NCBI GenBank assembly: GCA_030693515.1
Contig: JAUYAK010000113.1
Coordinates: forward strand, 1 to 64,000
Direction of reading: 5' to 3'
From: Opitutaceae bacterium
GTDB taxonomy: Bacteria > Verrucomicrobiota > Verrucomicrobiia > Opitutales > Opitutaceae
Length of the DNA stretch: 64,000 bases
The notes below the pieces were generated by a model. It was given only the letters and a program-made list of their open reading frames with translations, did not search any database and was not told the origin of the DNA. Made by a program: the position numbers and the translations under genes. Shown here piece by piece: positions 1 through 64,000 of the stretch. Each line of letters opens with the position of its first letter. Positions within the stretch are counted from its first letter, which is position 1.

Positions 1-670
1 AGGACCACCAGGGGGCTTGCAGCGTGCCGATGGCCGCCAGCAGCGAGGTCTCGCGGGCGAGGCCGGCGAGCGCCACGCCCGCGAGACCCCCGCGCGCTCG
101 GCCGCGTTCAAGGGCGAGGAGCGCGCCGGCGAGCACGGTCAGCGCGACCAAATCCGTGAGCGCCAGCCGCACACAGCTCAGCGCTCCGGCCGAAAACAGC
201 ACGCCCGCCCACGCGATCCAGCCGCGGACATCACGCACGGCGAGGAGCCGCCAGAGGATCGCGGCGAGCGCGAGCCACGCGGCGACGTTGAGCCACGCGT
301 AGGTGTGGATGATCCAGGCGGACTGGCCGGCGCCGGCGAGCCAAGCCAGCGCGGGCGGCAAAATGCGGCGCGCGCGGTAGGGCAGGTTGTCCATCGCCCG
401 TGGCAACTCGCCGCCACGCAGCAGCGGGTCGTGCGCGATCTGAGCGTAGTAGAGGCCGTCGTAGCCGCCGGTGTCGCGGTGCACATGGACCGGCAGCGCC
501 CGGAAGGCGGCGATCTTCAGGTCGTCGTTGGGCGCGTCGAGCTGGTAGAAAACGGTGAGGCCGTGGACCGGGTGCCAGAAGCGCAGCACGAGGGCGAGGA
601 ACACCGCGACGACGGCGACCGCGGCGAGGCGCAGCAGGAGAGGGGAGCGAGAGGCGGACGCGGCATTCAT
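1..670 (-). CDS. Partial CDS (C-terminus beyond window start): multi-TM membrane protein, paralogous to the CDS at 2254-3864
   Basis: Reverse-complement read from ATG at 670 gives MNAASASRSPLLLRLAAVAVVAVFLALVLRFWHPVHGLTVFYQLDAPNDDLKIAAFRALPVHVHRDTGGYDGLYYAQIAHDPLL..DNLPYRARRIL; open to base 1. ATGA overlap with the stop of the upstream gene (667-669). Not in the supplied ORF track. Confidence 0.8.
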   Translation of the reverse strand, partial: MNAASASRSPLLLRLAAVAVVAVFLALVLRFWHPVHGLTVFYQLDAPNDDLKIAAFRALPVHVHRDTGGYDGLYYAQIAHDPLLRGGELPRAMDNLPYRARRILPPALAWLAGAGQSAWIIHTYAWLNVAAWLALAAILWRLLAVRDVRGWIAWAGVLFSAGALSCVRLALTDLVALTVLAGALLALERGRARGGLAGVALAGLARETSLLAAIGTLQAPWWS

Positions 671-2181
671 CGGGTGGGGGCGGGCTCGCGCGGCTCGTCG
701 AGGAGCCAGAGGCCGATGTTGCGGACCTGGGCGAGCTGCCGCCAGGGTCCGGTGCAGCGCTGCTCCAGCGCCTCGGCCTTTTCCATCTCGAAGATCACCG
801 CGCCAACCGGGCGACCGGCCTGCGCCGCGAGCGCCCGCAGCCGGGGCCATTCCTCCGGGCGCACAAATTCCCAGCGCAGGATCGCCAGGTCCGTGGAGTG
901 GAAAAGGGATCCGCTGTGCAGGCCGGCGAGCACAAGGGCGTCGCGGGGAAACTCCCGCCGCGCCGCATCCGCGGCATCCGCATAGGCCTGCTCGTAGCTG
1001 CGGGTGAGGAGGAGGTGGTGGTGCTGGGTCCAGAACCAGCCCAGTCCGACCGCCCAGACGGCGAGTCCGGCGGCCAGCGTGCCGCGCCACCGGGGCGATT
1101 TCGCCAGCGTTTCCAGCCCGAGCAAAGCGCCGAGAATCAACGCCGGCAGGCCGGGCAGGAGGAAACGCAGGCCCCACCAGACTTCGCGCGTGAACTCATA
1201 GAACGCATAGAATCCGGCAAAGGCTCCGAACCACAGCGCCAGTGCGATACCAATGCGCGCGGGTCGCGCCCTTCCTGCGAGGGCGACGAAGGGCAGGGCG
1301 AGCAACGCCGCGGGCATCATGAGGGCGATCCACTTTGCGACGTGCACGATCGTCGGTGCGCCGTAGCGCGCGTCGAACGCTTCGCCCAAGTTGAGGTAGC
1401 CGGATTGCAGGGCGCTGCCGTAGAGCGCGTGGTTGTAGCAGCCCAGCCAGACCGCCGCCGGCAGGCCGCCCAGCACCGCGAGCGAGAGACGCCGGACATC
1501 GAAACCCAGTAGCGCGATGATCGCGGGCAGCACGAGGGCGTTGGTGGCGCGCACGAGCACCGCCATGCCTATCGCCCCGCCGCAGAGGACGGCCCAGCCC
1601 CCTCCGCCGCGGGCCGCCCGCAGTGCCGCGAACACGGCAGCGAGGCACCACGCGGTCGCGGGGGTGTCGCTCAGCGGCTGGATCGACATGAAAAGGAAGA
1701 CGGGAAACGCCGCCAAGGTGGCCGCCCCGGCCGCCGCGAACCCCGCGTCGAGCCCCAGTTCGCGCGCGACCGCATACAGCAGCGCGAGGGCCGCGAGCGC
1801 GCCCAGCACGCCGACGACGGTGGGCGCGAGCGCGGGACCGACGACCAGGCTGGCGAGTGCGAGCTGGAGGGGCAGGCCGACCGCATAGGTCGGCGCGAGC
1901 CGGCCGGGCTCGACGGCGGGGATGAACCCGTGGGGTTGAAACAGCTGCGGGGGCAGGCTCGGCGCCGAGGCCAACTCCGCCGGCACGCGGGCCTCGGCGG
2001 TGAGCCGGCCGGCGGCGAGGAGGCGGGCGCTGTTGAGGTAGCCGGAGGAATCCGCGCCGCCGGCGAAGGGCGAAAAATTCGCCGCGAGCCAACCCCCGTA
2101 GAGCAGCAAGGCGAGGATCCCGAGGCCCGCCCCCACGATGCGCGCAGGGCGGCGGTCGGCTGGGGGATTCGGATTTGACAT
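667..2181 (-). CDS. Multi-TM membrane protein, glycosyltransferase family 39-like
   Basis: ORF 667..3696 trimmed to ATG at 2181 (MSNPNPPADRRPARIVGAGLGILALLLYGG..); hydrophobic TM pattern; upstream part of the long ORF is antisense to another gene. Confidence 0.75.
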   Translation of the reverse strand: MSNPNPPADRRPARIVGAGLGILALLLYGGWLAANFSPFAGGADSSGYLNSARLLAAGRLTAEARVPAELASAPSLPPQLFQPHGFIPAVEPGRLAPTYAVGLPLQLALASLVVGPALAPTVVGVLGALAALALLYAVARELGLDAGFAAAGAATLAAFPVFLFMSIQPLSDTPATAWCLAAVFAALRAARGGGGWAVLCGGAIGMAVLVRATNALVLPAIIALLGFDVRRLSLAVLGGLPAAVWLGCYNHALYGSALQSGYLNLGEAFDARYGAPTIVHVAKWIALMMPAALLALPFVALAGRARPARIGIALALWFGAFAGFYAFYEFTREVWWGLRFLLPGLPALILGALLGLETLAKSPRWRGTLAAGLAVWAVGLGWFWTQHHHLLLTRSYEQAYADAADAARREFPRDALVLAGLHSGSLFHSTDLAILRWEFVRPEEWPRLRALAAQAGRPVGAVIFEMEKAEALEQRCTGPWRQLAQVRNIGLWLLDEPREPAPTR

Positions 2182-2253
2182 GGTTTGCTTGCGTTCTGTG
2201 ATGCGCAAACTGCGCGTGAGAAAATTGGAAGACAAGCGCCCGCGTTGCGCCGA

Positions 2254-3864
2254 ATGAGCGCCCTGCAACCCCAGCCCCGCGGGGGGGCCTTGCTGCGGCT
2301 GTTTTCGGGCCGGGTGCGATTGGCCTACGTGGTGGCGGTCGCGCTGTTCCTCGGCAGCGTCGCGCAGTTCCACCATCGTGACACCGGGTTCTCGAGCCTG
2401 ATCTCGATCGGCGACATCCTCGACGGCACCAAGGTCACCGCCCTGCGGACGGTGCCGCATTTTGTTTACCAAGGCTCGGCTGGCTACGACGGCGCCTACT
2501 ATGTGCAGCTCGCGCTCCACCCCACGCTCGACAATCCCGAGCTGACCAAGGCGATCGACAACCTGCCCTACCGGGCGAAACGCATCCTCTTTTGCTGGTC
2601 CGCGTGGGCGCTCGGCCTGGGCCAGCCGGAGTGGATCGTGCAGGCGCACGCGCTGCTCAACGTGTTCTGCTGGCTCGCGCTCGCGTGGCTGCTGCTCCGG
2701 TGGTTTCCGCCGGATCACTGGGAAAACTTCGTGCGCTGGGCCGCGGTGCTTTTTTCCCACGGTCTGATCATGAGCGTGCGGCATTCGCTCGTGGATGGCC
2801 CGAGCCTGCTGCTGGTGGCGCTGGCGCTCCGGTGGCTCGAGACGGGCCGCGGGGTGGCGGGCGTCGTCACGCTCGCACTGGCCGGCCTCGGTAAGGAGAC
2901 GAACCTGCTCGCGAGCGCGGCCGTCCCGGTGCAGTGGAATGCCCCGCGCACGTGGCTGCGCCCCGCCGCCACCGTGGCCCTGATCGCGCTGCCGCTGCTG
3001 CTGTGGATGGGCTATGTGCGCTGGAAGTTCGGCCCCGCCGAGGATCCGGGGCTGGGGAACTTCACGCTGCCCTTGGCGGGCTACGCGGAAAAATTTATGG
3101 CCACGGTGCGCGATGTGATTTCGCCGAGCGCGGGTTCCGTGCACTGGGCGACGTTCGCGGCCCTGGTGGCGCTGAGCGTGCAGTGGGTATTTTTCGTCGT
3201 GGTGCGGCGACCGGGTGATCGGTGGTGGCGGGTGGGCGCGGCTTTCGCGCTGATGATGGCCTTTCTTGCGACCCCGGTGTGGGAAGGCTATCCGGGTGCC
3301 GCGACGCGCGTGCTGCTGCCGATGACGCTCGCGTTCAACCTGCTGCTGCCGCGCGGCGTCCGCTGGCTGCCCGTGCTGCTGGCGGGCAATCTCACGGTGG
3401 TGGCGAGCATCCATGAATTTTCCCCGCCGCACGATTTCTACACCGTGCGCGGCGAGCCGACAGCGGAGGCTGCGCTGCGGGTCACAACCGGGCCCGGCTG
3501 GCACGGTGCGGAGCATGAAGGCTCGAATCGCTGGCGGTGGAGCGGAGGGCGGGCGGAGCTGCGGCTCGCCAACACCGGCGCGGGTCACCTGCGCGTGGTG
3601 GTCCAGGGTCGCGTCAGCGCCGCGGTCAACGACCGCAAGATCAGCGTGAGCCGCGGCGAGGGTTTGCTGTGGGCCGATGAGGTCGGCCCGCGGCACGCCA
3701 CGCTGGCCCTCGGCTTCGATCTGCCGCCGGGCGAGACGACGCTGGTGTTCTCGACTGACCAGCCGGCGGAGAAAGTCGGCACGGACCCGCGGGCGCTGGC
3801 CTACTGTGTGACCAATTTGGAGATCGTCGTCACGGCGGTGGCGCGGCCACGCTCGTCGCCATGA
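2254..3864 (+). CDS. Multi-TM membrane protein with C-terminal beta-rich domain
   Basis: ATG at 2254 (MSALQPQPRGG..); YDGAYYVQ / DNLPYRAKRIL motifs shared with the CDS at 1-670. Confidence 0.75.
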   Translation: MSALQPQPRGGALLRLFSGRVRLAYVVAVALFLGSVAQFHHRDTGFSSLISIGDILDGTKVTALRTVPHFVYQGSAGYDGAYYVQLALHPTLDNPELTKAIDNLPYRAKRILFCWSAWALGLGQPEWIVQAHALLNVFCWLALAWLLLRWFPPDHWENFVRWAAVLFSHGLIMSVRHSLVDGPSLLLVALALRWLETGRGVAGVVTLALAGLGKETNLLASAAVPVQWNAPRTWLRPAATVALIALPLLLWMGYVRWKFGPAEDPGLGNFTLPLAGYAEKFMATVRDVISPSAGSVHWATFAALVALSVQWVFFVVVRRPGDRWWRVGAAFALMMAFLATPVWEGYPGAATRVLLPMTLAFNLLLPRGVRWLPVLLAGNLTVVASIHEFSPPHDFYTVRGEPTAEAALRVTTGPGWHGAEHEGSNRWRWSGGRAELRLANTGAGHLRVVVQGRVSAAVNDRKISVSRGEGLLWADEVGPRHATLALGFDLPPGETTLVFSTDQPAEKVGTDPRALAYCVTNLEIVVTAVARPRSSP

Positions 3865-4802
3865 GCGCGTCGAAACACTCCTGGCTGCGGCACCTGCCGT
3901 TCGTGTCCGCCCTTGCGCGCGAGAACGACCAGCTCCGCCGCGAGAACGAGCAGCTCCGCGCCCAGCAGATCGAGTGGGCGCGGTTCTTCCCGCCCGGGCA
4001 TTTCTATTCGCCGCTGCCGTCGCGCGAGGAGACGGCCGAGGCGTTTGCGCGCGGCGGCTTCGGCCCGCCCTTTCCCGCGATCGATCTCAACGAGGCGGGG
4101 CAGGTGGCGCGGCTGGAGCGCTTCGCGGCGTTCTATCCCGAGCAGCCGTTTCCCGAGACTAAGACCGAGGGCCGGCGCTTCCACCTCGACAACCCCTCCT
4201 ACGGCCACTTCGACGCCATCATGCTCTGGTGCATGCTGCGCGAGGCGCGGCCGCGCCGCATCGTCGAGGTCGGCTCCGGCTTCAGCTCCGCCGCGATGCT
4301 CGACCTGAATGACGGCCCGCTCGGCGGCGGCGTGCAGTTCACGTTCATCGATCCGGACATGAAACGGCTGCGTCCGCTCTTGCGACCAGATGACGAGCAG
4401 CGCACGAGGCTGATTGAGCAACGCGTGCAGGACGTGCCACTCGACGTCTTTCAAACTCTGGCGGAGAACGACGTGCTCTTCATCGACTCCTCGCACGTCA
4501 GCAAGATTGGCAGCGACGTGAACCGGCTCTACTTCGACGTGCTGCCCGCGCTCGCGCCCGGTGTCTTGATCCACATCCATGATGTCGCGGGGAACCTCGA
4601 GTATCCGCGCGAGTGGCTCGACGAGGGCCGTGCGTGGAACGAGCAGTATCTCCTGCGGGCGTTCCTGATGAACAACCGCGACTACCGCATCGAACTCTTC
4701 ACCGGCTGGCTCTTCAACACGCGCCACGCGTGGTTCCGCGAGCACATGCCGCTCTGCGCCCGCGGCGGCGGCGGCCAGCTCTGGCTGCGCAAGCTGGCGT
4801 GA
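3861..4802 (+). CDS. Class I SAM-dependent methyltransferase (Methyltransf_24-like)
   Basis: IVEVGSGFSSAAMLDLN motif I; ATGA overlap with preceding CDS. Confidence 0.8.
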   Translation: MSASKHSWLRHLPFVSALARENDQLRRENEQLRAQQIEWARFFPPGHFYSPLPSREETAEAFARGGFGPPFPAIDLNEAGQVARLERFAAFYPEQPFPETKTEGRRFHLDNPSYGHFDAIMLWCMLREARPRRIVEVGSGFSSAAMLDLNDGPLGGGVQFTFIDPDMKRLRPLLRPDDEQRTRLIEQRVQDVPLDVFQTLAENDVLFIDSSHVSKIGSDVNRLYFDVLPALAPGVLIHIHDVAGNLEYPREWLDEGRAWNEQYLLRAFLMNNRDYRIELFTGWLFNTRHAWFREHMPLCARGGGGQLWLRKLA

Positions 4803-4814
4803 GACGCCGTGGGT

Positions 4815-4836
4815 AGGAGCCCGCAAGCGGGCTCCT
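4815..4836. repeat. Palindrome (10-bp stem, AA loop) between convergent genes; REP-like or bidirectional terminator
   Basis: AGGAGCCCGC-AA-GCGGGCTCCT read directly. Confidence 0.75.
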
Positions 4837-4852
4837 GCAGAAACGCGCGAAC

Positions 4853-6496
4853 TCAAAACGTCGCGATGCTCTCCAGCCTGCGGCGGTAGCGCGCGCCGAT
4901 GACGGCGGGCGCGAAGCGCGCCGCGATGGTGGCTTGGCCCGCGGCGCCCAGCTGCGCAGCCAGCGCGCGATCGGCGAAAAGTTTTTGCATCCACTCCGCC
5001 GCGTGCGCCGGATCGGGATCGGCCCAGGTCGAGCCTTTCGCGTAGGGGCCGTGGTTGCGGTCGAGGGTGACCAGGGGCGCGCGCACGGGGCAGCCGTTGG
5101 TGTGCGAGACGAATTCCGCCGTCGCGGACCAGTCGGTCGAGATCACGGGTTTCCCGAGTGCCATACACTCCGCGACTGCGAGGCCGAATCCTTCGGACCG
5201 ATGCAGCGAGACGAAGCAGTCACAGGCCGCCTCGAGCGCGTAGATGTCGGCGCGCGCGAGGGTCTCCGTGAGGATGACGGTGCCCGGGAGATCGCGCACG
5301 TTCGCGCGCAGCTCGGCAAAATCGGCCTCGTTGCCCGCGACGTTCTGCACCTTCACGACGAGCGCGGCGCCGCGGCCCGCGAGGCCCGCGCGGCGGAAGG
5401 CCTCGATGACGGCGCGCGGATTCTTCCGCGCCGCGTAGGAGTTGAGGTCGAAGAGCGTGAGGAAGAGGAATTTTTCCGCAGGCAGGCCGAACCGCGCGCG
5501 CAGCTCGGCGAGTGGCGCCGCCGGAGCGGCGAAGCCGATCGCGTGCGGCATGGTGAGCACGGGCACGGGTGATTTCACCGCGACGGCGGCCGAGGTGAAG
5601 TCGCTCGGGCACCAGATTTCGTCGAAGTAATCGAAGCTGGGCAGCCACGCATCCGGAAACTCCGGCAGCTCCCAGGCGAAGTAGGCGATGTTGTATTTGC
5701 CCGCGCGGAAGCCCGCGCCGTGGTGGTGGTCGAGATCGCGCGCCGCGGGCGGGTCGAGGTGCACGATATTAACCCCGTGCGGATTCGCGTCGCCGAGCCG
5801 GGCGGCGTAGGTCTGGTCGCCAAGGCGATTTTTGCAGTGCAGCTTCAGCGGCACGAGTGCGGTCGGGATGCCGGCGGCATCGGCGGCGCGCACCATGCAG
5901 CGGGCCGACTCGCCGACGCCGAGGTCCGCGGTGAGAAAGCCCGCGATGTTGATCCCGAGCTGTGCGTGCCGCCGCGCGTAGTCGGCGGAGTAGGGCGCAT
6001 GGCGCCGCGAGAAATCAAAGATGACCTCGCCCGCCTCTGTCGCGATGGTGCCGATGCGGACCTGGCGGTTCTTGTTTTGCGCGCGGAAGCGCTGCCAAAG
6101 CGGCAGGCCGGTCAGGCGGCCCAGCCACGCGAGGACATTGGTGGCGCCCACGCCTTCGAGGGTGAATTCCACGGTGATCTCTTTGGCTGCGGGCAGTGTG
6201 ATGCGCAGCTCCCAAGGCCCGGGTGGCGGTGAGACGAGCCGCGCGACGGGTGCGCCGTTCACGGCCACGGCGAGAGTCGGGGCGCTGGCCTCGAGGCCAC
6301 GCGCCTCGGGGTGCGGTCGCACCTCGCCGCGCAGCACGAGCGCGCTCGCGCCGGCCAGCGGCGGCAGGCGCACCGTGCCGTGCTCGCGCAGCCAGGCCGA
6401 ATTGGGGTCGAATTCGTCGTAGAACAGCCCGGTGTAGGCGGCGAAGCGCCGGGCGAAGGCGCCGCCGGCGGGGGGAGTGCGCTCGCGGTTGGACAT
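4853..6496 (-). CDS. Glycosyltransferase family 4 (group 1) with N-terminal beta-sandwich-like region
   Basis: C-terminal SLHRSEGFGLAVAECMALGKPVISTDWSATAEFV is a typical GT4 signature. Confidence 0.85.
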   Translation of the reverse strand: MSNRERTPPAGGAFARRFAAYTGLFYDEFDPNSAWLREHGTVRLPPLAGASALVLRGEVRPHPEARGLEASAPTLAVAVNGAPVARLVSPPPGPWELRITLPAAKEITVEFTLEGVGATNVLAWLGRLTGLPLWQRFRAQNKNRQVRIGTIATEAGEVIFDFSRRHAPYSADYARRHAQLGINIAGFLTADLGVGESARCMVRAADAAGIPTALVPLKLHCKNRLGDQTYAARLGDANPHGVNIVHLDPPAARDLDHHHGAGFRAGKYNIAYFAWELPEFPDAWLPSFDYFDEIWCPSDFTSAAVAVKSPVPVLTMPHAIGFAAPAAPLAELRARFGLPAEKFLFLTLFDLNSYAARKNPRAVIEAFRRAGLAGRGAALVVKVQNVAGNEADFAELRANVRDLPGTVILTETLARADIYALEAACDCFVSLHRSEGFGLAVAECMALGKPVISTDWSATAEFVSHTNGCPVRAPLVTLDRNHGPYAKGSTWADPDPAHAAEWMQKLFADRALAAQLGAAGQATIAARFAPAVIGARYRRRLESIATF

Positions 6497-6637
6497 GGAC
6501 GCGTGAGGGAAGGAGGCGCCGCGGAGCTTGGCAAACTTTCCGATGGTGCGCCGGCCGCACTCGGGGCTTGCGCGCGGCGGCGCGAAGGCCGTTGCTTCTG
6601 GGCGTTAGCTGCGACTCGTCGCACGCCTCAGCTTCGC

Positions 6638-8779
6638 GTGCCTTCACCCCTCAAAAAGTTTATCCCGGCCGGCGGTTCGGCGACGCCTTGGCGCGTCGTC
6701 TCGCTGCTGCTTGTCACGGCGCTCATCTGGGCGGCGCACTACGAGCGCTGGACGCCGGAGCAATGGCGGCTGCCGACCGACTACGTGGGCGACGCCCACG
6801 AGATGCTCGCGCGCATCAAGATCGCCGCGGAGAGCGACACCTCGCCGTGGACGCCGCAGGTGATTGATCGGCTGGGCGCGCCGTTTGCGGCGCACTGGAA
6901 CGGCTATCCCACGCCGGACAAGCCGCTGATGTGGATGCTCGGCGAACTCGCGACGGTGACCGGATTGTTTGCGGTCGCGAACCTGGGCTTGCTGCTCGCG
7001 CAGCTCTCGGCGGCGTTGGCGTTTTATTTCACGGCGCGCTGGCTGCGGTGCCGTTGGGAATGGGCCTGGGTCGGGGCCCTGCTGTTTGCCTATACCTACC
7101 ACACGTTCCATCGCGGCCTGGCGCATTTCTCCTTCGTCTTCACGTGGACGGTGCCGCTGGGGCTGCTCGCCGTGTGGCTGGTAGCGCAGAGCCGGCTACT
7201 CGAATGGCGCAGCCCCGGGGCCGTCGTGTGCCTCGGCGTGGCGCTCGCGCTGGGCGTGAGCAATCCCTACAATCTGCTCTTCTGGGGCCAACTGCTCTTC
7301 TGGGCGCTGGTCGCGCAGTGGTTTGGCCCGCGCCGCCGGGCCAATCTGGCCATCGGGCTGACGGCGGGCGCGGTGGCCGTCGGGTCGTTTCTCATCTCGA
7401 ATGCGGATGTCTGGGTCCATCTCGACGAACCCGAAGGGCTGCCGCTCCTCTCGCGCAACTATGGGGGCACGGAGCGCTACGCGCTCAAGCCGCTCGAGAT
7501 GTTCATCCCGCCGCAATATCACCGGCTCGATCTGCTGGCGTTCTTCGGCGACCGCTACAAGCGGTGGTCGGACTGGCGGGGCGAGGACTACATGCCCTAC
7601 CTCGGTGTGATCGGGATCGTGGGGTTGCTCTGGCTCGCGGTCGTGACGGCGCAGCGCATTTTTCGCCGTCGGACGCTACCGGGGCAGGCGTTGTCGGCGG
7701 GTTGGTTGCTGTCGTATGCGACGGTGGGCGGCCTGACCAACCTCCTGGCCTTTTTCGTGGGCTTCCAAGTTTTTCGCGCGACGAGTCGCGTGGCGATTTT
7801 CATCTCGGCGCTCGTGCTGACCTTTCTGGTCGTGCGGCTGTCGCGCCTGACCGCGCGCTGGCCGGCGCATTGGCGGGTGGCGGCGGCACTCGCGGTGGCC
7901 GCCATCGGCGTGCTCGATCAGGTGCCCCGGCGGTGGCCGGACGAAATCCGCGCCCAGATGAATGCCGATGCGATCTCGGATTTGAAGCTGGGGCGCGAAC
8001 TGGAGGCGGCGCTGCCCCGCGGCGCGATGATCTTTCAGATTCCCGTGCTCGGGTTTCCCGAGGTGCTGCCGCCGCACCGGCTGGCCGACTACGAACACTT
8101 TCGTCCGTATCTCGCCACGCAGACGCTGCGCTTCAGCTACGGAGCGGCGAAATTCCGCAGTCGCAGCCGATGGCAGCGCGACGTGGAGCATCTCCCCGTG
8201 GAAGTGCTGGTGCGACGGCTCGAGAGCTACGGCTTCGCGGCGCTTTACTTGAACCGGAAAGGCTACGCGGACCGCGCGGAGAGGATCCTGGGTGAACTGA
8301 CCGCGCTCGGTTATACCCGCCGTGTGCAGGGTGCGGGTGGCCAGCAGGTCGTCGTGTTTCTTAATCCGACAATGGAGCCGAGGCTGCCGTTGGGCCGTGC
8401 GCTCACCTTTGGCAACGGCTGGCATTTCCGCCCGGAGGATGGGGTCCGCTGGGCCAGCGGCGACGCAGCGATGGCCTATTTCAATCCGCACTCGGCGCCG
8501 ATCTCGGCCGACTTGCGCTTGGTGCTCGTGGCGGTGTCGCCACGCGACGTCGTGATCGAGCACAACGGCCGGATGCTGCAAACGCTGCGCGTCACATCCG
8601 AACCGGTGGAGCTTCGCCTGCCGGCGCTGGCCTTGGCTCCGGGCGTGAACCACTTTGCCCTGCGCTCCGCGGCCCCTGCGCAGCGCCTCAATCCCGGCCG
8701 CAATCAGCTGCGGTCCTTTGGCCTCAAGGAATCGTCCATCACGATTGAGTCCGCGCCGGTCGCAGTGATTGAACGTTGA
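6638..8779 (+). CDS. Large multi-TM membrane protein with C-terminal beta-rich domain
   Basis: ORF 6311..8779 with likely GTG start at 6638 (VPSPLKKFIPAGGSATPWRVVSLLLVTALIW..). Confidence 0.7.
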   Translation: MPSPLKKFIPAGGSATPWRVVSLLLVTALIWAAHYERWTPEQWRLPTDYVGDAHEMLARIKIAAESDTSPWTPQVIDRLGAPFAAHWNGYPTPDKPLMWMLGELATVTGLFAVANLGLLLAQLSAALAFYFTARWLRCRWEWAWVGALLFAYTYHTFHRGLAHFSFVFTWTVPLGLLAVWLVAQSRLLEWRSPGAVVCLGVALALGVSNPYNLLFWGQLLFWALVAQWFGPRRRANLAIGLTAGAVAVGSFLISNADVWVHLDEPEGLPLLSRNYGGTERYALKPLEMFIPPQYHRLDLLAFFGDRYKRWSDWRGEDYMPYLGVIGIVGLLWLAVVTAQRIFRRRTLPGQALSAGWLLSYATVGGLTNLLAFFVGFQVFRATSRVAIFISALVLTFLVVRLSRLTARWPAHWRVAAALAVAAIGVLDQVPRRWPDEIRAQMNADAISDLKLGRELEAALPRGAMIFQIPVLGFPEVLPPHRLADYEHFRPYLATQTLRFSYGAAKFRSRSRWQRDVEHLPVEVLVRRLESYGFAALYLNRKGYADRAERILGELTALGYTRRVQGAGGQQVVVFLNPTMEPRLPLGRALTFGNGWHFRPEDGVRWASGDAAMAYFNPHSAPISADLRLVLVAVSPRDVVIEHNGRMLQTLRVTSEPVELRLPALALAPGVNHFALRSAAPAQRLNPGRNQLRSFGLKESSITIESAPVAVIER

Positions 8780-8820
8780 AATTGGCCGGCCGTGCTGGCG
8801 GTGTTGCGAATCCGCCGAAC

Positions 8821-9591
8821 ATGAACGCCGACGAATACCTGAAACTCGCCGAGGTCGAGGACCGCATGTGGTATTTCCGCTCGCTGCACCGCCATGTCCT
8901 GCGGGCGCTCGTTCCCGGCTTGCCGCAGGAGGCCGCGGTGCTCGACGCCGGCTGCGGGACGGGCGGCCTGATCCTGCGGTTGCGGGAGGCCCAGCCCGGC
9001 TGGCGGTTCAGCGGCATCGACTTCATGCCGCTCGCCTGTGAGCTCGCGCTGAAACGCTGCGGCCCGGAGGTGGATGTGCGTGTCGCCTCGATCACGGAGC
9101 TGCCGTTTGCGGATGCGAGCTTCGATGCGGTGGTGTCGGCGGATGTCGTCTGCCAGGTGGAAAACCCCGAGGTCGCGGCGCGGGAATTTTTCCGCGTGCT
9201 CAAGCCGGGCGGCCTCGTGGTGATCAACGTGCCGGCCTACATGTGGATGTGGTCGTATCACGACGATTCCTGTCACACTCAGCACCGTTACACCCGGCCC
9301 GAAATCGCCGCGCTGCTGGCCGGGGCGGGATTCCGCGACGCGCGGACCACGCATTGGAACGCGCTGCCCTTTCCCGTGGTGTGGGCGAAGCGGAAGCTGT
9401 TTCGCACGGAGCGCGACACGAGCGATGTGAAGGAATACTCCGCCCTCGTGCAGGCACCGTTCCGCGCCTTGATGGCGATCGAGCACGCGTGGCGGCGGCT
9501 GGGGGGCAACTGGGCTTGGGGCACCTCGGTTTTCGCGTCGGCGCGAAAACCGGGACCAAAAGACCAGAGACCAAGGGACCAAAAGACTTGA
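8821..9591 (+). CDS. Class I SAM-dependent methyltransferase (Methyltransf_11-like)
   Basis: VLDAGCGTGGLILRLREAQP motif; ATG at 8821; C-terminus runs into the GGTC-type repeat arm. Confidence 0.85.
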   Translation: MNADEYLKLAEVEDRMWYFRSLHRHVLRALVPGLPQEAAVLDAGCGTGGLILRLREAQPGWRFSGIDFMPLACELALKRCGPEVDVRVASITELPFADASFDAVVSADVVCQVENPEVAAREFFRVLKPGGLVVINVPAYMWMWSYHDDSCHTQHRYTRPEIAALLAGAGFRDARTTHWNALPFPVVWAKRKLFRTERDTSDVKEYSALVQAPFRALMAIEHAWRRLGGNWAWGTSVFASARKPGPKDQRPRDQKT

Positions 9592-9664
9592 AACGCGATC
9601 GGGGCATTAGGCCGCGGGGCTTGTGGTCCCTTGGTCTTTTGGTCCTTAGTCCCTTGGTCCTTTT
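9552..9664. repeat. Inverted pair of degenerate ~8-bp repeat arms (unit ~GGTCCCTT/GGTCTTTT)
   Basis: Left arm gggaccaaaagaccagagaccaagggaccaaaagac (9552-9587); right arm ggtcccttggtcttttggtccttagtcccttggtcctttt (9625-9664). Confidence 0.85.
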
Positions 9665-9667
9665 CCG

Positions 9668-11857
9668 ATGATCCACTTTGCCGTCGCCTTCGCGCTGCTG
9701 CTGCACGTGGCGCTGTGGGGCGCGGGCGCGGCGCTGCTGGCGATGCCGCGGCCCTGGCGGCGGCTGTGGCCGGTGCTGATCGTGCCGTGCGGGCTGGCAC
9801 TGCAATCGGCCGTCGTGTGGGCCGGCGCCCACGCGGGGCTGCGCGGCACCGACGCCTACGCGTGGGCCAGCGCGGCGCTGCCGGTGATGCTGCTCGCGCT
9901 AGCCCTGCGCCGGCACGGCGCGCGGCGGGCGTGGACGGACCTCAGCCGCTTCGGGGTCGTGTGGGCGATCATGGCGGGCGCCCTCGTGCTGCTCACGCTG
10001 CCCTTTGCGATCGCGTCGCGCGGCCTCACGACGATTTCGCTCGGGAGCTGCGATGCGGCGGACTACGCGGCCGGGGCGCGCGTGCTGATGGAATTTGCCC
10101 GCGCGGATCGCGAGGGCTTCCTCGGCCTGACGGAGGTGGTCCGTGTCCACTCGGTGGACAACTTCTTCGACTACTGGATCCGGTTGAACCACTTCACGCC
10201 CGCGGCGCTGCTGGCGCTCAACGGCACGATCCTCGGTTGCGCGCCCCATGAGATCGTCTCGCTGCTGACGGCGGTGCTGCTCGCCGGCGCGGTGCCGGTG
10301 GCGTTTTGGGCGGCGCGCGCCGTGGTGGGCCACGATGATGTCGGCAGCCTCGTCCTAGCAGGACTCTTCGGGCTCAGCCCGATCCTCTGGTATGCGGTGG
10401 CGCACGTGGCGCCGGGGCAGTTGCTCGCGGCGCAGGCGGTCACGGTGCTCACGTGGGCGGGCGTCGCGCTCTGGCGCGGACGGCTCACGGTGCGGCGGGC
10501 GGTGCAATTCGCGCCGGTGCTCGCGGTGGGCTACTGGCTCGTGCTCGGCAGCTATAATTTTTTCCTACTCGTGTGCCTGGTGCCGGCCGTGGCCTACGCG
10601 GGCGGACTCGCGCTGTGGCGGCGCGCGTGGGGCCGGCTGGCCGGCTGGGCGCTGGCGATGATCGGGCCGCTTTGCGTCGCCGGGGTCTTCGCCTACGAGC
10701 GCGTGGCCGGGCTGGCGGAGCGCTTCTCGCTGCTGCGCGAGTATGATTTCGGCTGGCGCGTGCCGGCGTTGACCGCGGAGGGCTGGCTCGGCCTCGTGCA
10801 GGGCGGCGATCTCGCGGCGTGGGATTTTCTGGGACTGCGCTGGGTGCTGACGACGGTGATCGTGGGCCTGGTGGCGTGGGGGCTCGTGCGGGCGTGGGCG
10901 GCGCGCCCGCGCGTGGTGTGGACGGTGCTGGCGCTCACCGTGCCGGTGCTGGCGGCGTATTTGTGGCTGCAGGTGCGGGGCGCCGAGCGCGGCACCAACG
11001 CCAGCTACGACGCCTACAAACTCTTCGCGGTCTTCTTCCCGCTGCTGCTGCCGGCGCTGTGCCGGTGGATCGCGCTGCGGCGGAGCGGACGGCTCCTCGA
11101 GTGGCCGCTCGTCGTCGGCGCGGTCGCGGTCATCGGCGCGGGCAACCTGATCGCGTGCGGCATGTTCGTCTGGCAGCTGGCGCGTCCGCCGCTGCGCGTG
11201 GACAGCCCGCTGCGCGCGCTGCAAAAAATCGAGGCGATGCCCGACGTGAAGTCGGTAAACATGATCTTCGCCGAGTCCGACATGTGGTCGCGGCTGTGGG
11301 CGAACGCGTTTCTGCTGCGCAAGGAGCAGTTCTTCCTGACCCACACCTACGAAGGCCGGCGCAACACGCCACTGCGCGGGGACTGGGACCTCGAGGCGGG
11401 ATTGCTGGCGCTGCACTCAGCCGGCGGCGCGCGACGGGAAATTGCCCCGCGCTTCGCACTGGTGGACACGCGCACCGTGACGTTCGTGCGGGTGCAGCCC
11501 GGCACAGGCTGGCACGCCTTGGAGCGCGACGAATCCGGTGGGGCGTGGCAGTGGACCATGGGTGATGCGACGCTGCTCGTCGACAACCCGCAGGCGCATG
11601 CGCTTACGCTCACGTGCACACTCGACGGATGGAACCCCGCGCCGGGTGGTTTGACGCTGGGCCGCGAGGGCGAGGCGGCGCGGCCCGCGGTCAGGCTCGG
11701 CCGCGAACGGGAAAAAATCACGCTGCCTCCCGTCGTCGTGCCACCGGGCCGCTCGACGCTCGTGCTGCACAGCGACGCTCCGCTGACGACCGTCGCCGGT
11801 GATCCGAGGAAGTTCGGCGTGGCGGTCTTCCGGTTGCACGTCGAGGCAGCGCGATAA
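9668..11857 (+). CDS. Large multi-TM membrane protein with C-terminal beta-rich domain
   Basis: 729 aa hydrophobic ORF, ATG 3 nt after the right repeat arm. Confidence 0.8.
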   Translation: MIHFAVAFALLLHVALWGAGAALLAMPRPWRRLWPVLIVPCGLALQSAVVWAGAHAGLRGTDAYAWASAALPVMLLALALRRHGARRAWTDLSRFGVVWAIMAGALVLLTLPFAIASRGLTTISLGSCDAADYAAGARVLMEFARADREGFLGLTEVVRVHSVDNFFDYWIRLNHFTPAALLALNGTILGCAPHEIVSLLTAVLLAGAVPVAFWAARAVVGHDDVGSLVLAGLFGLSPILWYAVAHVAPGQLLAAQAVTVLTWAGVALWRGRLTVRRAVQFAPVLAVGYWLVLGSYNFFLLVCLVPAVAYAGGLALWRRAWGRLAGWALAMIGPLCVAGVFAYERVAGLAERFSLLREYDFGWRVPALTAEGWLGLVQGGDLAAWDFLGLRWVLTTVIVGLVAWGLVRAWAARPRVVWTVLALTVPVLAAYLWLQVRGAERGTNASYDAYKLFAVFFPLLLPALCRWIALRRSGRLLEWPLVVGAVAVIGAGNLIACGMFVWQLARPPLRVDSPLRALQKIEAMPDVKSVNMIFAESDMWSRLWANAFLLRKEQFFLTHTYEGRRNTPLRGDWDLEAGLLALHSAGGARREIAPRFALVDTRTVTFVRVQPGTGWHALERDESGGAWQWTMGDATLLVDNPQAHALTLTCTLDGWNPAPGGLTLGREGEAARPAVRLGREREKITLPPVVVPPGRSTLVLHSDAPLTTVAGDPRKFGVAVFRLHVEAAR

Positions 11858-11904
11858 TTTTTCAGGTTGGCGCACGGCGACGGCGGCGTGTTTGCTCCGT
11901 GACC

Positions 11905-12906
11905 ATGCCCAAGCCGATCAACCTGCGCCGCGTTTTCTCGGGGAAAAACGTGCTCGTGACCGGCGGGCTGGGCTTCATCGGCTCCAACCTCGTGCGTGAG
12001 CTGGTCGCGCTCGGCGCGCGCGTCTCCGTGGTGGACAGCCTCGTGCCGGAATACGGCGGCAACCGCCGCAATCTCGCCGGTCTCGCCGCCAAGGTGAAGC
12101 TCCACATCGCCGACGTGCGCGACTGGCCGCGCCTGCCGAGCCTCGTGCGCGGGCAGCATTTTCTCTTCAACCTCGCCGGCCAGACGAGCCACATGGACTC
12201 GATGACGGACCCGATCACGGACCTCGATATCAACGGCCGCGCGCAGCTCGCGATCCTCGAGGCCTGCCGCCTGCACAATCCCGCGATCCGGATCGTCTTT
12301 GCGAGCACGCGGCAAATCTACGGCAAGCCCGACTACTTGCCCGTGGACGAAAAGCACCCGCTGCGCCCGGTCGATGTGAACGGCATCAACAAGATCGCGG
12401 GCGAGTCGTTTCACCTGCTCTACTCCCGCGTGCACGGCATCGCGGCGACGGCGCTGCGCCTGACCAACACCATCGGCCCGCGCATGAGGATCAAGGATGC
12501 ACGGCAGACGTTTGTCGGGGTCTGGATCCGACGTCTGCTCGAAGGCCAGCTAATCGAGGTATGGGGCGGGGAGCAGCTCCGCGACTTCACCTATGTGGAC
12601 GATGCGGTGCAGGCGTTTCTTCTCGCGGCCGCGCGGCCCGAGGCGGTGGGCGAGGTCTTCAACCTCGGCGGTCCGCCGCCGATCTCGCTCAATAAACTGG
12701 CCGAGATGCTCGTCGCTTTGAATGGCGGCGGGCAGTTCACGGTGCGCGCCTTTCCCGGCGACCGGAAGAAGATCGACATCGGCGACTACTACGCGGACGA
12801 CCGGCTGATCGCGCGCAAACTCGGCTGGAAACCGCGGACTGATCTGCGCACGGCGCTGGCGCGGACGCTGGAGTATTATCGCGCGGAGCGGCGGCATTAC
12901 GTCTGA
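11905..12906 (+). CDS. NAD-dependent epimerase/dehydratase (extended SDR)
   Basis: [29 protein letters not shown] Rossmann motif; RDFTYVDDAV. Start may be 11899 (GTG). Confidence 0.88.
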   Translation: MPKPINLRRVFSGKNVLVTGGLGFIGSNLVRELVALGARVSVVDSLVPEYGGNRRNLAGLAAKVKLHIADVRDWPRLPSLVRGQHFLFNLAGQTSHMDSMTDPITDLDINGRAQLAILEACRLHNPAIRIVFASTRQIYGKPDYLPVDEKHPLRPVDVNGINKIAGESFHLLYSRVHGIAATALRLTNTIGPRMRIKDARQTFVGVWIRRLLEGQLIEVWGGEQLRDFTYVDDAVQAFLLAAARPEAVGEVFNLGGPPPISLNKLAEMLVALNGGGQFTVRAFPGDRKKIDIGDYYADDRLIARKLGWKPRTDLRTALARTLEYYRAERRHYV

Positions 12907-12983
12907 GCGGGCTTCCAAACCGGTGGATAGTTTTAGTTGGCGGAACTTTATCCGCGTTATCAGCGTAATTGGCGGTCCACTCC

Positions 12984-13919
12984 ATGCCCCAATTTGCCCT
13001 CAGTTTCGTCATCCCACTTTACCATAGTGCCGAGTCGATCGGCGCGGTGGTGCGCGAGATCGAGGGCCTGACGATCCCCGGCGGCCATGAGATCGTGCTG
13101 GTGCATGATGGCAGCGGCGAGCCGACGAGCCGGGCGGCGCGTGAGCTGGTGCGCACCGCGCGGATTCCGATCACACTGGTCGAGCATGCGCGCAACTACG
13201 GCGAGCACAACGCGGTGCTCACCGGCTGGCGCCGGGCGCGCGGAGCGCACATCGTGAATCTCGACGACGACGGCCAGAATCCGCCGGCCGAGGCGGTGCG
13301 CCTCTGGCAGCACGCGGTGGCGGAGGGGCTCGACGTGGTGTTTGGCCATTACGACGAGAAGAAGCACTCGGCGTGGCGAAATTTTGGGAGCTGGTTCACC
13401 AACCGGATGACCGACTGGGCGCTCGACAAGCCCGCGGGCTTCTACCTCTCAAGCTTCCGGTGCGTGAGCGCGTTTGTGGCGCAGCAGGTCGTGGGCTATG
13501 CCGGACCCTATCCCTACATCGACGGCCTGCTGCTGCAGGTCACGCAGCGCATTGGCTCGATCGCGGTGCGGCACGAGGCGCGGGCCGCGGGGGCGAGCAC
13601 CTACACGCTGCGCCGGCTCGTGCGGCTGTGGCTGAGCGCGTGGATCAATTTCTCGGTGCTGCCGCTGCGGGCGGCGACGATGCTCGGTCTTGCCATCGCG
13701 GTAGTGGGGGTGGGCGCGCTGGGCTTGGTCGCCTGGCTCTGGTGGCACGATACCGGACCTGCGACCGGCTGGGGTTGGATTATGGCCGGGCTGTTGATTT
13801 TCTCCGGCACGCAACTGGTGATGCTCGGACTGATCGGCGAATACATCGGACGGATGTTTCTCGCCGTGAACCAGCGGCCGCAGTCCGTGGTGCGCGAGGA
13901 GATCCGCAGCGAGAAGTAG
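12984..13919 (+). CDS. Glycosyltransferase family 2 with two C-terminal TM helices (DPM1/ArnC-like)
   Basis: SFVIPLYHSAESIGAVV..; NLDDDGQNPP; C-terminal TM pair ending GEYIGRMFLAVNQRPQSV. Confidence 0.87.
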   Translation: MPQFALSFVIPLYHSAESIGAVVREIEGLTIPGGHEIVLVHDGSGEPTSRAARELVRTARIPITLVEHARNYGEHNAVLTGWRRARGAHIVNLDDDGQNPPAEAVRLWQHAVAEGLDVVFGHYDEKKHSAWRNFGSWFTNRMTDWALDKPAGFYLSSFRCVSAFVAQQVVGYAGPYPYIDGLLLQVTQRIGSIAVRHEARAAGASTYTLRRLVRLWLSAWINFSVLPLRAATMLGLAIAVVGVGALGLVAWLWWHDTGPATGWGWIMAGLLIFSGTQLVMLGLIGEYIGRMFLAVNQRPQSVVREEIRSEK

Positions 13920-13990
13920 GGCGGGCCTGTGACCCGCCTTTTCACGCGTTGAGTATTCGCTCCGAGGGCGGGTCACAGACCCGCCCTACT
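13915..13990. repeat. REP-like palindrome pair (BIME-like), family AGTAGGGCGGGTC-nnn-GACCCGCCCTACT
   Basis: agtagggcgggcctgtgacccgcc (13915-13938) and gggcgggtcacagacccgccctact (13966-13990); the stop codons of both convergent flanking genes lie in the arms. Confidence 0.85.
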
Positions 13991-14968
13991 GGCTGGCCCG
14001 AGCGTCCGCTCCCAGTGAGCGAATTCTCGCGCCAGGCCGGCCTCGACGGCGGCGATGGCGTCAGGTGGCGGCACGACGCGGACTCGGGTGAGAAACGCAA
14101 GGGCCCAGACGGCGCGCCGCCAGTCGGCGGCAGGGGGCTCGGGCAGGAGCGAGGCGAGGTAGTCGCGGCACCAAGTGCGAAAACCGTCGTCGGCGGCGGC
14201 GACAAGTTCGCGCCGCCAACGGCGGGCGAGGCGGAAAGAATTATGTTCGTCGCGCGCCTTGCGGCCGGGTGACGCACTCACGTGGTGGCGGACGACGCTG
14301 CGCACCGCGACGGCATTGATGCGGCCGGCCGCGGCGGCGCGGAAGCACAGGTCGATATCTTCGCCGCTGTTGAGGTAGCCCTCGTCGAAGCCGCCGAGGT
14401 GCCACCACAGCGCGCGCGAGACGAGCACGCACGCGCCGGTGACGGCGGGCGCGCGGCGCACGGGCCGGAGCAGGCGGGAAACGAAGCCGGGGCGTGCGCG
14501 GGCGTGAACGGGCTTGCCGCAGATATTCACCACCAGGCCGGTGTGATCTACGGCGCCCGTTTTGGCGTCGAGCTGGATGTTGCCGATGAGCCCGGCGCGT
14601 TCGCCCAGGGTGCGGTGGGCGGCGAGCATGCGTTCCAGCCAGCGGGGCAGGAGGATCAGATCGTTGTTGAGCAGGGCGAGGATTTCGCCGCGCGCCTCGG
14701 CCGCGCCGCGGTTGTTGGCGGCGGCGTAGCCGAGGTTGCGATCGTTGAGCACGACGCGGATGGCCGGATCATGGGCGAGGGTGGCGAGCCACGCGCGGGT
14801 GCCATCGGTGCTCCCGTCATCCACGAAGATGATCTCGTGCGTGAGGCCGGCGGGCAGGGTGGCGCGCAGGCTGGCGAGCATCGCCTGCGTCAGGGGCAGG
14901 CAGTTGAAGAGGGGAATGATGAAGCTGATCCGCACGGTCTGGGCGTCCCTTGCTAGACCGTTTGTCAT
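13973..14968 (-). CDS. Glycosyltransferase family 2 (rhamnosyltransferase-like)
   Basis: SFIIPLFNCLPLTQAML..IIFVDDGSTDGTRAWL; GNIQLDAKTGAVDHTGLVV..GGFDEGYLNSGEDIDLCFRA. Confidence 0.85.
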   Translation of the reverse strand: MTNGLARDAQTVRISFIIPLFNCLPLTQAMLASLRATLPAGLTHEIIFVDDGSTDGTRAWLATLAHDPAIRVVLNDRNLGYAAANNRGAAEARGEILALLNNDLILLPRWLERMLAAHRTLGERAGLIGNIQLDAKTGAVDHTGLVVNICGKPVHARARPGFVSRLLRPVRRAPAVTGACVLVSRALWWHLGGFDEGYLNSGEDIDLCFRAAAAGRINAVAVRSVVRHHVSASPGRKARDEHNSFRLARRWRRELVAAADDGFRTWCRDYLASLLPEPPAADWRRAVWALAFLTRVRVVPPPDAIAAVEAGLAREFAHWERTLGPASRAGL

Positions 14969-15060
14969 TCTGAGCGAAGCGAAGAATCCACCAGGAGAAA
15001 CGAGGCCGGATGGAGGAGGCGAGGATCCAAGTGGATTCTTCGCTTCGCGCAGAATGAAAA
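14961..15060. repeat. Inverted repeat of the TGTCATTCTGAGCGAAGCGAAGAATCCAC type
   Basis: tttgtcattctgagcgaagcgaagaatccac (14961-14991) and gtggattcttcgcttcgcgcagaatgaaaa (15031-15060). Confidence 0.88.
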
Positions 15061-15061
15061 A

Positions 15062-15967
15062 TCAGGGTTTTTCTTCGGCGATGCGCTTGAGGTAGGCGCC
15101 GTAGGAGGACTTGCCGAGCTTGGCGATGTTGGCCTCGAGGCCCGCGCGATCGATCCAGCCTTTGCGGAAGGCGATTTCCTCGAGGCAGGCGATTTTCAGG
15201 CCCTGGCGGTTCTCGATGACGGAGACAAACTGGCCGGCCTCGAGGAGCGAGTCATGCGTGCCGGTGTCGAGCCAAGCGGTGCCGCGGCCGAGCAGCTCGA
15301 CGTGGAGGTTGCCGGTTTCGAGGTAGAGCCGGTTGAGATCGGTGATTTCGAGTTCGCCGCGCTTGGAGGGCTTGAGGGTGCGCGAGCGGCGGACGACATC
15401 GGCGTCGTAGAAATAGATGCCGGGGATGGCGTAGTTGGACTTGGGCTGGGCGGGTTTTTCCTCGAGCGACAACACGCGTCCGTCCGACGCGAACTCCACG
15501 ACGCCGTAGCTTTTGGGATCGGCGACGTGGTAGCCGAAAATCGTCGCGCCCGAGGTGCGCTCACCGGCGCGTTCGAGGGAGCGCACGAAGTCGTGCCCGT
15601 AGAAAAGATTGTCACCGAGGACGAGGGCGGCGGGCTCGTCCTTGAGGAAACCGATGTCGCCGGCGATGTGGAAAGCCTGCGCAAGGCCGTCGGGGCTGGG
15701 TTGCTCGGCATAGGAGAGCTTGAGGCCGAGGTTGGCACCGTCGCCGAGGAGTTTCTTGAAGAGCGGCAGATCAGTGGGCGTGGAGATGACGAGGATCTCG
15801 CGGATGCCAGCGAGCATCAGGACCGACAGCGGGTAGTAGACCATCGGTTTGTCGTAAACCGGCATGAGCTGCTTGCTCACCGCGATCGTCAGGGGAAAGA
15901 GGCGCGTGCCGGATCCCCCCGCCAGAATAATACCGCGGCGGTGAGCAGGTGATGGGTGATGGGTCAT
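15062..15967 (-). CDS. rfbA: Glucose-1-phosphate thymidylyltransferase
   Basis: RRGIILAGGSGTRLFPLTIAVSKQLMPVYDKPMVYYPLSVLMLAGIREILVIST; start ATG at 15967 lies within the repeat arm (MTHHPSPAH). Confidence 0.95.
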   Translation of the reverse strand: MTHHPSPAHRRGIILAGGSGTRLFPLTIAVSKQLMPVYDKPMVYYPLSVLMLAGIREILVISTPTDLPLFKKLLGDGANLGLKLSYAEQPSPDGLAQAFHIAGDIGFLKDEPAALVLGDNLFYGHDFVRSLERAGERTSGATIFGYHVADPKSYGVVEFASDGRVLSLEEKPAQPKSNYAIPGIYFYDADVVRRSRTLKPSKRGELEITDLNRLYLETGNLHVELLGRGTAWLDTGTHDSLLEAGQFVSVIENRQGLKIACLEEIAFRKGWIDRAGLEANIAKLGKSSYGAYLKRIAEEKP

Positions 15968-15980
15968 GGGTGATGGGTGG
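15942..15980. repeat. Degenerate ~7-bp repeat arm (unit ~GATGGGT), left arm flanking the four-helix-bundle gene
   Basis: gagcaggtgatgggtgatgggtcatgggtgatgggtgg. Confidence 0.8.
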
Positions 15981-16335
15981 TTGAGCGGGCCTTGATGAGG
16001 GCACCGAGCATGCGGCCGACTTCGGCGCATTTTACTTCCAAGGAGGTGCAGGATTCCGCGCTGAGTGAACCTACTTCTCTGGCGATTTCGAGTTGGGTGC
16101 GGAGTTCGGCGAGTGAGCCTTTGGCGATGTAGAGAAAGCGAACCGAGTCCTTGTTGGTATCCCGCTCGTCGCCTTCGGCAATATTGGAAGGCACGCTGAC
16201 GGCGGCGCGGCGCATCTGGTCGCGCAATCCGAAGTCGCGGGCGATCTGACCGACTTCGGTCGATCGATACACGGCGACGGCCAGTTCCTTGGCCAACTGC
16301 CAGACGCGGAGTTCGCGGAAACCGTCTTTACCCAT
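15964..16335 (-). CDS. Four helix bundle protein (S23/IVP family, Avd-like fold)
   Basis: FRELRVWQLAKELAVAVYRST..RDFGLRDQMRRAAVSVPSNIAEGDERDTNKDSVRFLYIAKGSLAELRTQLEIA is the canonical family pattern; stop overlaps the rfbA start (ATGA). Confidence 0.93.
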   Translation of the reverse strand: MGKDGFRELRVWQLAKELAVAVYRSTEVGQIARDFGLRDQMRRAAVSVPSNIAEGDERDTNKDSVRFLYIAKGSLAELRTQLEIAREVGSLSAESCTSLEVKCAEVGRMLGALIKARSTTHHP

Positions 16336-16362
16336 AACCCATGGCCTATGACCAATTACCCC
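16329..16362. repeat. Degenerate repeat arm, right arm in inverted orientation (ACCCAT units)
   Basis: tacccataacccatggcctatgaccaattacccc; reverse complement contains CATGGGTTATGGGTA as in the left arm. Confidence 0.75.
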
Positions 16363-17414
16363 TCGGCCCGGCCGAGCCGCTGGAGCTTGTAGGAGCCGTC
16401 GAGGATCGACTGCCACCAAGGCTGATGGTCGAGATACCACTGGACCGTTTGGCGGAAGCCCGAGGTATGATCCTGCTTCGGGGTCCAGCCGAGTTCGCGT
16501 TTGATTTTGGTGGCGTCGATGGCGTAGCGGAGGTCGTGGCCGGGGCGGTCGGTGACGAAGGTGATTTGCTCGGCGTAGGATCGCTTGTCGTCGCGTGGGC
16601 GGAGTTCGTCGAGGAGCGCGCAGAGCAGGAGGACGAGATCGATGTTCCGGCGTTCGTTGTTGCCGCCGATGTTGTAGGTCTGGCCGAGCCGGCCCTGGGC
16701 GATGACGGTGTGGAGCGCCTCGGCGTGATCGACGACGTAGAGCCAGTCGCGGATGTTCTCGCCCTTGCCGTAAACCGGAATCGGATCGCCGCGCAGGGCC
16801 TTCAGGATGACGACGGGGATCAGTTTCTCGGGGAACTGGTAGGGGCCGTAGTTGTTGGAGCAGTTGGTGACGAGGATGGGGAGGCGGTAGGTGTCGGCCC
16901 AGGCGCGCGCGAGGTGATCGGAGGCGGCCTTGCTGGCGGAGTAAGGCGAATGCGGATCGTAGGGCGTTTCCTCGGTGAAGAGGCCGGTGTCGCCGAGGGA
17001 GCCGTAAACCTCGTCGGTCGAGACGTGGAGGAAACGGAAGCGGTCTTTGGCAGGGCCGGTAAGTTTCTCGAAGTGGGCGCGGGCGGCTTGGAGCAGCGTG
17101 AAGGTGCCGACGACGTTGGTCTGGATAAAGGCACCCGGCCCGTCGATCGAGCGATCAACGTGGCTCTCGGCGGCGAGGTGCATGACCCAGTCAGGCTGAA
17201 ACTCGGCGAAGAGTTTGCCCATCGCCGCGGCGTCGCAGATGTCGGCCTGCGCAAAACGGTAGCGGGGATTCTCCGCGAGGTCGTCGAGCGAGTGGCGGTT
17301 GCCGGCGTAGGTGAGGGCGTCGACGTTGAGCACCGTGTGGGCGGTGGTCGTGACGAGGAGGCGGACGAGATTGCTGCCGATGAAGCCGGCGCCGCCGGTG
17401 ACGAGGATGTTCAT
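16356..17414 (-). CDS. rfbB: dTDP-glucose 4,6-dehydratase
   Basis: [74 protein letters not shown]. Confidence 0.95.
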
Positions 17415-17422
17415 GCGGAAAA

Positions 17423-18295
17423 TCAGACGGCGCGCTGCCAGCGGGCGAGGTCGCGGGCGATGGCTTCGTGGACTTCGGTCATCGTGATGCCGACGCTCGC
17501 GAGCTTGCTTGAATCCATCGTGCAGTTGGAGCGCGGGGTCTTGGCGGCGAGGTGCATGAACTCGGTCTCGTCCTTGAAGAACGAGAACTCCTTGTTCGCG
17601 ACGCCGCTTTGCTTGATCGCCTCGACGACCTCGTGGGTCGTGACGTGGCCGGGGTTGGTGACGTTGTAGAGGCCGAAGGGCACCCGCTTTTCCCAACAGG
17701 CGAAGGTGGCGGTCACGAACTCTTCAAGCTGCGAGACAGAGTTGGTGGCTTCGAGCAAGCGCGGGTAGCGGATGAGCTTGGTGAGGTAGTTGCGCGGGCT
17801 GTCGTGCTGGTCGAACGGGATGCGCAGGCGCCAGACGTAGTGGTCGGGTTTGCCGGCGAGGACCTCTTCGCCGAGGGCCTTGGTTCCACTATAGAAAGAG
17901 CAATTGTTGGTGCGGAAGGTGAAGTTGGGCGTGTCGGCCTCGGTGAAGCCGCGGCCATCGGGGCGCGAGCCGGTGAAGATGCAGCCGGAGGAGACGTGGC
18001 CCCACGGCACGCCGGCGGCGGCACAGGCGTCGGCGATGATGCCGGGAAGCACGGCGTTGCCGAAAAGGCACGCGTGTTTGTGCAGCTCGCAGGCGTCGAC
18101 GTTGGGCTTGCCGGTGTAGCCGGCGGCATTGATGAGGAACGCGGGTTTGTCGCGCAGGAGCGCGGCGCGCAGGGTGTCGCCGTGGGTGTAGTCGAGGTCG
18201 GCGCGGCGCAGGTTGCGGAACGGGATGCCCTTGCGGGTGAGCAGGGACTGGTATGCGGTGCCGACGTAGCCGGAGCCTCCGAGCAGGTAGATCAT
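17423..18295 (-). CDS. Sugar-nucleotide SDR: RmlD-like, resembling bifunctional 3,5-epimerase/4-keto reductase (plant NRS/ER-like)
   Basis: [118 protein letters not shown]. Confidence 0.8.
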
Positions 18296-18373
18296 GGAAA
18301 GTGGCAAGGGAAGCGCAGCGGCGGCGCGCGAACAAGGGTTTTTCCGGGGGCTTCTACGGCTAGGAATGAGACG

Positions 18374-18406
18374 AAAAAAAGCCGCACCCAGGAGAGGGCG
18401 CGGCTT
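18374..18406 (-). terminator. Rho-independent terminator downstream of the TonB receptor gene
   Basis: Minus strand AAGCCGC-..-GCGGCTT followed by TTTTT. Confidence 0.8.
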
Positions 18407-18448
18407 GCCTGGAATCTTTAACCGCGGGTCGCGGCCGTGATGGCTCGA

Positions 18449-21400
18449 TCAGAAGCGCACCGTGACGCCGAACTGCACACGCCAACGGCTCGCGATGTTG
18501 TCGATAGTCCAGTTGGCGGGCTCGGCGGGGTAGGTCGGCACGAGCTGGCCTTGGGCGTTGTAAGAGGCATTGCCCATCTGGCGGCGATAGAAGACAGCGT
18601 TGTTCTGGGCGGTAAAGAGCTCGACGTAGCCAAACGTCTTTCGGCTGAGCCAGTAGCCGAAGTTAATAAAGTCGAAGAACAGCTCGACTTCGAGCGGCTG
18701 GTAGATCGGCAGCTTCTGGGTGAGGCGCAGATCGAGCTGGTTGATCCAGGGTTGGACGAAGGAATTGCGCGGGGCGTAGCTGCCGGCGAACTGGTTGAGG
18801 CCGCTGCTTTGAAGAAAAGCGAAATAGCCCGCCTGCTGGGCGGCGTTCATCCCGGCGAGCGAGATCTTCGTGTCGTTCGGGCCGGTGGGCACATAGACGA
18901 GGTCGTTGGAGGCGACACCGTCGCCATTCACGTCGTTGGCATAGGTGAAGGAATAAGGGTTCCCGGTGCGGCCCTCGTAGTAGAGCGAGGCGGTGGTGCG
19001 CCAGCCCTTCTTGAACTCGAGGCGTTTGGCGAGGGTGAGCTGGACGCGGTCGCGGATCTCGAAGTCGGAACGCTGCACTTCGACGGTGTTTTGATTGAAG
19101 ACCGCGTTGCGACTCCAGCCGTCGACCGCAACCGTCTGGCCGACGGCCTGAGCTTCCTCCGAACGGCCGCGGGTGTAGGTGAAGCCGTAGGACCAGTTGT
19201 TCTTCATCGGGCGATTGAGGCCGAGGGAGACGTAGGTGCTTCCGCCCTCGCGGATGTTGCGCACCCGGATCACGTTGGTGAAGGCTAGGCTGGTGGCGCC
19301 GGTGGTGCTGGCACCTCCGTTGAAGCGCTGGCGGCCATCGAGGCCGACCGCCGGGCCGCTGGTGGCGGTGACGACGAGGGGCTTGATGTTCAGGTTGTCG
19401 GTGAACAGGGCTTTGTCGGTCAGCGTGTGGATGATCTCGACGGTGGCGATTGAGTCGAGGAAGGGCAGCTTGCGCTCGGCGGCCAGGTTGGCGCGCCAGA
19501 CGGCAGGGAGCTTGAGCTTGTTCTGCAGAAAGTTGATCTCGCGGCGGGCGTTGGGATCGAGGTCGACGGCGGAGGCGCCGATGGGGTTGGCAACGTCGAA
19601 GCTGTTGCGCAGGTAGGTGGCGAGCTGCGGGGCCGCGGCGCCCGTGACGAGCTGGTTGAAGCGGCCGACCCCCGTATTGCCGTAGGCGTTGGAGATGAAG
19701 ACCCACGGAGCGCGGCCCGTGAAATAGCCGAAGCCGCCGCGGAGTTGCATGGCGCGGGCTTCATCTACGGACCAATTGAAGCCGAGGCGGGGCGACACGA
19801 TCTTGGTGCCGTCGACGGTGCCATCGTTCCGAAGGCCGAAGGTATTGAGGAACGCTTGGTTCAGCGGGGGCCGGGAGTCGGACTCGACAAGGTCGAAGCG
19901 CGCGCCGGCAGTGAGACTGAGCCTGTCGCTCACGTCCCACTTGGCCTGGCCGAAGACGCCCGTGATCGAGAAGTTCGAAATGTCGGCGGCGGGCGTGCCC
20001 GTGACGTAGAGGGAGCGCGCATACACCGTGGGTCGGTCAGCGGCGAGGTCGGCCAGGCTCGCGTAGTCGAAAAGGCCATAAGAGGCCTGGCGGAAGAGAT
20101 TGAAGAAATCGCTCTCCTCGCGGTCAAAACCGGCGGTGAACCTGAAGTTCTTCCAGAAATAGTCGGCGTTGCCGCTGTAGCTCTCGGTGTTGACCCGGAT
20201 GATGTTGCCGTGGCGGAACTGCTCAGTGCCGACGACGATGACGCCGGTGCCCGTGACCGGACGGCCATCGGAGCCAATGCCGCTGGCGCCAAAGACGCGG
20301 ACTTCCGGGAAGACAACGGGCGACGCAGTGAGCTGCTCGTAGGAAGTCTTGGCCCATTTGAATTCGGACTTGAGAGCGGCGCTCCACTGGTTGTTCAGCG
20401 TGGCCGCCCAGACCTCCTCGGTCCGATTCTGCGAGTAGTAGTTCGAGGTGAGCGCGGTGCCGCGCGTGGCGGCCGGGCCCGCCGAGCCGAGGATGCCGGT
20501 GAACGTGCCGCCGATGCTATTGGAGCGGCCGAATTGCGGCAGGGTCCCGACGGTCTCGTTGTAGCGGACGGAGAGGCGGTGGTCCTTGGTTATATTCCAG
20601 TCGATTTTGTAGAGTTTCTTCTCCTCCTCGGTGGTCAAGGAGCTGGCTCCGCCAAATGAACCGATGTCGAAGGTCTTGCCCGAGGCGGTGCGGATGGCCG
20701 CGAAGGCGTTGGTGAGCGCGGTGAGCGAGGCGGCGTCGGGCACCATCGTGGGCTCGGAGGCGACCTGTGTGCGCTCGAATTTCTCATAGTTGCCGAAGAA
20801 GAAGATTTTGTTCTTCCAGAGAGGTCCGCCGAGGGTGGCACCCCACGTCTTGCGCTTGTCAAGGGGGCGTTTGCCCGCGAAGGCGCCGAGCACGTCGGCG
20901 TCGGCGTATTTCTGATCGGTGTAGTAGCCGTAGATCGAGCCGCGGAAGTTGTTGGTGCCGGAGCGGGTGACGACGTTCACGGAGGCGCCGGTGAAGCCGC
21001 TCAGGCGCACGTCGTAAGGCGCGACGGAGATGGCCACCTGCTCGGCGGTCTCAAGCGAGAGCGGGTTGAAGAAGGACTGGAGGCCGGAAGCATTGAGGCC
21101 GAACTGGTCGTTGATGCGCGCGCCGTCGAGCGTGATGGAGTTGAAGCGATTGTTCTGGCCGACGGCGGTGAGCATGGCCTCCTGGCGATCGCCAAAGACA
21201 TTGCGGAGCGTCACCGCGGAGTTGGTGCGCGCCATGTCGGCGAACGAGCGCTGGGCCGTCGGCTGCGCGAGCAAGCGTTCGCGCGTCAGGAGCGACGCCG
21301 TGCCGACTGCGGTCGAGTCGAGATCGGTGGTGGTGCCGGCGACCGTGAATTTTTCCATGACGACCACGTCTGCCGGTGGGAGGCTGACGTTAATGCTTAT

Positions 21401-21721
21401 GTCCTGCCCGAGTTCGGTGACAATCTCAGTGGTCTCGGACGCTTTCTTCCCGGGCGCGGAGGCGACGAGCGTGTAGGGTCCGCCGACGACGAGGCCGCGG
21501 AAATAGTAGCGCCCGGTCTCGGTGGCAGTCGCCGTGTAAGTCGTGCCGGTGGGCACGTGCGTGGCGGTGAGGGTGGCGCCAGCGACCGGCCGACCGCTAG
21601 TGTCGCGGACCACGCCGGTGAGACCCGAGGAAACGACACCTTGGGCGGACGCAAACGGCGCCACGATAAACGCCAGGCACGCGAAAATCACGCGGGCCAA
21701 GGGAAGACAGGACTTTTTCAT
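18449..21721 (-). CDS. TonB-dependent receptor with carboxypeptidase-regulatory-like N-terminal domain (Oar-like)
   Basis: Signal peptide MKKSCLPLARVIFACLAFIVAPFASA; GVVRDTSGRPVAGATLTATHVPTGTTYTATATETGRYYFRGL; barrel region ending QFGVTVRF. Confidence 0.92.
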   Translation of the reverse strand: MKKSCLPLARVIFACLAFIVAPFASAQGVVSSGLTGVVRDTSGRPVAGATLTATHVPTGTTYTATATETGRYYFRGLVVGGPYTLVASAPGKKASETTEIVTELGQDISINVSLPPADVVVMEKFTVAGTTTDLDSTAVGTASLLTRERLLAQPTAQRSFADMARTNSAVTLRNVFGDRQEAMLTAVGQNNRFNSITLDGARINDQFGLNASGLQSFFNPLSLETAEQVAISVAPYDVRLSGFTGASVNVVTRSGTNNFRGSIYGYYTDQKYADADVLGAFAGKRPLDKRKTWGATLGGPLWKNKIFFFGNYEKFERTQVASEPTMVPDAASLTALTNAFAAIRTASGKTFDIGSFGGASSLTTEEEKKLYKIDWNITKDHRLSVRYNETVGTLPQFGRSNSIGGTFTGILGSAGPAATRGTALTSNYYSQNRTEEVWAATLNNQWSAALKSEFKWAKTSYEQLTASPVVFPEVRVFGASGIGSDGRPVTGTGVIVVGTEQFRHGNIIRVNTESYSGNADYFWKNFRFTAGFDREESDFFNLFRQASYGLFDYASLADLAADRPTVYARSLYVTGTPAADISNFSITGVFGQAKWDVSDRLSLTAGARFDLVESDSRPPLNQAFLNTFGLRNDGTVDGTKIVSPRLGFNWSVDEARAMQLRGGFGYFTGRAPWVFISNAYGNTGVGRFNQLVTGAAAPQLATYLRNSFDVANPIGASAVDLDPNARREINFLQNKLKLPAVWRANLAAERKLPFLDSIATVEIIHTLTDKALFTDNLNIKPLVVTATSGPAVGLDGRQRFNGGASTTGATSLAFTNVIRVRNIREGGSTYVSLGLNRPMKNNWSYGFTYTRGRSEEAQAVGQTVAVDGWSRNAVFNQNTVEVQRSDFEIRDRVQLTLAKRLEFKKGWRTTASLYYEGRTGNPYSFTYANDVNGDGVASNDLVYVPTGPNDTKISLAGMNAAQQAGYFAFLQSSGLNQFAGSYAPRNSFVQPWINQLDLRLTQKLPIYQPLEVELFFDFINFGYWLSRKTFGYVELFTAQNNAVFYRRQMGNASYNAQGQLVPTYPAEPANWTIDNIASRWRVQFGVTVRF

Positions 21722-21833
21722 GGTGTGGGAACGGATGGATTCTGCGGTTGGAAAACAGGTGCTGGTGCGGGATTCATACCAATCACGCGGCAGAAGCCAA
21801 TGAAAAGCTCTGCCCGGCGGCGTGACGATGCGG

Positions 21834-22613
21834 TTACTTTCGGCGATAGTCGCCGCGGCTGAAATACTTCTCCAGCCAGACGTAGGCGCAGATGAAAAAA
21901 TAGCGGCTGCCCATTTCCTTGATCTTGAGCTTGGCGACGCCGTATTTCCGATTGCGCCACGAGATGGGCGTGACCGCAAAATTGTAGCCGCGCACGATGG
22001 CCTTGAGCGGGAGCTCGACCGTGAGATTGAAGTGCGACGCGAGGAGCGGGCGGCACCCGTCGATCACGGTGCGGCGGTAAGCCTTGAAGGCGTTGGTCGT
22101 GTCGTTGAGCGGAATGCCGAAGCCGATCCGCACTAGGAAATTGGCGATGCGGTTCACGAAGAGCTTCACGCGCGGATAGTCGATGACCTCGCTGCCTTTC
22201 ATGAAGCGGCTGCCGAAGGCGCAGTCGTGGCCTGCGTTGAGCAAGCGCCAGTAGGTGATGGCATCGTTCGCCGAGTCGGAGGCGTCGGCCATCATGATGA
22301 CGACGGCGTCGCCGCGGCTGTGGTCGAGACCCCAGATGATGGCCCGGCCGAAGCCGTGGATGCCGCTGGCGTTTTGCGTCGGCGCGAGCGTGGGGATTTT
22401 TTGTTTCAGCTCCTGCAGGACGGCCCAGGTGCGATCGGTGCTGCCATCGTCCACGACCACGAGTTCGTGCGGGATGCCGGCGGCGGCAAAGGCGTCGTGG
22501 ATTTCCTGCAGGGTTCCGGGCAGCGACTCCTCCTCGTCGCGGGCCGGGATGACGACAGAATAGAGCGACAGCGGGGCCGCGGTGGCAGGCGATAGGGGGG
22601 CGGAGTTTTTCAA
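21834..22613 (-). CDS. Glycosyltransferase family 2
   Basis: SVVIPARDEEESLPGTLQEI..VVVDDGSTDRTWAVLQ..MMADASDSANDAI. Confidence 0.9.
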   Translation of the reverse strand: MKNSAPLSPATAAPLSLYSVVIPARDEEESLPGTLQEIHDAFAAAGIPHELVVVDDGSTDRTWAVLQELKQKIPTLAPTQNASGIHGFGRAIIWGLDHSRGDAVVIMMADASDSANDAITYWRLLNAGHDCAFGSRFMKGSEVIDYPRVKLFVNRIANFLVRIGFGIPLNDTTNAFKAYRRTVIDGCRPLLASHFNLTVELPLKAIVRGYNFAVTPISWRNRKYGVAKLKIKEMGSRYFFICAYVWLEKYFSRGDYRRK

Positions 22614-23704
22614 AGCGGGGCCGAGAGTTCGAGCCAGTCTGGGTGGGCCCGCGCATGCGCGGCGATTTCAGCGAGGATATCCTCCGTGCGTGTGGCCGGG
22701 CGCCACTGCCAAACCCGCGCGGCCTTGGCGGAGTCGAGGACCATCCACGGTATGTCGAAGGCGCGGGGCGTGGTGTCCGTGCCGACCGCGTGCGCACCGA
22801 TGTGCCCCCCGCACCAGTCGCTGAGCTGACGCAGCGACATGGCCGAATCTGCGCCGCCCGAGAAATTGGCCACCCGATCCTCGGCCGGCACCGCAGGCGC
22901 GGAGAACTGTTTCTCCATCGCGGGCAGCAGATCGCGCGGGTGCAGGCAGTCGCGCACTTGGTGGCCATGGCCGCCGAAGCCGATGTAGTTCAGCGGGCGC
23001 TGCCGCAGCCACGCGTTGATCCAGTAGGCGAAGATGCCTTGATCGGCGCGGCCGAATTGGCCGGCGCCGGCGAGCACACCGCAGCGATTGATAAAGACGG
23101 GCAGGCCGAACGCGGCGCCGTATTCGAGCGCGAGCGCTTCGCTCGCGAGCTTCGTTGCGCCGTAGAGCGAGATGGGGGCGGTGGTGGGGAAAATTTCTGT
23201 GAGGCCGGCCGCCGTGACCGAGGACGGAGGGACGGAAGGAAGGAGCGCCGGAGGAAGGGGCAACGTCGGGCGGAACGCGTGCGCCTGCACCTCCATCGGC
23301 AGGGCCGCGAGCGGCGCGATACTGTAAACGCGGCTCGTGCTCAGCAGCGTGAAGCCGGCGCGGTGCTGCTTGCAGAATTCGAGCAGGTTCACCGTGCCGC
23401 CGAGGTTGTGCTCCACGAGCTGCCGCGAACTGGTCTTGCCGTCCACGCCCGCGAGCACGCTCGGGTTGGCCGCCGCATCGATCACCCAGTCCACCTTGGG
23501 CAGGGTCTCCAGATCGCTGGCGGCGCGCAGGTCGCCGTGGAAAAGTTTCACCCCGATGCGCTTCAGTTCGGCGCGGTTGGTTTCGCTGCCGGGGCGGATG
23601 AAATTGTCAAAGCCCCCGATCTCATGCCGCGCGCCGGACTCTGCGAAAGCGCGCGCGAGCGTGCTGCCCACGAAGCCGCAGACGCCGGAAATCAGGATGC
23701 GCAT
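22610..23704 (-). CDS. NAD-dependent epimerase (CDP-paratose 2-epimerase-like)
   Basis: MRILISGVCGFVGSTLARAF..GFDNFIRPGSETNRAEL..LLSTSRVYS..APISLYGATKLASEALALEYG. Confidence 0.85.
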   Translation of the reverse strand: MRILISGVCGFVGSTLARAFAESGARHEIGGFDNFIRPGSETNRAELKRIGVKLFHGDLRAASDLETLPKVDWVIDAAANPSVLAGVDGKTSSRQLVEHNLGGTVNLLEFCKQHRAGFTLLSTSRVYSIAPLAALPMEVQAHAFRPTLPLPPALLPSVPPSSVTAAGLTEIFPTTAPISLYGATKLASEALALEYGAAFGLPVFINRCGVLAGAGQFGRADQGIFAYWINAWLRQRPLNYIGFGGHGHQVRDCLHPRDLLPAMEKQFSAPAVPAEDRVANFSGGADSAMSLRQLSDWCGGHIGAHAVGTDTTPRAFDIPWMVLDSAKAARVWQWRPATRTEDILAEIAAHARAHPDWLELSAPL

Positions 23705-23710
23705 GGGGCA

Positions 23711-23811
23711 GTGAAAGGGAAAGTGCGGGCGGGGGTGAAGGGGAAAGTTCGATCCGGTCCATCCGATCTTAGCCCTTCCCTTCCACCCCTGCTTTCACTT
23801 TCACTCCCGCC
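23711..23811. repeat. Inverted pair of degenerate short-period repeat arms (unit ~GTGAAAGGGAAAG)
   Basis: gtgaaagggaaagtgcgggcgggggtgaaggggaaagt (23711-23748); cccttcccttccacccctgctttcactttcactcccgcc (23773-23811); fills the gap between two divergent start codons. Confidence 0.75.
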
Positions 23812-23812
23812 G

Positions 23813-24487
23813 ATGAGCCATCTGCGCGGCGACTATAAATCGGTTTGGAATTCCCTCTCGGGCTCCAAGCAGGACGCCTACCTCGTCGTCTCGGGCTACA
23901 CCGACGAGGACAAATTCCACGCCGACGCCGAGGACACCGTCGATATCCTCCGCGACACGGTGGGCGTGCAGGAAGGCGACATTTTCCTCGAGATCGGCTG
24001 CGGCGTGGGCCGCGTGGGCCGCGTGCTCTCGCCCTTTGTGCGGCAATGGATCGGGTGCGATGTCTCGGCCAACATGCTCCGGCTCGCCGGCCGCCGCCTG
24101 CTCGGCCTGCCCAATGTCCGCCTGCAGGAAATCTCCGGCTACGATCTCCGGCCGATCGCCGATGCTTCGGTCGATGTGGTTTACACGACCGTGGTGTTCA
24201 TGCACCTCGAGGAATGGGACCGCTACAATTACGTCTGCGAGGCCATGCGCGTGCTCAAGCCCGGCGGCCGTTTCTATTGCGACAACGTCGATCTCGCCTC
24301 GCCCGCCGGCTGGGCGGTGTTCAAGGAGAGCCTGAGTTTCAAGCCCGGCGAGCGCCCCTCGCAGATCTCAAAATGCTCCACCCACCCCGAGATCGAGACG
24401 TTTCTGAAACACGCGGGCTTTGCGGACGTGCAGGTCGCGGGCCGGCTGAACTTCTGGGTTTACGGCTGGGGCCGCAAACCGCAGTAG
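23813..24487 (+). CDS. Class I SAM-dependent methyltransferase
   Basis: FLEIGCGVGRVGRVLSPFV..GCDVSANMLRLA; ATG at 23813. Confidence 0.88.
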   Translation: MSHLRGDYKSVWNSLSGSKQDAYLVVSGYTDEDKFHADAEDTVDILRDTVGVQEGDIFLEIGCGVGRVGRVLSPFVRQWIGCDVSANMLRLAGRRLLGLPNVRLQEISGYDLRPIADASVDVVYTTVVFMHLEEWDRYNYVCEAMRVLKPGGRFYCDNVDLASPAGWAVFKESLSFKPGERPSQISKCSTHPEIETFLKHAGFADVQVAGRLNFWVYGWGRKPQ

Positions 24488-24494
24488 CGGGCCC

Positions 24495-25136
24495 TCAAGG
24501 CTGGCGCGGCGTGGAATCGGCCGGCGTCGTCGCGGCCCCGCCCTCGGCGGTCTTGCGCTGCGCCTCTTCGTAGGCGCGGCGTTGCGCCATGCCGATTTCG
24601 AGGAGGTCGCTCACCAGCATGCGCGCTTCGGTTTCCTGCTTTTGCACGTCGGTCTGAGGGATCGCGGGCGTCGTGGGGCCCGCTGAATGCTCGATGGTCG
24701 CAACGGAAACGGGTGCGACTGCGGGCTGCGTCGCGGGGACATTGAAACCGGTCGGGATGGGGGCGACGGGCCTCGGGCCAGCGGAAGCGCTGGCGGCCTT
24801 GCGGAGCGAGAGCACTTTTTCCGCGCCGTTGAATTTCACGACGGCCTGTTCGCGGTCTTTGTCGTAGTTGACCAGCGAGATGCCGTCTTTGGTTTCGCCC
24901 TTCGCGATCCAGGAGGTCTTGTTGGTGGTCTTGTTCTTGAAGACCAGATCTGTCCTTTTCCCGATCGTGCTGACGGCGGCAAACTCGATGGTCTCGCTGG
25001 CTGCCGCCGCTGCGGTGGCCGGGGTGCCGACAGGACTGAAGGGCGACACTTTCGGGAGCGAATTGCTCCCGTCCGCGGCCACGCTGGCCGCTGCGAGGGC
25101 GAGCGGGAGCAGGAGGGTGCGGGCGGCGGGCTTCAT
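24495..25136 (-). CDS. Hypothetical secreted protein
   Basis: Signal peptide MKPAARTLLLPLALAAASVAADG; small beta-type core then Pro/Ala-rich tail. Confidence 0.6.
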   Translation of the reverse strand: MKPAARTLLLPLALAAASVAADGSNSLPKVSPFSPVGTPATAAAAASETIEFAAVSTIGKRTDLVFKNKTTNKTSWIAKGETKDGISLVNYDKDREQAVVKFNGAEKVLSLRKAASASAGPRPVAPIPTGFNVPATQPAVAPVSVATIEHSAGPTTPAIPQTDVQKQETEARMLVSDLLEIGMAQRRAYEEAQRKTAEGGAATTPADSTPRQP

Positions 25137-25175
25137 GGTCGTGAAGATAGACGATGGGAGGACATCCAAGCTACG

Positions 25176-25994
25176 TCAAATTTGGCTGATACTTGAGCCC
25201 GCCGGGGCCTTGCGCGCGGCCACGAGCAGGGCGCTGCCGTGGATGTTGGGGTGTTCCTCCGTGCGGAAATCGGTGAAGCCGAACTGCCGCAACGCGCCGA
25301 GGATTTCGCCCTTTTCCATCCAGTAGCTGAACACTTCGCCGCCCCCGCAGAAGCCTTTCCAGTCGAGGGATGGACCGTAGTTGAAGCGATGCACCGTGTG
25401 GGGGAAGCCGGCCGTCTCCATCGGGACCGCGTCGGTAAACTTCGCGCCGGGCACGGGGTTCTTCGCGACAAACTCGGGGTCGTAGAAGACCGTCCAGAGA
25501 AAAATCGCGTCGCAGCGCCGCGCGAGCAGCTCGAGCAGTTCCACCGGGTTCGTCAGGTGATAAAGGATGCCGCACGCAATCCCGACCTCGAAGTGGCGAT
25601 CGGTCTGCTTCAGGAACTCAAGGCAGTCGCCGAGCAGGAAACGCGCGCGCGGGATGCCGAAGGTCTCCTTGGCGACCAGGCACTTCAGGTAGGCGCGGGC
25701 GTTGGCCTCCACCGCGGTGATGGATTTGGCGCCGAGGCGGTCGAGCAGGTAGGCGTGGCCGCCTTCGAGCGGGCCGAGCTCGAGCACCTCGCGGCCCGTG
25801 ACGCCGCCTTCCAGCCCCATCTCGATCAGACGGTGATGCGCCCACGTGATCCGTGGATCGTCGAAGAGCGGGGTGGCCCCGGCCTTGAGTTCCGCCCGCG
25901 CCGCCGGGGGCTGCGATGACCACTCGCCGGCGAAGAGATCGAGGGCGTTTTGGTCGGACGGCGCCGTGCCGAAGAAGTGCTTGAAGTCGGACAT
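25176..25994 (-). CDS. Class I SAM-dependent methyltransferase
   Basis: VLELGPLEGGHAYLLDRLGAKSITAVEANARAYLKCLV; FEVGIACGILYHLTNPVELLELL. Confidence 0.87.
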   Translation of the reverse strand: MSDFKHFFGTAPSDQNALDLFAGEWSSQPPAARAELKAGATPLFDDPRITWAHHRLIEMGLEGGVTGREVLELGPLEGGHAYLLDRLGAKSITAVEANARAYLKCLVAKETFGIPRARFLLGDCLEFLKQTDRHFEVGIACGILYHLTNPVELLELLARRCDAIFLWTVFYDPEFVAKNPVPGAKFTDAVPMETAGFPHTVHRFNYGPSLDWKGFCGGGEVFSYWMEKGEILGALRQFGFTDFRTEEHPNIHGSALLVAARKAPAGSSISQI

Positions 25995-26027
25995 GCCGCC
26001 CGTGAGTGCCCGGAACCGCCGCCAATT

Positions 26028-27824
26028 TCAATTCGGCATCTCGTAAATCTCGATGAGCGCCACGCCCAGCGTGCCGGTTTCGCTGTTAAATCCGGCCGCC
26101 TCGGCTGTGTAGTTGCCGGGCTGGAGCGTAAGCAGCATCACGGAGTCGAGTCCGCCGAACTCCGTCGTGTCGCGCAGCTCCTGAAGGGGGAAGGCGCCGA
26201 CGCGCCGGGCGGATTCTCTCAGCCCGGGCATGGCGCCAAAGGGCGTGTCCCAGTCGTCGTTGTAGCGGATGATAGTGCCAGCCGCGTTGCGCAGAGTAAG
26301 CTCGGGATCCTGCAGGGCGCCCGGCAAGCCGAAGCCCCGTAGCGTGGGGCCGATGGCGCGGATGAGAAAGGTGCGCGGGCCCGGCCCACGCACCACGAGC
26401 CCGGCGATCAGGCTCTGATCCGCTGTGCCGACCGACCCGCGCGTCGACAGGTTGCCCAGCCGGCTTGCACCGGGGGCACTTGGGTCGAGATCGGCGTCGT
26501 AAACCTCGACGAGGGCCACGCCGGTTGTGTTGTTGGCGCCGGTGACGAGAGCCGTGTAGCTGCCGGGTGCGAGCGAGGTGAGCAGCGCGGCATCGCTGCT
26601 GCCGGCGGGGAGGGCAAACGCACCCACGCGCCCCGCACCGGCGGCCACCGCGGCCGCCGCGGGTTGATTGCTCCAATCGCCATTGTGATCGATCGGCCGA
26701 CTTGTGCCGTCGAACAGAGTCAGCTCCGGATCCGGCAGCGTGCCGGAGACGCCAAACGCGCTGAGCGTGCCGCCGCCGACCGCGCGGATGAGCACCCATT
26801 TCGGCGTCGTGCCACTCACGACGAAGCCGCAGATCATCGCGTTGGCGCCGGTGCCGACGCGACCGCGGGTCGAGAGGTTGGCCAGGCGCGTTTCAGGTGT
26901 CACGGTGGCCGGTCGCACTGTGAGTTCCGCCGGATCGCTCAATACGGCACCGGTCGCGGTGTAGGCGAGCACTTGGTAGCTGCCGGCATCCGCGCGCTGC
27001 GCACTGCCCAGCGCAAACACGGGGCCATCCTCCCGTTCGAGCGGCTCGGGCTGGCCCCCCGGACGCGTGATCATCCATACGTAGCGCAACGGCCCGCCGG
27101 TGATCGCCCGAGCGGCCACGCTGAAGCTGGTTTGTTCGGCGACGCTTCGCACGAGACTGACAGGCTGCGTGGTGATCGTGACGGCTCCGTTCGGGAAATA
27201 CAGTGAACGGATACCGGCGATGTCGTCGGCCTGCAGAGTTTCGACGTTGCCGGGCGTGCTGTTCATGATCGCGACGACGTTCTGCGGGGGGAGCGCCTCG
27301 TCGGGATGATTGAGGCCGAGCGCGTGGCCAAACTCGTGCAGCAGCACGCGCCGCAGATCCAGGACGGAATCGGCGAGTGTGGGGGCGCCGCGCAGCGGGC
27401 CCCGGTAGGAGTCCCATTTGAGCGAGGAGTTTACGATCACGTCGGTCTCGTTGAGGGTCGCGCCTTGGCTGTTGTAGAGCGTGATGGCGAGGGTGCGGTT
27501 CGTCAGGGCGAGGCCGTAGGCGTCGGTGCTGAAAAAAACGTTGTTCACGCGATCGTCCTTGGATGAGGCCGTAGAGGTCGGGGCTATGACGGTGGCGAAG
27601 CGCACGCGGCCGAGCTGGAGGTTCCAATCGGCCGCGGCCGCAGCAGCGACCAGGTTCCACGAACTCGCCCCGTCGCTGAGGGGCTGGGGTGGTTCGCCAA
27701 GCTGCAGCTGCAGCGTGACTGTGCCACCGAGTCGGAAGCCTCCGATGCGTTCGAAGGCGACGGCCACCGCCGAAGAGGCCGCGACGAGGACGAAGGCGGC
27801 TATTACTCTAGCGCAGGATCGCAT
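26028..27824 (-). CDS. Secreted matrixin-type metalloprotease with Ig-like domain and two LSTRGxVGT repeats
   Basis: LLHEFGHALGLNHPDEALPPQNVVAIMNS = HExxHxxGxxH plus Met-turn; RLANLSTRGRVGTG.. and RLGNLSTRGSVGTA.. repeats. Confidence 0.85.
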   Translation of the reverse strand: MRSCARVIAAFVLVAASSAVAVAFERIGGFRLGGTVTLQLQLGEPPQPLSDGASSWNLVAAAAAADWNLQLGRVRFATVIAPTSTASSKDDRVNNVFFSTDAYGLALTNRTLAITLYNSQGATLNETDVIVNSSLKWDSYRGPLRGAPTLADSVLDLRRVLLHEFGHALGLNHPDEALPPQNVVAIMNSTPGNVETLQADDIAGIRSLYFPNGAVTITTQPVSLVRSVAEQTSFSVAARAITGGPLRYVWMITRPGGQPEPLEREDGPVFALGSAQRADAGSYQVLAYTATGAVLSDPAELTVRPATVTPETRLANLSTRGRVGTGANAMICGFVVSGTTPKWVLIRAVGGGTLSAFGVSGTLPDPELTLFDGTSRPIDHNGDWSNQPAAAAVAAGAGRVGAFALPAGSSDAALLTSLAPGSYTALVTGANNTTGVALVEVYDADLDPSAPGASRLGNLSTRGSVGTADQSLIAGLVVRGPGPRTFLIRAIGPTLRGFGLPGALQDPELTLRNAAGTIIRYNDDWDTPFGAMPGLRESARRVGAFPLQELRDTTEFGGLDSVMLLTLQPGNYTAEAAGFNSETGTLGVALIEIYEMPN

Positions 27825-28407
27825 GGGCGGGGATTTGCTGCGCGCGGACTTGGGCGAGAAAGGCCGCAGGCGTGAGCGCCGCCGCGACCGGCCGGCTCAA
27901 GGCGGGCAGCCGCGCAGGGTCGAGCATGGGCAGGCCCACTTCGGTAGTCGCGGTGAGCGGGGTCCGGTTGTTGCGGGCAACGTGGTCACGTCCGGTCGCC
28001 GTGTCGGTGAGCACACGGTAGCGGCCATGGTAAAATCCAACGAGGGGACAAAACAGCCGGCCGTTGCCCTGCACGAAAAGGATCTCTCGATCGCCGATTT
28101 TGAACTCAGGCATGCCGGCTACCAGCGCACCCTTCTGTCCCAATCTGCCGCCGGCGAGGGTGAGCGTGAGTTCCTGGGGAGCCGATCCTTTTACGCATTC
28201 TTCAACCGCAATGGTCACAAACGTTCGGATCACAGAGCCCCCTGGCGTGGAGACGGCACGAACTTCGACGGCCGTCACGGTGCCACGGACGATGCAGTCG
28301 GCCTCGGCAACAAGCTCCGGAAAAGTCGGCGCAACTACGGTTGTCGCACTTACCACCGTCGCGGTCGCGACAAATAGGAAAACTCGCCGAAGGTGAATCA
28401 GGCTCAT
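27808..28407 (-). CDS. Hypothetical secreted protein, overlaps and precedes the metalloprotease gene
   Basis: MSLIHLRRVFLFVATATVVSATTVVAPTFPELVAEADCIVRGTV..; stop overlaps start of downstream CDS. Confidence 0.7.
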   Translation of the reverse strand: MSLIHLRRVFLFVATATVVSATTVVAPTFPELVAEADCIVRGTVTAVEVRAVSTPGGSVIRTFVTIAVEECVKGSAPQELTLTLAGGRLGQKGALVAGMPEFKIGDREILFVQGNGRLFCPLVGFYHGRYRVLTDTATGRDHVARNNRTPLTATTEVGLPMLDPARLPALSRPVAAALTPAAFLAQVRAQQIPAHAILR

Positions 28408-28441
28408 GCGGAGGATCTTGGACCTCATCCGAGGCCTAATG

Positions 28442-37246: not shown

Positions 37247-40200
37247 GCGCGGCGCCGTGGGCGCAAGGAAAGCCAGAGGAGCAGCGCGAGCCCGGCGACG
37301 CCGAGGCCGCAGAGGGTGAGATTGCGCGGCCAGTTCTTGGGCGAGTAGCGAAACATCACCGCATACTCGCCGGGGCCTTCGACCACGACGCCCTTGAACG
37401 CGTGGTTGAGGCGGAGGATGGGGGCCTTGCGGCCATTGACCTCGACGCGAAAATCAGCCGGCCAAAAGGCCTCGGTGAGCACAATCACGCCCGGGGCGCT
37501 GGCGCGGACGGTGAAGCGCGTGGAGTTTTCGGTGAGCACATAGTTCGTCGCTGGTGTGGACGTGCGCGTGGCGAGATCCTGCGGGAGGTTGGCGAGCGCG
37601 GCGGCGGCATCGCGATCACCGCGCTGCGCGGCGGCGAGCGGGCGGCCGGCGGCCGTGCGAATTTTTTCCACGAGTTCGGCGGGCCGGTCGTAGGCGGCGA
37701 GGCGGTCGGTGAAAAAGGCGCGCGGCCAGGTTGTCGGGCTTTGCCACACGTCGAGATCGGCTCCGTGCACGAGTTTTAGCGATTGGGCGAGTGCTGGGTG
37801 TTTGCTCAGCATGTCGAAGTAGTAGCGGACATTGAGCGCGTCGAAGAACGGCTGCGCCGCGGCGATCTGGGCTGCCTCAACGTAGAGCCGCCAGTCCCAC
37901 ACGCGTTCGACGCCCGAGACGCCGACGAGTTCGCGCAGCCAAGGATTCACGAGCGCATCGGGCCCATGCACCGTCTCGAGCCCGTAAACTCCGGTCCAGC
38001 CGGGAAAGAAATTCCCGTTGAAGCCAAAGCCGCGTCCGGGTTCCCGCTCCTGGGCGGCGCGCGCAAACTCCATCGCGCCCGAGCGCGCGTGGAAATCGAC
38101 GCGCACCGTCGGCCGCACAGTGAAATCCTGGAAACCCACGCCGCCGGTGTGCAGCCCGTGTCGCCAGAGCAGCGTGCCGGCGGCGGCGACGAGCAGCAGC
38201 GCGCTCGCCACCCCGAGCGAATGCCGCACGAAGGCTCGCCGCGTCAGCCAACCGATCGCGGCCGCGGCGACGAGCAGCGCCGCGAGATAGTTCCAGATGA
38301 ACGGATCGATCGCGAGTGACTTGCCCGGCGCGTGCACGGTGAAGGTCGGCCCGAAGATCGGGCGGTGGGCCGCCTGCCGGAATGCAATCCAGGCAAATAC
38401 GAGGGCGAACAGCAGCAGCCCCGCGATTACGAGGTCGGCGCGACCCTCGCGCGTGCCGAGCCGCCGCGCCGCGGTGGCAAAGCCGACGCCCGCGAGCACG
38501 GACCAGAGCACGATGAGCGCGCACGAGAAGGTGTTGTCGAGATGCGCGATGTTGCCGAGGAATGGCAGCGTTACGATCCAGTGCGGCGGCACGAGGCCGA
38601 AGGCCAGCGCGAGCGGCACCAGCGAGCTGGCGGCGAGCGCGATCGCCCCGCGGTGGGCGAATTGCTCGCGCAGCGTCGCGAGAAAATAGAGCACCCCGAG
38701 CAGCAGCAGAAAATTGAGCGACGGGCTGAACACCCGGTTGGCCTCCAGCAGCGGCCGGTAGAAAATCTCGTCGAACGCGCCGAGCAGCAGCGCCGGCTGG
38801 ATCTGGTAGGCGCTGACGGCGTTGTAGCCGGTGTAGGCGCTCTTGAGTGTCTGGAGAAACGTCGCCCAGATCGGGGCGGTCAGCAGCGCGAAAATGACGC
38901 CGGCCCCCGCGAGCGCCGCGAACCGCGCGAGGCGCTCGCGCCCGGCGAGCGGGCTGGCGAGGAGCACGCAGGCGCCGGAGAAGTTCACGCACACGAGCAG
39001 CATGTAGGCCTCCTTCACGGTGCCGCTGTTCATCAGCGCGAGATTGGCGGCGATGAGACCGGCGAGGCTCAGGCCGATGCCACGCCGGGTCTCCGCCTGC
39101 GCGAGCCGCACGAGACAGTAGAGCGGCCACGGCGCGTAGCAGAGACTGAAGAACGCGGGATGGTTGACCCGATAGAGGAAAAACCCGACGAACGGCGCGG
39201 CCAGCGCCACCACGAGGGCCGCGCCGGTGTGGCGCGTGAGCGCGAGCACGGTGAGGCCGAGGCCCGCGGCGAAGAGCCATTTTGCGATGAGGTATTTGAG
39301 GTCCCAGGCCCAGGCGGCGCCGCGGGCGGCGATCACGCCGAGGTGCAGCGGATCGCCGAACATCGACTGGCCTTGCGCGAGGAGGGGCACCCCGGCGGCG
39401 TTGTAGCGGTTCCACAAAGGCAGCTCGCCTTGCGCGAGCGCGCGGCGCTGCATCATGGAAAAGGGCACGTGCTGCCACATCACCGCGCCCACGTCGGAGA
39501 GCTTCACGTCGGTCGTCTCACCCGAGGTGTAGCCGGGCAACGTCGGGTAGTTGTCGTAGAGGAGGATGGTGCCGAGATTCGGTGAGACGTGGCTCTGGCC
39601 GAGGAACACGACCGGATAGGCGCTGGCGATCACGGCCGTCGCGGCGACGAGCGTCACGGCCCGACCGGGATGGGCGACGAGGCGGCGCGCGCGCGCCGCC
39701 ACCCCGGCACGGAGCCGCGGCGCGCGATCCACGGCGAACAGCAGAACGACCAGCGCCGCGAAGATCGCGGCGATGGGGCCGAGCGAACCGCGGGCTTGGT
39801 CGGACCAGCGCGGCGTGAAATCGAGCGGCGGGGAGAGCGTGAGGCTCAACTGTGGATCGTTGTGCGCGGGTGCCACGGTGAGCTCGAGCGCCCCATCGTG
39901 GACGCGCAACGTCCCGACTTGCTGGATCGTCGTGAACTGCTCCAGCGGCAGCGTCGCGACCAGCCGGCCCGTGGCGCTCACGATGCGAAGATCGCGGAGC
40001 GTCATCGTGCCGCCCCGGTCAATCGGATCAAGGCGCAGGCCGAGGCAGGGGCCGGGAGGGGCAGCCACCTGGATGAGGCGTGGCGTGGCGGTGGCCGGGA
40101 ACTCGGTGCGGGCGGAGCGTTCCTCCCGGATGCCGGCGCCGTCGTCGTAGAAGACCTGAAGCACACCGGGCGACGTGGAGGTCACGCGCGCTTCAAGCCG

Positions 40201-40302
40201 GAAATACTCCGGATGCGGCTGCGCGACGGGCAAAAACGGCAGCGCCGCCACGACGCTCAGCAGAGCGGCGGCGAGCAGGGCCGGAAGCGTGAAGAACCTC
40301 AT
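37243..40302 (-). CDS. YfhO-like large multi-TM membrane protein
   Basis: ATG at 40302 (MRFFTLPALLAAALLSVV..); MWQHVPFSMMQRRALAQGELPLWNRYNAAGVPLLAQGQSMFGDPLHL; C-terminal LTEAFWPADFRVEVNGRKAPILRLNHAFKGVVVEGPGEYAVMFRYSP. Confidence 0.85.
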   Translation of the reverse strand: MRFFTLPALLAAALLSVVAALPFLPVAQPHPEYFRLEARVTSTSPGVLQVFYDDGAGIREERSARTEFPATATPRLIQVAAPPGPCLGLRLDPIDRGGTMTLRDLRIVSATGRLVATLPLEQFTTIQQVGTLRVHDGALELTVAPAHNDPQLSLTLSPPLDFTPRWSDQARGSLGPIAAIFAALVVLLFAVDRAPRLRAGVAARARRLVAHPGRAVTLVAATAVIASAYPVVFLGQSHVSPNLGTILLYDNYPTLPGYTSGETTDVKLSDVGAVMWQHVPFSMMQRRALAQGELPLWNRYNAAGVPLLAQGQSMFGDPLHLGVIAARGAAWAWDLKYLIAKWLFAAGLGLTVLALTRHTGAALVVALAAPFVGFFLYRVNHPAFFSLCYAPWPLYCLVRLAQAETRRGIGLSLAGLIAANLALMNSGTVKEAYMLLVCVNFSGACVLLASPLAGRERLARFAALAGAGVIFALLTAPIWATFLQTLKSAYTGYNAVSAYQIQPALLLGAFDEIFYRPLLEANRVFSPSLNFLLLLGVLYFLATLREQFAHRGAIALAASSLVPLALAFGLVPPHWIVTLPFLGNIAHLDNTFSCALIVLWSVLAGVGFATAARRLGTREGRADLVIAGLLLFALVFAWIAFRQAAHRPIFGPTFTVHAPGKSLAIDPFIWNYLAALLVAAAAIGWLTRRAFVRHSLGVASALLLVAAAGTLLWRHGLHTGGVGFQDFTVRPTVRVDFHARSGAMEFARAAQEREPGRGFGFNGNFFPGWTGVYGLETVHGPDALVNPWLRELVGVSGVERVWDWRLYVEAAQIAAAQPFFDALNVRYYFDMLSKHPALAQSLKLVHGADLDVWQSPTTWPRAFFTDRLAAYDRPAELVEKIRTAAGRPLAAAQRGDRDAAAALANLPQDLATRTSTPATNYVLTENSTRFTVRASAPGVIVLTEAFWPADFRVEVNGRKAPILRLNHAFKGVVVEGPGEYAVMFRYSPKNWPRNLTLCGLGVAGLALLLWLSLRPRRRA

Positions 40303-40366
40303 GCGGAGCGGGCGAGTCTCGGTGAAAGCAGAGCGGGCCGACAAGAACCTTAACGAGCGTTAGGAT

Positions 40367-43300
40367 TCATGTGGCCGAGGAGGCGGGCGACCGCCGGCTG
40401 GCGCTCCACCCGAAGAGGCCGAGCAACATGGCACCGAACGCCGCCACCCACCCTCCCAGCTGGGTGAGCCGCCACGCGCGGTAGCTGAGCGCTGACAGCT
40501 CGACTGGCTCGCTAAAGGCCAGCGCCCGATCAGCGGGGGCGCGAGCGACGAGCACGGCGGGGCCGCGCGGTGCGGGCACGTAGGCGGCGCGCCACTCCCC
40601 GGGTCCGGGCGGACGCGATGGCGCGACCATCGCGGTGCCATCGGGCGACTCGAGCCGCAACGGCGGGGGCAGGGTCGGATCGAAGGCGGCGCCGCTGGTC
40701 TCGATCTTCCACCACGCGAACCGCGCGGGCGGCAAGGGCGGGCTGCGCCACTCGCTGCCGGGCGGCACGCTCACAATGCGCCGGTGCTGGAGTTCAGTCG
40801 CAGGCTCGGGCGGCGGTGTGGCGGAGAAGCCTTCGCTGTGCAACGGCAGCCGCACACTCGCGGGCAGCACCTCGCGCAGGCCTGGGTGGCGGAGGATGCG
40901 CGCCAGCCAGTCGGCGTAGATGGTGGGATAGGGAATGGTCTGTTGCGCGAACGTTGCAAAGTCGTCGGTCAGCACAAAGGCCTGCACGCTCTTTTCGCAG
41001 GCGATTAACTTGGCCTTCGTGGCGGGCAAGCCGTCGCGCAGCGCGTCGCGGGCGGCGATGGCGAGGCAGGCCACCGCGAGCGCGCACCACAATGCGCCGC
41101 CCAGGCGCGCCCAGCGCAGTCGCGGCGCGAGCAGGCCGAGCGCGGCGACCGAGACAAACAGGCCGAGCGCGGTGATGTCGCCGTAGCGGTTGGCCGGCAG
41201 CTCGCCGCCGCCGCCCCGCGCGAAGGACACGGCGGCCACCTGCGCCAGCACCCACAGCCCGGCCGCGAGCACGACATCGGTGGCGAGGCGCGTCGGCTGG
41301 CCCGCTTCGCGCCACGTGCGCAGCCGAATCGCGAGCAGCGCAAGCCACGGTAGCCAGAGCAAAGGGGCGATCCAGGGCCATTGCGGGACGGGCCAGGCGA
41401 GGCAGCGCGCGGCGTAGGCGAAAAATTGCCCGAGCGTCTTGGCCTGCCAGTCCGCATGCCACGGCGCCGGCGAGCGCAACAGCACGCCCGCGAGACCGAT
41501 GACGAATGCGGCCGTGAGCGTGAGCCACGCGTCGCGTCGGGGTCCGGGCTGGCCGAGACGCAGCAATGCCACCGCCCCGATCGGCGCGGCGACGAGCAGG
41601 CCTGAGCCCAGGCTGACCAACGCGAACAGGCCGGCCCCGAGCCCGACCCACCACCAGGCCGACAATGCCCGCGACCCGAGCAGGCCCGCCACGGCAAGTA
41701 CCGAGAAAGCGGTTAGAAAATAAAACACCGACTGGAAGCCGCTCAGGACATTCTCGATCGCGATGGGCGCGCCGATCGCGAGCAGCAGCACGGCACCGGC
41801 GGTGAACGCCCACGGCCGGGGCAGGTGCCGCATCGACCAGAAAAAAAGCCCCGCGGCGAGCAGCGCATGGACCGCCGAGTTGAAGACGCACTGCACCCGC
41901 GCGTCCCACTGCCCGCTGCCGACGGCGAGGCCGAAGTTCAGCGCGAGCGTGGGAAACATCCGGTGCTCGTTGTGCGGCCGGAACAGGTTGGCCCAAAATT
42001 CCCCGCGGTCGAACCACGGCATGAGCAGATGGTCGCCTTCCTTGCCCCAGGGATCCCAATACGGCAGGTCGCTGCCGAAGTGATCGACCGTCGCGAGCTT
42101 CACGCCCCACACGGCGAGAAACATTCCGGCCGCCAGCGCCAGCGCGACCGGCCGCCGCAGCGGCACAAAATCTCCGGCGACCGTCGGCGCGGGCGAATCG
42201 GTTGGCCGGCGCCGCCCGGCCATGAATATGAGGGTAAACAACACGACCGCGACGCCGCCCGCGATCTGCGCGATCAGGAGTCCGTGCTTCGTGCCCTGCT
42301 GCGCCCAGTAGGCGGGGGCGCCCAGCTCGACGGGGCCGGAGAAGGCCAGCCAGTGCGCCGCGGAGTCGTCCCGCGCCTCGACGATGAACGGCCGGTCGGG
42401 CGTGCGCACGTAGGCCGCGCGCCACGATTCGCCGGGGATCTTGCCGGGCCGCACCTCGGCGAGCACGGCCCCGGTGCGCGCATCGCGGAGCGAGAGGCTC
42501 ACGTCCGCACCCTCGCGGCCGAGATCGCCGGCGGTCTCGAACTTGAGCCAGCCGGCTCGCGGCGGTTCGAGCGGCTCGCTGCGCCATGCGCCCGTGGCGG
42601 GCGTGGTGGCAAAGGAGCCCCAGGTCTTGGCGTCGGGCAGCGGCGACATCGTGATCGGCAGTCCGAGTTTCGGCGGATTCTCGGGGGCGGACAGGCTAGC
42701 ATCGTTTTCGTGAAACGCCGCCGACACGCCTGCGGCCGTGAGCGCGAGCGGCGGCCGGAGCGGCACGGGCATGAGCCGGCGCAGGGCGGGGTGGGAAAGG
42801 TAATCGACCAGCGTATCGACGTTGGGATAGGGCACGCCCTTGCCGGTGAAGTGGCTGCGGTCGCCGGTGGCGAGGAAGTGGCGGACGTTACCCTCGGCTT
42901 CGTCGTAATATTTGCGGGCGTCGGGCAAATCGACGCCCAGGTTGTCGCGCAGCAGGCCGCGCAGCCCGAGGACGAGCAGGACAATCCACGCAGCGGCGGC
43001 GAGGGCGCACAGCCCGCGCCGGAGCCGTGGCGCGTCGGCTGCGGAGAGCAGCCAGGCGAGCGCGATGGCGTTAATCATCGCGCCGAAGGAGAGCGTGTCC
43101 ATGTAGCGCGACGCCGGATAGTCGGCACCCGCGCCGCGGGCGTAGGCGGTGGCCGCGAGCTGCACGAGCACCCAGCCGCCGAGGGCGACGATGATCTGCC
43201 CGGGCCGCGAGGCGGGATCGCGCACGAGCCGCCAGGCGGCGAGCCCCCACGGCAGCCAGAGCAGCAGCCCAGCCCAGTCGCGGTCGCGGAGCGGCCACGC

Positions 43301-44083
43301 CATGCTGCGCAGGATCGAGAGGAAAAAGTCCGACACCTTCGTCGCCTGCATGTCCGCGTGCCACGGCACCTGCACGCGTGTGAGCACACCGATGGCGAGC
43401 AGCACGGCGCACCAGGCGAAGGCCGGTCGCAGCTCCCGCCATGTGGCCTGGCGCCAAGCCACCCGCCAGACGCCCACCACGATCACGACAAACGCGGCGA
43501 GCAGGCCCGACCCCATCGAGCCCAGCGCCAGCAGCGCGGCGAGCGCGCCGAGCCACCACGATGCGCTCCAAGCGCGGGCAAACGGCAGCGCGGCGATCGC
43601 CACGGTGGAAAGCGCGAGCAGCCAGTATTGCTGCGAATGAAAACCGCCGAGGATGTTTTGCCACGCGACGGGCAGGCCGAAGAGCGCGAACGCCAGCACG
43701 AAGAGCGCGGCTTGCCAGCGCGCCGCGACCCAGCGCCGGGCGCCGAGCCACAGCGCGACTGCGAGGGCGGCGTGCAGGAGGGCGTTGACCGCCGCCTCCA
43801 GCCGCGCGTCCCACTGGCCGGCGGCGAGCGTGAGCGCGAGGTTCTGGAGCTTGGTGAGGACGACGCGGTGCTCGTTGTGCGGGGCAAAGAGTTTTTCGAG
43901 AAACGCGCCGCCTTCGTGCCATGGGATGAGCAGGTTGCCGCCCTCGGCGTCCCACTGGTCCCAGTCCGGCATCGGCGAGCCGTAGCGGGCAAACGTCGCC
44001 CACTTGGCGCCGACGATGAGCGCAAAAAGACACGCGGCCAGCGCCGCGACGAGCACGCGCGGGGTGGACGCAATCCTACGCAC
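40367..44083 (-). CDS. Giant multi-TM protein made of two tandem paralogous ~600 aa halves
   Basis: GAKWATFARYGSPMPDWDQWDAEGGNLLIPWHEGGAFLEKLFAPHNEHRVV..QWDARLEA vs GVKLATVDHFGSDLPYWDPWGKEGDHLLMPWFDRGEFWANLFRPHNEHRMF..QWDARVQC. Confidence 0.85.
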   Translation of the reverse strand: MRRIASTPRVLVAALAACLFALIVGAKWATFARYGSPMPDWDQWDAEGGNLLIPWHEGGAFLEKLFAPHNEHRVVLTKLQNLALTLAAGQWDARLEAAVNALLHAALAVALWLGARRWVAARWQAALFVLAFALFGLPVAWQNILGGFHSQQYWLLALSTVAIAALPFARAWSASWWLGALAALLALGSMGSGLLAAFVVIVVGVWRVAWRQATWRELRPAFAWCAVLLAIGVLTRVQVPWHADMQATKVSDFFLSILRSMAWPLRDRDWAGLLLWLPWGLAAWRLVRDPASRPGQIIVALGGWVLVQLAATAYARGAGADYPASRYMDTLSFGAMINAIALAWLLSAADAPRLRRGLCALAAAAWIVLLVLGLRGLLRDNLGVDLPDARKYYDEAEGNVRHFLATGDRSHFTGKGVPYPNVDTLVDYLSHPALRRLMPVPLRPPLALTAAGVSAAFHENDASLSAPENPPKLGLPITMSPLPDAKTWGSFATTPATGAWRSEPLEPPRAGWLKFETAGDLGREGADVSLSLRDARTGAVLAEVRPGKIPGESWRAAYVRTPDRPFIVEARDDSAAHWLAFSGPVELGAPAYWAQQGTKHGLLIAQIAGGVAVVLFTLIFMAGRRRPTDSPAPTVAGDFVPLRRPVALALAAGMFLAVWGVKLATVDHFGSDLPYWDPWGKEGDHLLMPWFDRGEFWANLFRPHNEHRMFPTLALNFGLAVGSGQWDARVQCVFNSAVHALLAAGLFFWSMRHLPRPWAFTAGAVLLLAIGAPIAIENVLSGFQSVFYFLTAFSVLAVAGLLGSRALSAWWWVGLGAGLFALVSLGSGLLVAAPIGAVALLRLGQPGPRRDAWLTLTAAFVIGLAGVLLRSPAPWHADWQAKTLGQFFAYAARCLAWPVPQWPWIAPLLWLPWLALLAIRLRTWREAGQPTRLATDVVLAAGLWVLAQVAAVSFARGGGGELPANRYGDITALGLFVSVAALGLLAPRLRWARLGGALWCALAVACLAIAARDALRDGLPATKAKLIACEKSVQAFVLTDDFATFAQQTIPYPTIYADWLARILRHPGLREVLPASVRLPLHSEGFSATPPPEPATELQHRRIVSVPPGSEWRSPPLPPARFAWWKIETSGAAFDPTLPPPLRLESPDGTAMVAPSRPPGPGEWRAAYVPAPRGPAVLVARAPADRALAFSEPVELSALSYRAWRLTQLGGWVAAFGAMLLGLFGWSASRRSPASSAT

Positions 44084-45065
44084 GCTGGAAGGCGTTGACC
44101 GGATGGATCGGCGGCGCCTTGAGTTCGCCGGCCGGATAGGAGTCCCGCGCGGCGACCTCGACGGGGACGGGCCAGGTGAGCGCGGTGTCGGAGATCTTCC
44201 GCACGATGGAGGCGGAGCCGAGGTAGGCGTTGCGGAAGTTGGGCAGGTCGCGTGTCACGGGATTGGAGCGGCATGCGTGGATGCGCGCGGGCTCGCCGCA
44301 GACGGCCTGCACGACCTCGAAACCCGTGGCGGCGTTGAACAGCGTCTGCCACGAGTGCTGGGAGAACCGCCAGAAATCCCACGGTTCCTCGTGCAGCGGC
44401 CACGTGTGGTGCGTCTGCGAATAGACGAGGCCGCCGGGCTCGAGCACGCGGTTGAGCTCGAGCGCGACTTTCCACGGCATCGCGAGGTGTTCGAAAACGG
44501 AGAATGACATCGCGGCCACGAAGCGCCGGCCCGCAAAGATCTCGGCGAGGCGGTGCGCATCGCCGACGACGTCGACGTTGGGGCCGGGCAATATGTCGAG
44601 GCCCACATAGTCGAGGTGCGGTGGGATGTGCTGGCGGTTGGTGAGCGCCGAGCGCGCGCGCGAACCGATCTCGAGCACGGTGCCGCTGGAAAACGCGCCG
44701 AGCTGGCTGATGAAGTGGACGAAGCTCCCGAAATAAGGATCGCCCGCGGTGGCGTTGCCCAGCGCCGAGCCGCCGGTGGCGGTCGTGCCGTCTTCAAAGG
44801 TGAAGCGCAGCGCGAAATCGTAGCCCAGCGCCTCGGGCGGCGCGCTGATCCACTCGTCGAACCGCGCGTGCGTGGCCGCCGGATCGACGCCGGCGGCGAC
44901 ATCGGGGCTCGCCAACCCGTAGCTGCGCAGCGGCACGACGGCGGCCGGATCGGGAAAGACGGCCTCGATGTGCGTGATACGCGGCGTGCCCTGAAACGCC
45001 CAGCCGCTCAGGCGCATGCGGTCGTGGTAGGCGCCGCATTCGTCGATTTTCCAATTAAGAGCCAT
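44076..45065 (-). CDS. SAM methyltransferase with N-terminal beta domain (paralogue of 31512-32486)
   Basis: MALNWKIDECGAYHDRMRLSGWAF..LEIGSRARSALTNRQHIPPHLDYVGLDILPGPNVDVVGDAHRLAEIF. Confidence 0.85.
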   Translation of the reverse strand: MALNWKIDECGAYHDRMRLSGWAFQGTPRITHIEAVFPDPAAVVPLRSYGLASPDVAAGVDPAATHARFDEWISAPPEALGYDFALRFTFEDGTTATGGSALGNATAGDPYFGSFVHFISQLGAFSSGTVLEIGSRARSALTNRQHIPPHLDYVGLDILPGPNVDVVGDAHRLAEIFAGRRFVAAMSFSVFEHLAMPWKVALELNRVLEPGGLVYSQTHHTWPLHEEPWDFWRFSQHSWQTLFNAATGFEVVQAVCGEPARIHACRSNPVTRDLPNFRNAYLGSASIVRKISDTALTWPVPVEVAARDSYPAGELKAPPIHPVNAFQRA

Positions 45066-45114
45066 GCGGGGTCGTTTCTCGCGGGCGGCGCCGGGCGGTG
45101 CAACGGCGAACCTC

Positions 45115-46326
45115 TCAACGCGGCGGGCGGCCGGGAAAATCGTAGGTCCAGGGCGCAGGCTGGATGGGAATCCGGGCGGGCGCACCGCGCCGGAGGATGG
45201 CCGCCTGCTCCGGCCAGCGCAGATCCGTCCACGGGGTGAAACGGAAATTGACGGTGAGCGCGGCGAGGACCGCCAGCGCGGGGGGCAGCAGACAGGCGAG
45301 ACGGACGCGACGCGTCGCCCCGCCAGCCGCGGCGAGAAGCGCGAGCCAGCCGAGGCAGGCCCGGGCGATCCAGAAGTAGCGGTCGCCGTTGTCGTGGCTC
45401 TGGAACAGCGCCAGCAGCTCGCGGAAGCGCACGAGCACCAGGGCCAGCATCACGGCGGGAAACAGCAGCAGGGCGACGCGCGCCGGGCGATGCGGACCGG
45501 ATCGCATTGCGGCCCAGGTGGCCGCGCCCAGCAACCCGGCCAGCAGCACAAGAGCGAGGGTGGTCGGAACGGCCACGCCCCCGGCGAAAAACGTCTGCAC
45601 GCCGAGCCGGTCGGCGAGGATGCGGACCGACGCCTCGGCATCGAACCGCAGTTGAGCCGGCGTCGAAGGCGGGGTGCGCAGCAGGACCCACAGTTGCACG
45701 GCCGCGGTGGTGCCGACGGCGGCGAGCAGCCGCGCGGCATGGGCGCTGCGCTCGCTCCAGGCGCGCCAAGCGAAGGCCGGCAGCAGCAGCACGCCGAAAG
45801 GCCCCGTGAGCCCCGCGACGCCCAGCGCCGCCGCCTCGGCGCACGAACCGCCGCGCGTGGCGGGCTCCGCCTTGATGAGCGCGGCGAAGAACAGCAGCGC
45901 GGTGAACCACTGGACGTTGGTGAGGTTGAGAAACACCTCGCCGGAGTGCGGCAGCAGCACGGGGAGCAGGGCGAGCGCGAGGCCGAGCCCCAGCGGGCCG
46001 GTGCGCGGCGAGACGAGCGAGGCAAGCACAGCGCTCGTGATCAGGCCGGCGGCCGCGTTGTAGAGCAACGGCCCCGCTGCCGGATCAAGCAGGGCGCCGA
46101 ACGCCGCGACGAGGCGGGGCAGCAGGTGGAGGTAGCCGCCATAGGGCTCGAAGATCGCGGCGGGGCCGAGACGCAGCGATTGATCGAAAAAGACGAGGAT
46201 GTCCTCCGCCCAGAACTGCGGCGTGAGCAGCGCGTGGGATTTCCGAGCGAACAAGATCGCCGCGATCGCGGCGGCGGCGGCGAGACGCCAAGCCCACCAG
46301 CGGCGAGGCTCGGCGGCCGCGGTCAC
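45115..46326 (-). CDS. Multi-TM membrane protein of the local TPQ(L/F)WAED family
   Basis: FARKSHALLTPQFWAEDILVFFDQ..GYLHLLPRLVAAFGALLDPAAGPLLYNAAAG; GTG start at 46326 overlapping the stop of the radical SAM gene. Confidence 0.75.
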   Translation of the reverse strand: MTAAAEPRRWWAWRLAAAAAIAAILFARKSHALLTPQFWAEDILVFFDQSLRLGPAAIFEPYGGYLHLLPRLVAAFGALLDPAAGPLLYNAAAGLITSAVLASLVSPRTGPLGLGLALALLPVLLPHSGEVFLNLTNVQWFTALLFFAALIKAEPATRGGSCAEAAALGVAGLTGPFGVLLLPAFAWRAWSERSAHAARLLAAVGTTAAVQLWVLLRTPPSTPAQLRFDAEASVRILADRLGVQTFFAGGVAVPTTLALVLLAGLLGAATWAAMRSGPHRPARVALLLFPAVMLALVLVRFRELLALFQSHDNGDRYFWIARACLGWLALLAAAGGATRRVRLACLLPPALAVLAALTVNFRFTPWTDLRWPEQAAILRRGAPARIPIQPAPWTYDFPGRPPR

Positions 46327-47669
46327 GGGCAGTTCTGATTGAACACCGCCGCGCCCATCTGGCTCAGGTCGTAGTCCACCGCAAAGGCGTAGGTGCGGCC
46401 GTCGGGCGCCTCGTAGTCGAGCGTGAGCGTGACCGGATCGGTGATCAGCGCGCGGGGGAGCTCGCAGGTGGCGTTGAAGCCGGCGGTGCGGTTGCCGAGC
46501 TGCGGGTAGGCGGCGAGCACATCGTCGCGCACGAGGCCGATCTGGGCGGCGCCGAGCTCGGCCTGGTTGATGCGGATGCGCAGCGCCTGCGGCGCGGAGC
46601 CGTCGAGGCCCATGGCCCAGCCGCGGAGAAACAGGCGGCCCGACCAATAGCGCGCGTCATCCAGCGAGATTTGCACCCGGCCGGCGCCGGCGAAGTCGGG
46701 CGCGAGGCCGCTGTTGGTGACCGTGAGGGCGCGGGCCTCGGGGCGCTTGAAGTAGAGGTGCGGGGTCGTCTCCGGGTAGGCCAGCGGCCACACGATCGGG
46801 AGATCCTCGATGTTGTCGGGCGTGAAGCGGCGGGATTTTTCCTGCGTGTGCGTGACGACGTATTGCAGGCTGTCGATGCCGAGCTCGGCGGCGCGGCGCT
46901 GCGATGCGATCAGCTCCTCGTCGGAATCGTTATACGTGAAGAGAATGTATTTCCACTCGACGGCGGGCGCGCGGCCCGGGGCGCGCTTGGCGTCGTGCAT
47001 GAACTGGAGCGCCGTCGCGACATCGCCGTTGATGCGATATTGTTCGTAGGAGGACTGATTCAGCCCATCGACCGAGACGATGAGCTTGTCGGGATAGATG
47101 CCGCGCTTGAACACCTCGGCGAACGTGTAGTTGCCGTTGGTGTTGATGACGACGGGCGTGGTCGGGAAAAATTCGCGCGTGGCCGCGATGATGTCCTCGA
47201 TCTGCGGATGGGAGAGGGGCTCGCCCTGGCCGCAGAAATAGAAAAGCCCCACGGTGTAGCCCTCGTCGCGCAGACTCTGGAGCGTGCGCCGATAGACGGG
47301 CAGCGGCATGAAGACGGGCCCCTTGCGCTCCTTGGCCTGATAGATCCGGGTGCAGCCGGGGCAGCGCAGCGCGCAGGCGAGCGACGGCTCGAGATGGAAT
47401 TTTTCGAGGCGTTTTTCGGCGAGAGCGTTGTGGAAAGGCTCGTTGGGCCGGAGAAAAACGCAGCGGGTGCAGACGTCGCCCCAGGGCAGCTCGTTGCGCT
47501 GGAAGGCGTCGGCCATGTGCTGGTAGCGCGGATTGGTGAAGAGCTGGGTGGCGCTCCACTGCGGATCGGCGGCGGTCCAGCCGAGATGGATCTTCTCCCC
47601 GGAGCCGCAGTTGCACGCGACCTCGCCGTTGGCGCGCAGGTAGAGGATTTTGAAGATCTCGCAGTTCAT
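46323..47669 (-). CDS. Radical SAM protein with N-terminal SPASM-like cysteine cluster and C-terminal beta domain
   Basis: CALRCPGC = CxxxCxxC; MNCEIFKILYLRANGEVACNCGSGEKIHLGW..VCTRCVFL upstream of it. Confidence 0.85.
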   Translation of the reverse strand: MNCEIFKILYLRANGEVACNCGSGEKIHLGWTAADPQWSATQLFTNPRYQHMADAFQRNELPWGDVCTRCVFLRPNEPFHNALAEKRLEKFHLEPSLACALRCPGCTRIYQAKERKGPVFMPLPVYRRTLQSLRDEGYTVGLFYFCGQGEPLSHPQIEDIIAATREFFPTTPVVINTNGNYTFAEVFKRGIYPDKLIVSVDGLNQSSYEQYRINGDVATALQFMHDAKRAPGRAPAVEWKYILFTYNDSDEELIASQRRAAELGIDSLQYVVTHTQEKSRRFTPDNIEDLPIVWPLAYPETTPHLYFKRPEARALTVTNSGLAPDFAGAGRVQISLDDARYWSGRLFLRGWAMGLDGSAPQALRIRINQAELGAAQIGLVRDDVLAAYPQLGNRTAGFNATCELPRALITDPVTLTLDYEAPDGRTYAFAVDYDLSQMGAAVFNQNCP

Positions 47670-47739
47670 TTCCGGGTGTCAGGATGGGTGCAGGGGCGGG
47701 AAGCGGAAGCCAAAAACCGGCCGGGCGCAAACGCGCGCG

Positions 47740-48732
47740 TCACCCGCGCGTGGCGACGGCGAGCAGGTGGTTGTGCAGCGGCGTGCCTTCGCGGGTGTTG
47801 AGCGGCAACGGCGTGTGAAAACCCAGCTCCACGTGCGGGTAGAATTCCCGCAGCAGCGCGCCCAGGCTCCAGCGGGTGAAAAAATTCACGTGCGTCGCCT
47901 CCAGCATGTGCCACGGCGTGGCGAGGTGCTCGTAGAGGTAGCCGAACAGCTCGCAGTTGGGCACCGACACGATGAGCCGCCCGGGCGCCACGCGCGCGAT
48001 CTCGCGCAGAAAGGCGCGCGGCTCGTCGATGTGCTCCAGCACCTCGAGGCAGAGCGCGGCCTCGAACGCTCCGTCGGCAAACGGCAGCGTGCGCCCGTCC
48101 ACCTGCCGGTGCGGCAGGCCGAGGCGAGTGAGTTCGGCGCAGTCGGCGGGATTCACCTCCGCCCCGATCCAGTCGTAGCCGTCGGCCAGCAGGCCGCGCC
48201 CATAGGAGCCGAGCCCGCACCCGACATCGATTACGCGGCAGGGCGGCGGGCCGAGGTGCCGCCGCACCAAGTGCGCGACCTCGCCGCTGCCCTCGGACTG
48301 TGATGGCCCGGTCGCGAAAATATTGTCGTGCCGCTGGACCGCCGTGGTCGCGCGATCGAGCAGCACGCCGAAATGCTGCGTCCGGTAGTCACGGGCGATG
48401 GCAGTGGCGGTGCACGACGCGAGCGGGGTGCCGGGCGTGCCGTCGCGGAACCGGGCGCGCAGCGCGATCTCGAACGGCTGGCCCGGCACAAAAGCCGGAT
48501 GATGCGCGAAGAGCTCGAAGCCGGCCGCGGTGCCGGCGGGCAGTTTCAGCGCTGCGGACACATCGGGCCGCGCGTAAAGCGTGCGCGTTTCGCCAATCAC
48601 CGCGCCGCCAGCCACGACCTCGACGGTCTCGATCTGCGGATGCGCGTCGCCGAGCCAGAGCCAGCCGCGCACGAGAAACGCGAGCGGATCAACCGGCGCG
48701 CCGGGAGCGGGATCGTCGAGGTGGGCGGGCAT
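47740..48732 (-). CDS. SAM methyltransferase with N-terminal beta domain
   Basis: VIDVGCGLGSYGRGLLADGYDWIGAEVNPADCAEL; N-terminal FLVRGWLWLGDAHPQIETVEVVAGGAVIGETRTLYARPDV. Confidence 0.87.
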   Translation of the reverse strand: MPAHLDDPAPGAPVDPLAFLVRGWLWLGDAHPQIETVEVVAGGAVIGETRTLYARPDVSAALKLPAGTAAGFELFAHHPAFVPGQPFEIALRARFRDGTPGTPLASCTATAIARDYRTQHFGVLLDRATTAVQRHDNIFATGPSQSEGSGEVAHLVRRHLGPPPCRVIDVGCGLGSYGRGLLADGYDWIGAEVNPADCAELTRLGLPHRQVDGRTLPFADGAFEAALCLEVLEHIDEPRAFLREIARVAPGRLIVSVPNCELFGYLYEHLATPWHMLEATHVNFFTRWSLGALLREFYPHVELGFHTPLPLNTREGTPLHNHLLAVATRG

Positions 48733-48770
48733 GGGGCCGGACTTTTATCCCGCGTGTGGTGCGCACCGGC

Positions 48771-51700
48771 CTACTTCAGCGGCCCCCACTCGCGCGGGGG
48801 GAGCGCGAGGGTGAAGTCGTTGATCGTGAGCGTGAGGTTGGGATTGTAGGCGGGGTCGTGGACGAGCGCGTCGCCCCAGCGCTCCGTCATCGTCTCGACT
48901 TCGCTGCGGAAGCGGTCTCGCTTCTCCAGCGTGTCCTCCTGGCCGCGGCTGGCGCTCTCGTGGTGGTAAAGTTCGGCGTAGGGCGTCCAGAGGTTGCGGT
49001 AGCCGGCGGCGCGGACCTTCAGGCAGAAATCGACGTCGTTGAAGGCGACGCGGAGCTTTTCGTCGAGGCCGCCGACCTCGAGGTAAACCTCGCGGCGGAT
49101 CACCAAGCAGGCGGCGGTGACGGCGCTGAGGTTTTGCTGGAGCAGGTTGCGGTGCGCCTGGCCGGCGGCGCCGCGCGGGTGCGTCTGCCACGCGTGCGCG
49201 GCCACGCCGCCGATGCCGAGGATGACGCCGGCATGCTGAATCTTGTCGTCGGGATAATAGAGCTTGGCGCCGACGCAGCCGATTTCGGGGCGCAGGGCGT
49301 GGCTCGCCATCTCGTCGAGCCAGTCGCCGTGAATGACCTCGAGATCGTTGTTGAGCAGGCCGACCAGCGGGGCGTGCGAGTGCTGCACGCCAAAATTGTT
49401 GAGCGCGGAGAAATTGAATTCGCCGGCAAACTTGATCACGCGGATGCGGCGCGGCGTGGCGAGCTGCGTGCCGTAATCCGGGAGGCCCGCGAGGTAGGCG
49501 AGCGTGTCCGCGTCGTCGCTGTCGTTGTCGATGATGAGCAGCTCGAAGTCTGCGTAGGTGGTCTTGGCGAGGAGGCTCTCGACGCAGGGGCGGAGGACGT
49601 TGAGGCGGTTGCGCGTCGGGATGATCAGCGTGACGCGGGGGGCGGGTGAGGGCACGGGGTAGTGCACGCGCCAGTAGCTGCCCTTGGTGGGTGAGAGGGT
49701 GGCCTCGACGCCGATCCGCGCGAGGTGCTCATTGATGACCTTTTCGGCCGCGGTGCGGGCGTAGTCCTTGGCCCCGATGAGCATGGCCGTCGAGCCGGGC
49801 ACGCTGCGCCAGTGGTAGAGGATTTTCGGGATGTGGCGGATGCGGTCGGGCGCGCTGCGCTCGATGACCCGGTGCGCGAGGTCCCAGTCCTGCGAGCCTT
49901 CGTAGCCGATGCGGAAGCCGCCGACTTCGCGCACGAGGAGGGTGCGGTAAACGCCGAGGTGGCTGATGTAATTCTGGACGTTGAAGAGGTCCGGGTTCCA
50001 GTCGGGCTTGAAGTAGTGGTCGTAGCGGTGGCCGTTCTCGTCGATCTTGTCCTCGTCGCTGTAAATGAGGTCGGCGTGGGGATGCGCGTCGATTTCGAGG
50101 GCGACACAGGCGAGGGCGTGGGGCCGCAGCTCGTCGTCGTGGTCGAGGAGGGCGAGGAAGTCGCCGTGGGCGAGCGCGAGGGCGGAGTTCGACGTGGCGG
50201 AGATGTGGCCGTTAGTCTCGCGGCAGACGACCTTGATGCGCGGATCCTTTTTTTGGTAGCGCTCGAGCAGTTTGCGGACGTGGGGTTCCTTGGAGGCGTC
50301 GTCGGCGATGCAGAGTTCCCAGTTCTCGTAAAGCTGGCGGCGGACGGACTCGATGGCGGCGACGAGCCACTGCTCCGGGGTGTTGTAAACCGGCATGAGC
50401 ACCGAGATGAGCGGGCGCTTCTTGAGGGTGGCGAGCTGGGCGCGGATTTTGTCGGCGCTCTCGGGCGTGAGCGTATCGTAGGCGGCGACCCAGGCGGCGT
50501 AGGTATTGGGCGGCGGCGGCGCGGCGTCGGCCGTGCGGCGGATGAGGCGCGAGACGGCGATGTGCCAGGCGCCGGTCTCGTCCTGCACCTCGATGAGGAG
50601 GAGGTGGGTGCCGCGGCGCGGCACATCGGCTTTGACGATCCAGCCGCAGCGCTCGGCGCCGGGATGGTCGCGGAAGTGATCGAGCACGTCGAGGCGCTCG
50701 AGACCGAACTCGGCGGGGCAGGGCTGGTCGCCGAGCCGCGCGCGCGCGGCTTTCAGCGGCACGCGATCGCGGCGGAGAGACCAGCCGCGGACGTTGAGCA
50801 TGGGCGCGATGGCGGACCAATCCTGCGGGTAATCGATGTTGCCCAGCAGGGCGGGCGAGGCGGCGGGCGCGGCTGGTTTGTCGAGGAACCGGCGGCGCAA
50901 CGCGCGCAACGGTGCGGTGGCCTTCCACGAGAACGACGATTGAATCGTCGCGATCTTCTCCTCGCGCGATCGGGTGACGGCCTGCTGGTCGGCGAGTTGG
51001 GCGGCGGCGGCGGCGAGGGCGGCGGCGTGTTGCGCTTGCAGCGCGGGAATTTGGGCGAGGGCGGCTTCGGTCTCGCTCTTTGAGACCTCCAGCTGCTCCT
51101 CCGTTTCACTAAGATTCTTTTTGAGCGCGAGGATGTCGTCATCGGCCGAGAGGAGGGCGTTCTCGTAGGCGGTGACCTGCTGGCGCGCGGTGCGGAGGAG
51201 CGCGTCGGCCTGTTCGCGCCGCTGCTTGTGCTTGGCGAGTTCCTTGCCGAGGTTGTCGGCGAAGGTCTGCGTCATGGTGCGGGACTCCTCGAGGCCGGCG
51301 GCATGCTGGCGCGCGGCGGCGAGGAGGTCCTCGATGTTCTTCACGTGCTGGGCCGTGAGTTTCTCGCGGGCGAGGCCGGCGTCGCGGTCGGTCGCGATCT
51401 CGCGGATGCGCCGGGCGGCGGCGGCCTCGAGGCGTTCGATTTGATCGCGGGCGAGGCGGCCGAGCAGGTCGATATCGGCGGCGATCGGTGCGGTGCGGCG
51501 CAGGCGGTCGGCGACGAGCACGATCTCATCCGTGCCGGGGGTGTGCGCGAGCGACCAATCGACGGCCGAGGCTTGCTGGCAGACGGCTTCGTAGAACGCG
51601 AGGAGCGTGCGGGAGTTGACCGCCAGATCAAAGTGCCGCCGGGCGAAGCGGGGGCCGTGCTCGCTCAGCTGCGTGCGGAGCGCGGCGTCGGTGAAGAGGC

Positions 51701-52739
51701 GCTGGCAGGCGTCGGCGATATCCGCGGGGGTGCCGGTCGCGGGGAGGAGCAGCGCTTCGCGGCCATCCTGTAGGAGCGCGGCGAGATTGGTGGGCGGGAG
51801 CACGACGGGGCGGCCGCTGGCGAAAAATTCCGGCAGCTTGGACGGCAGGCGGCAGTCGTTGAACGCGCCGGGGCGGCCGGGCTGCACGAGCACATCGGCG
51901 AGGGCGAGGAGGCGCGGGAGCTTGGCCTTCTCGACAAAGCCGAGGTCCAGCGCGTGTTTCTTCAGATCATCGGAGAGGCCGGCGAGGAACTGCGGGGAGT
52001 TGAAGCCGGTGCGCACGAGCCGCGTGGGTGTGCCGCGCTGGTTGAGGAGCGCGACGGCGATGTAGAGTTCGCGCAGCTCGGGCTCGTTGGCGAAGGTGTT
52101 GCTGCCGGTGAAGACGATGACTTTTTCGTCGGGCTTGAGGCCGATCGAGCGCCGCAGGTGATCATCGGCGGGCTGCGGGCGGTAGGAGGAAAAATCGACG
52201 CCGGGAAACAGCAGATGTGTCGGCGTGCCCGCCGGCGCAAAGGCCGCGAGCCGCTCGATGATGTGCGTGATGCCGTCGGCCGTGCGCAGGAAACTCTCGT
52301 GACGAATCGGGTGCGGCAGGCCATCGACGAGCCACTTTTCCGTCTCGGCCAGCGGAGCGTCCCGCAGCTCCGCGAACGTCTTCCCCGTGTAGGACTCGAT
52401 CAGGTGGTGCTCGTTGTCCTCCAGATGGACGAGCAGGCGCGCCGGATGGGCGAGGCGGCGCTGGTAGGAAAGGACGAACTTTCGCACCCCCTCGCGCGGC
52501 GTCCAGGCGTGGATGAGATCGGCAGGGCGGCCGTCGGGGAAAAGCTTCGGGAGCGTGAGCAGCTCCTCGTAGGTGGCGGCGATGAACAGCGGCTCGGCGA
52601 TGTGGCGCAGGGTCTCCTTGCGGTCCGGCACGGCCACCACACAGGCATGGCCGGCGGCGCAGAGCGTGTTCGCGAAGCCGCCGATGTGGTTCAGGCTGTT
52701 GGTGGTGAAGTCGCCGTAGTTGACGAAGAGGATGTTCAA
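48771..52739 (-). CDS. Multidomain glycosyltransferase: GT4, coiled coil, beta domain, GT2
   Basis: 1322 aa ORF; N-terminal MNILFVNYGDFTTNSLNHIGG.., central coiled coil, C-terminal SVLMPVYNTPEQWLVAAIESV..CIADDASKEPHV and PLVGLLNNDLEVIHGDWLDEM. Confidence 0.9.
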   Translation of the reverse strand: MNILFVNYGDFTTNSLNHIGGFANTLCAAGHACVVAVPDRKETLRHIAEPLFIAATYEELLTLPKLFPDGRPADLIHAWTPREGVRKFVLSYQRRLAHPARLLVHLEDNEHHLIESYTGKTFAELRDAPLAETEKWLVDGLPHPIRHESFLRTADGITHIIERLAAFAPAGTPTHLLFPGVDFSSYRPQPADDHLRRSIGLKPDEKVIVFTGSNTFANEPELRELYIAVALLNQRGTPTRLVRTGFNSPQFLAGLSDDLKKHALDLGFVEKAKLPRLLALADVLVQPGRPGAFNDCRLPSKLPEFFASGRPVVLPPTNLAALLQDGREALLLPATGTPADIADACQRLFTDAALRTQLSEHGPRFARRHFDLAVNSRTLLAFYEAVCQQASAVDWSLAHTPGTDEIVLVADRLRRTAPIAADIDLLGRLARDQIERLEAAAARRIREIATDRDAGLAREKLTAQHVKNIEDLLAAARQHAAGLEESRTMTQTFADNLGKELAKHKQRREQADALLRTARQQVTAYENALLSADDDILALKKNLSETEEQLEVSKSETEAALAQIPALQAQHAAALAAAAAQLADQQAVTRSREEKIATIQSSFSWKATAPLRALRRRFLDKPAAPAASPALLGNIDYPQDWSAIAPMLNVRGWSLRRDRVPLKAARARLGDQPCPAEFGLERLDVLDHFRDHPGAERCGWIVKADVPRRGTHLLLIEVQDETGAWHIAVSRLIRRTADAAPPPPNTYAAWVAAYDTLTPESADKIRAQLATLKKRPLISVLMPVYNTPEQWLVAAIESVRRQLYENWELCIADDASKEPHVRKLLERYQKKDPRIKVVCRETNGHISATSNSALALAHGDFLALLDHDDELRPHALACVALEIDAHPHADLIYSDEDKIDENGHRYDHYFKPDWNPDLFNVQNYISHLGVYRTLLVREVGGFRIGYEGSQDWDLAHRVIERSAPDRIRHIPKILYHWRSVPGSTAMLIGAKDYARTAAEKVINEHLARIGVEATLSPTKGSYWRVHYPVPSPAPRVTLIIPTRNRLNVLRPCVESLLAKTTYADFELLIIDNDSDDADTLAYLAGLPDYGTQLATPRRIRVIKFAGEFNFSALNNFGVQHSHAPLVGLLNNDLEVIHGDWLDEMASHALRPEIGCVGAKLYYPDDKIQHAGVILGIGGVAAHAWQTHPRGAAGQAHRNLLQQNLSAVTAACLVIRREVYLEVGGLDEKLRVAFNDVDFCLKVRAAGYRNLWTPYAELYHHESASRGQEDTLEKRDRFRSEVETMTERWGDALVHDPAYNPNLTLTINDFTLALPPREWGPLK

Positions 52740-52779
52740 GGCGGGAAATGGAAGCGGAAGAGGCGATCAGGGCTGACGC

Positions 52780-52815
52780 AAAAAAGGCAGACCGGCGACG
52801 CTGCGCGGGTCTGCC
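52780..52815 (-). terminator. Rho-independent terminator downstream of the transaldolase gene
   Basis: Minus strand GGCAGACC-CGCGCAGCGTCGCC-GGTCTGCC-TTTTTT. Confidence 0.85.
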
Positions 52816-52837
52816 CGGGAGGTAAATGCGGATTTTA

Positions 52838-53557
52838 TCAGAGCTTGAAGCCGGCGTCCGCGGCGTCCTTCGAGAAGGTCTTCACGGTGTCGAGCGAAAG
52901 ATCGGTCAGGTCCTGGCCGAACATCTTGGCGGCCTTGGCGAGGATGTCGTGCGGCACGGTGATGATCGCGCAGCCGGCCTCCTGGGCCTGGAAGATGTTG
53001 AGCACTTCGCGCGTGCTCGCCCAGAGCAGCTCGGCTTTGGGCTGGGCGTGGAGGAGGGCGCCGCAGGCGCGCACCATCGGCATCGGATCGACGCCCGTGT
53101 CGGCGATGCGGCCGGCGAAGACCGAGACGACCGATGGCACCGCGGGGTTGAGCGCCTCGGCCACGCCGGCGACTTGGCGCAGCGTGAGCAGCGCGGTGAC
53201 GTTGAGCTTCACGCCGGCCTGGCCGAGCTCCTTGATCAGCGGCAGGCAGGAGTCGCCGCGGGCGTTGGTGATCGGGATCTTGGTGTAGACGTTTTTCCCC
53301 CAGGCCGTGATTTTCAGCGCCTGACGCTTCATCTCGACGAGGTCGTCGGTGAACACCTCGAGGGAAATGGGCTTGGCGGTCACGGTCTGGAGCACGTCCT
53401 TGGCGAAGGCTTCGTAGTCCTTGATGCCGGCCTTCTTCATCAGCGAGGGGTTCGTCGTGAGGCCCTTGATGTAGGATTTGCCGTAGAGTTCGAGGATGCC
53501 GGCTTTGTCGGCGCCGTCGGCGTAGAGCTGAATCGTGAGATCGTTGAGGGATTTCAT
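52838..53557 (-). CDS. Transaldolase (small, FSA/TalC-like size class)
   Basis: MKSLNDLTIQLYADGADKAGILELYGKSYIKGLTTNPSLMKKAG..YTKIPITNARG..NVTALLTLRQ. Confidence 0.9.
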   Translation of the reverse strand: MKSLNDLTIQLYADGADKAGILELYGKSYIKGLTTNPSLMKKAGIKDYEAFAKDVLQTVTAKPISLEVFTDDLVEMKRQALKITAWGKNVYTKIPITNARGDSCLPLIKELGQAGVKLNVTALLTLRQVAGVAEALNPAVPSVVSVFAGRIADTGVDPMPMVRACGALLHAQPKAELLWASTREVLNIFQAQEAGCAIITVPHDILAKAAKMFGQDLTDLSLDTVKTFSKDAADAGFKL

Positions 53558-53560
53558 GGT

Positions 53561-53588
53561 GGGGTGAGGAGGGGGAAAGGGGGCGGGG
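53561..53588 (+). other. Candidate G-quadruplex tract upstream of the transaldolase start
   Basis: ggggtgaggagggggaaagggggcgggg: four runs of at least four G with short loops. Confidence 0.5.
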
Positions 53589-53591
53589 CGG

Positions 53592-54143
53592 TCAATGCTG
53601 CGCGAGGACTATTCGGGCCGCTTCTGCAAAGGATGATACGGTGAAATCCGGCGCGGCCTGCAATTCCTCGGCGTAGCCGAAGTCGATGAACACCGTGCGC
53701 ACCCCAGCGCGCCGGCCGCAGTCGATGTCGCGCCAGCGGTCGCCAATCATCCAGGAGCGCGCGAGGTCGAGCTCAAGGGCGCGGGCGGCGTCAAGCAGCA
53801 TGCCGGGCTCGGGTTTGCGGCGGTGGTCATCGGGATGGGCGACGCCCTGGCCGGGGGCATAGCAGGCCTCAATGCGGGCGATGGCGGGGATGAGGTTTTG
53901 CAGGTGCGCGTGCATCTCCTCGACGACGGCCTGCGACTGCGTGCCGCGGCCGACGTCGGGCTGGTTGGTGGCGACTACGAGAACGTAGCCAGCGGCGGCG
54001 AGCTGGGCGCAGGCGGCGGGCACACCGTCGAAGAGCTGGAACTCCGCGAGCGTCTGTGGCGGGTAGGGTTTCCCCTCGCGGACGACCTGGCGGTTGAGCG
54101 TGCCGTCGCGATCAAGGAAGACAGCGGTGCGGAGGGCGGCCAT
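53592..54143 (-). CDS. gmhB: D-glycero-manno-heptose 1,7-bisphosphate phosphatase (HAD-IIIA)
   Basis: AVFLDRDGTLNR..LVVATNQPDVGRG..CYAPGQGVAHPDDHRRKPEPGMLLDAA..WMIGDRWRDIDCGRRAG. Confidence 0.9.
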   Translation of the reverse strand: MAALRTAVFLDRDGTLNRQVVREGKPYPPQTLAEFQLFDGVPAACAQLAAAGYVLVVATNQPDVGRGTQSQAVVEEMHAHLQNLIPAIARIEACYAPGQGVAHPDDHRRKPEPGMLLDAARALELDLARSWMIGDRWRDIDCGRRAGVRTVFIDFGYAEELQAAPDFTVSSFAEAARIVLAQH

Positions 54144-54147
54144 TGAA

Positions 54148-54220
54148 AGTAGGGCGGGTCATTGACCCGCCCTCGGATGAGGGAGGGTGGTCGAAGGGCG
54201 GGTCGAAGACCCGCCCTACT
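54148..54220. repeat. REP-like palindrome pair, same family as 13915-13990
   Basis: agtagggcgggtcattgacccgccctc (from 54148) and agggcgggtcgaagacccgccctact (to 54220). Confidence 0.88.
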
Positions 54221-54221
54221 G

Positions 54222-54824
54222 CTACGGCTTCGCGACCGACTCCCACTTCGTCTGATTCATCTTCAAATCGGGATGAGAGACGAACAGGTGCCAGATCACG
54301 GCTTGGAAGGCCTCGCTGTGCGGGGTGATGTTGTTCGCGTTTACGACCGGCACGATCACGCAGGCGTCGGCGACCGTGGCGGTGTAACCGCCGTCCTTGC
54401 CCACGATACCTATGACGCGCGCACCGACCTGCTTCGCCAGCTGGAGGGCGAGCACGAGATTGGGGGAAACGTTTTTCTCCAGGTTACCGCCCCCGACCGA
54501 GAAAATGAGCAGCGCGTCCTCCTTCTTCAGGCGCGAGCCGCGGAGCCATTCGGCGAACACGCTGGCCCAGCCCTCGTCGTTGGTGCGCGCGGTGAGCTCA
54601 GAGACGTTGTCGGTGGGGGCGTAGCACTCGAGGCCGCCGATTTTGCGGAAATCATTCACCGCGTGCGAGGCGTTGGCCGCGCTGCCGCCGACGCCGAGGA
54701 TGAAGAGGCGGCCCCCTCGTGTGCGCACGGCGACGAGTTCGCGGACGCATTTTTCGCAGTCCTCGGGATTGAGCTTCGAGACGATTTCGGCCGTCTCTTT
54801 CAGGTGTTGGGCGGAATAGGACAT
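54222..54824 (-). CDS. gmhA: SIS-domain sedoheptulose-7-phosphate isomerase-like protein
   Basis: RLFILGVGGSAANASHAVNDFRKIGGLECYAPTDN..LLIFSVGGGNLEKNVSPNLVLALQLAKQVGARVIGIVGKDGG. Confidence 0.8.
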   Translation of the reverse strand: MSYSAQHLKETAEIVSKLNPEDCEKCVRELVAVRTRGGRLFILGVGGSAANASHAVNDFRKIGGLECYAPTDNVSELTARTNDEGWASVFAEWLRGSRLKKEDALLIFSVGGGNLEKNVSPNLVLALQLAKQVGARVIGIVGKDGGYTATVADACVIVPVVNANNITPHSEAFQAVIWHLFVSHPDLKMNQTKWESVAKP

Positions 54825-54867
54825 GGGAGCGGACAAAGAAGAAACGGCGGAAAGAAGAAAGAAGAAA

Positions 54868-55587
54868 TCAGGCAGTCGGGGGCGGCCCGGCGCGGAGCAG
54901 GGCGTCGAGTTCGTTGAGGCCCTCGTGGGAGCCGATCTCGTAGAAGCGCTGCGGCATTTCGTAGCCGGCGAGCTGGCCGCGCGCGCAGAGCTGCGTCTGC
55001 ACCGCCGCGAGATCGACGACGGCATCGCGGGGGAAGCCATTGAAGGCCGCGGCGCGAAACACGCCCAAGCCGTAGTCGATGTGGCGCATGGCCGGGGTGC
55101 GGTGCTTTTTGTCGTAGGCTTTGATCTCTCCGCCCGCGAATTCGACGTTGCTCGTGTCGTAGCGGCCGTGGTTCTCGAAGACGGTCATCAGGCCGAGCTT
55201 CCCGCTCCGCTGGAAAAAATCGCCGACCGCGCGGTAGTCGATCGGCAGGTAGCTGTCACCGTAGAGCACGTAGAACGCGTCGCCGAGCTTGGGCAGGGCA
55301 GCGATGAGCGCGCCGCCGGTGCCGAGGAGTTTGGGGCCGTCGAACGCGTAGTCGATCTGCACGCCCCACTTGGAGCCGTCGCCGTAGAGCTCGACGATCT
55401 TCTCGCCGAGATAGCCGACGCAAAGGACGATCTTGGTGAGGCCGTTTTTCTTCAGCAGGCGGAGCTGATGGGAGAAAAAGGGTTCGCCCGCGACCTCGAC
55501 GAGGAGCTTCGGGATTTTCTCCGTGATTGGCCGGAGACGCGTGGCCATGCCGCCTGCTAGCAATGCCACTGGAAAATCGGAAAACAT
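54868..55587 (-). CDS. hddC: Nucleotidyltransferase, heptose-1-phosphate guanylyltransferase-like
   Basis: MFSDFPVALLAGGMATRLRPITEKIPKLLVEVAGEPFFSHQLRLLKKNGLTKIVLCVGYLG; start codon lies in the repeat arm. Confidence 0.8.
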   Translation of the reverse strand: MFSDFPVALLAGGMATRLRPITEKIPKLLVEVAGEPFFSHQLRLLKKNGLTKIVLCVGYLGEKIVELYGDGSKWGVQIDYAFDGPKLLGTGGALIAALPKLGDAFYVLYGDSYLPIDYRAVGDFFQRSGKLGLMTVFENHGRYDTSNVEFAGGEIKAYDKKHRTPAMRHIDYGLGVFRAAAFNGFPRDAVVDLAAVQTQLCARGQLAGYEMPQRFYEIGSHEGLNELDALLRAGPPPTA

Positions 55588-55612
55588 GGAAAAGCGGGAA
55601 AGCGGGAAACAG
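55568..55612. repeat. Degenerate ~8-bp repeat arm (GGAAAATC/GGGAAAGC), left arm flanking the second four-helix-bundle gene
   Basis: ctggaaaatcggaaaacatggaaaagcgggaaagcgggaaacag. Confidence 0.8.
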
Positions 55613-55613
55613 T

Positions 55614-64000: not shown

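Follow-up and report, generated by a model that had tools for sequence, protein, structure and literature searches.

The analysed window, a stretch of 64,000 nucleotides from the genome of an Opitutaceae bacterium, carries on its plus strand a gene for a SAM-dependent methyltransferase (positions 8821–9591) and, downstream of it, a gene for a membrane protein (9668–11857, plus strand), in an order that is kept in relatives. The junction of these genes is occupied by two inverted degenerate (GGTCYYTT)n arrays, which make up a hairpin of about 110 bases. The left arm (9552–9587, GGGACCAAAAGACCAGAGACCAAGGGACCAAAAGAC, array score 57) consists of GACCAARR units, that is, of the GGTC dialect on the minus strand, while the right arm (9617–9663, plus strand, score 69) is built of GGTCYYTT units and terminates in ...GGTCCCTTGGTCTTTTGGTCCTTAGTCCCTTGGTCCTTT, with its last base at 9663. 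The loop between them (9588–9616, no strand assigned) is unique and contains the stop codon now serving the methyltransferase; its length is 29–37 bp, depending on the chosen start of the degenerate right arm, and a search for an ORF within it found none. The 12 terminal codons of the methyltransferase (9553–9588), encoding GPKDQRPRDQKT, and its TGA stop (9589–9591) derive from the insert, and the ATG of the downstream gene (9668) is located 4 bp past the end of the right arm. The first-pass annotation of this DNA had described inverted degenerate arrays of the GGTC type at 9552–9664, with an ORF-less loop of about 37 bp, that form both the methyltransferase C-terminus and the entire intergenic gap. 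This description holds, except that the second arm, said to end 3 bp before the next ATG, does end just before it but at a distance of 2–4 bp rather than exactly 3.

A search with the pattern GGTCYYTTGGTCYYTTGGTC, allowing up to two mismatches, matched the 6.65 Mb genome at 17 sites, and its reversed control at none; the genome-wide GGTC counts given below were likewise derived from pattern searches. The fold predicted for the 126-nt RNA of the site has an energy of −56.9 kcal/mol (z −4.2), and none of 200 shuffled sequences was as stable. Both results indicate that the array pattern is not a product of chance. Comparison of the hairpin with Rfam revealed no match at the gathering score, and the sub-threshold microRNA matches were rejected as chance matches to a hairpin. 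A pattern scan of named genomes yielded 8 stretches; the Opitutaceae and Verrucomicrobia records proved to be real arrays, and the matches in Sulfobacillus, Streptantibioticus and Desulfovibrio were discarded as short pairs with a low array score.

The methyltransferase gene is present in nearly all congeners, and the same gene follows it wherever the gap is readable. According to the first-pass annotation, a tail peptide conserved in orthologues would point to ordinary coding sequence; the DQRPRDQKT tail is absent in all 19 methyltransferase orthologues, one of them 92% identical. In the two closest relatives, G018 and G016, the methyltransferase ends in ...ARKP followed by the stop codon, with 3–4 bp to the next start. 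The empty site reads GCGCGGAAGCCCTAG-CTG-ATGATCCC in G018 (in short form, AAGCCCTAG-CTG-ATG) and GCGCGCAAGCCCTAG-CGTG-ATGATCCAC in G016 (AAGCCCTAG-CGTG-ATG), and the occupied site in this genome reads GCGCGAAAACCG-(~110 bp)-CGATGATCCAC. The tail-less orthologues and the short gaps of the two closest relatives show that about 110 bp were inserted between the last methyltransferase codon and the next ATG in this lineage. The ancestral stop codon was lost upon insertion, and the copy is younger than the split from the closest relative. No target-site duplication was evident at this site or at other copies when they were compared with the empty sites of relatives. In another congener (G001, locus L093), the same post-methyltransferase gap holds a pair of a different dialect (CACGAAAAACAC type), apparently an independent event.

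The genome-wide search for inverted GGTC pairs suggested by the first-pass annotation revealed six of them in this genome: the one described above, a second at 36868–36974 of the window, and single pairs on contigs C6, C87, C94 and C101. The second pair of the window (left arm 36868–36908, minus strand; right arm 36927–36974, plus strand) lies in-frame in another methyltransferase gene (CDS 36245–37246, minus strand), where it encodes the peptide RDQKTKRPKDQD...SLGPLAPRPLV and adds about 30 residues; these residues (about 97–128) are missing in most orthologues. Peptides similar to the tail encoded at 9553–9588 occur in unrelated proteins wherever an array has been inserted. The copy on C6 lies between pstB and phoU. 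G018, whose PhoU is 99% identical, lacks it, as do G016, G025 and G001; the same gap contains other arrays in G014, G019 and G002. The copy on C101 is matched by one at the equivalent position in G018, from which it has already diverged in both arms and loop. At least three of the GGTC copies in this genome postdate the split from G018.

The copy on C94 (about 26400–26511, locus L015 of this genome, G000) belongs to a set of GGTC hairpins followed by T-runs in the murA gap, the others being L275, L286, L289 and L290 in G018, G017, G003 and G019; other species have a conserved terminator-like hairpin there, and domestication of the GGTC hairpin as a terminator is possible. At five further loci (L276, L279–L281 and L283), spread over several species, one-armed TCTCAAC/TCTCAGC arrays stand directly before the murA start, with no left arm within 190 bp. 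In three congeners, a GGTC pair is found in-frame at the same loop of an orthologous membrane protein (L104, L127 and L149), which could be either one old insertion or recurrent insertions. Overall, dozens of unrelated loci share the GGTC dialect, which is hardly found outside a single genus. The congener G019 (9.1 Mb) has 90 + 90 GGTC array matches, far above the other congeners, and none of them fits the exact short-loop pair pattern. One contig (G011:C245) terminates in a near-perfect (GTGGTCC)n array (L090); arrays of this kind may break assemblies and be under-counted.

The orientation and placement of the pairs are strongly constrained. Among 42 adjacent opposite-strand array pairs, mostly from congeners, 41 have the (−,+) polarity with GACC on the left and GGTC on the right, a number that includes some ORF-bearing and some orthologous copies; the sole (+,−) pair falls between two separate elements. 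A few of the pairs are located in-frame inside genes, and nearly all are flush between genes. Because gene calls were heuristic (codon scores), the placement counts are approximate: for about 28 of the 32 intergenic GGTC copies with callable neighbours the implied gap before insertion is at most 25 bp, and 24 of the 32 lie between co-directional genes. Only about 2% of the intergenic slots available for insertion fall in gaps of this size, and co-directional genes flank 70% of all gaps anyway; the bias is therefore for tight gene junctions and not for direction. Wider gaps are also used, as in the case of murA. The arms within one copy matched no better than arms across copies (p 0.29), so that exact hairpin pairing is under no visible selection in GGTC pairs, and it is the dialect that is kept. 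Exact arm-to-arm matching was therefore rejected as a property of the ORF-less copies, although the arms of the PF05635 loci described below do change together.

Five PF05635 genes are present in the genome, two of them in the window, and each is enclosed by inverted 7–8 bp arrays of its own dialect. The element at 15938–16362 (minus strand), which encodes a PF05635 (TIGR02436 four-helix-bundle) protein and provides a reference for the layout, has GGGTGAT-dialect rather than GGTC arrays on both sides, and the one at 55570–56011 (minus strand) has arrays of the GGAAAATC/GGAAAAGC dialect on both sides. In a set of 89 PF05635 loci, taken mostly from the genus, family and order, inverted flanking arrays (z ≥ 4) accompany 78 genes, compared to 3 of 153 control genes treated alike. 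With orthologues at the same host locus excluded, the best match of an arm was its own partner at 69 of these 78 loci. Where the same host locus was occupied across species, the arms matched better within species than across at 15 of 18 loci (p 0.0075), the mean arm score being 41 for the own partner, 30 for the same locus in other species and 17 for other loci. Therefore, both arms of a PF05635 locus drift together. Within the phylum as a whole, inverted arrays surround PF05635 genes at 22 of 26 loci, and the same is true of all seven annotated cyanobacterial plasmid loci. Two of the latter, on pANA02 of Anabaena sp. 90 (L329) and on a plasmid of Picosynechococcus sp. PCC 7003 (L335), are four-helix-bundle genes with inverted flanks inside CRISPR-cas operons, located at the cas6-cas4 and cas10-cmr3 junctions, respectively.

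The PF05635 ORF belongs to TIGR02436, with related solved structures 2gsc and 2rld, and its dN/dS of 0.05–0.21 indicates purifying selection; to our knowledge, no catalytic activity has been assigned to PF05635 proteins. Two candidate generalisations were rejected. A purine-rich inward-reading arm is seen at 67 of the 78 loci, but at one host locus (L189, L190, L192) it is reversed. Nor does the protein sequence dictate the dialect across unrelated loci (rho 0.04, with 37 of 500 permutations as high), and the closest cross-locus protein relatives do share a dialect.

The extent of the element is best seen in the TAGCGAG dialect, where a locus L033 and a group of loci L220/L043/L045 encode nearly the same protein between arrays of one dialect at unrelated host loci. 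Their DNA is about 80% identical from the outermost to the outermost array unit, and the similarity stops there, which defines the element as the arrays plus the ORF; comparison of these copies thus shows that, in this related dialect, what changes place is the whole stretch from one outer array to the other. The GGTC dialect encloses a complete PF05635 ORF in G012 (L047) and, in G017, an ORF that breaks off after ANIVEGLAR while its GGTC arms are intact (L146), its closest protein being that of L047; the remaining GGTC copies are mostly ORF-less, hereafter solos. Since GGTC arrays of congeners enclose both a complete and a truncated PF05635 gene, the solos are best read as ORF-less members of the same family. 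The pair at 9552–9663, having no ORF between its arms, would be a solo relative and not a full member of the PF05635 array elements, with which it shares two inverted one-dialect 7–8 bp arrays, empty sites in relatives, and the dialect of an ORF-bearing element of congeners. The first-pass annotation had noticed the resemblance of its layout to four-helix-bundle loci, which is supported: the pair is an ORF-less insertion of this layout, and in congeners its dialect flanks the PF05635 genes of L047 and L146. The annotation also suggested a non-autonomous or empty version; emptiness through internal deletion agrees with L146, but the loops of the GGTC solos are unique to each copy and no recognisable PF05635 remnant was found in them. 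Across 27 genomes, the GGTC count tracks the PF05635 count (rho 0.52, p 0.006); the correlation weakens once genome size is taken into account (partial r 0.31, p 0.12).

Taken together, these data suggest that the feature at 9552–9663 probably belongs, as a solo without an ORF, to a dispersed family of small insertions whose ends are inverted degenerate 7–8 bp arrays of one dialect and whose full members resemble the intervening sequences (IVSs) of 23S rRNA and carry a PF05635 gene. One could hypothesise that the PF05635 protein of the full members recognises the hairpin or the arrays and aids movement, and that solos arise by internal deletion or gene-less copying and are moved in trans. The inserted element is probably co-transcribed, and its RNA would fold into a long hairpin, which RNase III might cut or the cell might simply tolerate, as is the case for rRNA IVSs; under this proposal, a position between stop and start codons or in an in-frame linker would do little harm. 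Three observations count against a strict model of mobilisation by PF05635 proteins. Similarity of these proteins barely predicts the dialect across unrelated loci, the two arms of a GGTC copy match no better than arms of different copies, and recent GGTC solos exist here with no protein of the GGTC type in the genome: none of its five PF05635 loci has the GGTC dialect, at an estimated completeness of 100%. Further points against the preferred reading are the dependence of the GGTC–PF05635 correlation on genome size, the absence of an evident target-site duplication, and the lack of a known catalytic activity of PF05635 proteins. Given the young age of the copy, the cognate protein could have been lost, could have another dialect, or may not be the mobilising factor.

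If a Y1/RAYT transposase mobilised the inverted-repeat hairpins and the four-helix-bundle genes had nothing to do with them, the pairs would be REPIN-like. REPINs are non-autonomous dispersed hairpins thought to be moved in trans, and the paired inverted repeats, variable spacer, extragenic position, hairpin formation and dispersal are indeed reminiscent of them (PMC3116915). Y1_Tnp genes are also common, being present in 23 of 27 congeners, with seven in this genome. However, the GGTC arms are degenerate octamer arrays and not a fixed REP palindrome, the same array layout encloses PF05635 genes, and GGTC counts show no correlation with Y1 transposase counts (rho 0.25, p 0.2; −0.06 after accounting for PF05635). 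G022 and G024 contain 12–13 Y1 genes and no GGTC matches, while G008 has one Y1 gene and 37 GGTC matches. We therefore regard a REPIN-like origin as unlikely.

An equally improbable scenario dispenses with a mobile unit: the pairs would form in place in operon gaps, growing from short seeds at which the polymerase slips and switches template. For heptamer repeats, slippage has been considered before (PMC4692102), and local growth would agree with the fast evolution of arms and loops, the concerted dialect shifts of arms at PF05635 loci, and the different dialects held by the murA, pstB-phoU and methyltransferase gaps in different species. It is difficult to reconcile with the recurrence of one nearly genus-confined dialect at dozens of unrelated loci, with the fixed polarity of the pairs, and with the ORF-bearing element found complete at two loci, where homology extends no further than the arrays. 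Arrays already inserted may nevertheless be reshaped by slippage.

It is even less probable that the pairs are primarily functional intergenic hairpins, that is, terminators or mRNA-processing sites under selection, whatever their origin. The strength of the predicted RNA hairpin and the murA gaps of five genomes, where GGTC hairpins with T-runs occupy the place of a conserved terminator-like one, would agree with such a role. But the site at 9552–9663 gives only 2 weak terminator-like matches versus 0.5 expected, relatives have an empty gap there, and in-frame copies inside genes cannot be terminators. On visual inspection, a GC-rich stem directly followed by a T-run stands out in the murA copies alone. 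Finally, although the left arm is open and encodes a peptide, its interpretation as a conserved low-complexity C-terminus is ruled out by the absence of the tail in all 19 orthologues and by the similar peptides at array insertions in unrelated proteins.

Short ORF-less IVSs are known in the 23S rRNA of Salmonella. As in the case of 23S rRNA IVSs with an S23p/23S_rRNA_IVP ORF in Leptospira and Coxiella, the family preferred here combines a terminal inverted-repeat stem, full members of about 430 nt with a PF05635 ORF, and ORF-less short versions. In Coxiella, the IVS measures 428 nt and has inverted repeats at its termini; its S23p ORF is immediately preceded by tandem heptamers (GACAGAT), and RNase III excises the element. 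IVSs have been proposed to derive from mobile elements (PMC4990558); PF05635 ORFs have also been found in rRNA insertions of CPR bacteria (PMC11270868). Unlike IVSs in rRNA, the present elements are located at protein-gene junctions, as is the one between the methyltransferase and membrane protein genes, or in-frame, and they occur in numerous copies and dialects.

Degenerate 7-bp arrays between genes are likewise known in Xanthomonas and cyanobacteria, and the GGTC pairs share the convergent layout of those in Xanthomonas. Xanthomonas genomes contain 70–75 convergent inverted GGGAATC pairs each, mostly intergenic between co-directional genes, with mostly conserved positions, length and sequence varying between species, and no association with mobile elements found (PMC4692102). 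Cyanobacterial STRRs are hairpin-forming 7-bp arrays between genes, of unknown function (PMC2670836). In contrast to these heptamers, the GGTC unit is 8 bp long, and those papers report no link to a four-helix-bundle gene. TAACTGA arrays of Beggiatoaceae, of unknown origin, most often end 1 nt before start codons (PMC4679880). Rickettsia palindromic elements insert in-frame into protein genes (PMC10969869), as does the pair at 36868–36974, but, in distinction from them and from MITEs, the array elements have no conserved interior, no target-site duplication, and arrays instead of fixed inverted repeats as ends. Avd of diversity-generating retroelements (DGRs) shows a weak profile relation to PF05635 proteins; unlike in Avd systems, the loci that were read showed no DGR components.

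The component systems, namely 23S rRNA IVSs and the Xanthomonas and cyanobacterial heptamer arrays, are thus known separately, and their joining is the interesting part. A search of the open-access literature found no paper linking the arrays with the four-helix-bundle gene, and the role of the S23/23S_rRNA_IVP four-helix bundle and the origin of intergenic heptamer arrays have been treated as two separate puzzles. The location of the PF05635 gene inside the arrays makes it testable whether the arrays are the element ends, the protein its conserved cargo or mobility factor, and the solos ORF-less copies. A broader proposal, which we advance tentatively and with less confidence than the assignment of the solo itself, is that array-bounded four-helix-bundle elements constitute a widespread mobile class, in which a small protein with no known catalysis helps to disperse inverted degenerate 7–8 bp arrays into stop-start junctions, the dialect drifts in each lineage, and solos are non-autonomous; 23S rRNA IVSs, Xanthomonas GGGAATC pairs and cyanobacterial STRRs could then be the same thing. 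Array insertion also shows one way in which protein ends and linkers acquire short repetitive peptides.

Other dispersed repeats are present in the window as well. A palindrome at 14961–15061 (TTTGTCATTCTGAGCGAAGCGAAGAATCCACC...) apparently represents a different dispersed inverted repeat, and the AGTAGGGCGGG...CCCGCCCTACT palindromes at 13915–13990 and 54148–54220 have GTAG-type ends and resemble REPs; the genome contains seven genes for Y1 transposases.
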